Shown: positions 1-64,000 of the stretch, piece by piece
How the letters are laid out: each line of letters opens with the position of its first letter
How positions within the stretch are numbered: the first letter of the stretch is position 1
Origin: Sphingobacteriaceae bacterium
GTDB taxonomy: Bacteria > Bacteroidota > Bacteroidia > B-17B0 > Aurantibacillaceae
Reading direction: 5' to 3'
Assembly (NCBI GenBank): GCA_002319075.1
Contig: NVQB01000001.1
Span: 5,146,001 to 5,210,000 of the forward strand
Length of the DNA: 64,000 nt
The notes under the pieces: generated by a model
What the model was told of the DNA's origin: nothing
What the model saw: the letters and a program-made list of their open reading frames with translations, nothing else
Database searches by the model: none
Program-made: the position numbers and the translations under genes

Positions 1-198
1 TATAACCGTGGGGGTGTTAAGATTTTTGAAGCAAAAGGTTATGCTAATGTGGAAAAGTATGACCAACAGGTGCTGATTTATAACTTGCGGTTTAACCCCT
101 ATTTTTATGTAATTGACCTGGGAGACAACAGAAAGCCCATTACGGGCTGGATGGATCTGAACACAAATCAGAAGACTTGGTTTACAACTTTATCATGA
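1..198 (+). CDS. C-terminal end of a T9SS cargo protein (CHU_C / gliding-motility C-terminal domain), 5' truncated by window
   Basis: Frame 1 is open from the first base to a TGA at 196-198 (65 residues). The peptide begins YNRGGVKIFEAKGY and contains YFYVIDLGD followed by ITGWMDL. The same elements, in the same order, end the next gene (YNRWGVEVFKIKGY, YFYIIDLGD, IKGWIEL). This is the last half of a gliding-motility-associated C-terminal domain, the signal that sends proteins through the type IX secretion system to the cell surface. The protein is therefore most likely a large surface protein whose body lies upstream of the window. It is co-oriented with the giant gene that follows. Seen: homology of the tail. 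Inferred: secretion route. Confidence 0.8.
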   Translation, partial: YNRGGVKIFEAKGYANVEKYDQQVLIYNLRFNPYFYVIDLGDNRKPITGWMDLNTNQKTWFTTLS

Positions 199-224
199 AT
201 CGTTAAGTTGAAAAATGCAAGGAT

Positions 225-257
225 TTAGCCTTACTTTGTCTAAAACCTTTATATTTG
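225..257 (+). promoter_or_regulatory. Probable Bacteroidota promoter of the giant secreted protein gene
   Basis: TATATTTG at 250-257 matches the Bacteroidota -7 consensus TAnnTTTG. TTAG at 225-228 lies 21 bp upstream in the place of the -33 TTTG box, with one mismatch. Transcription would start near 264, giving a leader of about 80 nt before the GTG at 345. Confidence 0.45.
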
Positions 258-344
258 TATTCCCTTGGATATTAAAATTTTAGGTCCACAAACCCGATCT
301 TTTACTACAACAAAAAAAAGAATAGACAAACACACTTATATACC

Positions 345-3300
345 GTGAAAAACATTTACAAAACCTTGATCAGGAATTCCTTCCTTTTTATTTTATTTTT
401 TTCATTTCATACTTCTTTTAAAGCCCAGATTGGTGAAGCTTTGAACTTCGATGGAACTAATGACCACGTTCAAATGTCTTCGTTTTCTTTTGGTACAAGC
501 TGGACCGCCGAAGCATGGATAAGACCAACAAATTTAACCGGAAATTGGAATACTGTATTAGGACAATCCTATTACAATAACATGCAGGGCTTTGTGGTTG
601 CTGTTCAAAATGGTTCTGTGTTTGTTGATGGTCCGCAGGGAGGGTTTATCACCACTGGTATTTCTAACGCAGTTTGGACCCATATTGCTGTAACCTTTAA
701 TAATGGAATTTATGCGTTTTACAAAAACGGGCTTATTGTTGGAACTAAGGCAGCGCCCTTCTCTAACTCATCAAACCCTTTCTATTTAGGAATCAGAACA
801 AATAATACGAACTCGGGGCTGCTTGATCCCTACCAGGGAGACATGGACGAAGTACGTATCTGGAGTACAGCACGTTCACAATGTGAAATTCAGCAGTTTA
901 TGAATTGTGAAATAACTACAACTGCTACCGCTTTGGTGGCCAACTATCATTTCAATCAGGGACTGGCGAACAGTGTTTTAAATATACTCGCAGCTCCGTT
1001 TACGCTGTCAGATGCAACCGGCAACGGACATTCCGGCGCGGTGACTAATTTTGGTCTCAATCTTTCCGGCACTTCAAATTGGGTGGCACCCGGTGGTGTA
1101 ACATCCGGTTATACGACAACAGCCTCTGCTCCAACAGCAGAAATCGATGTTAAGGGTAATGCTACTACAATAGTAGATGGCGATGTAACACCTTCTACCG
1201 GCGATTTTACAGACTTTAATGGTGTAGCCACAAGAACGTTTATTATTTACAATACAGGTTCTCAAACATTAAATGTGGCCTCGCCAGTTATTACAGGTCC
1301 TGACGCTTCATCATTTTCAGTATTTCCAGTTTCTTCAAATATACTGGCTACGTTAAGCGGAACAGCAAGCTTTATAGTGGCTTTTACTCCTACTTCTCTC
1401 GGTGTAAAAACTGCAAGCATTAATATATACAACCAGGATTGCAACGAACAATTTTATATGTTTGGTATTACAGCAACCTGTGTTGCGGGCGCAGCTTTAA
1501 GTTTTGACGGTTTGGATGATTACGTTGAAACAGGCGCTAATCTCGCCCAACTCGGTCAGGCAGATTTTACCATGGAAGCCTGGATTAAGACTACCGGGGT
1601 TTCTGAAGGAATAATTACTTACTGCGACAACGATGCTGGTTGGGAACCTGGAGAAATGAGTCTTTATCTTGACGCCTCGGGAATTCCAAATTTTGTAGGG
1701 TTTAATAACGGCTATATTACCGGTAATATTGCGGTGAACAATGGCGCCTGGCATCACCTGGCCCTTGTTTGGGACTATTCAGGATCAGGTAATTCGGGAA
1801 CCGGGCATATGTATGTGGATGGTGTGGATCATACCGGAAGTATGGGATACTCTGCTAACAGTAATAACGGTGCAGGCAGCTTTAAAATCGGGAAGCAAAA
1901 TTATAACAATTATACGCCGGAGGCTCCCAATAACTTTGTCGGAGAAATAGACGAAGTAAGGGTGTACGACCGTGCGCTCTGTCTTCCTGAAATTTTACAC
2001 AATATGAATTGCGAAATTCTGTCGCCGGGCAGCTACCCTGATCTTAATGGCTATTATAAATTTAATCAAGGTATCGCTTTTGGTACAAATTCAACTTTTA
2101 CTATTGCGGCAGACGCTGCTGTATTTAATAACCCGGGCGTTTTGACCAACTTTACACTTACCGGTGGACCGAGTTCAAATTGGAGTGCTCCCGGAGCTGT
2201 AGCAAGTGGGGTAAACTGCCCGGCATATCTGGATGCGGAAATAAATCTTAAAGGAAATACGGTTAATATAGTTAATGGAAACATGACACCTTCCACTTCT
2301 GACCATACTAATTTCGGATTTATTGGTTTAGGTTCGGTACTGAGCAGAACATTCGTTATTCAAAATACAGGCACAGCTTCTCTAACTATTTCATCTTATA
2401 ATATAACAGGCGCCAACGCCACGAGTTTCACTATAACAACAAATCCAACTGCATCAGTTGTTGCCAGCGGAAGTACAGCTATAGTGGTTTCATTTTCAGC
2501 CTCTACGCTGGGTGCCCGAAATGCTCTTCTCACCATTAACAATAACGATTGTGACGAAAGTGTATATACTTTTTCAATTAGTGCAACGGGGGCAGCAGCT
2601 GCGGCCGCTTTAAACTTCGATGGCACCGGTGATGCCATAAACACAACAGATCCGGTAATTGGACTTAGCGATTTTACTATCGAAGGCTGGATTAAGCCTT
2701 CCGCAGCAGGTGGCTTCATTGTTTCTTCGCGTTTTAGTGAAGGATTTCAAACCGGTTATTGGTATACTATTGGGACTAGTAGCACGGGCATTATCGGTAT
2801 GGAAATGGCGGAATGCGGAAATGGAGGAAGTAACTATGCTACTTTTAATGCTACTCATTCCATCACACCAGGTACCTGGGGTCACTACGCAGTGGTTAGA
2901 TCAGGAAGTAACTACAAGCTTTACATAAACGGTAATCTCTCCACAACCTTTACTGAGACCGCATCACACAATTTTGATAATTCAACGGTAAATCCTTCAA
3001 ACATTTTAAATATCGGAGGGTGGATTCAGAATAACTGTTGTTGGTACACCGGTTCGATGGATGAATTGCGTATCTGGAAGGTAGCGCGAACACAATGTGA
3101 GATCCAATCCTTCATGAATTGCGAGATTCCAACAACCGCTTCCAATCTTGTTTCCAATTATCATTTTAACCAGGGGGCTGATGCTCTCGCTAATCCTTCG
3201 ATTAACAGGCTTGTTGATGCGTCTGCCAGTGCCTACACAGGAACTTTAAATGCCGGCTTTGCGTTAACAGGGTCAACGTCAAATTGGATAGCCCCCGGAG

Positions 3301-6300
3301 GTGTTACATCTGGTAATACAGCCTCTGTGACCTCTCTCATTGAAATAGATATTACTGGTAACGGTACCTCTATCCCTGATGGAAACGCTGCTGCATCTAC
3401 AACAAATTTTACAGACTTTAATGGTGCGATGACACGTACTTTTGTGGTTCAAAATACAGTAGCCGGTGGAACTTTGCTTATTGGCACACTAAGTATTACT
3501 GGAGCCAATGCCAATCAGTTTTCGGTTACCACTTTACCATCCAGCTCTATCAGCGGTATTGGAAGTACTAGCTTTGTAGTTTCATTTATTCCTACTTCTG
3601 CCGGCGCAAAAAATGCTACCGTTAACATTGCGTCTAACGATTGTAACGAATCGCTTTATGATTTTGTAATAACGGCAACGGGTATTCCGGGAGCTGCGAT
3701 GAATTTTGACGGTGTGAATGATAATATAACCGTTGCTTCCGGCATTACCTTAAACAATCAATCTTTCACTATAGAATTTTTGGCAAAAAGAACCGGCACA
3801 CTAAACAATATGGTGGCAGGACTTGGTTCTATAGTAAGCAACAATAATGCTTTGCATATAGGCTTCCGTAATGCGCCGGGAAATCAATTTACATTTGCGT
3901 TTTATGGCAACGATATTAATTTTACAACAACAGCCAGTACAGATCAACAGTACCATCATTGGGCCTGTGTTTATGATGCTACGGCAACGGGCACAAACCG
4001 TTTCGTTTATCTTGACGGTATCCTGGTCGCCAGTGATCAGTCTCCAAGCGCTTTTTTGGGAACCGGGCCTTTTATCATTGGTGATGCAGGGTATGGTGGA
4101 AATTTATTTGATGGTTCTGTGGATGAATTACGTGTCTGGAGCACACCACGCTCACAGTGCGAGATTCAGGATCATATGAATTGTGAAATTCCCACAACGT
4201 CCACAGGATTAATAGCAAACTACCATTTTAATCAAGGGGTTGCAGGCGGTGCAAATGCAACCAACACTTTGCTAATTGATGCAGCAGGCACACATACAGG
4301 CACATTATCTAATTTCACATTAAGTGGCCTTAGTTCAAACTGGACAAGCCCGGGTGGAGTCATAAGCGGTTCAAATTGCCCGGCATTTACTTACCCAGAT
4401 ATAGCTGTGCAAGGCAGTACGATGAATATTGCAAACGGATCCACTGTTCCAAATCCAGCAGATTTTACACAATTTAATAATGCCTTTGTTGGTTCATCAT
4501 CAACGCGTACTTTTGTTATTTTCAATGCAGGAACAAGCTCACTTTCCATCTCCAGTTTCAGTTTATCTGGCATCAATGCTTCTGATTTTAGTATTACCAC
4601 GAATCCCGCAACTAGTATTGCTCCTTCTGCAAGTACTTCCATAGTCATTACGTTTTCACCCGCAACAATTGGTCTTAAATCAGCAACCCTCAACATTATA
4701 AGCGATGATTGCGATGAAAACCCATTTAGTTTTGCTATTCAAGCTAATGGCCTCATGGCCGCTGCTGCATTAAATTTCGACGGTGCAGACGATTATGTTG
4801 ATTTAGGGAGTTCAAATACCTTAAAACCAACCACAGCCCTTACTGCCGAAACCTGGGCTTACAAGTCAAGTTGGACAGGGACATTTTCTATCCTTGGAAA
4901 CCCATCTGGGGGAGGATTCTCTATTCGCACAGCTACTGCAGGCAATACTATTGGGGCATATGTATACAGAAATGGTGCATTTGGAACAGTAACATATCCA
5001 CTTGCAAGTCTTAGCGTTGGCTGGCATCACTTTGCACTTACTTACGACGGACGGTATACTCATTTTTATATTGATGGTATCTTAGGAGGCGTAAACGATG
5101 CTGGCGCCAATTACCCAATAACGTATGCTGGTAACAACACCCTCCTGGGAGCAGAAGCAGGAGCGGGTGCAACCCCTCAATCTGGGTATTACTTTAATGG
5201 AGATTTAGATGAAGTGCGAATTTGGAATACAGCACGAACTCAATGTGAACTTCAAACCTACATGAATACTGAAATTACGAGTACCTTTACAGGACTTGTA
5301 GCCAATTACCATTTTAATGAAGGTCTCGTTAATTCTAACAATGCGGGATATGCTACTCTACCTGACTTTAGCGGAAGTTCTAACACAGGAACTTTAACTT
5401 CGTTTGCCTTAACCAGTACGGTGTCCAATTGGGTGATTCCGGGTGCAGTTCAATCTGGTGTATCTTCTCCAAGTATTCCTGCTTCGTCTATAACAGTTAG
5501 TGGAAATTCTAACGTCATTACAAATGGTTCTACTGGCACTTCAACCCTCAATTATACTAATTTTGGAACTTTGAGCTCTGGAACATTTGTCATTCAAAAT
5601 TCAGGAAGTGGAACGTTAAATATCTCTGCACCTTATTTTACGGGAGCTAATGCTTCTGAATTTTCTGTGACAACTTTACCTTCATTATCGTTAGCTGCTT
5701 CCGCTACTACTTCTTTTGTGGTGGCCTTTACGCCTACTACCGGAGGTTTTAGAACAGCTACTTTAAATATTAATAGCAATGATTGCAATATTCCTCTTTT
5801 TAATTGCGCTATCGGTGGTACCCCTGCAGCAGCATCTGCTCTGGATTTTGATGGGACGGATGATTATGTAGCCTGCGGGAATATTTTAACTAGCTCCTAT
5901 ACAAAAGAAGCCTGGGTTAAACTAAACACAGTTAATATTGCCAATAACGTGATGTCCGGAGATGCCACTACTCCTCATTCATTCTGGATGCCGGGCGGAA
6001 CACTGAGTGCAGCGCATAACTCAAGCCTTGCTGATGTTGCCGACACTGGTACCATGTTGCCTGGAATATGGTACCATGTCGCGGTGAGTTACGATGCACC
6101 CTCCACAACTATGAGGCTATTTAAGAATGGCGTGATGATTTCCCAAAACACAGCGGTGTCACCCCTGACTTCCGGGGGAATGGTTTACATCGGCGCTTAC
6201 ATGGCTGCATACAATATAAACGGCGTGATTGACGAGGCGCGGGTGTGGAATTATGCACGCACGCAATGCGAGATCCAGTCTTTTATGAATTGTGAAATAC

Positions 6301-9300
6301 CAACCACTGCTAGTGGCCTCGTTGCAAACTATCATTTCAATCAGGGTGCTGCCGGATTAGCCAACCCTACTCAGTCGTTGCTTATTGATGCTGCCGGTAC
6401 AAATAACGGCACCTTAAGTACATTTAATCTTACTGGAGCTACTTCCAATTGGGTTACTCCCGGTGGAGTTATTTCAGGATCTTTTACACCTGCTCCTCCA
6501 ACCGCTTCAATTTTAATTACAGGTAATTCAAATTCCATCACTCCCGGTGCAACCACTTCCAGTACTTTAAACTTTACAGATTTTGGCGGTTCAACCACAC
6601 GCACTTTTTTTATACAAAATAGTGCAACGGGCATTTTAAATATTGGCACTCCACTACTACTCGGAGCAAATGTATCTCAGTTTTCTTTGGCAAGTCAGCC
6701 TTCTCAAAGTTTAGGCACATCAGCAAGTACCTCTTTTGAAGTTGTATTCACCCCGACTTCAACAGGAGTTATTAGTGCAACAATTCTAATTCCTAACAAT
6801 GACTGCGCTCATGGTGATTTCAGTTTTGTGATCACAGCCACGGCAGTAACAGGAGCAGCCCTTTCTTTTGATGGAATCGACGACTATGTTGATCTCGGAA
6901 ATTCGAATATCTTAAAACCCACCGCGGCGTTAACTGCTGAAACATGGGTTTACAGCGCCACCTGGCCTGCCCTCGACCGAACGATTTTGGGTAACACAGA
7001 GAGTGCGGGGTATGGCATTTTTACAAGCGCAACTGGCGATTTACAAGGTTTGGTGAGAAGAAATTCTTCCTGGGGAACTGTGAATACTCCATTATCGGGG
7101 CTAAGCCCTGGTTGGCATCATGTAGGTCTTACCTACGATGGAAGGTATACGCGTTTGTATTTAGATGGGCTTTTAAAATCTACAGACGATGCGTTAAACA
7201 ATTACAACATTGATTACATTGCCAATAATACGCTATTAGGTGGAGAAGCTTCTGCGGGGTCTTCGGCGGTGCCAACCTGGTTCTTTAACGGTAAACTGGA
7301 TGAAACACGTTTTTGGAACAGGGCACTTTGCGAAGCAGAAATTCAAAATTATTTGCAGTGCGAAATTACAACAACGGCAAGTGGCCTACTGGCTAATTAT
7401 CATTTTAATGAAGGAGTTGCTTCTGGTGCAAATTCAACTATTACCGCTCTTCCTGATGTATCTGGAAATGCTTTAAACGGATCTTTTATGGCTATGTCTA
7501 AGGTTGGTAGCACCTCTAATTTTATAGCACCGGGAGCCATTATATCCGGATCTTCCTGCTCTGCCTTCACTTCGTCTGAAATTGATGTAGTTGGAAATGG
7601 CGTGTCTATTATTGACGGGGCAGTAACTTCAACTATTTCCAACAGCACCGATTTTTCAACTGTTTGTGTTAGCTCCACCGTGATCAAAACTTTCACTCTG
7701 CAAAACACGGGCACAGCTGTTTTAAGCGTTACGAGTTTGAGTTTATCGGGTGCCAGTGCTTCTTCATTTAGTTTTGGCGTCATTTCGCCCGCTAGTCCTA
7801 TTGCTACAAATAGTTTTGCAGTATTCTCACTTTCATTTACGCCGCAATCGGTAGGATCACACTCCGCTATCTTAACAGTTAATAATAATGACTGCGACGA
7901 AGGTGCATTTGATTTCGTTATTACTGGAACTGCAAATGCACTTCCAACAGTTTCTGCAAGTATTACAAACTCTGTTATTTGTGCAGGTAGTGCGGTAACA
8001 TTAAATGGATCGGGTGCAGACACTTACACCTGGACACCAACAGTGAGCAATGGAGTCTCTTTTATTCCGGCTGCCAGCCAGGTTTATACACTCACAGGAA
8101 CTTATACGTTAACAGGATGCACCAACACGAATATTGCAACACAGTCGCTTATTGTAAATGCTATCCCGACAGTAGCAATTTCTGCTCCGCTTACAACAAT
8201 TTGTTCTGGAACAAATGTGACACTTACAGCATCAGGTGCGGGCACCGGCGGAACTTACACATGGACACCAGCATCCAATGCTACAACTCTTATTGTTTCT
8301 CCACTATCCAGCACGACTTATAGTCTTGCCGGAACAAGCACAGCAGGTTGCACAAGTACAAATAGTATCAGTCAGCTCATTACAGTAAATACAACGCCTA
8401 CTATTTCAGCAACGTCTGTAAATACTGCTATTTGTAATACATTTTCAACGACCATATCTGTAAACGGCGCTACAACCTATTCATGGTTTCCTGGAAGTTT
8501 AAGTGGCGGAACTATTACTGTTTCTCCCTCTACAAACACCACCTACACTGCCGTTGGTTATGGAGCAACAGGTTGTATAAGCTCGAATTCAATTACACTC
8601 ACGGTGACGGTTAATAGTTTACCTGTAGTTACAGCAACTGCAAGTAATCCTGTTATTTGCAACACGGGAAGTACCTCTCTTATTGGAGGTGGCGCAGATA
8701 CTTATACCTGGAATCCCACTGCAGTAAACGGTCAAATCTTTACACCGCCTGCTGGAACAACAGCTTACACGGTTACAGGAACCAACACTTTAACTGGATG
8801 TACGAGTGCAAATCTGGCTGTACAAAGTGTAACGGTTGACGTAGTGCCGACAGTATCTATTAGCACTACTAATTCAGTGATTTGCAACGGAACTACAGCA
8901 ACGCTTACTGCTTCGGGAGCTGCGACCTATACGTGGAATCCAGGAAATTTCGTTGGATCCGTCTTCAATCCTACACCATCGATACTCACTACTTATTCAG
9001 TTGTTGGAACAAGTTCTGCCGGTTGCACAAGTACTAATCTGGCCGTACAATCTGTAAGCGTAAACGCATTACCAACTGTAAGTGCTTCTATTTCAAACTC
9101 TGTTGTTTGTGCGGGTGAAGCAATCACAGTAAATGGTTCAGGAGCTTCCACCTATTCATGGAATAACGGAGTTGTTGATGGAGTAGCCTTTACTCCAGCT
9201 TCCACAGGTTCTTATTCGGTAGCAGGAACTAACAGCGCAGGTTGTACTAGTACGAATGTTGCTCTTGTTTCGGTAACTGTAAATACTTTGCCAGCTCTGT

Positions 9301-10283
9301 CTGTTTCAGTTACAAACTCTGTGATATGTCTGGGTGGTCAGAGTACGCTTAACGGAAGCGGCGCTCTCACTTACACCTGGAGTAATGGAGTCGTAAACGG
9401 TACCGCCTTCTCACCCACTACAACGGCACAATATACTTTAACGGCAACCGACAATAACGGTTGCTCTGCTGAAGCTTTAAGTACAATAACGGTTAATAAC
9501 TTGCCGCTGCTAACTGTGGTAAGTTCAGCGAGTGTGAGTTGCGAAGCGCAATCGGTAACACTTACTGTAAACGGAGCTGCCTCTTATACATGGAGTACTT
9601 CAGAAAACGGAGCATCTGTTGTAATTACGCCTACAGTTACCACTGCCTATAGTATAACTGCTATCGATGCAAATGCCTGTACAAATACCGTTTCGTATAC
9701 ACAGTCGGTAACGCCTTGTCCTGGCACCTTTACGGCAACAATCGACAAAACGGATATAAGTTGTTTAGGAAAAGATAATGGCGCTATAGTAGTTACAGCA
9801 GTGAGTTCGTATTCAAATCCCGTTTATAGCTATCACTGGAATTCTTCAACGCTGTGTTCTGCAAACAACTGCGACACGCTTAAAAATTTACCTTCGGGAA
9901 CTTATTACCTGACCGTAAAAATCACTTATACCGTAAATAAAACCTTAATAAAACAAGATTCATTGGTTATGGCCCCAATCGTGTTAACTGATCTTAATGG
10001 TCCTTGTGACGTGAAAGTATTTTCCGGCCTCTCTCCAAATGACGACGGTGTAAATGACGTGATGGCTATTGAGAATATTGAGGAGTTTCCGAATAATAAC
10101 GTTACGGTTTATAACCGCTGGGGTGTAGAAGTTTTTAAAATAAAAGGCTACAATAACCTTGATAAAGCATTTCCAGTGAGAGATGAAATTAAAAACTTAC
10201 CTTCGAATACCTATTTCTATATCATAGATCTTGGTGATGGCAGTAAAGTTATTAAAGGTTGGATAGAGCTAATCAAGAATTAA
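345..10283 (+). CDS. Giant T9SS-secreted protein: 7 x (LamG + choice-of-anchor-D), 8 Ig-like repeats, CHU_C tail
   Basis: A 3312-residue protein with a GTG start and a signal peptide ending FKA, so the mature chain begins Gln-Ile. Residues ~30-2530 hold seven tandem ~355-residue units. Each opens with a LamG/concanavalin-like domain (ALNFDG.DDYV, a WHH/YHH strand, DEVRIW), continues with a CEIQ..MNCEI segment and NYHFNQG, and ends with a choice-of-anchor-D/ASPM-like Ig domain (RTFVIQNTG, FSVTTLPS, NNDCDE). Residues ~2533-3124 are eight ~75-residue Ig-like repeats of the pattern LPTVS..NSVIC. A SprB-like stretch and a CHU_C domain (SPNDDGVND, VYNRWG) finish the protein. LamG domains commonly bind glycans and the CHU_C tail directs T9SS export. 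A surface adhesin or polysaccharide-binding role is inferred; no catalytic domain was recognised. Confidence 0.9.
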   Translation: MKNIYKTLIRNSFLFILFFSFHTSFKAQIGEALNFDGTNDHVQMSSFSFGTSWTAEAWIRPTNLTGNWNTVLGQSYYNNMQGFVVAVQNGSVFVDGPQGGFITTGISNAVWTHIAVTFNNGIYAFYKNGLIVGTKAAPFSNSSNPFYLGIRTNNTNSGLLDPYQGDMDEVRIWSTARSQCEIQQFMNCEITTTATALVANYHFNQGLANSVLNILAAPFTLSDATGNGHSGAVTNFGLNLSGTSNWVAPGGVTSGYTTTASAPTAEIDVKGNATTIVDGDVTPSTGDFTDFNGVATRTFIIYNTGSQTLNVASPVITGPDASSFSVFPVSSNILATLSGTASFIVAFTPTSLGVKTASINIYNQDCNEQFYMFGITATCVAGAALSFDGLDDYVETGANLAQLGQADFTMEAWIKTTGVSEGIITYCDNDAGWEPGEMSLYLDASGIPNFVGFNNGYITGNIAVNNGAWHHLALVWDYSGSGNSGTGHMYVDGVDHTGSMGYSANSNNGAGSFKIGKQNYNNYTPEAPNNFVGEIDEVRVYDRALCLPEILHNMNCEILSPGSYPDLNGYYKFNQGIAFGTNSTFTIAADAAVFNNPGVLTNFTLTGGPSSNWSAPGAVASGVNCPAYLDAEINLKGNTVNIVNGNMTPSTSDHTNFGFIGLGSVLSRTFVIQNTGTASLTISSYNITGANATSFTITTNPTASVVASGSTAIVVSFSASTLGARNALLTINNNDCDESVYTFSISATGAAAAAALNFDGTGDAINTTDPVIGLSDFTIEGWIKPSAAGGFIVSSRFSEGFQTGYWYTIGTSSTGIIGMEMAECGNGGSNYATFNATHSITPGTWGHYAVVRSGSNYKLYINGNLSTTFTETASHNFDNSTVNPSNILNIGGWIQNNCCWYTGSMDELRIWKVARTQCEIQSFMNCEIPTTASNLVSNYHFNQGADALANPSINRLVDASASAYTGTLNAGFALTGSTSNWIAPGGVTSGNTASVTSLIEIDITGNGTSIPDGNAAASTTNFTDFNGAMTRTFVVQNTVAGGTLLIGTLSITGANANQFSVTTLPSSSISGIGSTSFVVSFIPTSAGAKNATVNIASNDCNESLYDFVITATGIPGAAMNFDGVNDNITVASGITLNNQSFTIEFLAKRTGTLNNMVAGLGSIVSNNNALHIGFRNAPGNQFTFAFYGNDINFTTTASTDQQYHHWACVYDATATGTNRFVYLDGILVASDQSPSAFLGTGPFIIGDAGYGGNLFDGSVDELRVWSTPRSQCEIQDHMNCEIPTTSTGLIANYHFNQGVAGGANATNTLLIDAAGTHTGTLSNFTLSGLSSNWTSPGGVISGSNCPAFTYPDIAVQGSTMNIANGSTVPNPADFTQFNNAFVGSSSTRTFVIFNAGTSSLSISSFSLSGINASDFSITTNPATSIAPSASTSIVITFSPATIGLKSATLNIISDDCDENPFSFAIQANGLMAAAALNFDGADDYVDLGSSNTLKPTTALTAETWAYKSSWTGTFSILGNPSGGGFSIRTATAGNTIGAYVYRNGAFGTVTYPLASLSVGWHHFALTYDGRYTHFYIDGILGGVNDAGANYPITYAGNNTLLGAEAGAGATPQSGYYFNGDLDEVRIWNTARTQCELQTYMNTEITSTFTGLVANYHFNEGLVNSNNAGYATLPDFSGSSNTGTLTSFALTSTVSNWVIPGAVQSGVSSPSIPASSITVSGNSNVITNGSTGTSTLNYTNFGTLSSGTFVIQNSGSGTLNISAPYFTGANASEFSVTTLPSLSLAASATTSFVVAFTPTTGGFRTATLNINSNDCNIPLFNCAIGGTPAAASALDFDGTDDYVACGNILTSSYTKEAWVKLNTVNIANNVMSGDATTPHSFWMPGGTLSAAHNSSLADVADTGTMLPGIWYHVAVSYDAPSTTMRLFKNGVMISQNTAVSPLTSGGMVYIGAYMAAYNINGVIDEARVWNYARTQCEIQSFMNCEIPTTASGLVANYHFNQGAAGLANPTQSLLIDAAGTNNGTLSTFNLTGATSNWVTPGGVISGSFTPAPPTASILITGNSNSITPGATTSSTLNFTDFGGSTTRTFFIQNSATGILNIGTPLLLGANVSQFSLASQPSQSLGTSASTSFEVVFTPTSTGVISATILIPNNDCAHGDFSFVITATAVTGAALSFDGIDDYVDLGNSNILKPTAALTAETWVYSATWPALDRTILGNTESAGYGIFTSATGDLQGLVRRNSSWGTVNTPLSGLSPGWHHVGLTYDGRYTRLYLDGLLKSTDDALNNYNIDYIANNTLLGGEASAGSSAVPTWFFNGKLDETRFWNRALCEAEIQNYLQCEITTTASGLLANYHFNEGVASGANSTITALPDVSGNALNGSFMAMSKVGSTSNFIAPGAIISGSSCSAFTSSEIDVVGNGVSIIDGAVTSTISNSTDFSTVCVSSTVIKTFTLQNTGTAVLSVTSLSLSGASASSFSFGVISPASPIATNSFAVFSLSFTPQSVGSHSAILTVNNNDCDEGAFDFVITGTANALPTVSASITNSVICAGSAVTLNGSGADTYTWTPTVSNGVSFIPAASQVYTLTGTYTLTGCTNTNIATQSLIVNAIPTVAISAPLTTICSGTNVTLTASGAGTGGTYTWTPASNATTLIVSPLSSTTYSLAGTSTAGCTSTNSISQLITVNTTPTISATSVNTAICNTFSTTISVNGATTYSWFPGSLSGGTITVSPSTNTTYTAVGYGATGCISSNSITLTVTVNSLPVVTATASNPVICNTGSTSLIGGGADTYTWNPTAVNGQIFTPPAGTTAYTVTGTNTLTGCTSANLAVQSVTVDVVPTVSISTTNSVICNGTTATLTASGAATYTWNPGNFVGSVFNPTPSILTTYSVVGTSSAGCTSTNLAVQSVSVNALPTVSASISNSVVCAGEAITVNGSGASTYSWNNGVVDGVAFTPASTGSYSVAGTNSAGCTSTNVALVSVTVNTLPALSVSVTNSVICLGGQSTLNGSGALTYTWSNGVVNGTAFSPTTTAQYTLTATDNNGCSAEALSTITVNNLPLLTVVSSASVSCEAQSVTLTVNGAASYTWSTSENGASVVITPTVTTAYSITAIDANACTNTVSYTQSVTPCPGTFTATIDKTDISCLGKDNGAIVVTAVSSYSNPVYSYHWNSSTLCSANNCDTLKNLPSGTYYLTVKITYTVNKTLIKQDSLVMAPIVLTDLNGPCDVKVFSGLSPNDDGVNDVMAIENIEEFPNNNVTVYNRWGVEVFKIKGYNNLDKAFPVRDEIKNLPSNTYFYIIDLGDGSKVIKGWIELIKN
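433..7934 (+). repeat. Seven tandem LamG + choice-of-anchor-D coding units
   Basis: Units begin near 433, 1489, 2604, 3693, 4762, 5833 and 6855, so the period is 1.02-1.12 kb. The repeat is clear at protein level but diverged at DNA level. Units 5 and 7 are the closest pair, sharing DDYVDLG, SNxLKP, LTAETW, LTYDGRYT and NNTLLG. Unit 5 has lost the second cysteine of the CE..(8)..CE pair (MNTEI in place of MNCEI). The DC motif near each unit's end is kept in all seven. Confidence 0.85.
7941..9716 (+). repeat. Eight tandem Ig-like (PKD-related) coding repeats
   Basis: Eight repeats of roughly 72-80 residues each start with a (L/I/V/T)P(T/V/A/L) strand, carry a Cys about 12 residues in (SVICAG, SVICNG, SVVCAG), then a GSGA.TYTW strand and a late second Cys (GCTSTN). 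This is the usual stalk-like repeat of Bacteroidota surface proteins and would hold the LamG units away from the cell. Confidence 0.75.
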
Positions 10284-10305
10284 GCTTTTCTATAAATAAA
10301 TTGTA

Positions 10306-11538
10306 GTGGCTAATTCTGATCCTAAAAAAATTATTGTGATTGGCGGAGGGGCTGCCGGCTTCTTCGCTGCTATTAATTTAGCGCAGCAAAAACCCGGTGC
10401 GCAAATCACAATTCTTGAAAAAACAAATAAACTTCTTTCTAAAGTGAAAGTTTCAGGCGGGGGACGGTGCAACGTTACTCACCAGTGTTTTGAAGATCAG
10501 CAGCTGGTGAAAAATTATCCTCGTGGAAGTAAAGAGTTACTGCAAGTTTTCTCACAATTCAACGTACAGTCAACTATAGACTGGTTTAAAAAACAAGGTG
10601 TTGTTTTAAAAACAGAAGAAGATGGAAGGATGTTCCCCTACTCTAACGATAGTCAAACTATCATAGATTGTTTTCTTGATTTAACAAAACAATATCGCAT
10701 TCAAATTATTACTCAGTGCGAGGTTTTTGCTATTCAGAAAGTGAATGAAAAGTTTGTTTTAAAAACCAACAAAGATGTTATGGAATCAGATGCTTTGATC
10801 TGCGCTTTAGGAGGACATAACAAATCAGGCGCTTACGATATTCTTAAAAACCTGGGGCACACAATTGATAATCCTTTGCCCAGTTTATTCACGTTAAATT
10901 TTCCGAATGAGCTAATAAAAAAAGAATTACAAGGTGTGAGTGTTAAAAATGCGCAGGTTCTTATTGACGGCAGTAAATTAAATTACAACGGTCCTGTACT
11001 CATTACCCACTGGGGTTTGAGCGGTCCGGCAGTTTTAAAATTATCCGCTTTTGCTGCGAAAGAATTTTTTGATGTCAATTACGTAGCAGGTATAAGAGTT
11101 AACTGGGCTTATCCCCTCAAACATGAGCAAGTTTTGTTTAACCTAAAACAAATTCAAAAAGAAAAACATAAAGCACTACCGAGAACGAACGCTCAGTTTG
11201 AGCTGCCAAAAAGGCTTTGGGAATTTTTATGTGAAAGTGCAGAAATCGCTAACGATAAGCCCTGGGCGGAAGTCAGTAACAAGCACATCAATAAACTCGT
11301 GGAACTGCTTTGTAACAGCCGATATAAGATGGAAGGCAAAACCACTTTCAAAGAAGAGTTTGTAACCTGTGGCGGTGTTAATTTAAAAGAGATAGATTTT
11401 AAAACTATGCAAAGTAAAGTTGTACCTGGACTCTATTTTTGCGGCGAAGTGATGAATATTGACGGTATCACCGGCGGTTTTAATTTCCAGGCGGCCTGGA
11501 GTACAGCTTATATTTGCGCATCCTCGGTTCCGGTATAG
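10306..11538 (+). CDS. HI0933/YhiN-family NAD(P)/FAD-dependent oxidoreductase
   Basis: A 410-residue protein with an N-terminal Rossmann dinucleotide motif (VIGGGAAGFFAA, from about residue 11), then LSKVKVSGGGRCNVTH. The latter is the diagnostic second motif of the HI0933/BaiN family, annotated variously as aminoacetone oxidase family or NAD(P)/FAD-dependent oxidoreductase. A C-terminal FAD-contacting segment (PGLYFCGEVMNIDGITGGF) matches the family, and the length is typical. The start is a GTG 22 bp after the upstream stop codon. The second motif follows the Rossmann motif at the usual distance. The substrate is unknown for most members, so no reaction is assigned. Confidence 0.88.
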   Translation: MANSDPKKIIVIGGGAAGFFAAINLAQQKPGAQITILEKTNKLLSKVKVSGGGRCNVTHQCFEDQQLVKNYPRGSKELLQVFSQFNVQSTIDWFKKQGVVLKTEEDGRMFPYSNDSQTIIDCFLDLTKQYRIQIITQCEVFAIQKVNEKFVLKTNKDVMESDALICALGGHNKSGAYDILKNLGHTIDNPLPSLFTLNFPNELIKKELQGVSVKNAQVLIDGSKLNYNGPVLITHWGLSGPAVLKLSAFAAKEFFDVNYVAGIRVNWAYPLKHEQVLFNLKQIQKEKHKALPRTNAQFELPKRLWEFLCESAEIANDKPWAEVSNKHINKLVELLCNSRYKMEGKTTFKEEFVTCGGVNLKEIDFKTMQSKVVPGLYFCGEVMNIDGITGGFNFQAAWSTAYICASSVPV

Positions 11539-11672
11539 TTTACCCCGTAAAAGCATCGGATAAGTGAAATATCCCCGGTTCTACCGTAAAAATCTTAAAA
11601 GAAACGAAAACAAATTTTCTTTAACTCCACTCAATATAGTATCTTCACGCTTCAAAATTTAAACTAAAAACA

Positions 11673-12320
11673 ATGAAATTTTTTATTGACACGGCCAACC
11701 TGGCACAAATTAAAGAAGCTCAGGATATGGGCGTTTTGGATGGTGTAACTACAAATCCTTCCCTTATGGCTAAAGAAGGCATTAAGGGACAAGACAATAT
11801 TTTGAAACACTATGTTGATATTTGTAACATTGTTACCGGCGATGTAAGTGCTGAAGTTATTTCCACAGATTTTGAAGGAATGGTAAGAGAAGGAGAAGCA
11901 CTTGCTGAACTTCATGAGCGTATTGTTGTAAAAATCCCTATGATTAAAGATGGTGTTAAAGCCATAAAATATTTTACAGAAAAAGGTATCAAAACAAATT
12001 GCACACTGGTGTTTTCTGCTGGACAAGCTTTGCTAGCTGCTAAAGCCGGAGCAACTTACATGTCACCATTTATTGGTCGTTTGGATGATGTTAGTACAGA
12101 CGGACTTCGTTTGATTGAAGACATTCGTTTAATCTATGACAATTACGGTTTTGAAACGCAAATTTTAGCTGCAAGTGTTCGTCATCCTATGCATATCATA
12201 GAGTGTGCCAGAATAGGCGCCGATGTTATTACCGGACCTCTATCCGCTATCAGCGCTTTGTTAAAACATCCTTTAACGGACATTGGTTTAGCTCAGTTTT
12301 TAGCAGACGCAAAAAAATAA
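11673..12320 (+). CDS. fsa: Fructose-6-phosphate aldolase / small transaldolase (TalC-Fsa family)
   Basis: 215 residues, beginning [10 protein letters not shown] and followed by DGVTTNPSL, the two family signatures. VVKIPM places the Schiff-base lysine at about Lys87. [20 protein letters not shown] and [10 protein letters not shown] follow in the order expected of the decameric TIM-barrel family. Members either cleave fructose 6-phosphate to dihydroxyacetone and glyceraldehyde 3-phosphate or act as transaldolases in the pentose phosphate pathway, and sequence alone does not separate the two. The ATG follows an A-rich stretch, and a strong terminator lies just after the stop, so the gene is probably monocistronic. 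Confidence 0.92.
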
Positions 12321-12338
12321 CAATTCGTATTTTAACAG

Positions 12339-12367
12339 AAAATCCGGTTCGAAAGACCGGATTTTTT
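12339..12367 (+). terminator. Rho-independent terminator of fsa
   Basis: The 8-bp stem AATCCGGT/ACCGGATT (12341-12348 with 12356-12363) has a 7-nt loop and a run of T to 12367. It lies 20 bp after the fsa stop codon. Confidence 0.85.
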
Positions 12368-12440
12368 AGTTTAAGAAAGTTGAGTAGTTCATTTAGACTA
12401 GTGAGAATAGATTTGAGGGCTTACCCAACCTTTCAATTAA

Positions 12441-12448
12441 TAAATTTG
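12441..12448 (+). promoter_or_regulatory. Probable -7 box for the 12511 gene
   Basis: TAAATTTG matches TAnnTTTG exactly. A TTTG at 12412-12415 could serve as the -33 box, but its spacing (25 bp) is longer than usual. The leader would be about 55 nt. Confidence 0.4.
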
Positions 12449-12510
12449 TTTAATAAGTTAGGGACGCCCTAAAAATCCCACACACTTATTAATAACAAAA
12501 ACCCTTTACT

Positions 12511-14163
12511 ATGAAAAAACTACTTTTACTACTTTCCCTCGCTCAGCTGACTTTAAGTTCACTTGCACAGGCTCCTTCTAGTTTTACAATTACTAACAAC
12601 TCGGGGTCAACTAGTCTAACCTGTTTAACTCCTTCACTTTCATTTTCAGCAAATTCAGCCGTAGTACCGCCTATATATTTTGTGTGGACAGGTCCAAGTA
12701 CCTCGCTCACCGGACCCAACGTGACTATTACACTTCCCGGCAATTACACAGTCACTATTGCAGACTCAACAAACACCGTTTTTGATACGCAATATCTAAG
12801 TGTTACAACTAACACTACTCCCCCCAATTCTTCAGTAAGTCCTCCTTCACAAACCATAGCTTGCAACACTGCACTCGGAAGCGGCGTTTCTTCTAATTTC
12901 CCCGGAAGTGCCACCCACACTTTTGTGAGTCCCTACGGCGCCTCTGTGATTGCAACCGGAACTGTGGCGTACGCACCCTTAGGTCCGGGAACATACACGC
13001 ATATTTTAACGGACAATAGCAATGGCTGCACAAGTTCATCAACATTTGCGATTGTGAGCAGTCAGAACTTTCCGACATTTAGTGTGGTAAGTCCTCAGAA
13101 TTACACGCTTGGTTGCCGCACGAAGAGTGTTGTGACAGTAAATATTATCAATGCAACCACAAGTCCTCCGGGCGGTCCTGTATCCTACACCTTTATGCCT
13201 CTCTCTGAAACAAATCCTGCACCCAGCGGAAGTCTAAGTTCGTTAAGTTCCTACACTGTGGCTACTCCAGGAACTTATTATGTTATCGTTAAGGACAATA
13301 CAAGTTTCTGCGTTACGCAAATTCCTGTTACCATTTTACAGAATACAGTCTCGCCGAATGTAACCGTAACTACACCTACCACCGTCTTGAACTGTAGTCT
13401 CAATCAATTGATCTTACAAGGTTCGAGTACTAGCACAAACGTTTCACTAAACTGGAATTCTGCAAATGGTGCAGTTTACGGCCCAACGATCACTGCTTCT
13501 GCGAATGCCAACGTCACTCAAACAATAGCAAACACATACACTTTTGTGGTGACGGATAATAATAACACTTGTACCAGTAATTCAGTTATTCCGGTATATC
13601 AGAATTTATTTCCCCCGATAGCTTCTATTAGTGCCGGTGGCATGTATACTCTTTCCTGCACAACCCCAACTATTGTTTTATCCAATGTAAGTTATTCGGG
13701 CATCCCGCCTTCTACAGGTTTTCCGGTGAATCAGCCTGTAGTTGGGTTGTCTTGGTTCGCGCCCTCTCAAAACTCATTAGCAGTATCAACAACGTATACG
13801 GCATCCACCAGTGGAACTTACACCATGATCGCTAAAGATCTCAACAATGATTGTACCGCACAAACCACAGCTGTAATTTTTGGAGATTGTAATTTAGTAG
13901 GTTTAACTAAAAACACGGTGTCTCAACTCTCTATTCATCTCTTTCCAAATCCGGCGCACGATGTTGTAACACTTTTAACAGAAGGAATTGAAAGCGCAGG
14001 AACATTTGAAGTTTTTAATGCTTTAGGAGAAGTAGTTTTAAAACAAGAGTTAAGTCTTTACAAAACAGAAATACAGATAGGTAGTTTATCGCGTGGCGTA
14101 TATACCTTGCTTATTACTCAAAAAAATGGTTTTAAGCAGACTACTAAATTTATTAAAGATTAG
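12511..14163 (+). CDS. T9SS type A sorting-domain protein with Ig-like body
   Basis: 550 residues. The signal peptide ends SLA, giving Gln-Ala at the mature N-terminus. The body is Ig-like and Cys-poor, rich in Ser/Thr/Asn. Residues ~185-450 (from FPTFSVVSPQNYTLGC through AKDLNNDCTA) run in register with the central parts of the two large minus-strand proteins at 14374 and 17690. The last ~75 residues are a type A T9SS sorting domain: LFPNPAHD, a central FEVFNALGEVV, then SRGVYTLLI and a lysine-rich end. The protein should cross the outer membrane by the T9SS and be anchored or released at the surface. Its ligand or partner is unknown. It is flanked by terminators, so it is probably a single-gene transcript. 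Confidence 0.85.
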   Translation: MKKLLLLLSLAQLTLSSLAQAPSSFTITNNSGSTSLTCLTPSLSFSANSAVVPPIYFVWTGPSTSLTGPNVTITLPGNYTVTIADSTNTVFDTQYLSVTTNTTPPNSSVSPPSQTIACNTALGSGVSSNFPGSATHTFVSPYGASVIATGTVAYAPLGPGTYTHILTDNSNGCTSSSTFAIVSSQNFPTFSVVSPQNYTLGCRTKSVVTVNIINATTSPPGGPVSYTFMPLSETNPAPSGSLSSLSSYTVATPGTYYVIVKDNTSFCVTQIPVTILQNTVSPNVTVTTPTTVLNCSLNQLILQGSSTSTNVSLNWNSANGAVYGPTITASANANVTQTIANTYTFVVTDNNNTCTSNSVIPVYQNLFPPIASISAGGMYTLSCTTPTIVLSNVSYSGIPPSTGFPVNQPVVGLSWFAPSQNSLAVSTTYTASTSGTYTMIAKDLNNDCTAQTTAVIFGDCNLVGLTKNTVSQLSIHLFPNPAHDVVTLLTEGIESAGTFEVFNALGEVVLKQELSLYKTEIQIGSLSRGVYTLLITQKNGFKQTTKFIKD

Positions 14164-14183
14164 GAATAAACTAATTTACAAGA

Positions 14184-14211
14184 AGCCCTGCATAATGCAG
14201 GGCTTTTTTTT
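14184..14211 (+). terminator. Rho-independent terminator of the 12511 gene
   Basis: The stem GCCCTGCA/TGCAGGGC (14185-14192 with 14196-14203) has a 3-nt loop and is followed by eight T residues. Confidence 0.88.
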
Positions 14212-14310
14212 GAACTTAAGAATGCTAATGATCACTAATATTCTCGGTGAAAAAGAACCTTACAGGTATTGGATGGCAAATTAAATAAGCTGTAAAGCAA
14301 TATTCTCTAT

Positions 14311-14346
14311 AAAAAAATCCCGGGTTGTTTTATCAACCCGGGATTT
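14311..14346 (-). terminator. Rho-independent terminator of the 14374-17532 gene (minus strand)
   Basis: A perfect 13-bp stem (14315-14327 with 14334-14346; core CCCGGGTTG) has a 6-nt loop. The A run at 14311-14317 reads as a U run on the minus strand. It lies 27 bp beyond the stop codon. Confidence 0.9.
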
Positions 14347-14373
14347 AAAATTCATTCAAGAATTATGTGATGA

Positions 14374-17300
14374 CTATCTTACTAAAGTAATCGTACCCTT
14401 TTTATCGTATTTAGAACCGTCTTTCCCGTTTGCTTTGATAATGTAGAAGTAAACTCCTGGAGCAGCTTCTTTTCCTGATTCGTATTTTCCATCCCACGAT
14501 ACATTGCCAGAGGCGCTTTGGATATCAAAAACAAGATTGCCCCAACGGTCAAAAACCTGCATGGTGATCTTATCAAGATTTGAACTTTTTAAGAAGAATA
14601 AATCATTTACATTGTCACCATTTGGGGTGAAAATATTTGGAATCTCGATGGCCGAAGGAATATCTACCTGTATAACAAGCTGCGCTGTATCCAAACAGCT
14701 GCCTTTGGTAACATATAAACTCACCGTATAAGTTCCAGGCTGGGTGTAGATAGCATTAGCCGTTGATAAGGTGCTTAGAGTTGGGGTAGCTGTACTGTTT
14801 CCAAAATTCCAATAAGCATTTATTCCAGAGCTGTTTAAACTCGATGAAGAGGTATTGCTAAAGGTAACATTCAATGGAGCATAACCACTCATGTTATCTG
14901 CTGTAAAGCTGGCATCCAGTGTTCCATTTATAACCGTTACCTGTGCAGGGGTAGAACATCCGTTAGCGGTATTGGTAATTACCACACGGTAGTTACCTGC
15001 TTTGTTTATACTTATACTAGCTGAGCTGGATGAAGAAATAGAAGCATTGGAAGGAGCGATCCAACTGTATGCATAATTCTTATTTTCGGGCGAAAGTATT
15101 AAGGGTGGAGTGATGTTGAAAAAATTTGAACCACAATCCAGGGTATCGATACTGATGGTAGAATTTGGTTCTAAGTCAGGGTATTTTCTATAGTCGCCAA
15201 TAACAATTGTGCCTGTAGAGGTACAACCATTGTTTAAATCTTTAGCAGTGATCGTATAAATACCCGTTGTTCCGGCAATGTAAGTAGTGGTTAATTGTCT
15301 TGGTTCCTGCGGAGAGGGCCCCTGCCATAAAAAGCCTATAGCGGGAAGTCCTTGAGAGAAGCCCGTAGCGGGTGGAATGGTGCTGCTGCTTTGATTGGTT
15401 AAAACAATGGTAGAGGTTAAACAGGTAAGAGAAGGTGAACCTGCAGAGATTGCTGCAATGGGTTTATATAAATTCTGGCGCATAATCACCACTGTATCTG
15501 TTTTACAAGTACTACTGTTATCCCTTATTGTCAGGGTATAATTACCAACCACTGAACTGGTGGGAGCTATGGAGTTGGAATAAACTGTAATGCTATCTCC
15601 CTGCAAACTACCCGGAGTACCGGCAAATGACCATAGGTAATTTACATTGGGAGTGCTACTGCTTCCCCTCAAAGTGATAGTTGGAACATAACAATCCAAT
15701 ATGGTTCTTGGAACGCTGGTGTTAAGGTCTGGGCCTAAAGTATTTGATAAAATTGAAATCGGTGTACGGGTTTCACAAAAACTCGTGTTATCTTTTGTAA
15801 TCACCGTCCAGGTACCCGGTACATTTACTGAATACGTAGATAAAACACTAAGATTTCCACTTAACGTTACACTGCTTGCTCCCGGGGGAAGTAAAGTGTA
15901 AGACACCGGTCCGCCCTGGGGAGAGGTATTTCCGTTGACGATATTAATAACAGCCACACTTTTTGAATTACACCCAAGAGTGAAATTATCAGGACTCAAA
16001 ACATTGTAAGTAGGAAATCCCTGGTTGGAACTCACTGTAAAAATACGGCAAGAGGAGCAACCATTAATATCATTGATAACACAATGCGTAAAGTTACCTA
16101 CCCCACCGGGTAAATAAACCAGGGTATTAGAGGTAGTTGCAAAAGTTCCTCCAGAGGGAGACTGTATTTGCTGGGTAATATTTATCGTTGGACTAGCAAC
16201 TGATGTAATTGTTGTTATAGAGGTTAAATTACAAGTAATGTTCTGAAACAAAGGATTTAATGTTGCTGAGGGCGTGGATATGTTGAGCCCCACCGTAAAG
16301 GTCTGAAAAGAGGTACACCCTGAAACAGGATTTAGAGCATAGAGCGTGTAATTACCAATCGTTGAATTGGTAATGGCTGCCACTGAACCATTAATCACCG
16401 TACTGGTTCCATTCGTCCAGGTATAAGTATTAGTAGATACCTGAGAAATTAAATTTACAGTTGGAGTTAAACAGGTAACCGAATATACAGGCCCTGCCGG
16501 AAGTATGGTAATAAGAGCTGGTGCAGGAACAGGATTAAGCGTAAAATTCGCCACCGCTGAACAACCACCCGCTGCCGTTACCGTAGCCGTATAAGGACCC
16601 GCCGGAATACCACTGCCCGACAAAAATGTTGTTGTATTAGATGTTACCCCATTAGGAACCGAAGCCCAGTTAACCGTGTAACCAGGAGCAGGCGTGGCCG
16701 GGAAAAAACTCAAATTTAAATTAAACGCGTTCAGAGTACTCGTACAACTCGTATTCGTTACCGTGGGAACTACTGTGGGCTGGGGATCCACAGAAACCGT
16801 TGAAGCCGCTGTTTGTGTGATTACCACACTTGCTGCAGTTGTACCTGAAATATAAACCGTATACACCGTTGTAACCGTAGGTGTTACAACAAAACTACCT
16901 GTTGAACTCGTAAGATTTCCGGGATTCATTGAATATGAGGGGGTTGTTAAACTAGATGTGTTGGTGGCAACTACTGTTCCTGAACTTCCCGCACATATCT
17001 TTGAATTATTGGTGAGCAAAGCGCAATTGGTTGTTCCATTACCGCCAAACTGACTAAATTCTATATCCTGTTGAACATTGGCAAAGTTGGTGATTAAAAC
17101 CATATAGTATTGCCCTACAACACCGTTCGAGATGTTTAGAGTTTCGGTATAACTTCCTGAATAACTGCAGTCCACCGTATTGCCAGCAGTGAGACTATTG
17201 CATGCGCCAGTAAGACTGTTAAATGGTCCATAGCAAATAAAATCCACATCCGAACCGGGTCCTGGAGGCGAAGTAGCCTGACCCTGTATGAGGATATCCA

Positions 17301-17532
17301 GATTTCCACTATTACTTATTTGAAGATAATACCACGCAGGATTGGGAGTTGACCCTAAACATCCATAGTTAGGCCCTGTCTCAGCGCTTTGAGGGGTACC
17401 GGTTGTGCTCGTTGCTGGAAATGTTATCCCAGATTGACCACCAGCACAGAATGGTGCAGCATTTGCACAACTGGATTGTGCGCTTAAGTAGTGACCTACT
17501 AAAACAAAGAGTACAACTATTATTTTTTTCAT
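14374..17532 (-). CDS. Large T9SS cargo protein with PKD and gliding-motility C-terminal (CHU_C) domains
   Basis: 1052 residues. The signal peptide ends YLSA and is followed by Gln. Residues ~20-170 form a Cys-containing N-terminal domain (CANAAPFC, PNPAWYYLQI, DVDFICYGPF, YYMVLITNF) that recurs in gliding-motility-associated proteins. A long chain of Ig-like repeats follows; its part FPTYNVLSPDNFTLGC to AKDLNNGCTS is shared with the 12511 and 17690 products. A PKD domain (PLNVTFSNTSSSS, YWNFGNS) lies at ~875-955. The CHU_C domain (IPNIFTPNGDNVNDLF, FDRWGNLVFD, GVYFYII) ends the chain. The protein is exported to the surface by inference from these domains, and its function is otherwise unknown. 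It is a tandem paralog of the gene directly upstream. Confidence 0.88.
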   Translation of the reverse strand: MKKIIVVLFVLVGHYLSAQSSCANAAPFCAGGQSGITFPATSTTGTPQSAETGPNYGCLGSTPNPAWYYLQISNSGNLDILIQGQATSPPGPGSDVDFICYGPFNSLTGACNSLTAGNTVDCSYSGSYTETLNISNGVVGQYYMVLITNFANVQQDIEFSQFGGNGTTNCALLTNNSKICAGSSGTVVATNTSSLTTPSYSMNPGNLTSSTGSFVVTPTVTTVYTVYISGTTAASVVITQTAASTVSVDPQPTVVPTVTNTSCTSTLNAFNLNLSFFPATPAPGYTVNWASVPNGVTSNTTTFLSGSGIPAGPYTATVTAAGGCSAVANFTLNPVPAPALITILPAGPVYSVTCLTPTVNLISQVSTNTYTWTNGTSTVINGSVAAITNSTIGNYTLYALNPVSGCTSFQTFTVGLNISTPSATLNPLFQNITCNLTSITTITSVASPTINITQQIQSPSGGTFATTSNTLVYLPGGVGNFTHCVINDINGCSSCRIFTVSSNQGFPTYNVLSPDNFTLGCNSKSVAVINIVNGNTSPQGGPVSYTLLPPGASSVTLSGNLSVLSTYSVNVPGTWTVITKDNTSFCETRTPISILSNTLGPDLNTSVPRTILDCYVPTITLRGSSSTPNVNYLWSFAGTPGSLQGDSITVYSNSIAPTSSVVGNYTLTIRDNSSTCKTDTVVIMRQNLYKPIAAISAGSPSLTCLTSTIVLTNQSSSTIPPATGFSQGLPAIGFLWQGPSPQEPRQLTTTYIAGTTGIYTITAKDLNNGCTSTGTIVIGDYRKYPDLEPNSTISIDTLDCGSNFFNITPPLILSPENKNYAYSWIAPSNASISSSSSASISINKAGNYRVVITNTANGCSTPAQVTVINGTLDASFTADNMSGYAPLNVTFSNTSSSSLNSSGINAYWNFGNSTATPTLSTLSTANAIYTQPGTYTVSLYVTKGSCLDTAQLVIQVDIPSAIEIPNIFTPNGDNVNDLFFLKSSNLDKITMQVFDRWGNLVFDIQSASGNVSWDGKYESGKEAAPGVYFYIIKANGKDGSKYDKKGTITLVR

Positions 17533-17544
17533 ATCCTGATGTAT

Positions 17545-17557
17545 TGTGTGTGTGTGT
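17545..17557 (-). repeat. (TG)6 dinucleotide run in the leader of the 14374-17532 gene
   Basis: Thirteen alternating T/G bases lie 13-25 nt upstream of the start codon, reading as (AC)n on the coding strand. The run is short, so length variation is possible but not shown. Confidence 0.6.
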
Positions 17558-17593
17558 AAAATTCAACCTGTTTAATCTGTCATTCTATAATCA

Positions 17594-17625
17594 AGAAATC
17601 TCCCGACGCTGATAAGGAGATTTCT
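17594..17625 (-). terminator. Hairpin between the two large paralogous cargo genes, possible weak terminator
   Basis: A perfect 10-bp stem AGAAATCTCC/GGAGATTTCT has a 12-nt loop. It sits 64 bp beyond the stop codon of the 17690 gene. No good U run follows on the minus strand, so it may be a weak terminator or a leader structure of the downstream gene. Confidence 0.4.
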
Positions 17626-17689
17626 CAAATGAATTATTATTTTCAACTATCTAAAAATACGAAACAGACCTATACTTTATAATCTATTT

Positions 17690-20600
17690 TTACCTGTATA
17701 AACTAATGGTTCCTTTTTTCTCGAAAGTCTGACCATCTTTTCCTTTAGCTTTTAATGTATAAAAATAGGTTCCCTCAGCAGAATCTTTTCCTGATTTATT
17801 TTTTCCGTCCCATGCAACGTTGCCCGTTCTGCTGATGATATCATAAACAACATGCCCCCATCTGTCAAAAACTACCATCGAAATTTCTTCCAGATTAGCC
17901 GCTTTTAAGAAAAATAAATCATTAGCACCATCGCCGTTAGGTGTAAATACATTCGGAATCTCAAGTGTGGCTGGAATGTCAACTTCAACATATTTTACCA
18001 CTGTATCCAGGCAGGTTCCTTTGGTAGCAAACATCGTTACTTTATATGTTCCTGGTAAATTGAAAACATTACTAGTAGATAGAGTATTGGCATTGGTAAC
18101 TGTTGAAGTTCCATTTCCAAAACTCCAGTAGGAACTGATGTTAGACGCCCCTAAGCTGGACGTTGAGTTATTAAAGAAAGTAACTGATAAAGGAGCTGGA
18201 CCTTTTGCTGGTTGCATTTCAAAATCCGCATTCAATGTTCCGTTGATAACTGAAACTTCACCCACCGATCCACAACCGTTCACAGTATTTGTAACAATAA
18301 CTCTATAAATACCAATTTTACTAATGGTGATTGTGGCCGAATTCGCCTGGCTGGGAAGGGGGGCTCCTGGAGGAGCATTCCAAAAATACGAATACTGTGA
18401 AGTAGACCCTGTAACTGCCGCATAAATTGATCTAATATTTGAGCCACAGTCTAATGTAAATGGTTCTGGTGCCACAGGTTTATTAACCTCTGGATAAGTC
18501 CTGTTATCACCAATACTAGTGGTAGCAACACCGAGACAACCGTTATTTAAATCTTTAGCAGTTAAAGTGTAAAGTCCTGTAGTAGCTGCAGTATAAGTCG
18601 TGCTCAATTGCAATGGCTGCTGCGGTGAAGGGCCTTGCCAAATATACCCGATAACATAATTTTGATAAGGGAAACCAGTAACGGGTGGAATACCTGTTTT
18701 ACTTTGATTTGTAAGCACGAAGGTTCCTGTTTTACAAGTTAAAGAAACGCTACCACCCGATATCGCGACTTGCGGGGGATATAAATTCTGACGAATCTGA
18801 ACAACTGTATCTGATTTACAAGTACTGCTGTTATCTGTAATAGTTAGAGTATAATTTCCTACCATTGAATTTGTAGCAGAGGTAGATACAGAGTTAACAG
18901 TTATAGAATCACCCTGCAGCGTACCGGGATTTCCTGCGAATGACCAAAGGTAACTCACGTTGGGTGATGCACTCGATGCTTGTAATTTTACTTTTGGATT
19001 ATCGCAATCAAGAACAGTTCTTGGCACAGACGCAATCAGATCTGGACCTAAAATATTATTCAGAATAGAAATAGGTGTACGGGTTTCACAGAGGCTGTTA
19101 TTATCTTTTGTAATAACCGTGTAAGTTCCAGGTGCAGTTATAGAGTATGTGGATAAAGTACTCAAGTTTCCACTTGGGGTTACACTGCTTGCACCAGGAG
19201 GTAGAATGGTATAGGATACCGGACCTCCCTGAGGACTTGTGTTTCCATTTATAATATTTACGACTGCAACACTTTTTGAGTTACAACCCAAAGTAAAATT
19301 GTCAGGACTACTAATGTTATAAGTTGGAAACCCCTGATTTGAAGCTACTGTAAAGGTTTTGCAACTCGTACATCCATTAGCGTCATTAACCGCACAAACG
19401 GTAAACACGCCTACCCCACCGGGCGTATAAATAGTGCTATAGGATTGTGCTGCAAAAGTTCCACCAAGAGGCGAACTGATAATTTGTGTAACGTTTACTG
19501 AAGGACTTGCTGTTGCAGTAATAGTAGTAATGGAACTTAAGTTGCAGGTAATGTTCTGAAACGCAGGAGCGATGGAAGAAATTGGAGTGATAGTATTCTG
19601 ACCAATTACAAAAGTGCGGGTCCCTACGCACCCGGACACTGGATCAAGACCAGTTAAGGTGTAAGTGGCAACCATGGTAGGTGTGAAAACAGCAACCGAT
19701 CCGTTAAACACCGCAACCGTACTCGACCAGGTGTAATTATAAGCGGGATTCATAGCCGTTAAAGTCACATTCGATATACAAGTTATTGTATGCGTTGAGC
19801 CTAATGGATTTACTATCAAATTAACCGATGTAGGCTGAGGATTGATAGTGAAACTGGTAATGGTAGCGCAGCCCGCGGCAGTAGTTATCGTTGCTGTGTA
19901 AACTCCAGGCGCTATACCGCCTGTAAAGGTAGTCTGCGAAGACGTCGTGACCCCGTTTGGTATCGTCGACCAGTTAATAGTGTAGCTAGGCGCCGGGTTA
20001 GTAGTAGGAAAAAATGTTAAGTGAAGATCTACTGCATTTAAAGTACTGGTACAACTTGTATTAGTAACTGTTGGAGCAACAAGGGGAACTGGATTTACAG
20101 TTATTGTAGAAGTTGCAGTAAGTGTTTGTACTGAGTTAACAGAATTAATACCGGTAATGAGCGTTGTGTAGGTAGTTGTAACAGATGGTGTAATTACAAA
20201 ACTACCCGTAGTATTCGAAAGATTAAGTGCGGGAATAGCAAATGTAGGACTTGAAAGGGCTGCGTAATTCACAGGTGTAACCGTAGCAGATGAGCCATAA
20301 CAAACATTATAATTCGGACTGCAATTCGGACTACAAGATAAGCTCGCGGTACCCATACTTAAAAAACTCACGAGGGTATTTACACCACTGTAGTTGGAAA
20401 TACAAATTATAAACTGCTGACAAGCGTTTACCTGTAAAGGCGGCTCGAAGTCTGCCGCATTTCCGTTAAAGGTTGCCATGTTGGAAGCCGAAGCTATACC
20501 CGTACCACCACTGCATGTGCCATTCCAGTTGCAACGAATGGGAGCCAAAGTGTTATTAAAAATATCAGCGCATGTGGTTGGTGAATAAGGCCACATGGCC

Positions 20601-20938
20601 CAATCATAACATCCTACCTGCGGATTGGCACTATTACCCGCGCCAAAAACAAATTCCAGCAAACCTGCATTTCCTATAGTAATTAAAAGCCATTGAGGGT
20701 TTAATTCTCCGGAGTGCAGGCACCCGCTATTCGCAGAACCAGGGTTAGTACCGGGATTAGAAACTGAATAAGTGGCCGGAGTGGAAAAGTCAACTACAGA
20801 TCCAGGGCCACTACCCGCATTAAAGGTAAAACTTGGGGTGCTGCATAATGGAATCGCGTCGACACAATTATTATTTATCTGGCCGAATGTTTTAGAAAAG
20901 CTTACCAGTAAAGCAAAGAAGAATAGTATTTTTTTCAT
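17690..20938 (-). CDS. Large T9SS cargo protein with PKD and gliding-motility C-terminal (CHU_C) domains, paralog of the 14374 product
   Basis: 1082 residues. The signal peptide ends KTFG and is followed by Gln. The N-terminal domain (CVDAIPLC, LNPQWLLITIG, CYDWAMWPYSP, CQQFIICISNYSG) is the same fold class as in the neighbouring paralog but diverged. The central region is nearly collinear with it; for example TLGCNSKSVAV, NGNTSPQGGPVSYT and CETRTPISIL occur in both. A PKD domain lies at ~905-985 (PLSVTFFNNSTSS, YWSFGNG) and a CHU_C domain (IPNVFTPNGDGANDLF, FDRWGHVVYD, GTYFYTL) at the end. The gene starts only 10 bp after the stop of the small secreted protein gene at 20949, so the two are probably cotranscribed. 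A surface location is inferred; the ligand is unknown. Confidence 0.88.
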   Translation of the reverse strand: MKKILFFFALLVSFSKTFGQINNNCVDAIPLCSTPSFTFNAGSGPGSVVDFSTPATYSVSNPGTNPGSANSGCLHSGELNPQWLLITIGNAGLLEFVFGAGNSANPQVGCYDWAMWPYSPTTCADIFNNTLAPIRCNWNGTCSGGTGIASASNMATFNGNAADFEPPLQVNACQQFIICISNYSGVNTLVSFLSMGTASLSCSPNCSPNYNVCYGSSATVTPVNYAALSSPTFAIPALNLSNTTGSFVITPSVTTTYTTLITGINSVNSVQTLTATSTITVNPVPLVAPTVTNTSCTSTLNAVDLHLTFFPTTNPAPSYTINWSTIPNGVTTSSQTTFTGGIAPGVYTATITTAAGCATITSFTINPQPTSVNLIVNPLGSTHTITCISNVTLTAMNPAYNYTWSSTVAVFNGSVAVFTPTMVATYTLTGLDPVSGCVGTRTFVIGQNTITPISSIAPAFQNITCNLSSITTITATASPSVNVTQIISSPLGGTFAAQSYSTIYTPGGVGVFTVCAVNDANGCTSCKTFTVASNQGFPTYNISSPDNFTLGCNSKSVAVVNIINGNTSPQGGPVSYTILPPGASSVTPSGNLSTLSTYSITAPGTYTVITKDNNSLCETRTPISILNNILGPDLIASVPRTVLDCDNPKVKLQASSASPNVSYLWSFAGNPGTLQGDSITVNSVSTSATNSMVGNYTLTITDNSSTCKSDTVVQIRQNLYPPQVAISGGSVSLTCKTGTFVLTNQSKTGIPPVTGFPYQNYVIGYIWQGPSPQQPLQLSTTYTAATTGLYTLTAKDLNNGCLGVATTSIGDNRTYPEVNKPVAPEPFTLDCGSNIRSIYAAVTGSTSQYSYFWNAPPGAPLPSQANSATITISKIGIYRVIVTNTVNGCGSVGEVSVINGTLNADFEMQPAKGPAPLSVTFFNNSTSSLGASNISSYWSFGNGTSTVTNANTLSTSNVFNLPGTYKVTMFATKGTCLDTVVKYVEVDIPATLEIPNVFTPNGDGANDLFFLKAANLEEISMVVFDRWGHVVYDIISRTGNVAWDGKNKSGKDSAEGTYFYTLKAKGKDGQTFEKKGTISLYR

Positions 20939-20948
20939 ATCGGTATGC

Positions 20949-21416
20949 TTAGCGCGTGATTAAATGATTAATTGAACTGAAAACATTTGGTGAACTGAGA
21001 TTTCTGTAAATCTCATTTCCATCTTTGTCAAAAACCAAATTACTGGTATTAGCATCAAGGCCAGGCAGCTCGCTCAATTTAACAGAAATCATTTTTGTTA
21101 CGCCATCTTTTTTCAGGGTTATAACGGCTTCACTGGTGAGCTCATCTTTATTAATCGCCAAAACTATCAGTCCTTTTCTACCTCCTTTTAAAATGGCAAC
21201 TTCATAAACACCGTACGCTTTTTCAAAACTTTTATTGGCTTCACGACTTTCCATGTTATCAAGACTCCATACATTCATGGCAATCAATTTATTATCTATG
21301 TTAATTTCAGGGGCCGTTTCAGAGATAATCCTCTTTAAATTCGAAAAAAGGTTAGTTTGTGCCTGAGCGAAAAGCCCTACCGTTATAAGGCAAAATGTTA
21401 AGAGTATTTTTTTCAT
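20949..21416 (-). CDS. Small secreted protein of unknown function, first gene of an operon with the 17690 cargo gene
   Basis: 155 residues from the chosen ATG at 21416. An in-frame ATG at 21443 would add MYYSSLKKI before the signal peptide. The 21416 start is preferred because MKKILLTFCLITVGLFAQA is a complete signal peptide, giving Gln-Thr at the mature end, and A/T-rich bases precede it. The mature part is a mixed alpha/beta domain (INIDNKLIAMNVWS, REANKSFEKAYGVYE, LIVLAINKDE, NLVFDKDGNEIY) that I could not assign to a family. The gene ends 10 bp before the large T9SS cargo gene. That spacing suggests a related role, perhaps as a periplasmic or surface partner, but this is inference only. 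Confidence 0.7.
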   Translation of the reverse strand: MKKILLTFCLITVGLFAQAQTNLFSNLKRIISETAPEINIDNKLIAMNVWSLDNMESREANKSFEKAYGVYEVAILKGGRKGLIVLAINKDELTSEAVITLKKDGVTKMISVKLSELPGLDANTSNLVFDKDGNEIYRNLSSPNVFSSINHLITR

Positions 21417-21501
21417 AATTTTTTTTAATGAACTGTAGTACAATATATTAAACTATTAGTTTGTAATCAAGGACTTCCGTCAAATAATGAAGATTTAAGT
21501 A

Positions 21502-21509
21502 CAAAAATA
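21502..21509 (-). promoter_or_regulatory. Possible -7 box for the 20949-17690 operon
   Basis: CAAAAATA on the plus strand reads TATTTTTG on the minus strand, a match to TAnnTTTG. A TTTG lies 26 bp further upstream, wider than the usual spacing. The leader would be about 80 nt. Confidence 0.35.
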
Positions 21510-21550
21510 TCCAATAATTAACAGCATAAAATCTACAAAAATCGGACCAA

Positions 21551-21979
21551 TTATTGGGCTGTATAAGGAATTAACTGGTTTGGCCGAGATTTAAAAATTA
21601 ATTGGTTGAGTAGATTTAACTCATTTTGTTTGAGAGTGATTGCAATAACGTTTATATGCATTTCTGTAGATACTTTTCCAAAATCAGATTGATTAATGCC
21701 ATAACTATTAGCAAGATTTAGAAAATAAGCGTTCGCCCTGTTAACACAGGCCGACAGATTCTCAACATCCTTGGAAAGTAATATCAGATCAGCAACTTCT
21801 TCATGAACTGCAGCTGTGTTAATCTTAAGAGAGTCGTTAGAAACTTTCAAAGTATCTAAGATCTGTCTGCGGTTAGCTATTTCTTTTTCAAACCAGGCAT
21901 TCATTTCCTTGCCAGGGTCTTCATTTCTGCAGAAACTAAAGATCAAGCTTATCAGAACACAAATTATTGAATTTCTCAT
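21551..21979 (-). CDS. Small exported protein, possible lipoprotein, function unknown
   Basis: 142 residues. A short hydrophobic N-terminus (IICVLISLIFSF) is followed by a single Cys at about residue 17 and then RNEDPGKE. This looks like a lipoprotein signal, but Phe at -1 is not canonical for a lipobox. The rest is predicted helical and polar (EKEIANRRQILDTLKVSNDS, then ENLSACVNRANAYFLNLANS). No family was recognised. The gene stands alone, 36 bp downstream of the next minus-strand gene. Confidence 0.6.
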   Translation of the reverse strand: MRNSIICVLISLIFSFCRNEDPGKEMNAWFEKEIANRRQILDTLKVSNDSLKINTAAVHEEVADLILLSKDVENLSACVNRANAYFLNLANSYGINQSDFGKVSTEMHINVIAITLKQNELNLLNQLIFKSRPNQLIPYTAQ

Positions 21980-22015
21980 GCGTATTGTTTCAACAAAGAT
22001 AAAAAATTCGATGAG

Positions 22016-22564
22016 CTATTTTCGGCTAAGAGTATAGATGCCATTGTACTCTAATTCTTCCTTATTGGGATAGATTTTTTCAAAATCGAAATTTCTCTTA
22101 AAACCATTTTTTTCCAGCATTTTAATGGAACGCACATTGCCCTTTTGTGTGTAAGCATCAATTCTGGAGAGTTTCATAGTTTCAAAACCATAATTATTAA
22201 CAGCGAGAAGGGCTTCTGTCATTAAACCTTTACCAAAATAATCGGGATGAAGGCTATATCCTACCTCGGCAACATGATTGTCTTTTTCAATATTCCACAA
22301 ACAAATTGTACCAATTAATTCCGTTTGACTTTTTAGCGCAATTGCCCAGTTAATGCTTTCATTTTTTTCCTCCAGGGTTAAGACTTTAAGTATCCAGTTT
22401 TTCGCATCCTCTTCGTTCAATGCTAGATCGCGCTTAATAAATTCGTTGATTGCAGGATCTGAACGGTGTATAAAAATTTCAGGAGAATCTTCTATTCTTA
22501 ACCGTCGCAAAATTAAATGCTGCGTTGTTAGTACAGGAAAAGGTATAAAATTGGGCTCAAGCAT
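22016..22564 (-). CDS. GNAT acetyltransferase, RimJ/RimL-like
   Basis: 182 residues with the GNAT fold throughout. It begins LTTQHLILRRL, the usual opening of RimJ/RimL-type acetyltransferases. The acetyl-CoA motif is HPDYFGKGLMTEAL and the closing motif is NVRSIKMLEKNGF. The family transfers acetyl groups from acetyl-CoA to N-terminal amino groups of ribosomal proteins or to small molecules, and the substrate here is not predictable. It lies 23 bp downstream of the LEA14-like gene on the same strand, which allows cotranscription. Confidence 0.82.
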   Translation of the reverse strand: MLEPNFIPFPVLTTQHLILRRLRIEDSPEIFIHRSDPAINEFIKRDLALNEEDAKNWILKVLTLEEKNESINWAIALKSQTELIGTICLWNIEKDNHVAEVGYSLHPDYFGKGLMTEALLAVNNYGFETMKLSRIDAYTQKGNVRSIKMLEKNGFKRNFDFEKIYPNKEELEYNGIYTLSRK

Positions 22565-22587
22565 GGGTGATTAGAAAAGAAACAAAT

Positions 22588-23451
22588 CTATTTCTTTAAT
22601 TCGGTAATTCCTTTTTTTTCTATTTCTACCGGCGTTTTTTTCGTACTTATCTTATCCATACGCGCCATACCTGTAACTTTTAAATGGTAGTTCACTTTAT
22701 CGTTATCGGTAACAACACTCACAAGTGTTTTAAGAAGATGTTTAAATTCAACGGTAATCGGCAACACTACCAGTGTTTCGGTTCCTGGCTTTAAATGAAT
22801 GTCCTGATCATCCTTTCCCTCTACCTTTAAATTTTCTTTTACAGTAAGTTTATATTTGATATCGCTCAAATGAAGGTCTAATTTTCCTTTGTTTATAACC
22901 TTTACGTAGGCATCAAAATAAAAAAGGTTTTTCTCTCTTTTTTTATAGTCTAATTTTTCGATCTCAAATTTGGGCGGAATGGGAACAGCGATCTTTACCG
23001 TCTTTTTATAGGGAAGGTTGGCCTTTCCCAGCCATGTGGAATAAACAACTCGCAGATCATAAGTGATATCAACACTATCCTGATCTTGAAGATTTTTTAT
23101 TTCTTTACTTAGTCTTTTAAATGGCAAGGATACAGGTAAACGAACAGTATCTTTTGTTGAAGGTAACATCTTTATGTTGAGATTTTGAGATTTTGAAAGA
23201 AGCGTTAGGGTGTCTAGTTTCACATGATAAATAAAGCTGTCGATAGTGAGTTTAAAAATACTTTTGTTTTCAAACTGCACATCTGCATCTATGAGCAATG
23301 TATCGCTCAATGGTGTTATATGAACATTTTCAATGTTCTCAAATTTTGGAATAATAATGTCTAAAGCCCGTTTTGGATGGAAAAAGAAATAGCCTCCCAC
23401 AGCGGCGACCAACACAAAGCAAACCAGAAAAATTTTTAAACCTTTCTTCAT
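22588..23451 (-). CDS. LEA type 2 (LEA14/WHy-like) protein with N-terminal membrane anchor
   Basis: 287 residues. One transmembrane segment (residues ~5-24) precedes a periplasmic part made of two LEA-type-2 beta-sandwich copies. In the first, SDTLLIDADVQFENKSIFKLTID is a typical opening strand pair. The second, after a PIPPKFEIEKLDY linker, has FDAYVKVINKGKLDLHLSDI. Bacterial LEA14-like proteins are implicated in desiccation or stress tolerance or act as small binding domains, and no activity can be assigned. No signal peptidase site is apparent, so it is probably anchored in the inner membrane. Confidence 0.7.
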   Translation of the reverse strand: MKKGLKIFLVCFVLVAAVGGYFFFHPKRALDIIIPKFENIENVHITPLSDTLLIDADVQFENKSIFKLTIDSFIYHVKLDTLTLLSKSQNLNIKMLPSTKDTVRLPVSLPFKRLSKEIKNLQDQDSVDITYDLRVVYSTWLGKANLPYKKTVKIAVPIPPKFEIEKLDYKKREKNLFYFDAYVKVINKGKLDLHLSDIKYKLTVKENLKVEGKDDQDIHLKPGTETLVVLPITVEFKHLLKTLVSVVTDNDKVNYHLKVTGMARMDKISTKKTPVEIEKKGITELKK

Positions 23452-23489
23452 AATACGGTATAATTTTTATCATGAATTAAGCTTTGAAC

Positions 23490-23525
23490 AAAATTCACAG
23501 GGTCGTATAGCAACCCTGTGAATTT
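23490..23525 (-). terminator. Terminator of the DinB-family gene
   Basis: A 13-bp stem AAATTCACAGGGT/ACCCTGTGAATTT (23491-23503 with 23513-23525) has a 9-nt loop. It lies 10 bp past the stop codon. The U run on the minus strand is short. Confidence 0.7.
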
Positions 23526-23535
23526 TATATAAAAA

Positions 23536-24036
23536 TTATGCCAGAGCCATCTCGTCGGCACTCGGTCCATAGCTACCGGGAATAGGAATATCCAAAAGCC
23601 TCAGAAAAACGCCCAGTTGTGCGCGGTGATGAACAATCTGGCTGTAAGCGTGACGGATAGTTTCGCCTTTCGTGGCCACACTGAAAACCTGTTCCCCATT
23701 TCTTAATGTCCAGTTGGGTAAAAGATCTGCTTCTGTTGCTTTTTCCAAGTGTGCTTTTCCATCCGTGTAATTTTTTTCCGCGTACTCTAAAAGCTCCGTT
23801 GTACTATTTATCGGATGTGGATTATAAGTTTCTTTTGCAAAATCTAATCCATCGGTAGTTAATGCCATTGTGACCCAGGAGGGCAACTCTGCAATGTGTG
23901 TAGCTAATGTTTTTACAGACATGCTTTTCGTATGGGGCTTCCAATCATATTTATCATTGGGTATACAGGACAGCATTTTTTTAGTGGTTTGAAATTCGGC
24001 ATCCATCTCTTTTAAGAGCATTTTAATTAATGTCAT
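23536..24036 (-). CDS. DinB-family protein (putative metal-dependent four-helix-bundle hydrolase/transferase)
   Basis: 166 residues of four-helix-bundle type. His47 (LATHIAELPSW) and the C-terminal IVHHRAQLGVFLRLL with His136/His137 are the positions where this family carries its metal-binding histidines; IPIPGSYGPSADE after the last helix is a family hallmark. DinB relatives include bacillithiol- and mycothiol-dependent transferases, but most are uncharacterised. The gene lies 139 bp downstream of a YafY-type WYL regulator on the same strand, an association often seen for this family, which suggests the regulator controls it. Confidence 0.85.
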   Translation of the reverse strand: MTLIKMLLKEMDAEFQTTKKMLSCIPNDKYDWKPHTKSMSVKTLATHIAELPSWVTMALTTDGLDFAKETYNPHPINSTTELLEYAEKNYTDGKAHLEKATEADLLPNWTLRNGEQVFSVATKGETIRHAYSQIVHHRAQLGVFLRLLDIPIPGSYGPSADEMALA

Positions 24037-24062
24037 AGTCTTATCGTTTTAAGTTTATGCGA

Positions 24063-24070
24063 CAAAATTA
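24063..24070 (-). promoter_or_regulatory. Possible -7 box of the DinB-family gene
   Basis: CAAAATTA on the plus strand reads TAATTTTG on the minus strand, matching TAnnTTTG. It lies 27 nt upstream of the ATG. No clear -33 box is present at the usual distance. Confidence 0.35.
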
Positions 24071-24175
24071 GGAGGAGGCAGTGACAACCTTATGGCAGTC
24101 TGTTTTATTATTTATTTGGCAATAATGTTTAAATCCAAAAAGAGATCATCTTTATTGCACTTAAATGAGGGTTGC

Positions 24176-24865
24176 TTAAAACGTAACCGGCAGCTGCTTA
24201 ATGTATTCTGCAAGTTCCATATGCTCGGTACGCGTAAACGGCGTGCCTGTGTGTTTCAGGGATTTAACCCGAGAAAGCTTAAAATCTCTGTATTCACTGC
24301 GTTTATGACACCAGGCTATTACATGCCAGCTTAAGGCGTAAAATACCAGGCCTATAGGTTCAATTTCTCTTTTACTTGCCTCTTCTTTCGAATTAGCATA
24401 TTCCATTTCAATAATCTGTCTCGAAGAAATTGCCTCCTGCAGCGGCGATAGGTAGTCGAGTTCTGGTGTGATGCGCGAAGGTAATTGAAGATGCGTCGTA
24501 TTGTTCAATGCTTCCAGTTGTTCCTTTTGTTTTGCATTCAACACAGCCTTAATTTTATTTAAAGCGCTTGAATAATTTTTTTTTATTGACTTATCAGAAA
24601 ATCCGTAGACAATGCTTTCTATTAAAAGCAGCGCATTTGCTTCATCAGAATTAAATGATATAGGAGGCAAAAAATATCCGTTTACTATAAAATAACCTTT
24701 AGTTTGCTCAAAACTTACCGGCACGCCTTGCTCACAAAGTGCTTTCACGTCACGGTACACGGTTCGGATACTGATATTAAATTTACCTGCAATAGTTTCG
24801 GCCTGTACATATTTTTTCGATTGTAACAGTGTCAGAATTCCAAACAAACGATCAATGCGATTCAT
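24176..24865 (-). CDS. YafY-type transcriptional regulator (HTH_11 + WYL domain)
   Basis: 229 residues. The N-terminal winged helix-turn-helix (MNRIDRLFGILTLLQSKKYV, then ETIAGKFNISIRTVYRDVKA) is the standard HTH_11/DeoR-like domain. A ligand-sensing WYL-type domain occupies about residues 135-229 (SRQIIEMEYANSK, SWHVIAWCHKRSEYRDFKLSR). WYL proteins bind small or nucleotide ligands. The gene overlaps the preceding gene by 4 bp (ATGA), so it is translated with the upstream lipocalin-like gene, and it precedes the DinB gene, a plausible target. Confidence 0.87.
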   Translation of the reverse strand: MNRIDRLFGILTLLQSKKYVQAETIAGKFNISIRTVYRDVKALCEQGVPVSFEQTKGYFIVNGYFLPPISFNSDEANALLLIESIVYGFSDKSIKKNYSSALNKIKAVLNAKQKEQLEALNNTTHLQLPSRITPELDYLSPLQEAISSRQIIEMEYANSKEEASKREIEPIGLVFYALSWHVIAWCHKRSEYRDFKLSRVKSLKHTGTPFTRTEHMELAEYIKQLPVTF

Positions 24866-25338
24866 TCTTGCTTATGGTTTAAAAGTTGCAAGGTACTTAC
24901 ATATTCCTTGAGCAAATTATCCTGCAGCATCATGGATTTAATTTTTTCCAGCTGCGTTTCAGATAACGAGCAATGCCTACTGATAACATCTACACCCTTT
25001 GGCGTGAATGCAGTTTTTGAAAAATAAATCACCGCCCACTCACCGCCCTCATCCTTTAACGCGACCTTCCATTTACTTTTTAATAAACTTAAAATACCTT
25101 TTCCTTTCCATACAAAAGCAGACGAGTCTTGTTTATCAGGATGATCGAACCCTTTGATAGTTCTTATTTTGGTTTTCTTTTTATACTTCACTTCGTCAAA
25201 AAGTAATTCTGAACCCTCTTTCTTTTTTATAAGGGTGTAAGTAAAAGTCGGATTCAGTTTATCTCCTTTCGTCCACATTGGAAAGTTGGTATAATTAATA
25301 AACCAGGTGCCGATTAAAAAGTGGAGTAGCGTGTTCAT
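24862..25338 (-). CDS. Lipocalin-like small protein of unknown function
   Basis: 158 residues without a signal peptide. LIGTWFINYTNFPMW near the start (GTW), alternating hydrophobic strands and FVWKGKGILSLLKSKWKV suggest a calycin/lipocalin-like beta barrel, an uncertain family call. It overlaps the GNAT gene upstream and the YafY-type gene downstream by 4 bp each, so the three are almost certainly one operon. It may bind a small ligand in the cytoplasm, possibly linked to the regulator, but this is inference. Confidence 0.65.
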   Translation of the reverse strand: MNTLLHFLIGTWFINYTNFPMWTKGDKLNPTFTYTLIKKKEGSELLFDEVKYKKKTKIRTIKGFDHPDKQDSSAFVWKGKGILSLLKSKWKVALKDEGGEWAVIYFSKTAFTPKGVDVISRHCSLSETQLEKIKSMMLQDNLLKEYVSTLQLLNHKQE

Positions 25339-25859
25339 AGATAACGTTTCATTAAAATATCAGTTTGTTTATCGGTTCCTAAAATAAAAGGATGCTGTCC
25401 AAATTCAACGAAATCATTTCGTTTATAGAATCGTATAGCTCCAGGATTGTGTTCCCATACACCCAGCCAGACCTGCTTTAAATTATTCTCCTGCGCTACA
25501 GCATATGTTTTTTCAAGTAAGTGCAGGCCGAGATTTTTGTTTTGAAACTCTCTGAGAATATATATTCTTTCAATCTCTACCGCCTCTTTCAGACTTTCCT
25601 TTTGATTTTCACCAAGATTTAATTTCAAATAACCAGCCGCTTCACTCCCAAAAAAAATAAGATAGTAAAGCGTTTCATGGTCTTTTAATTCCTTTTCAAG
25701 AAGAGCATCATTAAACGTATCTTTTAAATAAAGGTCCATGTCCTCCATCGTATTAGCATTTGCAAAAGATTCGCTAAAGGTTTGAACGCTGATATTTTTA
25801 AGAAGAGAAAGTTGCTCTTGCCCTGCCCGGATAATCTGTATTTGTGCACTTTCTTTCAT
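25335..25859 (-). CDS. GNAT N-acetyltransferase
   Basis: 174 residues. The central motif EIERIYILREFQNKNLGLHLLEK is the acetyl-CoA-binding strand-loop-helix, with Asn where most GNATs have the first glycine. VWEHNPGAIRFYKRNDFVEFG is the closing motif. N-terminal helices (QTFSESFANANT) resemble the spermidine/small-molecule GNAT group that uses a TF.E.F..NT opening. The substrate is unknown. It is the first gene of the operon with the lipocalin-like and YafY-type genes and is divergent from the pseudouridine synthase gene across 70 bp. Confidence 0.82.
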   Translation of the reverse strand: MKESAQIQIIRAGQEQLSLLKNISVQTFSESFANANTMEDMDLYLKDTFNDALLEKELKDHETLYYLIFFGSEAAGYLKLNLGENQKESLKEAVEIERIYILREFQNKNLGLHLLEKTYAVAQENNLKQVWLGVWEHNPGAIRFYKRNDFVEFGQHPFILGTDKQTDILMKRYL

Positions 25860-25905
25860 TTTATTCCTGCTTTAAAAATAGCAAAATAAGACGGAAAATT
25901 CTGCT

Positions 25906-25913
25906 TATTTTTG
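25906..25913 (+). promoter_or_regulatory. Possible -7 box of the pseudouridine synthase gene
   Basis: TATTTTTG matches TAnnTTTG and ends 16 nt before the ATG at 25930. No convincing -33 box was found. Confidence 0.35.
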
Positions 25914-25929
25914 CAGAGTTAATTTTTAG

Positions 25930-26526
25930 ATGGATCGTTACTTTATTATTTATAAACCTTACAAAATGATCTCGCAGTTTGTGAGTCCATATGACCACAG
26001 ACTTCTTGGAGATCTTGATTTTGTTTTCCCTGCAGGAACAAATGCAGTTGGAAGATTGGACGATGACAGTGAAGGTTTGCTAATATTGACAACAGACAAA
26101 ACCCTTACCAAACGTTTACTTCATCCTGAACGAAAACATAAACGCAATTACATTGTTCAGGTAGAAAGAAAAGTGGAAACAGAAGCCATTGAAAAGCTGA
26201 GTAATGGACTGGATATCCTGATTAAGAAAAAAGGAACCTACACTACCCTGCCCTGCGAAGTAACTATTATCGACAAACCTGCAAATTTACCGGAGCGTGC
26301 TCATACCTTTAAGGAGTTTTTACCACACTCCTGGCTGGAGTTTATTCTTACAGAAGGAAAAAACAGGCAGATACGGAAAATGTGTGCTGCAGTGAGGCAC
26401 GATTGCAAACGTTTGATCCGCACAAAAATTGAAGATCTCGAACTTGGAAACATGCAGCCTGGCGATGTGAAAGAGATTGAACAAAAAGAACTTTTTCTGC
26501 TCCTCCGCTTAACCGAAAATAATTGA
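25930..26526 (+). CDS. rluE: Pseudouridine synthase of the RsuA/RluE family
   Basis: 198 residues with no S4 domain, as in RluE. GRLDDDSEGLLILT carries the catalytic aspartate (Asp44) in the RsuA-family form of the motif. The C-terminal EGKNRQIRKMCAAV and RLIRTKIEDLELGNMQPGD are the other family motifs. RluE converts one uridine of 23S rRNA (U2457 in Escherichia coli) to pseudouridine. The gene stands alone, facing the T9SS cargo gene at 26596 across a shared terminator. Confidence 0.88.
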   Translation: MDRYFIIYKPYKMISQFVSPYDHRLLGDLDFVFPAGTNAVGRLDDDSEGLLILTTDKTLTKRLLHPERKHKRNYIVQVERKVETEAIEKLSNGLDILIKKKGTYTTLPCEVTIIDKPANLPERAHTFKEFLPHSWLEFILTEGKNRQIRKMCAAVRHDCKRLIRTKIEDLELGNMQPGDVKEIEQKELFLLLRLTENN

Positions 26527-26540
26527 CTAATGCCTAAATA

Positions 26541-26580
26541 AAAAAATCCCGAAAGCAACAGAGAGCTCCCGGGATTTTTT
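26541..26580. terminator. Bidirectional terminator between convergent genes
   Basis: The stem AAAAAATCCCG/CGGGATTTTTT (26541-26551 with 26570-26580) is flanked by A and T runs, so it can act in both directions. It lies between the stops at 26526 (+) and 26596 (-). Confidence 0.85.
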
Positions 26581-26595
26581 AATTTTATCAACTTC

Positions 26596-27534
26596 TTATT
26601 CTGAAATCACTTTAATCACTTCTTGTTTATTATTAGCCTGAACTTTTACAAAATACATCCCCGAATTTAAATGGGAAGCAAAAGTGTAACTCAGTGTTCC
26701 CATCGCAGCTTGCTCAAAGTTTTTCTCTTCCACAAGTTTTCCGGTTATATCGATAACAGAAATTTTAACATCACCAGGAGTTTCAACTTCCACCTTTACA
26801 TTAAAAGTGCTTTTAAATGGGTTTGGATAAACATTCACCGAAGATGTATTATGCATTTCCGTAATTCCGGTGCCTGTTACTACCGTAGAAGTTCCGGTTG
26901 TGCTGTAAGTAATAGTCAGTTCTGCAACTTTTGTAGGATCTCCTTCAAAGGAATACACCTGACGCATTCCAGGGCCTTTAAAGAAAAAAGCCATCGGATT
27001 TCCAGGTGCCCAGGTAGATTTAAACACCAAAGGCGTTACCAGAGATTTTATATCCGGAGTTTTTTGATCGGCTGTTACTGAGCCTACGGTGCTCCATGAT
27101 GTTCCACTTACATTCCAGCTAACCGAACCCGGGGCAAGTGAACGCGAACTCAAATTTGAAGCCGCGTCAGAAAATGTTGCCGGATTTACATTATTTTCGG
27201 CATAAATTGACATAGTGCAGGGATCCACATTTGATGTACCCTGAACATTAAATTGAATATAGGCGCTAATAATAGTTGCAAATTTTGGAACTGTGATGTT
27301 TGTAAATCGCACACCCACCATAACTGGATTCGACGTAGCGGTTTCACTTCCTAAATTTAATGCTGTACTTGCTGAATACATATCACCTGCTGTGCCGGTT
27401 ACAGGAAGGGGCCCTGAAATTTTCTCTTCGTGATCGTCGAGTGCTGCTGAAATTTTCGAAGTTACGGTTGTTTGTGCAGAAACGGCTAAGGCGCTGCCTA
27501 TAAGCAGACTCATTAAAAGTAATTTTTTAGTCAT
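26596..27534 (-). CDS. T9SS type A sorting-domain protein with an N-terminal beta-sandwich domain
   Basis: 312 residues. The signal peptide ends AVSA and is followed by Gln-Thr. Residues ~25-215 form one domain with SAALDDHEEK, VMVGVRFTNITVPKFATIISAYIQF, then TPDIKSLVTPLV and FFFKGPGMRQVYSFEG. I recall this pattern from Bacteroidota secreted proteins, where it resembles CBM/DNRLRE-like sandwich modules, but the assignment is not certain. The last ~80 residues are a type A sorting domain (VNVYPNPFKSTFNV, ISVIDITGKLVEE, LNSGMYFVKV). It is exported by the T9SS by inference. No catalytic residues were recognised. Confidence 0.8.
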   Translation of the reverse strand: MTKKLLLMSLLIGSALAVSAQTTVTSKISAALDDHEEKISGPLPVTGTAGDMYSASTALNLGSETATSNPVMVGVRFTNITVPKFATIISAYIQFNVQGTSNVDPCTMSIYAENNVNPATFSDAASNLSSRSLAPGSVSWNVSGTSWSTVGSVTADQKTPDIKSLVTPLVFKSTWAPGNPMAFFFKGPGMRQVYSFEGDPTKVAELTITYSTTGTSTVVTGTGITEMHNTSSVNVYPNPFKSTFNVKVEVETPGDVKISVIDITGKLVEEKNFEQAAMGTLSYTFASHLNSGMYFVKVQANNKQEVIKVISE

Positions 27535-27733
27535 GGGCTAATTTTTAAAAAGGTAAATTATTTTCAAATCTTTTGTATGAGAAAAAGTTGAAGGTCTTTC
27601 CTTAAACTTCTGCTAAAGTATTAATAAGTTTGAAAAGTGCAAGACTGCTTTGCCTTTAAGCCCGCGTTTTAGGAAAAAGCAAGCTGTATTTTCGACGGAA
27701 GACGAAAAATGAACTACAGATTATAACTAAAAT

Positions 27734-28171
27734 TTAAATAGAAAGTCCGAGACCCTGAACTTTCATTCTCTCAGAATCCCTTTTCAATTCTTGTTTGAGT
27801 TGAATGATTCTTCTGGCTAAGGCCACAAAACTAACAACTCCTTTAAGATGATTTTTTTCATCCACCACGGGAAGATAAGAAGCGTGATTATTTCTCATTA
27901 GTTTCAGTGCTGATGCCTCGTCATCATAAGTATTCACAAGCAATGCATCCACCTTCATAACATCACAAACAAGGAGGTTGGAAAAATTATCCTGTGACAT
28001 TTTAATCTGAATATCTTTGTAAATAAGTGTTCCAATAACTTCTGAATTTACGTCGACGACAGGCAGAAACTCTAGTTTAGAAATTGACATTCTAGTTGCA
28101 ACAGTTTGTAAACTGTCATTTCTTCCACAAGAAGTTGGAAGTTGGCGCATAACATCTTTCACTGCTTTCAT
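27734..28171 (-). CDS. Stand-alone CBS-domain-pair protein
   Basis: 145 residues made of two CBS motifs: MRQLPTSCGRNDSLQTVATR to GTLIYKDIQIKM, and VMKVDALLVNTYDDEASALK to LKGVVSFVALARRI. A short charged helix ends the chain. Paired CBS domains bind adenosyl ligands (AMP, ATP, SAM) and regulate partner proteins. No partner domain or adjacent target is visible, so its role is unknown. It is flanked by short intergenic regions with no clear operon partner. Confidence 0.88.
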   Translation of the reverse strand: MKAVKDVMRQLPTSCGRNDSLQTVATRMSISKLEFLPVVDVNSEVIGTLIYKDIQIKMSQDNFSNLLVCDVMKVDALLVNTYDDEASALKLMRNNHASYLPVVDEKNHLKGVVSFVALARRIIQLKQELKRDSERMKVQGLGLSI

Positions 28172-28278
28172 AGGTCCAGGGTTTTAGTACAAGGTTAAGA
28201 TAACAAAACTGTTTGAATGTTATGCATACTTTAACGATTTAATAAAAAAAATTCTCTTTTTTAGTTTGAGTTTTACGA

Positions 28279-28734
28279 TCAATGTGCTTTTTTTTCAAGT
28301 TTGTAAACGTACCAGGCTATTGATCCAAAACTCCCCCCGGTTTTCTGATAAAGCTTCCGGGCCGGAACATTGTTCATCTCAGTTCCCACATACATTTCCG
28401 GGATACCTCGTTTAGCGGCTATTTTTTTCAAGCATTCAATGAGTTCGGTCGCTATATTTCTTTTTCTATACGTTTCATCAACCCCTATTTCATAAAGAAA
28501 AATCTCATTTACTTCTTCCTTATACATGGGTAGTTCAAACGCCGTTAAGCCACCTACCACCTTATCGCCATCCATAGCCACAAGCATGTGAAAATCATCC
28601 CGTACAAGTAAATTTCTTAAATAATAATCAGATGGAGCAACAGGCTGAGGAACCAAATCGTCTTCCTGGAACCAAAGAATTAACGTCCTGGCAAGAGTGG
28701 TCTCTGTTTCTTCAAGTTTTTTGTAGCTTATCAT
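28279..28734 (-). CDS. GNAT acetyltransferase resembling the AAC(3)-I aminoglycoside acetyltransferase group
   Basis: 151 residues. VVGGLTAFELPMYKEEVNEI followed by FLYEIGVDETYRKRNIATEL runs parallel to the core of AAC(3)-I enzymes, which have a VVGGLAAYEL strand, an acidic E(I/V) segment and an RRRGIATALI helix start. The acetyl-CoA loop here has Asn in place of the usual glycine (RKRNIA). Length and domain order fit. Chromosomal relatives of AAC(3)-I in environmental Bacteroidota are common and mostly untested, so this shows relatedness, not resistance. No mobile-element or integron signature surrounds it. Confidence 0.75.
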   Translation of the reverse strand: MISYKKLEETETTLARTLILWFQEDDLVPQPVAPSDYYLRNLLVRDDFHMLVAMDGDKVVGGLTAFELPMYKEEVNEIFLYEIGVDETYRKRNIATELIECLKKIAAKRGIPEMYVGTEMNNVPARKLYQKTGGSFGSIAWYVYKLEKKAH

Positions 28735-28761
28735 AGAACTGATTTTTAATCAATATAAAAC

Positions 28762-28795
28762 AAAAAACGCCATTACGTTTCTGTAATGGCGTTTT
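28762..28795 (-). terminator. Terminator of the moxR-fahA operon
   Basis: A 13-bp stem AAAACGCCATTAC/GTAATGGCGTTTT (28764-28776 with 28783-28795) has a 6-nt loop. The A run at 28762-28767 gives the U run on the minus strand. Confidence 0.88.
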
Positions 28796-28811
28796 AATTT
28801 CTTTGTCTTCT

Positions 28812-30062
28812 TTATTTTGCGGGCATAACTTTTGCCACACATTCGCCGAAGCCCAGCCGAATGCCGTCTTTTTCGCAATACCCCTTAATAATTATTGTAT
28901 CATTGTCGTTTACAAATTTACGCTCCGATCCATCTTTTAAAGTAATCGGTTTTGTCCCCCTCCAGGTAAGCTCCATCATACTTCCATATTCTTTTGGATC
29001 TGGTCCACTGATGGTGCCACTTCCCATTAAATCTCCAGTATTTACATTACATCCGTTTACTGTGTGATGCGCTAACTGTTGCTCCATGGTCCAGTACATA
29101 TATTTATAATTGGACGAACAGATAAGATTATCTTCTCCGTTTTCTGGTTTTAAAAACACGTCTAATTTAATATCAAGATTTTTATCTCCGCTGTATTCAA
29201 GATAAGGCAAGACTTTCGGATCCTGCACATATCCTTTTGTGCGGAAAGGTTCCAGCGCTTCTAACGTTACAATCCAGGGAGAAATAGTACTCGCGAAATT
29301 CTTAGCAAGAAAGGGCCCAAGCGGCACATATTCCCATGTTTGAATGTCTCTTGCACTCCAATCATTAAACAAAACCATTCCAAAAATATAATCGTCTGCT
29401 TTTTCTGTGCTGATGCTATCTCCCATTTGTGTAGATTTTCCAATAACAAAAGCGGTCTCCAGTTCAATGTCCAGTAATTTGGTGGGACCAAAAACCGGTA
29501 ATTCAGCATCAGCGGGTTTTTGCTGACCTTTTGGACGGTAGAAAGAATGACCGCTTACACAAACGCTACTAGCCCTGCCATGATAGCCTACAGGCAAATG
29601 TTTCCAATTCGGCATCAAAGCATTTTTTGGATCGCGAATCATAGCTCCAATATTGGTGGCATGATCAATGCTACTATAAAAGTCAGTGTAATCACCCACT
29701 CTAACAGGCATTAGAAGTTTTACATCCGTTTGCTTCTTAAATACCTTAGAGAACAATTCTTTATCTGTTTTTAAAGATGAATCAGAACTTAAAAGTTTAA
29801 TTATGGAAGTCCTAACAGCATTTGTTATGGGTTTTCCCAAATCAATAAAGTCGTTTAAAAATTGCGCGTCTAAAACAGACTTATCAACCTGTAAAAGTCC
29901 GGCATCAGCCAGTTCATAAAGGTCAATAATATAGTCACCAATGGCTGAAGCAGCGCGGTGTTTCACGGATTTATCGCTATAAATTCCAAAAGGAATATTA
30001 TGGATAGAAAAATCGGATTTTACATCCACTTCTAACCATGATGTTAAAGTTTTATCAGACAT
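28812..30062 (-). CDS. fahA: Fumarylacetoacetase
   Basis: 416 residues, the usual length. It catalyses the last step of tyrosine/phenylalanine catabolism, splitting 4-fumarylacetoacetate into fumarate and acetoacetate. The N-terminal domain (NIPFGIYS) is present, followed by metal and active-site motifs: DFYSSIDHATNIGAMIRD, PVGYHGRASSVCVSG, LDIELETAFVIGK with the metal-binding Glu pair, FNDWSARDIQTWEY and LGPFLAKNFASTISPWIV. It is the third gene of a tight operon behind a 168-residue unknown protein (2-bp gap) and moxR. Other homogentisate-pathway genes are not in the window. Confidence 0.95.
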   Translation of the reverse strand: MSDKTLTSWLEVDVKSDFSIHNIPFGIYSDKSVKHRAASAIGDYIIDLYELADAGLLQVDKSVLDAQFLNDFIDLGKPITNAVRTSIIKLLSSDSSLKTDKELFSKVFKKQTDVKLLMPVRVGDYTDFYSSIDHATNIGAMIRDPKNALMPNWKHLPVGYHGRASSVCVSGHSFYRPKGQQKPADAELPVFGPTKLLDIELETAFVIGKSTQMGDSISTEKADDYIFGMVLFNDWSARDIQTWEYVPLGPFLAKNFASTISPWIVTLEALEPFRTKGYVQDPKVLPYLEYSGDKNLDIKLDVFLKPENGEDNLICSSNYKYMYWTMEQQLAHHTVNGCNVNTGDLMGSGTISGPDPKEYGSMMELTWRGTKPITLKDGSERKFVNDNDTIIIKGYCEKDGIRLGFGECVAKVMPAK

Positions 30063-30064
30063 AC

Positions 30065-30571
30065 TTAAGAAATTCTTGCTTTAATATTATCAACCAGGTC
30101 GCTCACCAACTCTTTGTTCGGACTTTTTTCAGACTGCGCAATTTCCATCGCTTGGGTCAGTGTTTTCTCATCCAAAACCCCTTCGATACTTTCTACTACC
30201 GATAAAGATTCAAGAGCTAACTGAAAATCATCATGCGTTGCAAGTTTTACAAAATCCAAAAAATACGGTGTAAAATCCAGGCCACATTCCCAACAAGCTG
30301 CAGCTATAATGGTTTTTTCGCTCACGCGCTGCGCAGTTTGCAAAGCATCCATCATCACTTTTTGCGAATTGGTTTCTTTTAATTTTGAAAAGATAGCTTC
30401 ACTTTCCTGGCGGGTAATGCCCTTCTCCATTAAGGATTCAAGAAGATCTGCTGTACTATTTTCTTTTTTATTAAACCCTTCACGCCCTATAATCAGCGTA
30501 CTGTATTCTTCTTCGTTAAATAGTTTTTCAGGATCAAACGCATCCTCATCTAATAATTCATCAACTCCCAT
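30065..30571 (-). CDS. Unknown acidic cytoplasmic protein in the moxR-fahA operon
   Basis: 168 residues with no signal peptide or membrane segment. The N-terminus is acidic (ELLDEDAFDPEKLFNEEE) and the rest is predicted helical with SEKTIIAAACWECGLDFTPY and LATHDDFQLALESLSVVE. The helical repeat-like C-terminal half could be a protein-interaction module. I do not recognise the family. It sits 7 bp after moxR and 2 bp before fahA, so it is cotranscribed with both. A link to MoxR chaperone activity is possible but unproven. Confidence 0.7.
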   Translation of the reverse strand: MGVDELLDEDAFDPEKLFNEEEYSTLIIGREGFNKKENSTADLLESLMEKGITRQESEAIFSKLKETNSQKVMMDALQTAQRVSEKTIIAAACWECGLDFTPYFLDFVKLATHDDFQLALESLSVVESIEGVLDEKTLTQAMEIAQSEKSPNKELVSDLVDNIKARIS

Positions 30572-30578
30572 TTTTCTC

Positions 30579-31547
30579 TTACAATAATTGTTTAATAATT
30601 TCTTCTACAGTAACACCCTCTGCTTCTGCTTTATAATTTAATACCACGCGGTGACGAAGGATAGGCACTGCAATGGCTTTTACATCTTCAATATCCGGAC
30701 TAAATTTTCCATTCATGGCAGCGTGACATTTTGCGCCAATAATAAGGTACTGAGATGCACGCGGACCGGCCCCCCACTGTAAATACTTTTTAGCCACTTC
30801 TGTAGTATGCTCACTATTTAAACGTGTTTTATGAACCAATTTAACAGCATACTCAATCACATTATCCGCTACCGGAATTTTACGGATCAATTCCTGGAAG
30901 AATACTATTTCTTCTGCATTTAATACTTTATTTAATTTTGCTTTTTTATCGGAGGTGGTCAATTTTACAACCTGTAACTCCTCAGCAAATTTTGGATAAT
31001 CTAACCATACATTAAACATAAACCTGTCTAACTGCGCTTCCGGCAAAGGGTATGTTCCCTCCTGCTCTATAGGATTTTGCGTTGCCAATACAAAGAATGG
31101 ATTATCTAAAATATATTTTTTTCCCGCAGCTGTAACCTGTCTCTCCTGCATGGCTTCTAACAAAGCAGCTTGAGTCTTAGGCGGGGTACGGTTAATCTCA
31201 TCGGCAAGAATAATGTTTGAAAACAAAGGTCCTTTTATAAACTGAAAGTGACGTTGTTCATCAAGAATCTCGCTTCCAATAATATCGCTGGGCATTAAAT
31301 CGGGAGTAAACTGAATACGGTTAAAACTCAAACCCAAAGCATCGGCAATGGTATTTACCAATAAAGTTTTCGCTAATCCGGGTACACCCACTAACAAACA
31401 ATGTCCCCTGCTAAAGATAGAAATCAGGACATTTTTTACTGTCTCCTCCTGACCAACAATTACTTTTCCAATTTCAGCCGTAAGTTCTTTGTGCTTTGCA
31501 ACGAAAGCTTCAATAGCTTCGGTATCACTTTTATAATTTGTAGACAT
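30579..31547 (-). CDS. moxR: MoxR-family AAA+ ATPase
   Basis: 322 residues. Walker A is GVPGLAKT (residues 54-61), Walker B is IILADEIN, and the sensor/arginine-finger segment includes LATQNPIEQEGTYPLPEAQL and DRFMFNVWLDYP. A C-terminal lid domain (RASQYLIIGAKCHAAMNG) completes the fold. MoxR ATPases act as chaperones that assemble or activate metal-binding or VWA-domain complexes. The usual downstream DUF58 and VWA genes are absent here; instead the operon continues with an unknown gene and fahA. Confidence 0.93.
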   Translation of the reverse strand: MSTNYKSDTEAIEAFVAKHKELTAEIGKVIVGQEETVKNVLISIFSRGHCLLVGVPGLAKTLLVNTIADALGLSFNRIQFTPDLMPSDIIGSEILDEQRHFQFIKGPLFSNIILADEINRTPPKTQAALLEAMQERQVTAAGKKYILDNPFFVLATQNPIEQEGTYPLPEAQLDRFMFNVWLDYPKFAEELQVVKLTTSDKKAKLNKVLNAEEIVFFQELIRKIPVADNVIEYAVKLVHKTRLNSEHTTEVAKKYLQWGAGPRASQYLIIGAKCHAAMNGKFSPDIEDVKAIAVPILRHRVVLNYKAEAEGVTVEEIIKQLL

Positions 31548-31684
31548 AGGGTACTAAGATACATATAAAATTAAATTTCAGGCCTTCGAAAAGAACAGAA
31601 TAGTCTGAGGTTTTTTATTTTTTTGGGAAATTCATAGCAAGAAATACTACTTTCTAAAGTTGCCATTTCAGCAACCGATTTCAT

Positions 31685-33364
31685 CTAATTTTTGACTACT
31701 TCCACCAAAATATAACCAAACTTAGACCGGTTAAAATCCATTGTTTTTTTTGCAGGAACTACTACTTTTTGATTGGTATTAGAAGGATACAGAACGTAAC
31801 ATGTGTCTTTATAATCAAGAGCTACTTTCATCGAAAAATCCTCACGCAAGTTATTTTTCCATTTGTATGTCATGGTTGAGTGTAGCGAATCCATAGGGAT
31901 AAAAGAATATTCAAGAATAGGCGGCTGCACCTGGTTCAGGTAAATATCAAAATAGGGACTAAAATCTCTGCCTGATGCTTGATTAAAAAGCTGAATGAAT
32001 TGCGCTGTACGGATATTACTTTTGGCGAAAACCTTCTGCGCTTTTTTAAGAATACCGAAAAACAAAGCGTCATTGTTTAACTGACGGCGTAAGGTATGAA
32101 GAAGCATGGCGCCCTTCGCATAAATATCCTGGTCTTGTGAGTGAATCATAGCGTTGTAATTGACCTCATACTTTTTAAGAACCGGCCGTTTGTTCTGTAC
32201 AGTTGTTGCATAGTACCGCACAAAATTGTTGTAATCATCCGCCCCGTAAAGCCCCTCAGCCGATACAAACTCGCAAAACGTAGCGAACCCTTCGTGAAGC
32301 CAGATGTCTGCGTAGTCGTAACCCGTAATATTATTTCCCCACCATTCATGACCTAACTCATGAGCAAGAGTAACACTCATTTTTTTATGATCGTAATAAT
32401 ACCCCTCTCCCATTGAAATACCCGATTGATGTTCCATAGCATTGTTATGCAAATTCGATTCAATAAACTTGCAACCGTCATTCCACCAGGGGAAAACGCC
32501 GAAGAGATTTTCATAATTACGCATAAGCAAAGGCACCTGGTCGTAAAAAGTATCAGCCTTAGCTTTATTGTAACTCAAAACGTATATTTCGATCTTTCTT
32601 TTTTGCTTGTTAATGTCGGTATAATCTTTTTCCAACTCTACATAGTCTCCCACATTGAACGAGATGTTATAAATGTTAATAGGATTCATCACCGCCCAGT
32701 TAAATATAGTTTCATCTGGAGTATCTCTTATACCTAAAAATTTTCCATTTGCTATGCCCGATAAACCTTTTGGTACGCCCACCCTGATAAAACAGCTGTC
32801 TGGTTCGTCTCCCAAAAGCATTTTGCAGGGGATCAGGTGTTGGGGTCCAACACCTTCTGTAGAAGTACAGACCAACGGTTTATTGTTCTTGTCTTTTCTC
32901 CAGTAAACGGTGCTATAGCTTAGAACATTTATAGGTTTCCCGTGATAAAAAATTTCCAAAAGCACTTTGTCATTTTTTTGAAGTTCTTTAGAAAAGGTAA
33001 AGTATACAATATCTTTTTTCCGAGTCCACTTTTTTAAAGGAACAGTACTCTTAACACTATCTATTTTCATGTGCCTTTCAAAATCCAGCATGATCTTTTT
33101 TTGGGCAGAATCCATTCGGAAATAAATTTTCATGACCGACTTAATCTTTTGCTTTTCCGGATCAACACTCACATACCAGTCGTAACAGGTAACATTGTAG
33201 GAGCTTCTCAGAGCATTTGTATTTGAGCCAACGTATTTTTCCCATTTATTAAAATGCGGTAAATGCGTTTTAGCAGAAGTATGATAATATTTAAGATAAG
33301 GACTGTACCTGCAGGATTGTAGTGCAGCGAACACTAACAGCGCAAAAAAGAAAATCTTTCTCAT
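31685..33364 (-). CDS. M1-family zinc metallopeptidase, predicted lipoprotein
   Basis: 559 residues. A signal ending ALQSC places a lipobox cysteine at about residue 18, so the protein is probably an outer- or inner-membrane lipoprotein. HELGHEWWG (from about residue 335) and a Glu 18 residues after the second His (WLHEGFATF) form the HExxH-x18-E zinc site of M1 aminopeptidases. The exopeptidase motif upstream reads NNAMEH where most M1 enzymes have GAMEN, so the terminal-amine-binding loop is altered. It lies 50 bp downstream of the TraB/GumN gene on the same strand. Likely a peptidase acting on exogenous or periplasmic peptides. Confidence 0.9.
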   Translation of the reverse strand: MRKIFFFALLVFAALQSCRYSPYLKYYHTSAKTHLPHFNKWEKYVGSNTNALRSSYNVTCYDWYVSVDPEKQKIKSVMKIYFRMDSAQKKIMLDFERHMKIDSVKSTVPLKKWTRKKDIVYFTFSKELQKNDKVLLEIFYHGKPINVLSYSTVYWRKDKNNKPLVCTSTEGVGPQHLIPCKMLLGDEPDSCFIRVGVPKGLSGIANGKFLGIRDTPDETIFNWAVMNPINIYNISFNVGDYVELEKDYTDINKQKRKIEIYVLSYNKAKADTFYDQVPLLMRNYENLFGVFPWWNDGCKFIESNLHNNAMEHQSGISMGEGYYYDHKKMSVTLAHELGHEWWGNNITGYDYADIWLHEGFATFCEFVSAEGLYGADDYNNFVRYYATTVQNKRPVLKKYEVNYNAMIHSQDQDIYAKGAMLLHTLRRQLNNDALFFGILKKAQKVFAKSNIRTAQFIQLFNQASGRDFSPYFDIYLNQVQPPILEYSFIPMDSLHSTMTYKWKNNLREDFSMKVALDYKDTCYVLYPSNTNQKVVVPAKKTMDFNRSKFGYILVEVVKN

Positions 33365-33414
33365 AATTGGGTTATGAGCCTATAATTCATTTTCAAAGTA
33401 AAGTGACAAAAAAA

Positions 33415-36400
33415 TTATTCGTAAGAGCCACCGCCCGATTGTGCCCTCTTGCGGAAGCCTAAGGAAAAGTAATCGAGAAGGTCGTTAATGTTTTCTTGTT
33501 CGCTTTTTGTATTATCAACGTAATATCCTGCCTGTACGATTTCCATTTTCGACGTAATGGCATCTTTAGAATTCTGAACAAACACAGCACTCCACTGTTC
33601 TTCTTCATTTTTTAATTTAAGACTTTTATAGATGTAAAGTTTGCCATTCTGATACTTGTTCGCTGCTTTCACTTCTTTTACAAGAATAAGACTATCTTTT
33701 TTCAACTTGTCTTTCTCATAGTTGTAAAAACTGGTAAGTTGCTTTTGACTGCTAAGCACAGATTCTATAAGGCTTTGTTGAGTCAAATATTTTTTATCAA
33801 ATTTATCAGTGAGCTTTTCTTTTTCAAGTTCGCTGTAAAAATAGGCGCGGGTAAATTTGTTTTTACAATAAAAGGCAACCAGCGTATCATTAATCACAAT
33901 GTTTTGTTTAAGCAAATCGATAGTAACGGGCATAGCAATACTTTGTGTTTTAATTTTTGTAATCTTTCCAAAAAACTGCTTTGTTTTTTCATCGGTTTTG
34001 TAAAACGGAGACAAAAGCCATGCATAGTTTACGAGGGGAGAACGGTTATAAGATTCAAGACTTCTTAAGTAACGCGACCCCTTGTAATTTGTGTTGTTAG
34101 CTAATCCTTCCAAACTTCCTTTAATTGTTTCGGCAAGCTCTTTTGCTGATTTCTCAAGATAATCAAAATTACCTTGCTCGCTCGCAGACGGAGCTCTCTG
34201 AGCCATGGGATTATAACGCTTTAACGCTAGGTTAGCGTCTATAAGAATATTGTCTTTTTGTTGAATATAAACGGCCGGTGTAATTATTTTTTTGCTAAGC
34301 ATGTCGGCCATAAGGCTATAAACGGCCTCTCGGTACTCATCGTACTTAGTAAGCGTTAACATTCCTGGAAAAAACTTCTTGCAGAGTTCCAGAGAGTCGT
34401 GTAAGGTCGAGAAGACATCTCCTACTGTATTACCGGCTCCCACTAGCGGCACCTCGCTCATTAAGAGGTTATAAAATTCGGTATACGAGTTTTGTGTTTT
34501 TAAATAAGCAAGCCCCTTTAAGAGACACAGTTGTAAATAAAAACTATCCGTATACTGTTTGTAAAGCGTTTTATAAGGCAGAATTATTTTTTCGTTTTCA
34601 ATCGTTCCTCCATTCACAAATAATTGCGCACGGCTATCCTCATTAACCAGGTTAAGTTTAGGGCTGGATAAAAACTTGACAAACTCATCACCAAAAGCCT
34701 TTTGAAAACCAATAGAATTAACCGAAACGTTGGCTTTTTGTCTTATCAGTGTATCGGTCGAAGCAAGGTCGTTAAGTAATTGACCAAATTTATTCTCGAA
34801 AATATTTTTGCCAACAATAGAATCAATCGGATGAAAAGACTCCATGAATTCTTTGGCCCAGCCTTTTAATCCAACAGTAGTATCGTAGGGTACCGAAAGT
34901 TCATGCATTAAACCATTTTTAATAAAGACTTTAACATCTATGGCTCTCGAAGTAGCGGTATCTTTCAAACTACAGGTATAAGTAAAAAGTCCATCTTTAA
35001 AGCCGGTTTTTTTATGGCTCACAAACATACTTGTTGTGCTTGTTAAAATCTTTGTAATCTTTTCATCAATCTCTTTGCTATCGCGGTAATCGTAGTCGTT
35101 ATATTTTTCGTAGGTAATATTTACATATTCATTGCTCGAAGGAGAATAATAAAACTTGTTCTCAGTTCTGAAATCAAAATCTTTTTTAACGGAATCTTTT
35201 TTAGTTCTACTTGCTTCATATGCTTTTGCATACGCCTCATTAAAACGGCTGAGAGCATTATCGCTTACTTCATCTTTCGCTTTAAAATAAAAATCTTTGT
35301 CCGTTACCTCCTTGATTGGATTTGTGAAATTGAAATCCATCAATTTAAATGACTTAAAAAAATCTGACTCAAAGGATGTTTCCTGTTCTGAAATTAAATA
35401 CACGAAATAATAGTGAACACCTCTGATGTAAACTTTACCGTGAAGGCTTGCTCCTGATGCATTTTTAGCGCTAAGCTCAATGCAGGGAAAGCCTTGTTCT
35501 GTCTTAGTTAATAAAGTAGTTGCCTCTTTAAACTTATAATTTAAAAGGATATTTTTCGCTAATTGATTTAACTCGAAAGTATCTTCTTCTAGATAACTAA
35601 AGTCATTGTATACAGCTTGTTGCACACCGTAGAATTGTTTTTTTGATTTACTGTAGGCATACAACTCTTCAACAATGCCGGCAACAGAAGCCCCTGAATG
35701 TTTGGAATAACTATAATCAGCCGGGAGATTTACGCTGAAACCTTTTGTTTTAGAGCTAAAATTGACAGGCTTATCTGATTTTGAGGAAAACTGAATTGAA
35801 TTAAAAAACTGCTTTGACTCTGTACTACTCGCATAATTGTGTTTTCCTCCAAGCTTAAACATAATAAGCTCCAGGTCAGTAAAAAAAATCTGGTAATGTT
35901 GTTCGTCACCGCGGCGTGTTTTATTGATAATTTCCAGGCCTTTAACCCCGGTATTACTTACAATTTCTTTTTTCAAGGTAATTTTTCCCGGAATGTTTTC
36001 AAACAATAAACTATCCGTTCTACGCATTAAAACTTCAGGAGTAACATTAAAAACCGGACCAAGATGTCTTAATCGCACAATAGTATAAAAGCTGCCATTA
36101 ACCATATCTGCGTAGATGTAGTATTTTAAATGCCCAATATTTACAATAGGATAAAGCTTACCAGGAAGGTTTACCGAGAAAAGCGAATCAGGAATAAATT
36201 GTTTTTGAAAACTCACAGGTTTAATTTGCTGATCTAATTCTTCACGTATTGTCGTACTTTTTTTAGAAACTTTTGGTGTTATAGGTTCAACTGTATACCC
36301 TTTTTTTCTTAGCAATTCAATAACGCCCTCGTCTCCTGGCAGGTGCGCTGCTCCTACACCACTAAAAAGAGCTTTGGTTTTTAAAACAGAATCTATTGTA

Positions 36401-37122
36401 TTTACAAAAAACACATTACGGTCGTTGATCAGGTAGCGTTGTGTATTTTTAGAACTGCCAAGTTTACTTAAGCTATCCAACTTATCGAGATTTCCTTCGC
36501 GGTACGCATCTTCAATAGTTTGTGTGCCGTAAGCAAAATTTCGCGAAGTTGTAGGTTCGGGATCTTCATCGGGTAAAGATGAAAGACGTGCCTTAATTTC
36601 AGATTGCGCAAAGTTTTCGAGGCTTATTAATTGTTTACCAAGTTTTGAGGCCGACTGATAAATAAACAAATCAATATATGTACTCTCTTCAAAATTTTCT
36701 TTGGTTTTGTTTTGTCTATAAAGCAATCCGTTAATGATATCTGGATCGTAACTTAAAATTCCCTGCAGCATTCTCTTTTCGGGAAACGATGCAGTAAAAG
36801 CATTCTTGTAGAAATCATTATTGTAGAAATTTGGATTGCGTAATTGGCTAAGTTCATCCAACTCTCCGGTACTTTCCATATTCTCCAGCCACTCCCCTGG
36901 ATTTGTTTCCAGTCCTACAACATCCACAGATTTAAGAGCATCGAAAAACTGTTCAGATAAGTAATAAGCAACACGGTTACTCACGTGCATGGTACCATAC
37001 AAATACGATGGCTTCTTTAATCCGTTACCACTTATTTTCCACAATAAAGCCGGATATTTTTTTGAAGATTGAGCGGAAAATAAAAAGGGTATTAGAATAA
37101 ATAAGACGATCAGTCGCTTCAT
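33415..37122 (-). CDS. Exceptionally long TraB/GumN-family secreted protein
   Basis: 1235 residues. The signal peptide ends FLFSA and is followed by Gln. Residues ~22-285 are a TraB/GumN (erythromycin-esterase-like, Tiki-related) domain, with YLYGTMHVS at ~41-49, VVGLETNPGEW, and FSGVGAAHLPGDEGVIELLRKKGY at ~253-276. The remaining ~950 residues are not part of that family. Two similar ~145-residue modules follow, opening FSVNLPGKLY (~315) and FSVNLPADYS (~462), each ending with an FF.S(I/F) segment. A third, weaker copy follows from ~655, then an alpha-helical region and a conserved-looking C-terminus. TraB/GumN proteins are putative metalloproteases. No sorting domain is visible at the C-terminus, so a periplasmic location is likely. 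Confidence 0.8.
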   Translation of the reverse strand: MKRLIVLFILIPFLFSAQSSKKYPALLWKISGNGLKKPSYLYGTMHVSNRVAYYLSEQFFDALKSVDVVGLETNPGEWLENMESTGELDELSQLRNPNFYNNDFYKNAFTASFPEKRMLQGILSYDPDIINGLLYRQNKTKENFEESTYIDLFIYQSASKLGKQLISLENFAQSEIKARLSSLPDEDPEPTTSRNFAYGTQTIEDAYREGNLDKLDSLSKLGSSKNTQRYLINDRNVFFVNTIDSVLKTKALFSGVGAAHLPGDEGVIELLRKKGYTVEPITPKVSKKSTTIREELDQQIKPVSFQKQFIPDSLFSVNLPGKLYPIVNIGHLKYYIYADMVNGSFYTIVRLRHLGPVFNVTPEVLMRRTDSLLFENIPGKITLKKEIVSNTGVKGLEIINKTRRGDEQHYQIFFTDLELIMFKLGGKHNYASSTESKQFFNSIQFSSKSDKPVNFSSKTKGFSVNLPADYSYSKHSGASVAGIVEELYAYSKSKKQFYGVQQAVYNDFSYLEEDTFELNQLAKNILLNYKFKEATTLLTKTEQGFPCIELSAKNASGASLHGKVYIRGVHYYFVYLISEQETSFESDFFKSFKLMDFNFTNPIKEVTDKDFYFKAKDEVSDNALSRFNEAYAKAYEASRTKKDSVKKDFDFRTENKFYYSPSSNEYVNITYEKYNDYDYRDSKEIDEKITKILTSTTSMFVSHKKTGFKDGLFTYTCSLKDTATSRAIDVKVFIKNGLMHELSVPYDTTVGLKGWAKEFMESFHPIDSIVGKNIFENKFGQLLNDLASTDTLIRQKANVSVNSIGFQKAFGDEFVKFLSSPKLNLVNEDSRAQLFVNGGTIENEKIILPYKTLYKQYTDSFYLQLCLLKGLAYLKTQNSYTEFYNLLMSEVPLVGAGNTVGDVFSTLHDSLELCKKFFPGMLTLTKYDEYREAVYSLMADMLSKKIITPAVYIQQKDNILIDANLALKRYNPMAQRAPSASEQGNFDYLEKSAKELAETIKGSLEGLANNTNYKGSRYLRSLESYNRSPLVNYAWLLSPFYKTDEKTKQFFGKITKIKTQSIAMPVTIDLLKQNIVINDTLVAFYCKNKFTRAYFYSELEKEKLTDKFDKKYLTQQSLIESVLSSQKQLTSFYNYEKDKLKKDSLILVKEVKAANKYQNGKLYIYKSLKLKNEEEQWSAVFVQNSKDAITSKMEIVQAGYYVDNTKSEQENINDLLDYFSLGFRKRAQSGGGSYE

Positions 37123-37277
37123 ATCTGAGTAAAAATTTTACACATAAACATAGTGATTTAATTTCGCAACATCAGGCAATTGTGGGGAATTTATTTTTTT
37201 TTGTGGAAAACGCTAAAAAGAGATCGATTGGCATTTTAAAACGCACAAATCTCTATAATACTAAAAAAATAAACTGA

Positions 37278-37526
37278 TTACTTTTTTGTATTGATAATAT
37301 CGTTAAACAGGTTATTAATCGCATCAATTGCTTTTCCCTTGATTTCGTTGATCTTATCAAAATCACTGTTTTCAATATCAATCAGAGAGCGTTTGTAGTT
37401 AAGAAGGTCGTTCACCGTTTTTTTGGTAGCCTTATACTCATTCATTTCCTCATGCATCTCCCTGATTGAAATTCTATTTTCAAAATCAGCAGAATTATTC
37501 AGATGATCGATATTTTCGCTTACCAT
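37278..37526 (-). CDS. Small charged helical protein, function unknown
   Basis: 82 residues, strongly charged and helical, with heptad-like spacing (RISIREMHEEMNEYKATKK, INEIKGKAIDAINNLFNDI). A short coiled coil is likely. There is no signal peptide. No family was recognised. It lies between trxB and the TraB/GumN gene on the same strand; the ATG follows 108 bp of intergenic DNA. The coding call rests on codon-like composition and a start in a normal place, so moderate confidence. Confidence 0.55.
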   Translation of the reverse strand: MVSENIDHLNNSADFENRISIREMHEEMNEYKATKKTVNDLLNYKRSLIDIENSDFDKINEIKGKAIDAINNLFNDIINTKK

Positions 37527-37590
37527 AGCTTAAAGGTTGTCAAAAAGCTGCAATAAGTCAAATAAGAAGGTGTCAGAAGTTATCAACAGA

Positions 37591-37620
37591 TTAAATGAGA
37601 AGGTTAACAACCCTCTCATT
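37591..37620 (-). terminator. Probable terminator of trxB
   Basis: The stem AATGAGA/TCTCATT (37594-37600 with 37614-37620) is extended inside by GGTT pairs around a small loop. It lies 14 bp beyond the trxB stop. The U run is weak. Confidence 0.5.
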
Positions 37621-37634
37621 CAGTATGAAATGGA

Positions 37635-38588
37635 CTAATGAATTTCAGCGGCTGCCAGATAACGTTCTGCATCCAGCGCGCCCATACAACCACTTCCAGC
37701 AGCCGTTACAGCCTGACGGTAAGTTTTGTCTGCACAATCGCCTACTGCGAAAACGCCATCAATATTCATCTTTGAACTTCCCGGAATTACTTGCAAGTAA
37801 CCAAGCTCGTCCATCGTTAATTGTCCTTTAAAAATATCTGTATTTGGTTTATGACCTATAGCCACAAAAAACCCAGTAACATTGAGTGTTTTAGTTTCTC
37901 CTGTTTTGTTATTTTTTACAACAACTCCTTCAACCGCATCCTGCCCTAAAACATCGGCTGTTTCTGAATCCCATAAAATTTCAATATTGGGTGTATTCAT
38001 CACACGGTGCTGCATTGCTTTACTGGCACGCATTTCACCTTCTCCTTTACGAACAATCATGTACACCTTTTTGCAAAGTTTTGACAGGTAGGTTGCTTCT
38101 TCAGCGGCAGTATCCCCTGCTCCAACAATTGCAACTTCCTGACCTTTAAAAAAGAATCCGTCGCAAACTGCACAAGCACTCACACCGCCTGCGTTCATAC
38201 GTAAACGTGTTTCGTTTGGAAGTCCTAACCACTTAGCACTTGCTCCTGTCGAAATAATAACGGTATCAGCAGTAATCTCAGTTGTTTCGTCTATCCATAA
38301 ACGTTTTGGACTAACACTTAAATCTGCTTTTGTTACAATTCCAAAACGCACTTGTGTACCAAAACGTTCAGCCTGAGATTTTAAATCTTCCATTAACACA
38401 GGCCCGGTAATTCCTTTCGGATACCCGGGAAAGTTATCTACTTCAGTGGTTTCAGTCAACTGTCCGCCTGGTGTTAAGCCCGTGTATAAAACAGGTTTAA
38501 GATCGGCACGGGCAGCATAAATAGCAGCAGTATAGCCAGCAGGACCGGATCCTATGATCAGGCAGGTAATATGTTCAACTTGAGACAT
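37635..38588 (-). CDS. trxB: Thioredoxin-disulfide reductase
   Basis: 317 residues. It reduces thioredoxin with NADPH via FAD. The FAD motif is LIIGSGPAGYTAAIYAARAD from about residue 10. The redox pair is CAVC (Cys139/Cys142) in SACAVCDGFFF. The NADPH motif is IVGAGDTAAEEA, and the C-terminal FAD site is GVFAVGDCADKTYRQ. The ATG at 38588 is chosen over an in-frame ATG at 38645: the longer form adds 19 residues not seen in the family, and a -7 box at 38612-38619 would lie inside it. The gene is probably monocistronic. Confidence 0.95.
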   Translation of the reverse strand: MSQVEHITCLIIGSGPAGYTAAIYAARADLKPVLYTGLTPGGQLTETTEVDNFPGYPKGITGPVLMEDLKSQAERFGTQVRFGIVTKADLSVSPKRLWIDETTEITADTVIISTGASAKWLGLPNETRLRMNAGGVSACAVCDGFFFKGQEVAIVGAGDTAAEEATYLSKLCKKVYMIVRKGEGEMRASKAMQHRVMNTPNIEILWDSETADVLGQDAVEGVVVKNNKTGETKTLNVTGFFVAIGHKPNTDIFKGQLTMDELGYLQVIPGSSKMNIDGVFAVGDCADKTYRQAVTAAGSGCMGALDAERYLAAAEIH

Positions 38589-38611
38589 AAATAATAAAGT
38601 TTTTTCGACTG

Positions 38612-38619
38612 CAAAGGTA
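38612..38619 (-). promoter_or_regulatory. -7 box of trxB
   Basis: CAAAGGTA on the plus strand reads TACCTTTG on the minus strand, an exact TAnnTTTG match. It predicts a transcript start near 38605 and a leader of about 17 nt, which supports the start codon at 38588. A clear -33 box is missing. Confidence 0.45.
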
Positions 38620-38891
38620 GTGTTAGCCTTGAAATAATGAGGCATAGCACAAGCTATTTTTTAACAATTTGTGAATTGTGTCGTTAAATGCCCGAGTACC
38701 TAAAAAAACAGAGAGTTAGCTTGCAAAAAAATTCAACATGATTTAATAAAAGTTTCTCAAAAATGCTGTAAAGGAAAGGGTGGAACGAAAAGCAACAACT
38801 TAAATTAACGCATGTGCCCGGTCTAGGTGTTCACTCCGTAATATTCATTTAATTGACTCCCATACATGAATAAGTACCTCTTGTATAATCG
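38620..38891. other. Intergenic stretch with nothing recognised
   Basis: Together with the trxB promoter this makes about 300 bp without a gene. No coding frame, RNA gene, hairpin with a U run or repeat was seen. Confidence 0.5.
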
Positions 38892-40559
38892 CTAATTTCC
38901 TCCAGCATAATATAGTATTTCCATCTTATTCCCTATCCCCTGTTTCTTTAGCATGAGACTGCCGTTTGGAGCATGTTTCACAAAGCCTCCCTCACTGGTT
39001 TCAATTAAAAAATTGCGGTCATCGGTTATCTGAGAGAGTCCTGCCTTTTCAGGACTGATGGCAAGTTGAACACGGATAGGATATTCTAACAAGAAATATT
39101 CACTCTGATTATTCTTAACGATCGGTGTCAGAGGGAAGGGTCTGTTAGAACGATAATCGCCCAGAATATCGATGTTTGTAAGCTTGCCGGTGGATTCAAA
39201 TCTGTAGATCTTTACGGTGAGATATTCATTCGCTTTAATTGCGTCGTTATATTTTACACCTTCGGCAATAAAGTACTTCGTTCCACCCGAAGTGAGCGCG
39301 TAGAGTGGCACATATCTTTCAGGAACAGGTGTTACCTGCGAAGCATTAATGGGTACTGGCGGTTGAAAGGTGCTAACATACTTGGTCTTTTCACTTCCCT
39401 TTTCTTCATCATTTGCCGGAAAAACCAATTTCGCTTCGCCACCTAACGTAAACTCATGCACCTGGGCGTATGTTTTAAAGATTTTTTCACGGTTATCGCT
39501 GAGCACATAAAATTTATTGCCTTCAAACCAGCACATTTCAGGTGACAAAGAATTGAGTTTATCTTTTCCTGTAGAATGTATCCAACCATGTATTTTAAAT
39601 TCTGGATCCATAACAAAAGAATATTGCCTGCTTATCTCTTCGCCCTTCTCGTCTTTGTATTTGTAGTGAAAGTTTGTAAAAGCGCCTACCGGTTGAGCTT
39701 TCATGTTATAAGCAACTGCCACAGATGTTACCAATACATCACCGTTGATTTTCGCTGAATCAAGACACTCAAATGCCAGATCATTCTCGGATAGATAAAA
39801 CTTCAGATACTCGCTAGTACCTTTACTTTTTGTTACCACATAAGTTAGTTCGCCCACCGAAAAACGTGTTTGAACTTTCTCTCCGCGCGGTAAATCGCCT
39901 CTCATAGATTTACGTGCATCACCAATAGCTTTAAATTGCTTCTTCATGTCCTTAAAATCATCCACTATGGTTGGATTAGTCCACCCGTTTTGTCGCGATT
40001 TATCTACTTGCGCTGCCTGAGTGTTGGGGTCAACAGGAATATACCTGGCACAAAACTTTACCAAAACCAACTGTTCTTCGTCGGTCATATTTGGCAATTG
40101 TTGAACATTATAAATACTTTTTGTGAGTGTAGTTCGGTTTGTTACAACAGGCTCCTTAGCGTTTTTAGGAAAATAAAGTTTATAGTTGCTTTGAGGGTCG
40201 AGCTTCCGCAGAGAAAGTAAATGCTCTTCGCTGGACAATTCTTTGCCTGTAACATCCAGTACCTGGCGCTTTATCAGCAAAGCACTGGTACTATTTTGAA
40301 TCGGTTCCTTCCAGTTTTTGTCTTTAAACACTACTGACCCAGTATCCTGAACAAACTCGCCAGGAGAAAGTACGCTGCCCGATACAAAATAATAATAAAG
40401 AATACTGAACTGATTTTTTACAGGCGAGTCAAAATGCATAACGGTAAAGAGCACATTCGGGTCGGGATGCAGTGGCGGAACATTAATGGTTTGCGGAATG
40501 GTTTGACTGCTAAGTGAAAGGGCCAAAAATGAGATGGGTAAAATCTTTAAAAGTTTCAT
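38892..40559 (-). CDS. Exported protein of unknown function
   Basis: 555 residues. The signal peptide (MKLLKILPISFLALSLSS) is followed by Gln-Thr. No membrane segments follow, and no T9SS sorting domain is present, so the protein is probably periplasmic. The middle part (FSVGELTYVVTKSKGTSEYLK, FHYKYKDEKGEEISRQYSFV, EMCWFEGNKFYVLSDNREKI) has beta-rich, propeller-like strands without a recognisable blade signature. I could not assign a family. It stands alone, divergent from rplS. Confidence 0.65.
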   Translation of the reverse strand: MKLLKILPISFLALSLSSQTIPQTINVPPLHPDPNVLFTVMHFDSPVKNQFSILYYYFVSGSVLSPGEFVQDTGSVVFKDKNWKEPIQNSTSALLIKRQVLDVTGKELSSEEHLLSLRKLDPQSNYKLYFPKNAKEPVVTNRTTLTKSIYNVQQLPNMTDEEQLVLVKFCARYIPVDPNTQAAQVDKSRQNGWTNPTIVDDFKDMKKQFKAIGDARKSMRGDLPRGEKVQTRFSVGELTYVVTKSKGTSEYLKFYLSENDLAFECLDSAKINGDVLVTSVAVAYNMKAQPVGAFTNFHYKYKDEKGEEISRQYSFVMDPEFKIHGWIHSTGKDKLNSLSPEMCWFEGNKFYVLSDNREKIFKTYAQVHEFTLGGEAKLVFPANDEEKGSEKTKYVSTFQPPVPINASQVTPVPERYVPLYALTSGGTKYFIAEGVKYNDAIKANEYLTVKIYRFESTGKLTNIDILGDYRSNRPFPLTPIVKNNQSEYFLLEYPIRVQLAISPEKAGLSQITDDRNFLIETSEGGFVKHAPNGSLMLKKQGIGNKMEILYYAGGN

Positions 40560-40737
40560 TTATAAATATAGCTCATTAGTGTCAGTTATCCTATTGTGCA
40601 GACTTCCGCATAAAATCACCCAGTGACCGCTACTTGAGAACCATTCTTTTTAGTACATTCTTGCACACTCCCTAAATCAGCCATTTTCTCAAAATCCAAG
40701 CTTAAAACGAGACTAAAACTGGAAAATTCAGATTAAA

Positions 40738-40771
40738 TTTGCTTCTTTTTACAAAATTAATTGTATATTTG
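40738..40771 (+). promoter_or_regulatory. Promoter of rplS
   Basis: TTTG at 40738-40741 and TATATTTG at 40764-40771 are both exact Bacteroidota box matches, separated by 22 bp. The leader to the ATG at 40844 would be about 65 nt. Confidence 0.65.
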
Positions 40772-40843
40772 CCTCCCTGTTTCAAGCCGCTGTTTACACA
40801 AGGTAAAGTATGCTGGAACAATTCATAAATAAAAAAAGATAAA

Positions 40844-41215
40844 ATGAGCATTTTATTAGACTACGTAAAAACGCAGCTTACTGCAAATCACAAACATCCT
40901 TCTTTTAAAGCAGGAGACACAATCACTGTTTCATACAAAATTAAAGAGGGTGATAAAGAACGTGTCCAACAATTTACAGGTGTTGTTATTCAACGCAAAA
41001 ACGAAAGAGCTACTGCATCTTTCACAGTTCGTAAGATGAGTAACAGTGTAGGCGTTGAGCGTATCTTCCCTATCGCATCTCCTTTTATTGATAAAATCGA
41101 AGTGAATAAAGTTGGTATCGTTCGTCGTGCTAAATTATTCTATCTTCGTGATCGTACTGGTAAAGCGGCACGTATCCGCGAAAAAATCCAAAACAATAAA
41201 GATAAAAAAGATTAG
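40844..41215 (+). CDS. rplS: 50S ribosomal protein L19
   Basis: 123 residues. [47 protein letters not shown] and [20 protein letters not shown] are the conserved L19 blocks in order. It lies at the 30S/50S interface of the ribosome. The C-terminus is short and lysine-rich. It has its own promoter and terminator, without the trmD/rimM/rpsP neighbours typical of other phyla. Confidence 0.97.
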
Positions 41216-41235
41216 TCTTTTATATAGATACACTG

Positions 41236-41265
41236 AAAAGCCGGTTAATAACACCGGCTTTTTTT
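41236..41265 (+). terminator. Terminator of rplS
   Basis: The stem AAAAGCCGGT/ACCGGCTTTT (41236-41245 with 41252-41261) has a 6-nt loop and is followed by further T residues. Confidence 0.9.
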
Positions 41266-41301
41266 ATTAGTGCAATCTCAGGATTATTATAATTTTGTAA
41301 T

Positions 41302-41658
41302 ATGGATATTAAATCTAAAGTCATTGAAATACTCTCGAAAGAGAATTACACCTTCACTCAGCTGGCTGAATACCTGCACATGACAGAGGATGGTCTTACA
41401 ATGGAACTTACGAATAAAACCCTTGAATTACGAAACCTCGAAGCTATTTCAAAAGCATTGAGGGTGCCCTTATACAGTTTTTTTAGGACTGAAGGCTTTA
41501 AGTTTAACCCCTCCGAAAAACCCTTTTATATTAACAAGCTTTGGACCGGCGACGACGATACAAAAACCGCTAACGAACTCAATACAGAGATAAAACTTCT
41601 CAAACAAATTATCACATTAAAAGAAGAGCAATTGAAAAAACTGGATATAAAATCCTGA
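41302..41658 (+). CDS. Small XRE-like helix-turn-helix protein with C-terminal coiled coil
   Basis: 118 residues. The first ~65 residues look like a Cro/C1-type fold: YTFTQLAEYLHMTEDGLTMEL as helices 2-3, then LRNLEAISKALRVPLYSFFR as helices 4-5. A polar linker is followed by a predicted coiled coil (NELNTEIKLLKQIITLKEEQ). A small dimeric DNA-binding protein is the likely role, with target unknown. The start is an ATG 5 bp after a TAATTTTG sequence, too close to decide anything about the promoter. Confidence 0.7.
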   Translation: MDIKSKVIEILSKENYTFTQLAEYLHMTEDGLTMELTNKTLELRNLEAISKALRVPLYSFFRTEGFKFNPSEKPFYINKLWTGDDDTKTANELNTEIKLLKQIITLKEEQLKKLDIKS

Positions 41659-41691
41659 TTTGTACAATTTCTTATCTTTACTACTTAATAT

Positions 41692-42987
41692 ATGACCGGC
41701 GATCTTTTTATTACCTTTTTACTGATTCTTACAAATGGCTTTTTTGTAGCAGCAGAGTTTGCTTTGGTAAAAGTACGCGCTTCACAATTGGATGTAAAAG
41801 TTCAAAGAGGCAGCAGCAGAGCTAAATTAGCTAAAAGCTTACTCGAAAAACTAGATGCTTATTTATCCGCTACTCAATTAGGAATTACGCTGGCATCTCT
41901 TGCTTTAGGTGCAATAGGAGAAGAAACTATTTCGCATTTGATACAAAATGTTTTTCCAAGTTTACAAAACGTAACCAACCACGGTATTTCTTTAACTATA
42001 GCCCTAACACTTCTTACCTTTTTTCATGTTACCATTGGTGAACAGATCCCAAAAATGATTGGAATAAAATATTGTACTGAAGCCATTCTTATTATAGCAT
42101 GGCCTTTGAGGATCTTTTATTTCATATGTGCTCCTTTTATCTGGTTCCTCAACCAAACCTCTAATCTTGTGCTACGCATAATCGGTGTAAAAAAAGTAGG
42201 CGAAGAAGACTTTCACTCTGAGGAAGAATTACGCTTGATCTTAACTGAAAGTGAAGAAGGTGGCGCCATTAAACCGAGTGAGAATGAACTCATTCAAAAC
42301 GTATTTGATTTTGATGATCGTATTGTAAAACAGGTGATGGTTCCCCAAAACCGTGTCGTAGCAATTGATGTAGAGTTAGGTAGACACGAAGTAACCAAAC
42401 GTGTTATTGAAGAAGGATTTTCCAGGCTTCCGATTTACCTGGGTGATATTGACAATATTGTAGGCATCGTTCACAGTAAAGATTTATTAAAAGCATTAAT
42501 AGATAACAAATTCAAAAGTTTAAAAGAGATTATGCGCCCGGTGCATTTTATTCCGGAAAGCATGAAGATCAATGAACTTTTACGCGATTTTCAAAAACAC
42601 CATTACCAGATGGCCATTGTTACAAATGAATTCGGTTCTACAGCCGGACTTGTTACCATGGAAGACATTATTGAAGAACTTGTGGGCGAGATTCAGGATG
42701 AACATGATGAGGAAATGCCAAACGTAGAAAAGAAAAGTGATACTGAATTTATTGTGAATGCACAAGCTCCAATAACTGACGTAAATCAGGCCTTACCAAT
42801 TGCACTTCCCGAAAACCCACAATACGAAACAGTTTCAGGCTACATTAACGTCATTTTCGGCAGAATTCCTGCCATCAACGAAAAGCGCCAGAAAGACGGG
42901 TACGACATTACTATTATAAAACGTAATCGTCAAAGTGTGGAATCTGTTCGCTTAAAAGTTTCCGAAAACAATGACTCAATTTCTTAG
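41692..42987 (+). CDS. CNNM/CorC-type hemolysin family membrane protein
   Basis: 431 residues. An N-terminal CNNM (DUF21) domain (~1-185) has hydrophobic segments FITFLLILTNGFFVAAEFAL, YLSATQLGITLASLALGA, and IAWPLRIFYFICAPFIWFL. Two CBS domains follow (~205-325; VMVPQNRVVAIDVE, FSRLPIYLGDIDNIVGIVHS, EFGSTAGLVTMEDIIEELVGE). A C-terminal CorC_HlyC domain (~345-425) completes the set. The family is linked to divalent-cation (Mg/Co) efflux; the older label hemolysin is historical. The stop overlaps the next gene by 17 bp. Confidence 0.92.
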   Translation: MTGDLFITFLLILTNGFFVAAEFALVKVRASQLDVKVQRGSSRAKLAKSLLEKLDAYLSATQLGITLASLALGAIGEETISHLIQNVFPSLQNVTNHGISLTIALTLLTFFHVTIGEQIPKMIGIKYCTEAILIIAWPLRIFYFICAPFIWFLNQTSNLVLRIIGVKKVGEEDFHSEEELRLILTESEEGGAIKPSENELIQNVFDFDDRIVKQVMVPQNRVVAIDVELGRHEVTKRVIEEGFSRLPIYLGDIDNIVGIVHSKDLLKALIDNKFKSLKEIMRPVHFIPESMKINELLRDFQKHHYQMAIVTNEFGSTAGLVTMEDIIEELVGEIQDEHDEEMPNVEKKSDTEFIVNAQAPITDVNQALPIALPENPQYETVSGYINVIFGRIPAINEKRQKDGYDITIIKRNRQSVESVRLKVSENNDSIS

Positions 42988-43753
42988 TCCTGAATATTGG
43001 AATGAGCGATATCTTACTAACGATTTCGCCTGGGATGCAGGAACAATAACGATACCACTTCAAACCTATTTCGACCAACTATTCAATAAAGAGGTAAAAA
43101 TTCTTATTCCGGGTGCCGGTAACGCACACGAAGCTGAATACCTTGTAAAGAATGGTTTCACCAATGTGTATGTTTGTGACATAGCTTTAGAACCTCTAAA
43201 GAATTTGAAGAAAAGATGTCCCACGTTTAAATCAGAAAATTTATTACTAGTGGATTTCTTTCAGCTTAATAATATCAAGTCAAACATAGCAGATGTCAGC
43301 TCGAGCATAGGAGATGTCAAGTCAAGCATAGGAAATGTCAAGTCGAGCGTAGGAGATGTCAAGTCAAGCGTAGTCGATGTCAAGTCAAGCATAGGAGATG
43401 TCAAGTCAAGCATAGGAGATGTCAGGTCGAGCGTAGTCGATGTCAGGTCGAGCGTAGTCGAGACCTATGATCTGATAATCGAACAGACTTTTTTCTGCGC
43501 CCTTGATCCGAAACTGAGGAGTACTTATTTCAAAAAAATAGAACAACTTTTAAATCCCGGAGGTAAACTCGTGGGCGTTTTATTCGATGATAAATTAAAT
43601 ACAGACAAACCTCCTTTTGGTGGTAACAAAGAAGAATACCTTACTTACATCACCGGAACCTTAAAAGTAAAAACTTTCGAACGCTGCTACAATTCAATTA
43701 AACCAAGAAAAGACCGGGAGTTATTCATTAATTTAGTAAAACAAAATCAATAA
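42971..43753 (+). CDS. TPMT-family SAM-dependent methyltransferase with an in-frame tandem-repeat insertion
   Basis: 260 residues. FLSPEYWNERY, FAWDAGTITIPL and the SAM motif ILIPGAGNAHEAEYL (~44-58) followed by VYVCDIALEPL identify a thiopurine-methyltransferase-type class I methyltransferase. YDLIIEQTFFCALDP and GGKLVGVLFD are the later core motifs. Between VDFFQLN (~100) and TYDLIIEQ (~165) lie nine heptapeptide repeats of the type DVKSSIG, coded by 21-bp DNA repeats. Removing these 63 residues leaves ~197 residues, the normal size for this family. The gene overlaps the CorC-like gene by 17 bp. The substrate is unknown. Confidence 0.87.
   Translation: MTQFLSPEYWNERYLTNDFAWDAGTITIPLQTYFDQLFNKEVKILIPGAGNAHEAEYLVKNGFTNVYVCDIALEPLKNLKKRCPTFKSENLLLVDFFQLNNIKSNIADVSSSIGDVKSSIGNVKSSVGDVKSSVVDVKSSIGDVKSSIGDVRSSVVDVRSSVVETYDLIIEQTFFCALDPKLRSTYFKKIEQLLNPGGKLVGVLFDDKLNTDKPPFGGNKEEYLTYITGTLKVKTFERCYNSIKPRKDRELFINLVKQNQ
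43272..43466 (+). repeat. Nine 21-bp tandem repeats ending in a GTCGAGCGTAGTCGAG-type element
   Basis: Units start at 43272, 43293, 43314, 43335, 43356, 43377, 43398, 43419 and 43440. The consensus is ATGTCAAGTCAAGCATAGGAG. The last two units are identical and read GGTCGAGCGTAGTCG; the final one runs into AGGTCGAGCGTAGTCGAGAC at 43445, with flanks AGGTC/GACCT forming an inverted repeat. The array lies inside the methyltransferase gene and keeps its frame because 21 is a multiple of three. Confidence 0.95.
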
Positions 43754-43779
43754 GATTCGAAGAATTAAGTCGCTGAATA

Positions 43780-43817
43780 AACCCCGTGACCTCTGTTGCT
43801 CCGTGTCTCTGTGTTAA
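43780..43817 (+). repeat. CTCTGTG/CCGTGTCTCTGTG-type intergenic repeat before the aminotransferase
   Basis: The stretch has CCCCGTGACCTCTG then CTCCGTGTCTCTGTG immediately before the ATG at 43822. From memory, very similar CTCTGTG-rich sequences recur between genes in many Bacteroidota and other bacterial genomes. A GTG within it (43786) is in frame with the aminotransferase and could mislead start calling. Confidence 0.45.
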
Positions 43818-43821
43818 AAAC

Positions 43822-45012
43822 ATGAACCAACGCGAACTATTTTTAAGACATGTAGCCCAAACTTCCGACCTTCCTTTATCGGGAGTAGACGTTAACATTG
43901 TTTCCGCGAAAGGATCAATCCTCACCGATGCCGATGGGAAAGAATACATCGACTTGATTAGCGGAATTTCTGTCAGCAATATCGGACATTGTCATCCAAA
44001 AGTTATTTCGGCAATAAACGAACAGGCAAATAAATACATGCACCTCATGGTCTACGGTGAATTTAACCAGGGGCCGCAAGTGCTTTACGCAACTACTCTA
44101 AGTAAACTATTACCAGCACAACTCAATACTGTTTATTTTACAACCGGAGGAAGCGAGGCTGTGGAAGGTGCGCTAAAACTAGCCAAACGCGCTACCGGAC
44201 GAACAGAATTAATTTCTTTCAAAAACGCTTACCATGGAAGTACGCATGGCGCCCTGAGTATGATGGGTGATGAATATTTCAAAAACAGTTTTCGTCCCCT
44301 CCTGCCCGACGTTAAGCATTTAGAATTTAATACCCTTTCAGAACTCGATCTTATATCAAATAGAACTGCCGCTGTTATTATAGAACCTATACAGGGCGAA
44401 GCAGGCATTCGAAAAGCAGATCCTGATTTTTTAAAAGCTCTAAGAAAAAAATGTTCTGAACTCAACGTACTTCTCATCTTTGATGAAATTCAAACTGGCT
44501 TTGGCCGAACGGGCACTTTATTTGCTTTTGAATACTACAACATTATTCCTGACATCTTATTGATTGCAAAAGGCATGGGCGGTGGACTCCCCATCGGAGC
44601 GTTTATTTCTTCACAGGAAATTATGTCCGGCCTTATATCTAATCCAGTTCTGGGTCACATAAATACTTTTGGTGGGAATGCAGTCTGCGTGGCTGCAGCG
44701 CAAGCAAGTTTAGAAGTTATCATTGAAGAAAAATTAGTTTCACGAGCCAACGAAATTGAAAAATTGATTCTCGGCAATTTAAAACATTCACTTATAAAAG
44801 AACTACGTGTTCACGGAGCTTTAGGTGCTATTGACTTTAAAGACGAAGCCATCAATATGAAAGTAATTAAATCCTGCATTGAAAGTGGACTGATTACCGA
44901 TTGGTTTTTATTTTGTAATACCGCTATGCGCATAGCGCCACCATTGACTATTACGAATGCAGAGCTTTTGAAGAGCCTGACTGTTTTAAAACAAGTTCTG
45001 GATTCTATTTAG
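43822..45012 (+). CDS. Class III PLP-dependent aminotransferase
   Basis: 396 residues from ATG 43822. An in-frame GTG at 43786 is rejected because its 12 extra residues come from a repeat sequence. Motifs: DADGKEYIDLISGISVSNIG, TTGGSEAVEGALKLAKRATG, NAYHGSTHGALSMMG, VIIEPIQGEAGI, LIFDEIQTGFGRTGTLFAFE (DEIQTGFGR), and IAKGMGGGLPIGAF with the PLP lysine. This matches the acetylornithine/ornithine/4-aminobutyrate group, but the substrate cannot be chosen from sequence. The methyltransferase gene ends 68 bp upstream on the same strand. Confidence 0.9.
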   Translation: MNQRELFLRHVAQTSDLPLSGVDVNIVSAKGSILTDADGKEYIDLISGISVSNIGHCHPKVISAINEQANKYMHLMVYGEFNQGPQVLYATTLSKLLPAQLNTVYFTTGGSEAVEGALKLAKRATGRTELISFKNAYHGSTHGALSMMGDEYFKNSFRPLLPDVKHLEFNTLSELDLISNRTAAVIIEPIQGEAGIRKADPDFLKALRKKCSELNVLLIFDEIQTGFGRTGTLFAFEYYNIIPDILLIAKGMGGGLPIGAFISSQEIMSGLISNPVLGHINTFGGNAVCVAAAQASLEVIIEEKLVSRANEIEKLILGNLKHSLIKELRVHGALGAIDFKDEAINMKVIKSCIESGLITDWFLFCNTAMRIAPPLTITNAELLKSLTVLKQVLDSI

Positions 45013-45097
45013 GTCTGACTAATTCTGATCGCTAATAATTTTAGGTGTGTTTAAGAATAGTTTCTTACATTGCGTCCCAAACTCAAAAAATATACCC

Positions 45098-45757
45098 ATG
45101 AAAAAAATAATCAGTGCAGTAGTAGTAATCCTCTTTTTATCATTTATTAATGCTTGCTCACCTTCGGGCACCTGCTCTGATAACCAACAGAACCAGAGTG
45201 AAACGGGCGTAGATTGTGGTGGCCCGTGTACAAATTGTCCTACCTGTATCGATGGTATACAAAATCAAAATGAACCCGGTGTCGATTGTGGCGGTCCTTG
45301 TCCTGCTTGTGTTTCCTGTACTGATGGAATTCAAAATCAGGGAGAGACGGCAATAGATTGCGGTGGTCCTTGTGCAAATTGCGCTATAATTTATCCAATG
45401 AATGGACTTTATGGTCCTGATGTTTTCAGAAACGACACCATCACTTTAAAAGGTATGACTACTCCGGTTGCTCAACCTTCTTATAAATATAGTTTATGTG
45501 CAAATTTACCTGCCAATGGTTTGCTTAAGGTAAAAATCACTTCACTTTCTGGAGGTGTATGGAGCATTTATGGTGGCACTCAAACTGGCTGGGCTATTGG
45601 TAATTTCCAAAACAATGCACAAGAGTTTAACGCAAGTGGACAGGTAAATTGCGACGTACAAATATTTTTAAAAAACAGCGGTTCAGCACTCATCGAATTT
45701 TTCGAATACGGCGCAACTACGCCTACGAGAACTAAACAAATTAGCTGGAGTCTTTAG
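45098..45757 (+). CDS. Lipoprotein with three Cys-rich DGIQNQ-E-DCGGPC repeats
   Basis: 219 residues from the ATG at 45098. An earlier in-frame start at 45047 would put 17 residues ahead of the signal peptide. The lipobox is FINAC (Cys17). Three repeats follow: [60 protein letters not shown], each ending in xxC, separated by a few residues. A ~120-residue beta-rich domain completes the chain ([42 protein letters not shown]). The Cys spacing suggests two disulfides per repeat or metal binding. Probably surface or periplasmic; no function known. Confidence 0.8.
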
Positions 45758-45951
45758 ATTACCGCAGCTGTTTTTATATAAGCGGATTGGTAAAAAAGTA
45801 AATCGGTTTTTTTGAGATGGAGCGATTAATCGAAATGAAGTTTATATATTTATTGTGATCCCAAAATGCCAAACTATGAATGTTATTCTATTTAGCGGCT
45901 GTGTAATCTAAATGTGCGCTTAGTTACAATCCTAATTAAAACTTACATGAT

Positions 45952-46542
45952 ATGAAAATTAAAGCATTCCTACTTCTTAGCTACACATTATTTCTACTTG
46001 GCGCTTGTAAAAAGAATTCAAGTAACTCTGGAACTTGTTCAGATGGTATCCTCAATCAAAACGAAACTTCTGTAGACTGTGGTGGCAAATGTTCCAAATG
46101 TGCTACTTGTTCAGATGGAATTCAAAATCAGGGAGAATCCGCTGTGGATTGCGGTGGTCCTTGCGGAAATTGTCCTACCAGCTATCCTGCCTTTGGAAAT
46201 TATGGCGGAAATATTTTGAGAAATGATACCATCACTATTAAACCGGATAGTCTGAAGGACATCCTTAGAAATGCTTATAGTATGTGCGCCATTATCGGTG
46301 ATAAATCGAGTCTCAGGGTTGTAGTGCGAACACTCGACAATAACGGAAGTGTAACTGCCTTCTCAGGATCGCAAACAGGATGGTATATCACCAACCAAAG
46401 CCCTTCGCAAAAGGAATTTTATGTGAATTTTCCTGTTAAAAGTGACATACATACTGTTTTCATAGGGCACAGCACCGCAATCATTGACATGTACGAAAAC
46501 GGAGCTATTACACCAACCCGAACGAAAACTATTTCCTGGTGA
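45952..46542 (+). CDS. Paralogous lipoprotein with two Cys-rich DCGG repeats
   Basis: 196 residues. The lipobox LLGAC puts the lipid cysteine at residue 19. Two repeats (TCSDGILNQNETSVDCGGKC and [20 protein letters not shown]) precede a C-terminal domain homologous to that of the gene before it (NILRNDTITIKPDS, FSGSQTGWYITN, GAITPTRTKTISW). It is a tandem duplicate that carries one repeat fewer. Spacing of 194 bp without a clear terminator allows separate expression. Function unknown. Confidence 0.8.
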   Translation: MKIKAFLLLSYTLFLLGACKKNSSNSGTCSDGILNQNETSVDCGGKCSKCATCSDGIQNQGESAVDCGGPCGNCPTSYPAFGNYGGNILRNDTITIKPDSLKDILRNAYSMCAIIGDKSSLRVVVRTLDNNGSVTAFSGSQTGWYITNQSPSQKEFYVNFPVKSDIHTVFIGHSTAIIDMYENGAITPTRTKTISW

Positions 46543-46545
46543 ACC

Positions 46546-47043
46546 TTAGCGCGTCATTTCTTCTACGATGGTTTTGTGCTGAGGATATAGCGAAATTAAT
46601 GAATGGCGTCCCGCCATCTCAAAATCTGCAAAATTAAATCCAGGGGCTACGGTGCAGCCGACTAGCGCACACTCACCACCTTGCTGAACGCGCGATCCAA
46701 ACCAGGTATTGGCTTTAACGGTATATTGAAAAACCTGTCCCTCGTCCATTTTATTTCCTACTAGAGTTATTTTTAACTCTCCTTGCTCATTGATTTCAAT
46801 AACTTCTAAAGCATCTCCCGAATAAAAATGCCAGGTCTCGTCGCTTTTAATTTTATGAAGCGCAGAAAAATTATTTTTCTCAATCAGGAAATAAATCGCT
46901 GTCGCAAAATTTCTATCACCACCAAATTCTTCGGGCAATGACTCTTTTGAGATTGTTCCTGCTGATCTGTAAGCTTCTTTGTAAAAGCCACCCTCAGGGT
47001 GTGGACTTAAATTCAAATAGTTAACGAGTTCTTCTACTTTCAT
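46546..47043 (-). CDS. DUF985 cupin protein
   Basis: 165 residues. LNLSPHPEGGFYKEAYRS, ATAIYFLIEKNNFSALHKIK, SDETWHFYSGDALEV and GCTVAPGFNFADFEMA are the conserved blocks of the DUF985 (Cupin_5) family, a single-domain double-stranded beta-helix. The metal-site positions (ALHKIKSDETWHFY) are retained. No reaction is established for the family; a sugar- or nucleotide-binding role has been proposed for some members. The gene overlaps the stop/start region of the serine-hydrolase-like gene by 4 bp, so the two are cotranscribed. Confidence 0.87.
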   Translation of the reverse strand: MKVEELVNYLNLSPHPEGGFYKEAYRSAGTISKESLPEEFGGDRNFATAIYFLIEKNNFSALHKIKSDETWHFYSGDALEVIEINEQGELKITLVGNKMDEGQVFQYTVKANTWFGSRVQQGGECALVGCTVAPGFNFADFEMAGRHSLISLYPQHKTIVEEMTR

Positions 47044-48182
47044 TTTTGTAAATAATTAAAAAGTGCTAGAGCCAAAAAATCAAGGCTTCGGTTTGTATTG
47101 GAGAGTAGTACCACGGCACAGTTTTTTTCCGGAATAAATCCACTAAATGCTCCAAAGCCATATGTAACGCCGCTTTGTGAAATGAGAGTGGTTTTCTTTT
47201 TAGTTTGGCTTAAATACCAGGTAGTGGCCACTTTAGGTCTTCCATTAAATGTTGGTTGAATTACTATTCTGGCGGCTTTGTCTTTTTGGTGCAGAAGATA
47301 ATCCAAATATAAAAGCAAATCTTCTGTATTCGACTTTAGAGACCCGGCAGCCTCGAATCCGCCAAGCTTCCAGGCGGGGGTAAAATTACCATCCTGATTG
47401 TATCCTGTGGATAATTTTCTAATCTGCTCGGCATCAATCACAGTGCTTGTGTTTTTTAATCCCAAGGGCAAACAAATTTTCTCTGCTACTAATTCATTAA
47501 ATGACTTTTTATAAATCTCTTCAAGAATAATTCCTAAAACTGCCATTCCTACATTAGAGTAATTGCATTCGCTTCCAGGAACTGTTTTTGGTTTGGTATT
47601 TTTCAGATATGAGAGAATCATCTCCTTACTATAACTTGCGTATGGATTTAAGGAATCGTAAGAAACCATTGATTTTAAATCTTCTGGCGTAGTCGCAAGT
47701 CCACTTGTATGGTTTGCCAGGTGCTTTACAAGTATTGGTACCCTATTAACTTCTAAAGAAGAGTATTTTCCTGGCAAATAGTCTCTAATGTCTGCATTTG
47801 TATCTATAGTCTTTTCTAAGATTGCCTGAGTTAATAGAAGTCCGGTGAAGCTGGTAGTTAAGGCACCAATCTCGTAGATGGTAGTTTTGTCTGCTAAAAT
47901 TTTCGAGCCTTTTTTTATTTCACCATAGTTGTAAAAATAACTTTCTCCTTTCTTTAAAATTCCAATGCTAATACCTGCAACTTCAGGATCCTGCATAAAT
48001 CTCATGAGCAGAGAATCAATAAATCGGTCAAGACTATCGAGTTTTTTATTGTCAGTTAAATAATCTTCGCGAATAAAATAATTAGTGTTTGGATAAATTT
48101 TAATTTGAGCACTAATCGAAAAGGATGAAAGTAAAAAGATGTAGAACAGAATTTTAATAATTTTGGCTGGAATTTCCTTCAC
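47040..48182 (-). CDS. Serine-hydrolase/class C beta-lactamase-fold protein without catalytic Ser and Lys (pseudoenzyme)
   Basis: 380 residues. The signal peptide ends SISA and is followed by Gln. The fold is that of class C beta-lactamases/penicillin-binding esterases: AGISIGILKKGESYFYNYGE, VKHLANHTSGLATTPEDL, the YSN element (208-210) and AAGSLKSNTEDLLLYL. The nucleophile motif SxxK, expected where active relatives read IGSxSKxFT, is here IGALTTSFT: Ala107 replaces Ser and Thr110 replaces Lys. The third motif, HxG in most members, is QSG. Only YxN is kept, so hydrolysis by the standard mechanism is not possible. A ligand-binding or regulatory role is inferred. Confidence 0.85.
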   Translation of the reverse strand: MKEIPAKIIKILFYIFLLSSFSISAQIKIYPNTNYFIREDYLTDNKKLDSLDRFIDSLLMRFMQDPEVAGISIGILKKGESYFYNYGEIKKGSKILADKTTIYEIGALTTSFTGLLLTQAILEKTIDTNADIRDYLPGKYSSLEVNRVPILVKHLANHTSGLATTPEDLKSMVSYDSLNPYASYSKEMILSYLKNTKPKTVPGSECNYSNVGMAVLGIILEEIYKKSFNELVAEKICLPLGLKNTSTVIDAEQIRKLSTGYNQDGNFTPAWKLGGFEAAGSLKSNTEDLLLYLDYLLHQKDKAARIVIQPTFNGRPKVATTWYLSQTKKKTTLISQSGVTYGFGAFSGFIPEKNCAVVLLSNTNRSLDFLALALFNYLQK

Positions 48183-48262
48183 AAAATAAAAATAGCTATA
48201 TTTCTACTCATAAACGCTTGCGTTTTTTTCTTTTTATTAATTAATAATTAAAAACTACGAGT

Positions 48263-48607
48263 ATGGAGAACGACACAAAAAACGTATTGATGCAATACCT
48301 TTTCAGGTTTGCAGAGCATTACAACATTCCAAACACTGATCTTATCAGTTTTAAAAAACGTGCTGAGCTTTTAGAAAGGGTAAAAGGCAAAGATGAAAAT
48401 GCAGCTACTGTTATTACAGCGCTCTTTGATTCGTTTATTAAAGCCGATCGCATTCAAAACGATAAAGAAAAATACGACAAAGCCCGTGTGCTTTGGGATG
48501 CAGAACATGCTGCCGCTGAAAAAGAAAAAGTAGATGCAGAAATGCTACTTATTAAATTTTGCAAAGCCAATGATATTGCCGTTGGTGGACTGGCTATAAA
48601 AGCGTAG
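48263..48607 (+). CDS. Small helical cytoplasmic protein of unknown function
   Basis: 114 residues, all-helical by pattern, with charged amphipathic segments (KKRAELLERVKGKDENAATV, HAAAEKEKVDAEMLLIKFCK). There is no signal peptide or known motif. It has its own strong terminator directly downstream, and the ATG follows an A/T-rich leader. No family assigned. Confidence 0.65.
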   Translation: MENDTKNVLMQYLFRFAEHYNIPNTDLISFKKRAELLERVKGKDENAATVITALFDSFIKADRIQNDKEKYDKARVLWDAEHAAAEKEKVDAEMLLIKFCKANDIAVGGLAIKA

Positions 48608-48622
48608 GTAAAAAGCATAAAG

Positions 48623-48668
48623 AACACGCACAACATTTTTTAAAGGAGGTTATGCGTGTTTTTTTTAT
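48623..48668 (+). terminator. Terminator of the 48263 gene
   Basis: The stem AACACGCA/TGCGTGTT (48623-48630 with 48653-48660) is extended by AAC/GTT pairs inside, with a loop between, then eight or more T residues. Confidence 0.85.
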
Positions 48669-48682
48669 TTTTTATATCATAG

Positions 48683-48997
48683 TATGAAAAACATACAACA
48701 ATAAATTTTTACACTCAAGATTTAGATTCAACACTAATTTACGATTCATTAAGTGTTCTCATATCAAGAAAACTTTACATCCATAGTCAAACCATCAATT
48801 TAGCAGGTAAAAGTTTTAACGCAGGTTTAACAATCCCAGAAAATCTACACGAGCTTCTAAAGTCTGAAGCAGTGTATTATAACAATGTAAATTAGTATTC
48901 TTACTCCAGAACTTATAACGAACAAAGATTTCCTATAAAAGAGATATGCCTCTATAACGGGCAAAATTTAACGACAACCTACTTCTCTTATTACTAA
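48683..48997 (+). pseudogene. Probable gene remnant: 104 codons with one in-frame TAG and no start codon
   Basis: One frame is open from the TAG at 48680 to the TAA at 48995, except for a TAG at 48893. It has no ATG. The peptide looks protein-like: DLDSTLIYDSLSVLISRKLY, NLAGKSFNAGLTIPENLHEL, then after the stop YSYSRTYNEQRFPIKEICLY and TTTYFSYY. An ATG one base out of frame at 48684 gives MKNIQQ and a stop, as after a frameshift. In DNA this AT-rich, about eight stops would be expected in 104 random codons, so a decayed coding sequence is likelier than chance. No family recognised. It lies between a terminator and the ftsY stop. Confidence 0.45.
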
Positions 48998-49002
48998 AAA
49001 TA

Positions 49003-49956
49003 CTATTTACTAAACAAGCTGTCTACGAACTCAGGAGCGCTGAATACTTGAAGATCAGTCATCTTTTCTCCTACGCCAATATACTTTACAGGAATTTTAA
49101 ATTCATCTGAAATCCCAATAACCACACCACCCTTAGCCGTGCCATCTAATTTTGTTACAGCCAAAGCATTTACATCTGTAGCTGCCGTGAACTGTTTGCA
49201 TTGTTCTATGGCGTTCTGACCAGTGCTTCCATCCAATACTAACAATATTTCGTGTGGCGCGTCAGGAACAACCTTTTTCATCACATTCTTAATCTTAGTC
49301 AACTCGTTCATTAAATTGACTTTATTATGCAGTCGTCCGGCTGTATCAATAATTACTACATCAGCATCTTTCGCTTTCGCACTACTCAAAGTATCAAAGG
49401 CCACACTTGCAGGATCAGCACCCATGCCCTGGTTAACCACCGGCACTCCTACCCTTTCGCCCCAAATAATTAACTGTTCTACCGCTGCAGCTCTAAAAGT
49501 GTCTGCAGCGCCCAAAATAACAGACTTGCCTGCCTGTTTGTAATGGTGTGCAATCTTTCCAATGCTGGTTGTCTTACCAACCCCATTTACTCCAACCACC
49601 ATAATAACATGGGGTTTTTGTTTCAGTGGTTCGGAAAAGTGAGCGGGCGTTTTATTATTTTCAGAAAGGAGATTAACAATCTCTTCCTTTAAAATCGTAT
49701 TAAGTTCGCTGGTACCAACATACTTATCACGTTTTACGCGTTCTTCGATGCGTTGAATAATTTTTATGGTAGTTCCTACACCCACGTCACCCATAATCAG
49801 AATTTCTTCCAGGTTATCCAGAACATCAGCATCTACAGTACTTTTTCCGGCAATGGCTTTGGTTATTTTTCCAAAAAAACTCTCTTTGCTCTTAGCCAGT
49901 CCCTGATCAAGGCTTTCTTTATTTTCTTTGGTAAATAGTTTTGAGAAAAAACTCAT
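49003..49956 (-). CDS. ftsY: Signal recognition particle receptor FtsY
   Basis: 317 residues. It has a short N-terminal A region and then the NG GTPase domain of the SRP receptor. G1 is GVNGVGKTT (122-130), with DTFRAAAVEQL as the G2/I-box region, DTAGR (G3) and TKLDGTAKGG (G4). It lacks the long acidic N-terminal extension of enterobacterial FtsY, as is usual in this phylum. It pairs with Ffh-bound ribosomes at the inner membrane. It is preceded by rpmB, rpmG and the DUF4295 gene on the same strand, with a terminator between. Confidence 0.96.
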   Translation of the reverse strand: MSFFSKLFTKENKESLDQGLAKSKESFFGKITKAIAGKSTVDADVLDNLEEILIMGDVGVGTTIKIIQRIEERVKRDKYVGTSELNTILKEEIVNLLSENNKTPAHFSEPLKQKPHVIMVVGVNGVGKTTSIGKIAHHYKQAGKSVILGAADTFRAAAVEQLIIWGERVGVPVVNQGMGADPASVAFDTLSSAKAKDADVVIIDTAGRLHNKVNLMNELTKIKNVMKKVVPDAPHEILLVLDGSTGQNAIEQCKQFTAATDVNALAVTKLDGTAKGGVVIGISDEFKIPVKYIGVGEKMTDLQVFSAPEFVDSLFSK

Positions 49957-50012
49957 AGTGATAAGGATTAGATTTTAAATGTCTGCAAATCCTTTACGAA
50001 CTTACACAAAAC

Positions 50013-50044
50013 AAAAAATTCTTTCCCATTTAAAGGAAAGAATT
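50013..50044 (-). terminator. Terminator of the rpmB-rpmG-DUF4295 operon
   Basis: A 10-bp stem AATTCTTTCC/GGAAAGAATT (50017-50026 with 50035-50044) has an 8-nt loop. The A run at 50013-50018 reads as U on the minus strand. It lies between the DUF4295 stop and ftsY. Confidence 0.7.
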
Positions 50045-50069
50045 CTTTTAAAAATTCATAAATTGATTC

Positions 50070-50225
50070 TTATTTTGATTTTAAGAAATCAGCAATGTGA
50101 TCGTTATGAACGATCTCTTCTTTGAAATTGTAAGCACCAGTTTTTTCTGATCTTACCATTTTAATAACTTTAGTAAAGTCTTTTCCTTTACCACTTTTTA
50201 GCGTTGCAACTACCTTCTTTGCCAT
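50070..50225 (-). CDS. DUF4295 small basic protein
   Basis: 51 residues: MAKKVVATLKSGKGKDFTKV, then IKMVRSEKTGAYNFKEEIVH and a C-terminal DHIADFLKSK. This matches the short DUF4295 protein found between rpmG and ftsY in Bacteroidota genomes. Its place in a ribosomal-protein operon suggests a ribosome-associated protein. It starts 22 bp after the rpmG stop. Confidence 0.88.
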   Translation of the reverse strand: MAKKVVATLKSGKGKDFTKVIKMVRSEKTGAYNFKEEIVHNDHIADFLKSK

Positions 50226-50247
50226 TGTATAAAAATTTTAAAAGGGA

Positions 50248-50430
50248 TTATTTAATTTCTTTGTGAACTGTCATGCGTTTTAAAACTGAATTATATTTTT
50301 TCAATTCAATACGCTCAGTTGTATTTTTTTTGTTTTTAGTAGTGATATAGCGGGAAGTTCCCGGTTTACCGCTTTCTTTATGCTCGGTACACTCTAAAAT
50401 TACTTGGATTCTATTGCCTTTTTTTGCCAT
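50248..50430 (-). CDS. rpmG: 50S ribosomal protein L33
   Basis: 60 residues. [20 protein letters not shown] and [12 protein letters not shown] are the L33 core. The zinc-binding cysteine pairs are missing (ECTEH in place of CxxC), so this is the zinc-independent form. It is the second gene of the rpmB operon, 22 bp after rpmB. Confidence 0.96.
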
Positions 50431-50452
50431 GACTCTCTCTTATTGTTTTAAA

Positions 50453-50689
50453 TTATGCAAGAAGGCCGTTAGCTTTGGCTTCTTTTAAACAGGCACTAAT
50501 GCCTTTCTTGTTAATATTTTTGATCGCCGAAGTAGATACGCGTAATACGATCCACTCGTTAGTTTCCGGAATAAAGAAACGCTTGCGTTTTAAATTTACT
50601 TTAAACTGACGACGGGTTTTAGTGTTTGAAAACGATACTTTGTTTCCACCCATCGCTTTTTTTCCTGTTAACTGACAAATACGTGACAT
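50453..50689 (-). CDS. rpmB: 50S ribosomal protein L28
   Basis: 78 residues: SRICQLTGKKAMGGNKVSFS, RRQFKVNLKRKRFFIPET and the C-terminal STSAIKNINKKGI are standard L28 blocks. It is the first gene of the operon rpmB-rpmG-DUF4295 and has a clear two-box promoter upstream. Confidence 0.96.
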   Translation of the reverse strand: MSRICQLTGKKAMGGNKVSFSNTKTRRQFKVNLKRKRFFIPETNEWIVLRVSTSAIKNINKKGISACLKEAKANGLLA

Positions 50690-50734
50690 GATATAAATCT
50701 TTATCTTAAAATTAAATTCCTTTTAAAAGGGACG

Positions 50735-50765
50735 CAAATATACTATAAGAATCTTAATATACAAA
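50735..50765 (-). promoter_or_regulatory. Promoter of the rpmB operon
   Basis: On the minus strand TTTG (50762-50765) and TATATTTG (50735-50742) are separated by exactly 19 bp, a textbook Bacteroidota -33/-7 pair. The leader would be about 40 nt. Confidence 0.75.
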
Positions 50766-50826
50766 ATGTGAAACGTATATTATTGCAATTATTTAAATTT
50801 TTGTCCTTTTTACTCTTTTGGAGGCG

Positions 50827-50834
50827 CAAATATA
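50827..50834 (-). promoter_or_regulatory. Second TATATTTG box upstream of rpmB
   Basis: A second exact -7 match (plus-strand CAAATATA) lies 92 bp upstream of the first, in the same local context (GCAAATATAC). No -33 TTTG is at the right distance, so it may be a weaker distal promoter. Confidence 0.35.
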
Positions 50835-50916
50835 CGCTTTTTTCAGCTAAAATGCACTTAAAATTGTTAGAAAGCTCAAAGTTATGAGTAGTCAATTCTT
50901 GAAAAGTATGGGCACT

Positions 50917-51996
50917 TTAAAATATTTCTTTCTCAAACGCCCCATTTGCAGTTAAACTCTCGTGGCGAAAATGATGGTAAAGTTTATCACTGCCCACTAA
51001 GTCGAATGTGTTTTTTAATGCGAAAACAGGTGCTTTTAGGCCTTCGCGAAAATAGAGATCCGGGTTCTGAAAAACCAACACTTCGTCCCAAAGATCATTT
51101 TTCAGAAACTCGTTAATCAAAAATGCTCCTCCTTCCACAAGCACACTCTGTATTTGCTGCTCATACAGCTTAGCGTTAACTTGTGAAAGAATATCGTCTT
51201 CAAAATTCAGCTTGATAAACTGAATATTACTTTCAACAGCGTTTTTTTTAGCATTAAAAACGATAGTTTTCGCATCCTGATTATAAATATTAAAGTCCCT
51301 GGAAACCTCAAGATTTCTATCAATAAAAATTCTTACAGGATTTTCTCCTTTTACCAATCTTGTTGTTAAATGGGGATTATCATTCAAGACGGTGTGTTTT
51401 CCAACGAAAATACCCATCACCTCCGAACGCATCTCATGCACGTAAACCTGCGCATCGCGGTGGGTAATATAATTCTCTTCTCTTATTTTTGGAACGGGAA
51501 ATTTGCTGATATAGCCGTCAGCCGTAATAGCCCACTTCATAATGTAGTAGGGACGCTTTTCTTCAAAAAAACGAATGAACCGTTTATTTTGAGCACGTAC
51601 CTCCTTTTCTAAAACACCTGAAATTACCTTTATTCCTGCGCTCTCAAGTTTAAGAATCCCTCTTCCGGCCACCAAAGGATTAGGATCTTTACACCCCACA
51701 ACCACGTTTTTAAATCCTTTTGCAATAATAAGATCTGCACAGGGCGGCGTTTTACCATAATGACTGCAAGGCTCCAAAGTCACATACAGCGTGCATTCAG
51801 CCGGTAAAACGGTAGACGGCAGGTTTGCTATAGCATTTACTTCTGCGTGAGCTTCACCGAATTTTTGATGGTAGCCACTCGAAATTATTTCGTTATTTTT
51901 TACAATAACCGAACCCACCATAGGATTTGGCGCCACCTTCGGCCAGCCTAATCTGGCCTGCTCAAGGGCTTGCTGCATATAGTATTCGTGGTTCAT
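50917..51996 (-). CDS. ribD: Bifunctional riboflavin biosynthesis protein RibD
   Basis: 359 residues. The N-terminal deaminase domain (~1-145) has HAEVNA (His50, Glu52) and EPCSHYGKTPPC (Cys77, Cys86), the zinc site. The C-terminal reductase domain (~150-359) has YYIMKWAITADGYI, VGKHTVLNDNPHLTTRL and VLVEGGAFLINEFL. The protein deaminates and then reduces the pyrimidine intermediate of riboflavin synthesis. It stands alone here; other rib genes are not in the window and no FMN riboswitch was seen upstream. Confidence 0.95.
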   Translation of the reverse strand: MNHEYYMQQALEQARLGWPKVAPNPMVGSVIVKNNEIISSGYHQKFGEAHAEVNAIANLPSTVLPAECTLYVTLEPCSHYGKTPPCADLIIAKGFKNVVVGCKDPNPLVAGRGILKLESAGIKVISGVLEKEVRAQNKRFIRFFEEKRPYYIMKWAITADGYISKFPVPKIREENYITHRDAQVYVHEMRSEVMGIFVGKHTVLNDNPHLTTRLVKGENPVRIFIDRNLEVSRDFNIYNQDAKTIVFNAKKNAVESNIQFIKLNFEDDILSQVNAKLYEQQIQSVLVEGGAFLINEFLKNDLWDEVLVFQNPDLYFREGLKAPVFALKNTFDLVGSDKLYHHFRHESLTANGAFEKEIF

Positions 51997-52125
51997 AGCA
52001 AGTAAAATTATAGCAAAAATTTGGTCTTACCATACATTTTATCACAAATTATATACCATTACTTTAGTCAGTGTTTGTTGAACAAACTTTTTTACACTTC
52101 CAAAAACCCAGACTAAAAAAACTTT

Positions 52126-52133
52126 TATATTTG
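52126..52133 (+). promoter_or_regulatory. Possible -7 box of the 52157 gene
   Basis: TATATTTG matches the consensus exactly and ends 23 nt before the ATG. No -33 TTTG is at the usual distance. Confidence 0.4.
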
Positions 52134-52156
52134 GTCACTCAAAATAATTAGCCATT

Positions 52157-52942
52157 ATGAAGCTTCTCTTTGCGTCACTCGTGTGGCTGCCATTATTTGC
52201 CTTATCACAATCAACCCTTCCAGCTAAAAAGTATCATTTTCTTAGCGTTAGTTTTGGCGGTGGTCCAGCCTACCCCACCGGAACCATTTCAAAGAAATCT
52301 GATAAGGAAAATCTATTGGGAAAGTATAAATCAGGCGGTAGTTTCCGATTTAACATAGAGGGTTATTTTAAAGAAAAATTAGGATTAGGCCTCGGCATGG
52401 ATTACGGTTTTTATAAATTGAACAACCAATTGCTCGCCGACTCAATAATGGGCCATTTTGCTGGCAAAAGGGTATATAAAAATTACATACCTGAAGAAGT
52501 GTTGTTAGTTAGAGGAGCGGTTTATGGCTGCATTTCTGGATATTTTAAACTCGGCACAAGGTGTATTATTCAGCCCAAAATTAATTTTGGTGGTGGGTTC
52601 TTATCTTACAGCTATAGTCCAGTTATTAGCTATTCTGACAATAACGGAAGAGAACAAGACTCCTGGATGGATGGAAGTACTATAAGTTATGCCTCAATAG
52701 TTCCCGAATTAGCTATAAAATTTATACTTGTTAAAGGCAAATGGGCTGATCTGGCGCTAGACGGAAGCGTCAACTACTTTTATTACACCCCGGCATTTAC
52801 CATCACCGAGTTCAAAGGCGATACATACTCGTCTTTTAGCACCTACCAAACAACTGATTTTATGAAACTAAAAGGGCCCTTAAGTTATATTGGCACTCAC
52901 TTAGGTGTTACCTGGCTTTTTAAAGTGAAGCGTAAAAACTAA
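52157..52942 (+). CDS. Predicted outer-membrane beta-barrel protein, function unknown
   Basis: 261 residues. The signal peptide ends FALS and is followed by Gln-Ser. The mature part alternates hydrophobic and polar residues with aromatic belts and ends with the strand HLGVTWLFKVKRKN (terminal strand of small OMPs). HFLSVSFGGGPAYPTGTI, GLGLGMDYGFYKL and INFGGGFLSYSYSPVI are strand-like. It resembles porin-family/OMP_b-brl proteins in style, without a specific match. It precedes ffh by 46 bp. Confidence 0.68.
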   Translation: MKLLFASLVWLPLFALSQSTLPAKKYHFLSVSFGGGPAYPTGTISKKSDKENLLGKYKSGGSFRFNIEGYFKEKLGLGLGMDYGFYKLNNQLLADSIMGHFAGKRVYKNYIPEEVLLVRGAVYGCISGYFKLGTRCIIQPKINFGGGFLSYSYSPVISYSDNNGREQDSWMDGSTISYASIVPELAIKFILVKGKWADLALDGSVNYFYYTPAFTITEFKGDTYSSFSTYQTTDFMKLKGPLSYIGTHLGVTWLFKVKRKN

Positions 52943-52988
52943 TGCACTATTTTTTTTCTTACCTTTATGCCTCTAAAAATTAATTGCA

Positions 52989-54329
52989 ATGTTTGATAAT
53001 TTACAGGATAAGCTCGACCGCGCATTTAAAGTATTAAAAGGTCAGGGACAGATTACAGAAATAAACGTGGCAGAAACGTTGAAAGAAGTGCGCAAAGCCT
53101 TGCTGGATGCCGACGTTAACTACAAAGTTGCCAAAACATTTACCGACACAGTAAAAGAGAAAGCTCTTGGACAAAATGTGCTTACCTCCTTGTCGCCGGG
53201 TCAGCTCTTAATTAAAATTACACACGACGAGCTTGCCCTTTTAATGGGTGGTACAAAAGAAGATATATACCTGGGCGGAAATCCTACCGTTATTTTAATG
53301 AGTGGCTTGCAGGGTTCTGGTAAAACAACTTTTACCGGAAAACTTGCGCTTTATTTAAAATCAAAAAAAGGTAAAAAACCTTTAATGGTAGCTTGCGACG
53401 TTTACCGTCCTGCTGCAATTGACCAACTGCATGTGCTCGGAGAGCAAATTGAGGTTGAAGTATTCAGTAACAAGGAAGAAAAAAACCCCATTAAAATTGC
53501 TGAAGCTGCAATAAAACAAGCAAAGGAAAATGGCAATAGTGTTGTATTGATAGATACAGCCGGCCGTTTGGCGGTTGACGAACAAATGATGACCGAAATT
53601 GCCGAACTTAAAAAAGCGGTAAAACCAAATGAGATCCTGTTTGTTGTGGACAGTATGACCGGTCAGGATGCGGTAAATACTGCTAAAGCCTTCAACGAAC
53701 GGTTGGATTTTGACGGTGTTATCTTAACCAAATTAGATGGTGATACCCGTGGTGGAGCTGCTCTTTCAATTAAGAGCATTGTAAATAAACCTATTAAATT
53801 TATTGGTACTGGCGAAAAAATGGATGCTTTGGATGTTTTTTATCCGGAGCGTATGGCTGACCGTATTTTGGGAATGGGTGACGTGGTAACCCTCGTTGAA
53901 CGTGCCCAGGAACAATTCAGCGAAGAGGAAGCCCGCAAACTCAATAAAAAAATCGCTACCAATAAATTCGACTTTAACGACTTCCTGAATCAATTACACC
54001 AGATCAAAAAAATGGGGAACATTAAAGACCTCGTTGGGATGATCCCTGGTATGGGAAAGGCTGTTAAAGATATGGATATTGATGAAAATGCATTTAAAGG
54101 AATTGAAGCTATCATTTTTAGTATGACTCCCGAAGAACGCAGTAAACCTGAATTGATCAATGGGTCTCGCAGACAACGTGTGGCTAAAGGCAGCGGACAA
54201 GGTATACAGGAGGTAAACAAACTTTTAAAACAGTTTGAAGACACACGCAAAATGATGCGCATGATGAATGATAAGAATGCCATGGCAAAAATGATGCGTG
54301 CTATGCCAAAAGGTATGCCAAAGGGTTAA
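52989..54329 (+). CDS. ffh: Signal recognition particle protein Ffh
   Basis: 446 residues. It has an N-terminal helical bundle (~1-85), a GTPase domain with GLQGSGKTT (106-114), DVYRPAAIDQLHVL, DTAGRLAVDEQM and TKLDGDTRGGAALS, and a methionine-rich M domain with GMIPGMGK and the SRP-RNA-binding NGSRRQRVAKGSG. The Met-rich tail (MMRMMNDKNAMAKMM) is the signal-sequence groove. It targets nascent membrane proteins to FtsY. No SRP RNA gene was seen nearby. It is followed 39 bp later by folD on the same strand. Confidence 0.97.
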   Translation: MFDNLQDKLDRAFKVLKGQGQITEINVAETLKEVRKALLDADVNYKVAKTFTDTVKEKALGQNVLTSLSPGQLLIKITHDELALLMGGTKEDIYLGGNPTVILMSGLQGSGKTTFTGKLALYLKSKKGKKPLMVACDVYRPAAIDQLHVLGEQIEVEVFSNKEEKNPIKIAEAAIKQAKENGNSVVLIDTAGRLAVDEQMMTEIAELKKAVKPNEILFVVDSMTGQDAVNTAKAFNERLDFDGVILTKLDGDTRGGAALSIKSIVNKPIKFIGTGEKMDALDVFYPERMADRILGMGDVVTLVERAQEQFSEEEARKLNKKIATNKFDFNDFLNQLHQIKKMGNIKDLVGMIPGMGKAVKDMDIDENAFKGIEAIIFSMTPEERSKPELINGSRRQRVAKGSGQGIQEVNKLLKQFEDTRKMMRMMNDKNAMAKMMRAMPKGMPKG

Positions 54330-54368
54330 TATTATAGATACTGATTTCACTTACTACACAAAAAACTA

Positions 54369-55250
54369 ATGCAGTTAATCGACGGAAAAAAAATCTCTTT
54401 ACAGATACAAGAAGAAATAGCTATTAAAGTAAAGAACATAATTTCTTCCGGAATGAAACAGCCTCACCTCGCCGCTGTGTTAGTGGGTAACGACGGGGGT
54501 AGCGAAACTTACGTTGCGAGCAAAATAAAAGCCTGCGAGAATGTAGGATTTAAATCTTCGCTTATTCGTTTAGAAGCTGGTGTTACTCAGGAAAAATTAC
54601 TGGAGACCGTTCACGCTTTGAATAGTAATCCTGATGTAGATGGTTTTATAGTTCAATTACCTCTTCCTAAACATATTAGTGAACAAAAAATAATCGAAGC
54701 CATTGATCCAAAAAAAGATGTAGATGGTTTTCATCCTATAAATGTGGGAAGAATGGTTCTTAACCTGCCCTGCTACGTGAGCGCAACGCCTAACGGCATT
54801 TTAGATCTGCTCAATAGGTATAAGATTGAAACAAGCGGGAAAAATTGTGTGGTAATTGGCCGCAGTAATATAGTAGGTTCACCCATGAGTATATTGCTTG
54901 CTAAAAATACAAATTTGGGAAATTGCACTGTTACGCTTTGTCACAGCAAAACCAAAGATTTAAAATCTCATACCTTAAACGCCGACATCATTATTTGCGC
55001 ACTTGGTCAGCCTGAATTTTTAAAAGCAGATATGGTTAAAGAGGGCGTAGTTGTTATAGATGTTGGCACAACACGCGTTCCTAGTACTGAAACAAAGAGT
55101 GGCTTTAAATTAAAAGGCGATGTTAAGTTTGATGAAGTCTCGCCAAAATGCAGTTATATTACTCCGGTGCCGGGTGGTGTTGGTCCTATGACCATTGCAT
55201 CATTAATTAAAAATACCTTGTTAGCAGCGAAAAAAGAAATTTATTCTTAA
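54369..55250 (+). CDS. folD: Bifunctional methylenetetrahydrofolate dehydrogenase/cyclohydrolase FolD
   Basis: 293 residues. The catalytic [14 protein letters not shown] includes the Tyr and Lys of the cyclohydrolase/dehydrogenase site. [42 protein letters not shown] (NADP-binding) and [15 protein letters not shown] are the other signatures. It interconverts 5,10-methylene- and 10-formyl-tetrahydrofolate. It is probably cotranscribed with ffh. Confidence 0.96.
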
Positions 55251-55339
55251 TTTATATCTGGCTCCCTTTTTATTAAAGTCAGGTAAGCAGTAAGAGACAA
55301 ATTTTCATAACTTAGTTTAAACTTCTAAACCCAAGTACG

Positions 55340-56518
55340 ATGAAAAAAACTCTACTCCTTATTTTCGTTTTTATCCTTTCTTCTTTCTTAGGTCTGGCAC
55401 AAAACCCTTCCAATTCCCTTACATGCACAGCGGACAGTTCGCACCTTCAATATCACTGGACAAGTCCGACTGTATGGACGACCGCACAGAGAACTTTTAA
55501 TTCGTTTAACGCCAACGGCTATTTGACAAGTGTTCTCAATTTGAAATTAAACACTTCAAACAATTGGGAAAACAATACCTTGAGTTCTTTCACGACTTCG
55601 GCTAATGGAAAGCTCCTGATCTCTGCAGAAAAATTCTGGCAGCTGCCTGGCAACAATTGGAGTAGCGGCGGAATTACAAATTATAGCTACACTACAACTG
55701 GCTTGCTTGCACAAAAGCTTGGCACTTATTTTGATTCAATGAGTAACTCCTGGCTCCCCTGGAACAGAACTACAAACACATACAGTAACGGCGATCTTAT
55801 TAGTTCGCTAACAGAAACCTATGTTACTTCTAATTCCAGCTGGGCACCTTCTATACAAACACTAAACTCTTACGATCAAAATCACAACCAGATTCAAAGC
55901 CTGGAACAATCCTGGAAAAACTCCACAAATAGCTGGCAAAATTCATTACAACATAACAGAACCTTTTCCAGTAGCTTACTAATTACAACTCTTACTAAAA
56001 GTTGGTATAGTAACGCCTGGCATACGGCGCAAAAAGATTCGATCATTTATAATAACAATGGTAGTATAAATGCCAGCATAAACCAGGCTTTTTTAAACAA
56101 TAACTGGACTAATCAGTTCCGCAGTTTATGCTCGTATGACCCAAATGGCAATAAAACAAATGAATTGGTTGAAACGTGGGGTAATAATGGTTGGGAAGAG
56201 AACTATACCTATGTGTACTTTCGTAATTGTGCAAAATTTGCTACTGTTGGTATTGAAGAATATGAAACGCCAAGGCTCTGCATCTTTCCAAATCCCAGTA
56301 ATGGTAAATTGTTTATACGTTCTGAGTCTGCATTTAAAAAAGCGGTGTTAGAACTAAAAGACCTTACAGGAAAATGTATACAGTGCAACACACTGGATTC
56401 GGGGTCAACATTAAAAGAGATTGATCTCAGTACACATGAAAAAGGAATATATTTTTACACTGTCCTATCGCCCGACTTTGCGACTCCCTTGCAAGGAAAA
56501 ATTATTATCTCAAAATAG
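55340..56518 (+). CDS. T9SS type A sorting-domain protein with Trp-rich tandem repeats
   Basis: 392 residues. The signal peptide ends LGLA and is followed by Gln-Asn. Residues ~35-295 contain about five ~45-55-residue repeats with a tryptophan-centred strand and an Asn/Gly turn, such as TNNTWS-like NNWSSGG, NSWLPWNR, SSWAPSIQ, NSWQNSLQ and NAWHTAQK, each followed by a YxxNGN or NxNGS turn. This resembles YD/RHS-like strand repeats seen in some Bacteroidota secreted proteins. The C-terminus is a type A sorting domain (CIFPNPSNGKLFI, LKDLTGKCIQ, EKGIYFYTVL). A surface role is likely, ligand unknown. Confidence 0.78.
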   Translation: MKKTLLLIFVFILSSFLGLAQNPSNSLTCTADSSHLQYHWTSPTVWTTAQRTFNSFNANGYLTSVLNLKLNTSNNWENNTLSSFTTSANGKLLISAEKFWQLPGNNWSSGGITNYSYTTTGLLAQKLGTYFDSMSNSWLPWNRTTNTYSNGDLISSLTETYVTSNSSWAPSIQTLNSYDQNHNQIQSLEQSWKNSTNSWQNSLQHNRTFSSSLLITTLTKSWYSNAWHTAQKDSIIYNNNGSINASINQAFLNNNWTNQFRSLCSYDPNGNKTNELVETWGNNGWEENYTYVYFRNCAKFATVGIEEYETPRLCIFPNPSNGKLFIRSESAFKKAVLELKDLTGKCIQCNTLDSGSTLKEIDLSTHEKGIYFYTVLSPDFATPLQGKIIISK

Positions 56519-56578
56519 ACACTCAGAAGCATGCTAACTGCGATTAGCAGGCTTTATAAACGACTTCGGATACAGTAT

Positions 56579-56609
56579 TTTGAAACCCGGCGATAAATAC
56601 GTATATTTG
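56579..56609 (+). promoter_or_regulatory. Promoter of the toxin-antitoxin operon
   Basis: TTTG at 56579-56582 and TATATTTG at 56602-56609 are separated by 19 bp, an exact consensus -33/-7 pair. The leader to the ATG at 56626 would be about 10 nt. Confidence 0.65.
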
Positions 56610-56625
56610 TATAAAACATACGTAT
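56597..56625 (+). promoter_or_regulatory. Twin ATACGTAT operator of the toxin-antitoxin operon
   Basis: The perfect 8-bp palindrome ATACGTAT occurs at 56597-56604 and 56618-56625. Centres are 21 bp apart, two turns of the helix. The first overlaps the -7 box and the second abuts the antitoxin ATG. This layout fits autorepression by a ribbon-helix-helix antitoxin. Confidence 0.65.
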
Positions 56626-56865
56626 ATGACAACTAAACTCACATTAACAGTCGAAAAAGACGTTATCGAAAGGGCCAAGGTGTACGCTAAAAATACTGGC
56701 CGCAGTCTCTCCGAACTGATCGAATCATATCTCGATACTTTAACGCTTGATACTGTAAACGAGCCTTCCCCAAAATTAAAAAAGATACTTGGCTCGGTTA
56801 AGCTTCCTAAGAACTTTGATGAAGAAAACGAACTTCGCGCTTATTTAGAAAAGAAACATTTATGA
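56626..56865 (+). CDS. Antitoxin, ribbon-helix-helix type (DUF6364-like)
   Basis: 79 residues. TKLTLTVEKDVIERAKVYAK followed by TGRSLSELIESYLDTL is a ribbon-helix-helix (beta strand, two helices), similar to DUF6364-family antitoxins. The C-terminal tail (LPKNFDEENELRAYLEKKHL) is the probable toxin-binding part. It overlaps the toxin gene by 4 bp. Expected to bind and neutralise the PIN toxin and repress the operon through the ATACGTAT sites. Confidence 0.85.
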   Translation: MTTKLTLTVEKDVIERAKVYAKNTGRSLSELIESYLDTLTLDTVNEPSPKLKKILGSVKLPKNFDEENELRAYLEKKHL

Positions 56866-57278
56866 AAAAAATATTTGTCGATACAAATATTCTTGTCGAC
56901 TTAATTGCTGATCGGCGACCATACAGCAAATTTGCACTGGAGATTTTTACAAAAGCAGAAGAGAAAAAAATCCGCTTATTCACGTCCTCACACTCGATTG
57001 CCACCACACATTACCTTTTAAAAGAATACAGAGAAGAGAAAGATCTTCGCGAAATACTTTCCGACCTCATGGAGTTTATCCAGGTTATTTCAGTTGACGC
57101 CGATGTGATAAAAAAAGGATTACGATCAAAACATAAGGACTTTGAAGATGCCCTGCAAATTTTCTGTGCTTCTTCAGTGGAAAAAATGGATTGTATTGTT
57201 ACCCGCAATATTAAAGACTTCCGCGATTCAGAACTCCCGGTTTTTAGTCCCGACGAACTGGTGAAAAAACTTAAATAA
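56862..57278 (+). CDS. PIN-domain toxin (VapC-like ribonuclease)
   Basis: 138 residues. IFVDTNILVDLIADRRPYS has the first catalytic Asp (Asp7). KHKDFEDALQIFCA carries the later acidic residues (Glu95, Asp96), and CIVTRNIKDFRDS has the closing N...D pair (Asn116, Asp119). This is a complete PIN metal site for RNA cleavage. The overlap with the antitoxin gene (ATGA) is the usual type II arrangement. The RNA target is unknown. Confidence 0.88.
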   Translation: MKKIFVDTNILVDLIADRRPYSKFALEIFTKAEEKKIRLFTSSHSIATTHYLLKEYREEKDLREILSDLMEFIQVISVDADVIKKGLRSKHKDFEDALQIFCASSVEKMDCIVTRNIKDFRDSELPVFSPDELVKKLK

Positions 57279-57314
57279 AAAAGCCGCATCATTTTTAGGA
57301 TGCGGCTTTTTTTA
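57279..57314. terminator. Bidirectional terminator after the toxin gene
   Basis: A 12-bp stem AAAAGCCGCATC/GATGCGGCTTTT (57279-57290 with 57299-57310) has an 8-nt loop with T and A runs outside. It serves the toxin-antitoxin operon and the convergent gene at 57325. Confidence 0.9.
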
Positions 57315-57324
57315 AACGTATAAT

Positions 57325-57777
57325 CTAAAACATCATATGTGTGAGGATCATCGCTACCAAAATTAACGATAATAAATGATAGCTTGTATTTATAAAAAAG
57401 AACTTCCATGATTTTCCTTCCCAGGCAACCGTGTTTAAATCAACAGGTAAATAAAATCCAAGCCAGGTAAAACCAGACGCTGTTAACGCATATTGCCAGG
57501 CCAAGCCCCCATCAGCAGGTTGCGCCCAGGTAATAGGGTTCCATACTGCGATGTTATGATAAAACACAAAGGCAAGGAAAAAATTCCCTATTAAATTCAT
57601 AATCATTCCCTTGATGAGAGGTCCTGCTGGTGGCTTTTGTCCAGGTTCTAAAGTTATGCCAAGTTCTTTTGCCCATGCTTTTCCAAATAAAGGTGTATAC
57701 CAGATAAACCCAAAAACAAAATTTGCCACAACAGCGATAATAATCGCGAGAAAATTTACGTGAATGATTGGCTCCAT
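57325..57777 (-). CDS. DUF1761 integral membrane protein
   Basis: 150 residues with four hydrophobic segments: LAIIIAVVANFVFGFIWYTP, MNLIGNFFLAFVFYH, LTASGFTWLGFYLPVDL and YHLLSLILVAMILTH. The FIWYTPLFGKAWAKELG turn after the first segment is characteristic of DUF1761. Function is unknown; it lies in the inner membrane. Confidence 0.88.
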   Translation of the reverse strand: MEPIIHVNFLAIIIAVVANFVFGFIWYTPLFGKAWAKELGITLEPGQKPPAGPLIKGMIMNLIGNFFLAFVFYHNIAVWNPITWAQPADGGLAWQYALTASGFTWLGFYLPVDLNTVAWEGKSWKFFFINTSYHLLSLILVAMILTHMMF

Positions 57778-57871
57778 GTATGTAAGATTAAATTGTTAGT
57801 AGGGAACTAAAGTAACAAGAAAAAGAAGAAAACAAAATTATAGATTTTCTAATTTTTTATATCTTAGATAC

Positions 57872-58198
57872 ATGAGAAGTTACAGGATCTTAATACCTCT
57901 TATCATACTTACTTTTTCTTTTTGTAAAAGAGCAAATGTTAACGGTACGGTTTATACCTCTCATCATATTCCAATCCCACATCAGGAAGTTTTAATCATA
58001 CTTGGAGCAAGAGGACATGAAAATGATGCCACTGCTAGTGTGGTAACCGATGAAAATGGGAACTTTATCTATAATTCGAGAATTCTTCCAAGGCAATGGA
58101 TCGGGACCATACAAGTTGATTCTGACAGCGGCTGGTATCTGGAAAAATTTAATGGAGCGAAAAAAACAATAACCAATCTTGAAATAATTGTGAAATGA
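57872..58198 (+). CDS. Small exported protein with a carboxypeptidase-regulatory-like beta domain
   Basis: 108 residues. IPLIILTFSFCKRANVNGTV suggests a signal with Cys18 as a possible lipobox (Phe at -1 is atypical). The rest, NVNGTVYTSHHIPIPHQEVL followed by SVVTDENGNFIYNSRI, looks like one transthyretin-like/CarbopepD_reg domain, the module used for surface or periplasmic anchoring in this phylum. It stands alone with no known partner. Confidence 0.65.
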   Translation: MRSYRILIPLIILTFSFCKRANVNGTVYTSHHIPIPHQEVLIILGARGHENDATASVVTDENGNFIYNSRILPRQWIGTIQVDSDSGWYLEKFNGAKKTITNLEIIVK

Positions 58199-58317
58199 TC
58201 TTTTTAAGTGAGTCGTTTATGCGTGAAAAACCTAATTCAACTACCGTTCACACCTTTTAATTGCAGCTTGTAAAGTAATCTTCAGTGACGCCGCTATAAT
58301 TCTTAATTTTGTTTTTC

Positions 58318-59556
58318 GTGAGCTTCGTCAAAGAAAATATTTCTATCGCTATTGATTCTATCAAAGCCAATCGGTTAAGAGCTGTCATTACCATGCTGAT
58401 TATTAGCATTGGGATTATGGCTTTAGTAGGAATTCTTTCTGCCATCGACGCTATCAAGAATGGCATCAATGATAATTTCACCAGCATGGGGGCCAATACT
58501 TTTACAATTCGTAATGCCGACGTTAATATTCGTGTTGGAAAAAGAGGACGCAAAGCCAAGACTTACGAAGCCATTTCTTTTAAAGAAGCTGTACGTTTCA
58601 AAAATGAGTTTAACTACCCTGCACTCACTTCTGTCTCAACTTTAGCAAGCTTTTCGGCCCGTTTAAAATATGGGAGCGTAAAAACTAATCCCAACATACA
58701 GGTTTTTGGTGGCGATGAAAATTATCTTGCGACTGCGGGTTACGAACTGGAAAAAGGAAGGAATTTTACTGCTTCCGAAATTTCCGGTAGTACGCATATA
58801 ACCCTCATAGGTAAAGATGTTGAACAGGCTTTATTCGGGGTAAAAGGAAACGCGCTTGATAAGTTTATTAAAATCGGTGCCAGCAAATACAAGGTTGTTG
58901 GTGTTTTGAAACCCAAAGGAAATAGTTCAGGATTTGGCGGAGATAAGATCACATTAATACCTCTCAGCACTGCGCGCCAGTATTTTGGAAGACCCGATAT
59001 GAGCTTTACCATTAATGTTCTTACGAAAAACAGTGCGCTTGTAAACATTTTATTGCACGAGGCAGAAGGCTTGTTCAGAAAAATAAGAAAGATTCCGATC
59101 ACTGGTAAATCTGATTTCGATATTATAAAATCGGATAACCTGGCAACTATGCTAATTGGCAATCTTCAAAAAGTCACCATGGGTGCAACCATAATTGGTT
59201 TAATAACATTACTGGGAGCGGCCATTGGCTTAATGAATATCATGCTGGTAAGTGTAACCGAACGCACCCGCGAAATTGGTATCCGTAAAGCGATGGGTGC
59301 TACACAAGCCATTATTAAAAATCAATTTCTCATCGAAAGTGTGGTGATATGCGTATTGGGCGGATTGATAGGAATTATATTCGGAATTATTATTGGAAAC
59401 CTCATAAGCCTTGCTTTAGACACTGGCTTCTTTATTCCCTGGTTCTGGATTATTACTGGTGTTATTATTTGTGTGATTGTGGGTTTATTAAGTGGCTATC
59501 TTCCCGCTCAACGAGCTTCCCGCTTAGATCCTATTGATAGTTTGAGATTTGAGTAG
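58318..59556 (+). CDS. MacB/FtsX-like ABC transporter permease
   Basis: 412 residues from the GTG at 58318; a TTG at 58309 in frame would add three residues. TM1 is RAVITMLIISIGIMALVGIL, followed by a large periplasmic MacB_PCD domain (~45-270). Three TM segments follow: GATIIGLITLLGAAIGLMNI, VVICVLGGLIGIIFGIIIG, and WFWIITGVIICVIVGLLSGY. VTERTREIGIRKAMGATQ and the C-terminal PAQRASRLDPIDSLRFE are the FtsX/MacB signatures. Family members work with a separate ATPase, but no ABC ATPase gene is in the window. Export of lipoproteins, peptides or drugs is possible. Confidence 0.9.
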   Translation: MSFVKENISIAIDSIKANRLRAVITMLIISIGIMALVGILSAIDAIKNGINDNFTSMGANTFTIRNADVNIRVGKRGRKAKTYEAISFKEAVRFKNEFNYPALTSVSTLASFSARLKYGSVKTNPNIQVFGGDENYLATAGYELEKGRNFTASEISGSTHITLIGKDVEQALFGVKGNALDKFIKIGASKYKVVGVLKPKGNSSGFGGDKITLIPLSTARQYFGRPDMSFTINVLTKNSALVNILLHEAEGLFRKIRKIPITGKSDFDIIKSDNLATMLIGNLQKVTMGATIIGLITLLGAAIGLMNIMLVSVTERTREIGIRKAMGATQAIIKNQFLIESVVICVLGGLIGIIFGIIIGNLISLALDTGFFIPWFWIITGVIICVIVGLLSGYLPAQRASRLDPIDSLRFE

Positions 59557-59633
59557 AACAAAAATGCAGGCCGCAAAACTAACCTGAGATTATCCACACC
59601 CCCGTAGTCTCTTGTGTCCTCACACTGAAGCGC

Positions 59634-61604
59634 CTACTTTCCGTAACTCACAGCAATAATCTGAATCTTCCGCTCTGAAGCGGCATAAGGGCTATATACG
59701 GAATTTCGTTTATCTTTTAAATTATCACTGGCCTTACTCGCAGGTAACTCGCCTACTCCCACAAACTCAAATATAATTTTACCCTCGCCCTGGCTATGAT
59801 TGTTAATATACCTATAGAAGACTCCGCCTTTATATTGCTTAAAAAACATAGTTAAACTGCTAATCCTGCGCTTCGCCAGGTTTATGTTGTATTGAGTTCC
59901 CGCAAGTGGACTGCAATAGCCTTTCAAAGTAATTTTAACAGTCTCTCCGCTGGCCAAAACCTTTTCCAGCATTCCCGAAAATCTTTTTAAATCATCAAGA
60001 CCTGCATCAACGCTATCAGTGAAAAAATTTTCTATTTTATTTGTCGCCAGATTTTTTTCTGCACCTTTTAAATCTTTAGAATATTCAGCAATGTATTGTG
60101 GAGCTAACAACTTATAATCATTAAAAGTGGTTTCATAATTCTTTATGGTTGTTGTGTCTAAGCGTTTAGGATCAGGTTCGTCATTGTGAAAATAAAGCGT
60201 TAATGGAACTAATAATTTAAGCTGTTCTTTTACCAACATCATAGTATCAATTAATGGTGGCGGTACCAGAGAATCTTTCTGTATCGTCCACCTGTAAATA
60301 TCATTGCAGCAATTTTGTTTGCTTTCAAAAAACGACCCTTTGCGGTTACTGGAAAGGTAAACGCGGTTTCCATCTTTACTCTCAGAATAATACACATCGT
60401 TATAACTACTGTTTAATGCAGAACCTACATTTTCAGGTTCAGTAAATTCGTTGTTTACAAATTTGCTCTTAAAAATATCGTAGCCTCCCAACCCTTTGTG
60501 CCAGGTGCTACTGAAATACAACGTGTTTTTATCACTCACATACCACGGAGTAATATCGTCATCAGGAGTGTTTATTGTTTTTCCAGCATTAACAGGTTCT
60601 TCATAACTACCATCAGCTTTGCGCACTGCGTACCAAATATCCAGCCCACCTTCGCCACCCGGACGATTACTAACAAAAAACAAAACGGTTTTTCCGTTAA
60701 TTACTCCAAAGTTAGGTTGAGTAGTGCTTACCGAGGCCTGATTGATTGGTTCGTCCATACGCAATGACTGTCGCCATTTTTTGCCTGCAAGTTCGCTCGA
60801 ATATAACTCACATTTGTAATCGCTGGCATTCAAAGCAACGCAACGCGAAACGATCATTTGGGTTTGATCTTCATTAAAAGCAGTATTAGCACTATGATAG
60901 ACCTTCGAATTAATCAAAGTATCCATCGCTTTAATCTTTTTGAATTTTTGATTTTTAATATCTGATCTGTAGATTTTAGAATAAACCAATTCATTTGCCA
61001 GCGACCTCGCCTCTTCAGCATCTCTTGCTTTTGTTTCGGGCGAACGAATCGACGAAAAGTATAAGGAGCTATCTTTTTCAAATGCACCATACTCGCTTTG
61101 TTTGCTGTTAATAGTAACGTCGAGATGTTCAGGCGCCGGCATGTAAGGTCTATTTACCAGTATTTGAGCAATATCACAAGCTTCCACCTCAAGGCGCGAT
61201 TTTGTTTTGTAATACTGATACTTATCTTTTTTTAAGTTAAGCTTATTAAATTTTGTAAACCACCTTTTAGCTTCTTTATACTGACCTTTATTTTTCAGAA
61301 GCTGACCGATCCAGAAAAAGGTCAGCGGATATTTTCTTCCATTATCTACTGTTGCCGTCTTATTATAAAGATAGAGCGCTAAGGGCAGATCATAACTGAG
61401 GCGACTTGCCTCAGCAAAAGCGTACTGGATTTTTAAATTCAAACTATCAATGGCGTACAAACGACTGTAATATTGCGTGGCGCCGTACCAGTCTTTATTT
61501 TTTTCTGATTCCAGTGCCTGAGACCGCAACATCGCGCTGTTCTGCGCATTGGAAGCAGAATATATGCTGACAAAAAATGCTATATAAAAAAGAAGGTTCT
61601 TCAT
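59634..61604 (-). CDS. OmpA-family protein with TPR and PD40 repeats (T9SS-associated, PorE-like)
   Basis: 656 residues from the ATG at 61604; an in-frame start at 61640 would add 12 residues ahead of the signal peptide. The signal ends SNA and is followed by Gln. TPR-like helices lie at ~20-130 (WYGATQYYSRLYAIDSL, KGQYKEAKRWFTKFNKL). PD40/WD-like blades are at ~150-440 (LYFSSIRSPE, VLFFVSNRPGGEGGLDIWYA, TLYFSSTWHKGLGGYDIFKS). A C-terminal OmpA peptidoglycan-binding domain follows (ITLKGYCSPLAGTQYNINLA, then KRRISSLTMFFKQY). This domain order is that of PorE-type T9SS proteins that anchor the machine to the cell wall. It follows the PorP/SprF gene by 1 bp. Confidence 0.87.
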   Translation of the reverse strand: MKNLLFYIAFFVSIYSASNAQNSAMLRSQALESEKNKDWYGATQYYSRLYAIDSLNLKIQYAFAEASRLSYDLPLALYLYNKTATVDNGRKYPLTFFWIGQLLKNKGQYKEAKRWFTKFNKLNLKKDKYQYYKTKSRLEVEACDIAQILVNRPYMPAPEHLDVTINSKQSEYGAFEKDSSLYFSSIRSPETKARDAEEARSLANELVYSKIYRSDIKNQKFKKIKAMDTLINSKVYHSANTAFNEDQTQMIVSRCVALNASDYKCELYSSELAGKKWRQSLRMDEPINQASVSTTQPNFGVINGKTVLFFVSNRPGGEGGLDIWYAVRKADGSYEEPVNAGKTINTPDDDITPWYVSDKNTLYFSSTWHKGLGGYDIFKSKFVNNEFTEPENVGSALNSSYNDVYYSESKDGNRVYLSSNRKGSFFESKQNCCNDIYRWTIQKDSLVPPPLIDTMMLVKEQLKLLVPLTLYFHNDEPDPKRLDTTTIKNYETTFNDYKLLAPQYIAEYSKDLKGAEKNLATNKIENFFTDSVDAGLDDLKRFSGMLEKVLASGETVKITLKGYCSPLAGTQYNINLAKRRISSLTMFFKQYKGGVFYRYINNHSQGEGKIIFEFVGVGELPASKASDNLKDKRNSVYSPYAASERKIQIIAVSYGK

Positions 61605-61605
61605 A

Positions 61606-62622
61606 TTACATAAACACCGGGCAGTAACGCTTTCTGGCAATAAATCCGGGTTTTATTCTAATGATATAATTTATAAAGAGTTCAATGCCACCCCTATAAT
61701 TAGATGCGCGATTAAATTTACTGACGTTAATATCATAAGAAATACCACTTTGCATGGTTTTATTGGTATAGCCTAATCTAAAGATGACAGCGTCTCTGGC
61801 TCTTAAACAAAGTCCGCCAAGAATTGCTTTATTATCCTCTCTGTCGAAATAATATTTAAAAGAAGCATGTGGAATTAACTCATAATTGTTGCCCTGCTTG
61901 GTGAATAGCGCTTCTGCAATAATGTCTGTTTTATCAGCTATAGGTGCCGAATAACTTAAGCAGTTGGTAAACTTAAAATCAAGACGGCTTAAATTATTAC
62001 TTTGGTAAGTGATTATAGGAGAGGTTAAATGCTGTAAGCCTAGCCCATAAGAAAAGCGGTGCCTGGCATGATGAATATACTGAACAACAGAACCAAGGCT
62101 CATGTCAACAAAATTCACATTCGTCCAGCTGAATTGTTCCCCGCTGCTAATAGATTTGTTGTAAGAAATTCCGTCGTATTGATTATCAAACGTCATTTTA
62201 TCATAGTCAAATCCTACACGGCACCAACCTGCATTTGCTCCTAGTGTAATGATGAGCGAGCTATCTGGTTTTGCTAAAAAAATATATGAACCGCTGGCAT
62301 AGATCTGTGTTGTACCATAACGCGCATCTCCAGCCCGGTCATTATTAAACATCAATCCTACGCCTATCATGTCTTTCTCAAACTGACGGGGTTTGATCCG
62401 TTTTTCTCCGCTGATTCCGAAAGTATTATACGATACAGGAACAGCACTCCACTGACTCCTGTACACAGCTCCAACGCGGTAGTCACCATTAAACATGCCC
62501 GTGTAACCCGGACTAAGATTTAAGAGAGAAGCGTTGAATTGTGAAAAGTGAATATCCTGACCATGGGCACTGCCAGCAAGAAGTACTAAAAAACCGAAAA
62601 ATATATAGTGAACAAATCTCAA
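61606..62622 (-). CDS. PorP/SprF-family T9SS outer-membrane protein
   Basis: 338 residues. The signal peptide ends AHG and is followed by Gln-Asp. QDIHFSQFNASLLNLSPGYT and GDYRVGAVYRSQWSAVPVSY are the PorP/SprF signature at the start of the mature chain. LGLGLQHL-like and YFDREDNKAILGGLCLRARD strands continue the beta barrel, ending in a strand near the C-terminus. SprF-type proteins help export or attach specific cargo, notably SprB-like giant adhesins in gliding species. It is cotranscribed with the OmpA-TPR gene. Confidence 0.9.
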   Translation of the reverse strand: MRFVHYIFFGFLVLLAGSAHGQDIHFSQFNASLLNLSPGYTGMFNGDYRVGAVYRSQWSAVPVSYNTFGISGEKRIKPRQFEKDMIGVGLMFNNDRAGDARYGTTQIYASGSYIFLAKPDSSLIITLGANAGWCRVGFDYDKMTFDNQYDGISYNKSISSGEQFSWTNVNFVDMSLGSVVQYIHHARHRFSYGLGLQHLTSPIITYQSNNLSRLDFKFTNCLSYSAPIADKTDIIAEALFTKQGNNYELIPHASFKYYFDREDNKAILGGLCLRARDAVIFRLGYTNKTMQSGISYDINVSKFNRASNYRGGIELFINYIIRIKPGFIARKRYCPVFM

Positions 62623-62717
62623 TTAAGTGCTATAAACAAATATAACGAAATGTTCCGATTTAGAGCACTAACTGAAGAATACAAAATTTTAACCGCAATC
62701 GTTAGCATTAAAATCCT

Positions 62718-62725
62718 TAGATTTG
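62718..62725 (+). promoter_or_regulatory. -7 box of gcdH
   Basis: TAGATTTG matches TAnnTTTG and ends 18 nt before the ATG at 62744. It supports that start over an in-frame start at 62723, which overlaps the box. No clear -33 box. Confidence 0.4.
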
Positions 62726-62743
62726 TGCCTTATTTTAAAAGAT

Positions 62744-63928
62744 ATGGCAACTGACAATTTTCAAGCACACGACTACTATTTAATGGACGAGCTTTTAAGC
62801 GACGAACATAAATTAATTCGCGAAACAGCCCGTGCCTGGGTTAAAAAAGAAGTATCTCCAATTGTGGAAGGGGCTTGTCAAAAAGCTGAATTTCCAAAAC
62901 AATGGATTAAGGGTTTGGCAGAAATCGGCGCCTTTGGCCCCTATATTCCAACAGAATATGGAGGAGCGGGTCTTGACCAGATTTCTTACGGTTTAATTAT
63001 GCAGGAACTGGAACGTGGCGACAGTGGCCTACGCTCTACTGCTTCAGTACAAAGTTCGCTTGTAATGTTTCCGATTTTCACTTATGGCAGCGAAGAACAA
63101 AAAAGAAAATACTTGCCGAAATTAGCATCTGGCGATATGATGGGTTGTTTTGGTTTAACAGAACCAGATCATGGAAGTAACCCCAATGGTATGATTACTA
63201 ATTTTAAAGATGCTGGAGATGGTAAACATGTAGTTCTTAACGGAGCGAAAATGTGGATCTCCAATTCGCCTTTTGCAGATATTGCAGTGGTTTGGGCTAA
63301 AGATGAAGCCGGCGATATTCGCGGAATAGTTGTTGAAAGAGGAATGAAAGGATTTACAACTCCCGAAACACATGGCAAATGGAGTCTTCGTGCCAGTGCA
63401 ACAGGTGAATTGGTTTTTGATAATGTGATGGTTCCAAAGGAAAATATTTTTCCAAATATTAAAGGATTAAAAGGTCCTTTAGGATGCTTGAACAGTGCGC
63501 GTTATGGAATTTCATGGGGAGTTATTGGAGCCGCAATGGATTGTTATGACAGTGCTTTACGTTACAGTAAAGAACGTATCCAATTTGGAAAACCAATTGG
63601 TGCTTTTCAGTTGACTCAAAAAAAATTAGCTGAAATGATAACTGAAATTACCAAAGCGCAATTATTAACATGGAGATTAGGTGTTTTAAAAAATGAACAC
63701 CGCGCTAGTCCTGCTCAAATAAGTATGGCTAAACGTAATAACGTGCACATGGCAATTACAATTGCACGTGAAGCACGTCAGATACATGGTGGCATGGGTA
63801 TAACGGGTGAATATCCAATTATGCGTCACATGATGAATTTAGAAAGTGTTATTACTTATGAAGGAACTCACGACATCCATTTATTAATTACAGGAATGGA
63901 CATTACTGGCTTTAATGCCTTCAGTTAA
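62744..63928 (+). CDS. gcdH: Glutaryl-CoA dehydrogenase
   Basis: 394 residues with the acyl-CoA dehydrogenase fold. ERGDSGLRSTASVQSSLVMF carries the arginine (Arg97) and SVQSS block that glutaryl-CoA dehydrogenases use to hold the glutarate carboxylate. CFGLTEPDHGSNPNGM is the FAD/substrate loop, AREARQIHGGMGITGEYPIM the C-terminal FAD helix, and TYEGTHDIH has the catalytic Glu (~373). The enzyme oxidises and decarboxylates glutaryl-CoA to crotonyl-CoA in lysine/tryptophan catabolism. The start at 62744 is preferred over a start at 62723. Confidence 0.93.
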   Translation: MATDNFQAHDYYLMDELLSDEHKLIRETARAWVKKEVSPIVEGACQKAEFPKQWIKGLAEIGAFGPYIPTEYGGAGLDQISYGLIMQELERGDSGLRSTASVQSSLVMFPIFTYGSEEQKRKYLPKLASGDMMGCFGLTEPDHGSNPNGMITNFKDAGDGKHVVLNGAKMWISNSPFADIAVVWAKDEAGDIRGIVVERGMKGFTTPETHGKWSLRASATGELVFDNVMVPKENIFPNIKGLKGPLGCLNSARYGISWGVIGAAMDCYDSALRYSKERIQFGKPIGAFQLTQKKLAEMITEITKAQLLTWRLGVLKNEHRASPAQISMAKRNNVHMAITIAREARQIHGGMGITGEYPIMRHMMNLESVITYEGTHDIHLLITGMDITGFNAFS

Positions 63929-63945
63929 ATCTATTTTATACAAAT

Positions 63946-63988
63946 TAAAAAAATCCCGGATTGAATTTCAGTCCGGGATTTTTTTTAA
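63946..63988 (+). terminator. Terminator of gcdH
   Basis: The stem AAATCCCGGA/TCCGGGATTT (63951-63960 with 63972-63981), extended by flanking A and T runs, has an 11-nt loop. It is strong and could act in both directions. Confidence 0.9.
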
Positions 63989-64000
63989 CCTGAAACTTCA

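Follow-up and report, generated by a model that had tools for sequence, protein, structure and literature searches.

What does a protein of the beta-lactamase fold do once the residues that made it an enzyme are gone, and is it kept at all? This question is raised by a gene on the minus strand (47040..48182) of the window, the whole 64,000-nucleotide stretch of DNA analysed here, which encodes an exported protein of 380 aa with the PF00144 fold that is predicted from its Pfam match, its open reading frame and the motifs of its orthologs to be catalytically dead. Below, we describe the protein, trace its loss of motifs through related genomes and consider which role best fits the constraint that still acts on it.

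Fold, motifs and export of the window protein

The open reading frame extends from a GTG start at 48182 to a stop at 47040, with zero internal stops. Its N-terminus has, as read by eye, the Sec-like features of a signal peptide covering residues ~1-25 (48108..48182, minus strand), with likely cleavage at an A-Q site before Q26, and we infer that the protein is exported to the periplasm. An intact signal peptide and an undamaged frame had also been noted in a preliminary description of this DNA, which agrees with what is seen here. PF00144 (Beta-lactamase) matches the protein with an E-value of 1.8e-44 over profile positions 2-315 of 329, a significant match over the length of the profile that places it in this family. 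Members of PF00144, or MEROPS family S12, include class C beta-lactamases, R61-type DD-peptidases, AmpH and EstB-like esterases. By sequence, the nearest solved relatives of the window protein are annotated beta-lactamases (6k8x, E 9.7e-28 by HMMER). Its scores are 136 bits against the NCBIfam class C beta-lactamase model NF033085, for which the cut-off is 415 bits, and 97 bits against the AmpH model, for which it is 266 bits. An AlphaFold2 model built from a two-row alignment (the window protein and L035, described below) has a mean pLDDT of 37.9, too low to be informative.

The protein aligns with solved AmpC-type enzymes over the SxxK, YxN and KTG/HxG regions, yet lacks the nucleophile, the catalytic lysine and the His/Lys of the third motif. 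In HMMER alignments to class C structures (4 of the 115 matched sequences), the residues opposite the catalytic Ser and Lys are A107 and T110, the YSN motif is in register and KTG is matched by QSG. Alignments and codons together place A107-L-T-T110 (GCC TTA ACT ACC; 47853..47864, minus strand) at the SxxK position and an intact Y208-S-N210 (TAC, TCT, AAT; 47553..47561, minus strand) at the YxN motif, so that both residue numberings given earlier were right. At the HxG/KTG motif stands Q336-S-G338 (CAA, AGC, GGC, preceded by S335, TCA; 47169..47177, minus strand). Here the earlier reading needs qualification: QSG does replace HxG, but the third motif is lost only in part, the basic residue having become Q while the Gly is kept.

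Compared with a catalytic class C/S12 enzyme, the protein thus has Y-x-N, but neither the Ser and Lys of SxxK nor [KH]-x-G, and from these positions it is very probably not a hydrolase by the mechanism of its family; neither hydrolysis nor acylation chemistry would be expected of it. Sensors of the BlaR1/MecR1 type have a signalling part as well as a Ser that beta-lactams acylate. The window protein has no Ser at the acylation position, and Pfam at E 0.001 finds PF00144 alone and no signalling domain, which argues against a beta-lactam sensor of this kind.

Recurrence of the motif loss among orthologs

Orthologs were taken as matches at E <= 1e-40, which occur in 31 of the 87 genomes of the wider family and amount to 32 proteins; at E <= 1e-10, the window protein has a match in 33 of the 40 genomes of its genus. 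L035, from Bacteroidetes bacterium isolate RYN_275, is the same protein as L015 of genome G028 and was excluded from the counts. We call an ortholog canonical if it keeps the Lys of SxxK. Ser and Lys of SxxK occur together with YSN in 27 of the 32 proteins, and HxG in 26 of these, the 27th (L043) being truncated before that motif; by position, S107, K110 and N210 are found in all 27 canonical copies and H336 in all 26 that reach it. This includes species of the same genus: the orthologs in G020, G023 and G014 have a full SxxK/YSN/HNG set, in contrast to the window protein, even though G014 has part of its neighbourhood and G020 and G023 likewise carry the overlapping cupin gene discussed below.

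The five remaining orthologs lack the Lys, and all lie within the window's genus. Their motifs are ALTT/YSN/QSG in the window and in G001, AISN/YSA/QNG in G029, SMSS/YSA/HSA in G039 and SISN/YSN/HNG in G016. Ser, Lys and His are all missing in three species (window, G001 and G029), and the copies of G039 and G016 retain the Ser. Position 110 reads T, T, N, S and N across the five, Y208 is retained in each and N210 in three (it is Ala in G029 and G039); since Tyr and Asn are retained in the window protein, part of the active-site chemistry remains.

The closest ortholog, that of G001, is 51% identical in protein sequence, has a partly common gene order and carries the identical ALTT/YSN/QSG. 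The alignment with close homologs proposed earlier therefore finds the A107/T110 substitution to recur, although 27 of the 32 orthologs have a normal SxxK, and the sharing of residue loss with other species that is expected of a pseudoenzyme is seen both here (ALTT/QSG) and in G029 (AISN/QNG). A lone decaying copy is rejected by this recurrence at 51% identity, and a sequencing error is rejected too, since a second genome has the same altered letters and the T110 codon, ACC, is two changes away from any Lys codon. That the protein regulates an active ortholog in the same cell, or serves as its decoy, is unsupported because no second ortholog at E <= 1e-40 was found in the five Lys-less genomes (listed completeness 99-100%); it might instead be partnered with one of the distant PF00144 paralogs.

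Trees were built from all 32 rows and from 30 rows, two long ones and the motif columns having been taken out of the second. The window protein and that of G001 are sisters (support 99/93 with 32 rows and 97/85 with 30), and the G029 copy joins them (93/83, and 94/97 without the motif columns), so that by parsimony the loss predates these species. The G016 copy clusters with canonical copies (99/97 and 98/99), and that of G039 is unplaced in the 32-row tree and stands beside a canonical copy in the 30-row tree (83/78). A single group of all five Lys-less copies is rejected (AU p 0.006), and a group of window, G001, G029 and G039 is not (AU p 0.34). At least two independent losses of the Lys therefore occurred, and perhaps a third.

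How often such losses occur can be gauged from more distant rows, among which one of 24 is Lys-less (21 loci, best matches of a class-wide search). This row comes from L067, in genome G367 of another family of the class, where a SISM/YSN/QDG copy stands in tandem beside an SITK copy, a Lys loss outside the window's family. The window's own genome has nine PF00144 matches; five of the other eight, L091 among them, matched the ortholog profile, all with S..K, and no match to it came from L092, L094 or L095. The part of L091 (C1:93714-94664) that matches PF00144 is interrupted by two stops, a TGA and a TAG; this distant paralog is probably a broken gene in view of these internal stops and the short open reading frames there. 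In the literature, a survey of 91 prokaryotic genomes counted nine putative inactive homologues (SPHs) among 254 S12 proteins (PMC2605481), so that dead S12 homologues are a known kind. Like the window protein, these have essential residues missing or substituted; unlike here, the accessible portion of the survey gives a count and no lineage with a shared, selected loss. Among open-licence papers, judged by title and start of abstract, we found none on a class C-fold pseudoenzyme.

Constraint, N-terminal region and gene neighbourhood

Pairwise GY94 codon fits bear on whether selection continued after the loss. Between the window and G001 copies, both of which carry it, omega is 0.066 (2dlnL 198 against omega = 1), a rough value because dS is saturated. 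This comparison of dN/dS, suggested in the preliminary description, thus indicates that constraint persists, as purifying selection after loss would have it. Fits at t ~60 were treated as saturated and their omega left unused (0.005-0.006 in 4 of 10 Lys-less pairs, 0.002-0.005 in 10 of 18 canonical pairs), and another canonical pair was excluded as well (t 37.9, omega 0.008). With dS near saturation throughout, so that all values are rough, the six unsaturated Lys-less pairs (t 4.2-7.0) give omega 0.066-0.12 and the seven unsaturated canonical pairs (t 2.6-10.4) 0.020-0.043. Constraint on the Lys-less copies is strong, if relaxed by a factor of roughly two to three relative to canonical ones, a difference whose direction is clear. 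These proteins evolve faster, and relaxation is therefore part of the story. Window and G001 are identical at 0.66, 0.70 and 0.41 of first, second and third codon positions and at 0.25 of 71 fourfold sites. Protein distances scaled to those of the cupin partner agree with this: the mean log-identity ratio is 1.67 for 15 canonical pairs, 1.92 for 18 mixed pairs and 2.10 for three Lys-less pairs, the pairs not being independent.

The changes are also unevenly placed. Conservation among the 27 canonical copies reaches 95% or more in 44 columns. The window protein keeps 38 of these and departs at 107, 110, 289, 335, 336 and 337; the motif columns, eight in number, account for four of the six departures (one-sided Fisher p 0.007), and the strict set of six motif residues for three (two-sided p 0.025). 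The same concentration is seen in G001, G029 and G039 (p 0.026 each) and is absent in G016 (p 0.65). Taken together, a motif loss common to orthologs and a continuing constraint by omega agree with the earlier proposal that selection keeps the fold without its catalytic residues.

Might another active site have arisen? At ten columns, window, G001 and G029 have the same letter and no more than 10% of canonical copies have it: F54, L59, I71, A107, S258, G314, Q336, A345, L359 and L367. S258 and Q336 are the only polar side chains among them, and S258 the one possible nucleophile; it is remote in sequence from all three motifs, and the G039 and G016 copies have Thr and Ala there. From the alignment, neither residue would be an obvious replacement catalyst.

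The Lys-less copies differ from most canonical ones at the N-terminus too. In the stop-to-stop frame, 22 of the 26 canonical copies with a visible N-terminus have 129-174 residues before the position of window residue 44 (L012, whose start is cut off by a contig end, was excluded from this count), compared with 40-43 in the other four and 36-54 in the five Lys-less copies. The 22 regions are mutually homologous, each matching a profile of the other 21 at E 2.7e-10 or better, and the three that were scanned resemble DUF3887 weakly (E 7.5e-5, 4.1e-5 and 0.005, below the Pfam cut-off). All five Lys-less copies are missing this extra region (Fisher p 0.0007, ignoring kinship); because the tree holds two independent pairs (sign test p 0.5), we regard the correlation with Lys loss as a lead only.

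Active-looking and dead copies share much of their surroundings. On one side of the window gene Pfam identifies a class III aminotransferase; the other side has a 114-aa open reading frame and the genes for FtsY and RibD. The aminotransferase family recurs near the ortholog in G001, G029, G039 and G014, the FtsY and RibD families in G029, G039 and G014, and the 114-aa family in G029, G039 and G020; since the G014 and G020 copies are canonical, these common neighbours suggest that dead and active-looking copies are one gene at one genomic site, and that the former are not dead duplicates. The divergent 114-aa protein (48263-48607, plus strand) has no Pfam match; it has relatives in four of 19 loci, the window's included, and its family adjoins the window-type gene in three of its four loci. 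At nine of the 19 loci, all with canonical copies (L051, L052, L053, L054, L056, L057, L058, L060 and L064), the gene is adjoined by a conserved E1/transketolase-type dehydrogenase and a 227-254-aa family, whose member in L051, the locus scanned, has no Pfam match. Elsewhere in the window, on the plus strand at 45047-45757 and 45952-46542, two adjacent genes encode proteins that by eye resemble each other and look secreted; both have repeats of a Cys-rich unit (C-x-D-G-x-x-N-Q-x-E-x-x-x-D-C-G-G-x-C) ahead of a similar C-terminal part, and neither matches Pfam or NCBIfam at E 0.001.

Immediately downstream of the window gene lies a PF06172 (Cupin_5/DUF985) gene for a protein of 165 aa (46546..47043, minus strand; Pfam E 9.7e-49), the closest solved chain to which is 1yud (E 4.8e-31). 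The two genes overlap by 4 bp in an ATGA stop/start sequence (47040..47043, minus strand) and are probably translationally coupled; the overlapping operon described earlier is thus present, and the arrangement recurs. A cupin gene is directly downstream in eight of the 19 loci examined and one gene away in another, with the ATGA overlap in seven of the eight adjacent pairs, the window's counted and those of G001 and G039 included, and by coordinates it also adjoins the gene in G015. PF06172 matches occur in 17 of the 40 genus genomes (that of G027 cut at a contig end), namely in 13 of the 21 with the gene and four of the 19 without it (Fisher p 0.012).

A direct partnership of the two proteins is weakened on several counts. 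The cupin has no signal peptide by eye and should therefore be cytoplasmic, while the window protein should be periplasmic; the operon occurs beside canonical as well as Lys-less copies; and no PF06172 cupin was found in two of the five Lys-less genomes, G029 and G016. The accessible part of a paper on DUF985 does not settle the cupin's function (PMC8704077).

Readings of the loss and their meaning

We consider it likely that the window protein is a periplasmic pseudoenzyme which selection maintains and which probably works through non-catalytic binding. An ancestral serine hydrolase of the class C/S12 type would have lost its nucleophile, catalytic lysine and third-motif histidine, the triple loss falling in the lineage to window, G001 and G029 (G029 with different letters at position 110), while export signal and intact frame were kept and purifying selection would have continued. 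The protein may then bind non-covalently in the old substrate cleft, where a cell-wall peptide, a D-amino-acid or another amide or ester would be candidate ligands, or it may bind another protein, much as Bacillus subtilis PBP 2B has a role independent of catalysis (PMC5656894); such binding appears the most likely role because acylation by the family mechanism would be impossible. A binding role is suggested by these considerations, the nature of the ligand is a guess, and a cell-wall ligand in particular is less likely than not; the sensing or binding of cell-wall or beta-lactam-like ligands proposed earlier would thus be a candidate role only.

If instead the enzyme was no longer needed, catalysis was lost and the open reading frame has merely not broken yet, one would expect the faster evolution and higher omega of the Lys-less copies, losses in at least two lineages and perhaps also a PF00144 paralog with internal stops in the same genome (L091). 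Against such decay, ALTT and QSG are common to copies only 51% identical whose frames are intact and whose omega is ~0.07, the overlap with the cupin gene also persists in G001 and G039, and an unselected frame would hardly outlast such divergence; we judge it improbable. Repeated loss of the Lys can also be read in another way, namely that the family's role in this genus was always structural or protein-binding, that catalysis drifted away and that the cleft binds nothing, and the neighbourhood and operon partner common to dead and active-looking copies would suit this. A precedent comes from Bacillus subtilis PBP 2B, a division PBP and distant relative that is naturally active and was inactivated in the laboratory. 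It belongs to the PBP/beta-lactamase superfamily and has a structural role independent of catalysis, as is proposed for the window protein (accessible part of PMC5656894). However, S, K and YSN are kept in 27 of the 32 orthologs, for which reason catalysis looks selected in most lineages, and an always-structural role seems unlikely to us, if a little less so than decay.

Least probable, and in our view quite improbable, is an enzyme of altered chemistry, for example one based on Tyr208 or assisted by its substrate, in which T109/T110, S258 or Q336 would have taken on new roles. The retention of Y208 in all five Lys-less copies and of N210 in three would fit, as would S258, a Ser that window, G001 and G029 have in common and few canonical copies carry; yet the letters at position 110 vary, N210 is Ala in G029 and G039, and S258, distant from the three motifs, gives way to T in G039 and A in G016. 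We know of no precedent for such chemistry in the beta-lactamase fold.

A maintained, binding pseudoenzyme is thus the reading we prefer. Going further, it is conceivable, though rather doubtful, that a periplasmic S12 hydrolase of this genus was converted at least twice to a non-catalytic receptor or scaffold that took the place of the active enzyme, instead of accompanying it, at its genomic site and in its operon; loss of the DUF3887-like N-terminal region would then belong to this change. The surprise would be moderate, since retention of a fold after loss of its chemistry is a known evolutionary outcome. If true, the genus would offer a natural series of active-looking and dead orthologs in a common neighbourhood, some with the same operon partner, which would let one ask what proteins of the beta-lactamase fold do besides hydrolysis, and for the Lys-less genes the label 'beta-lactamase' would mislead.
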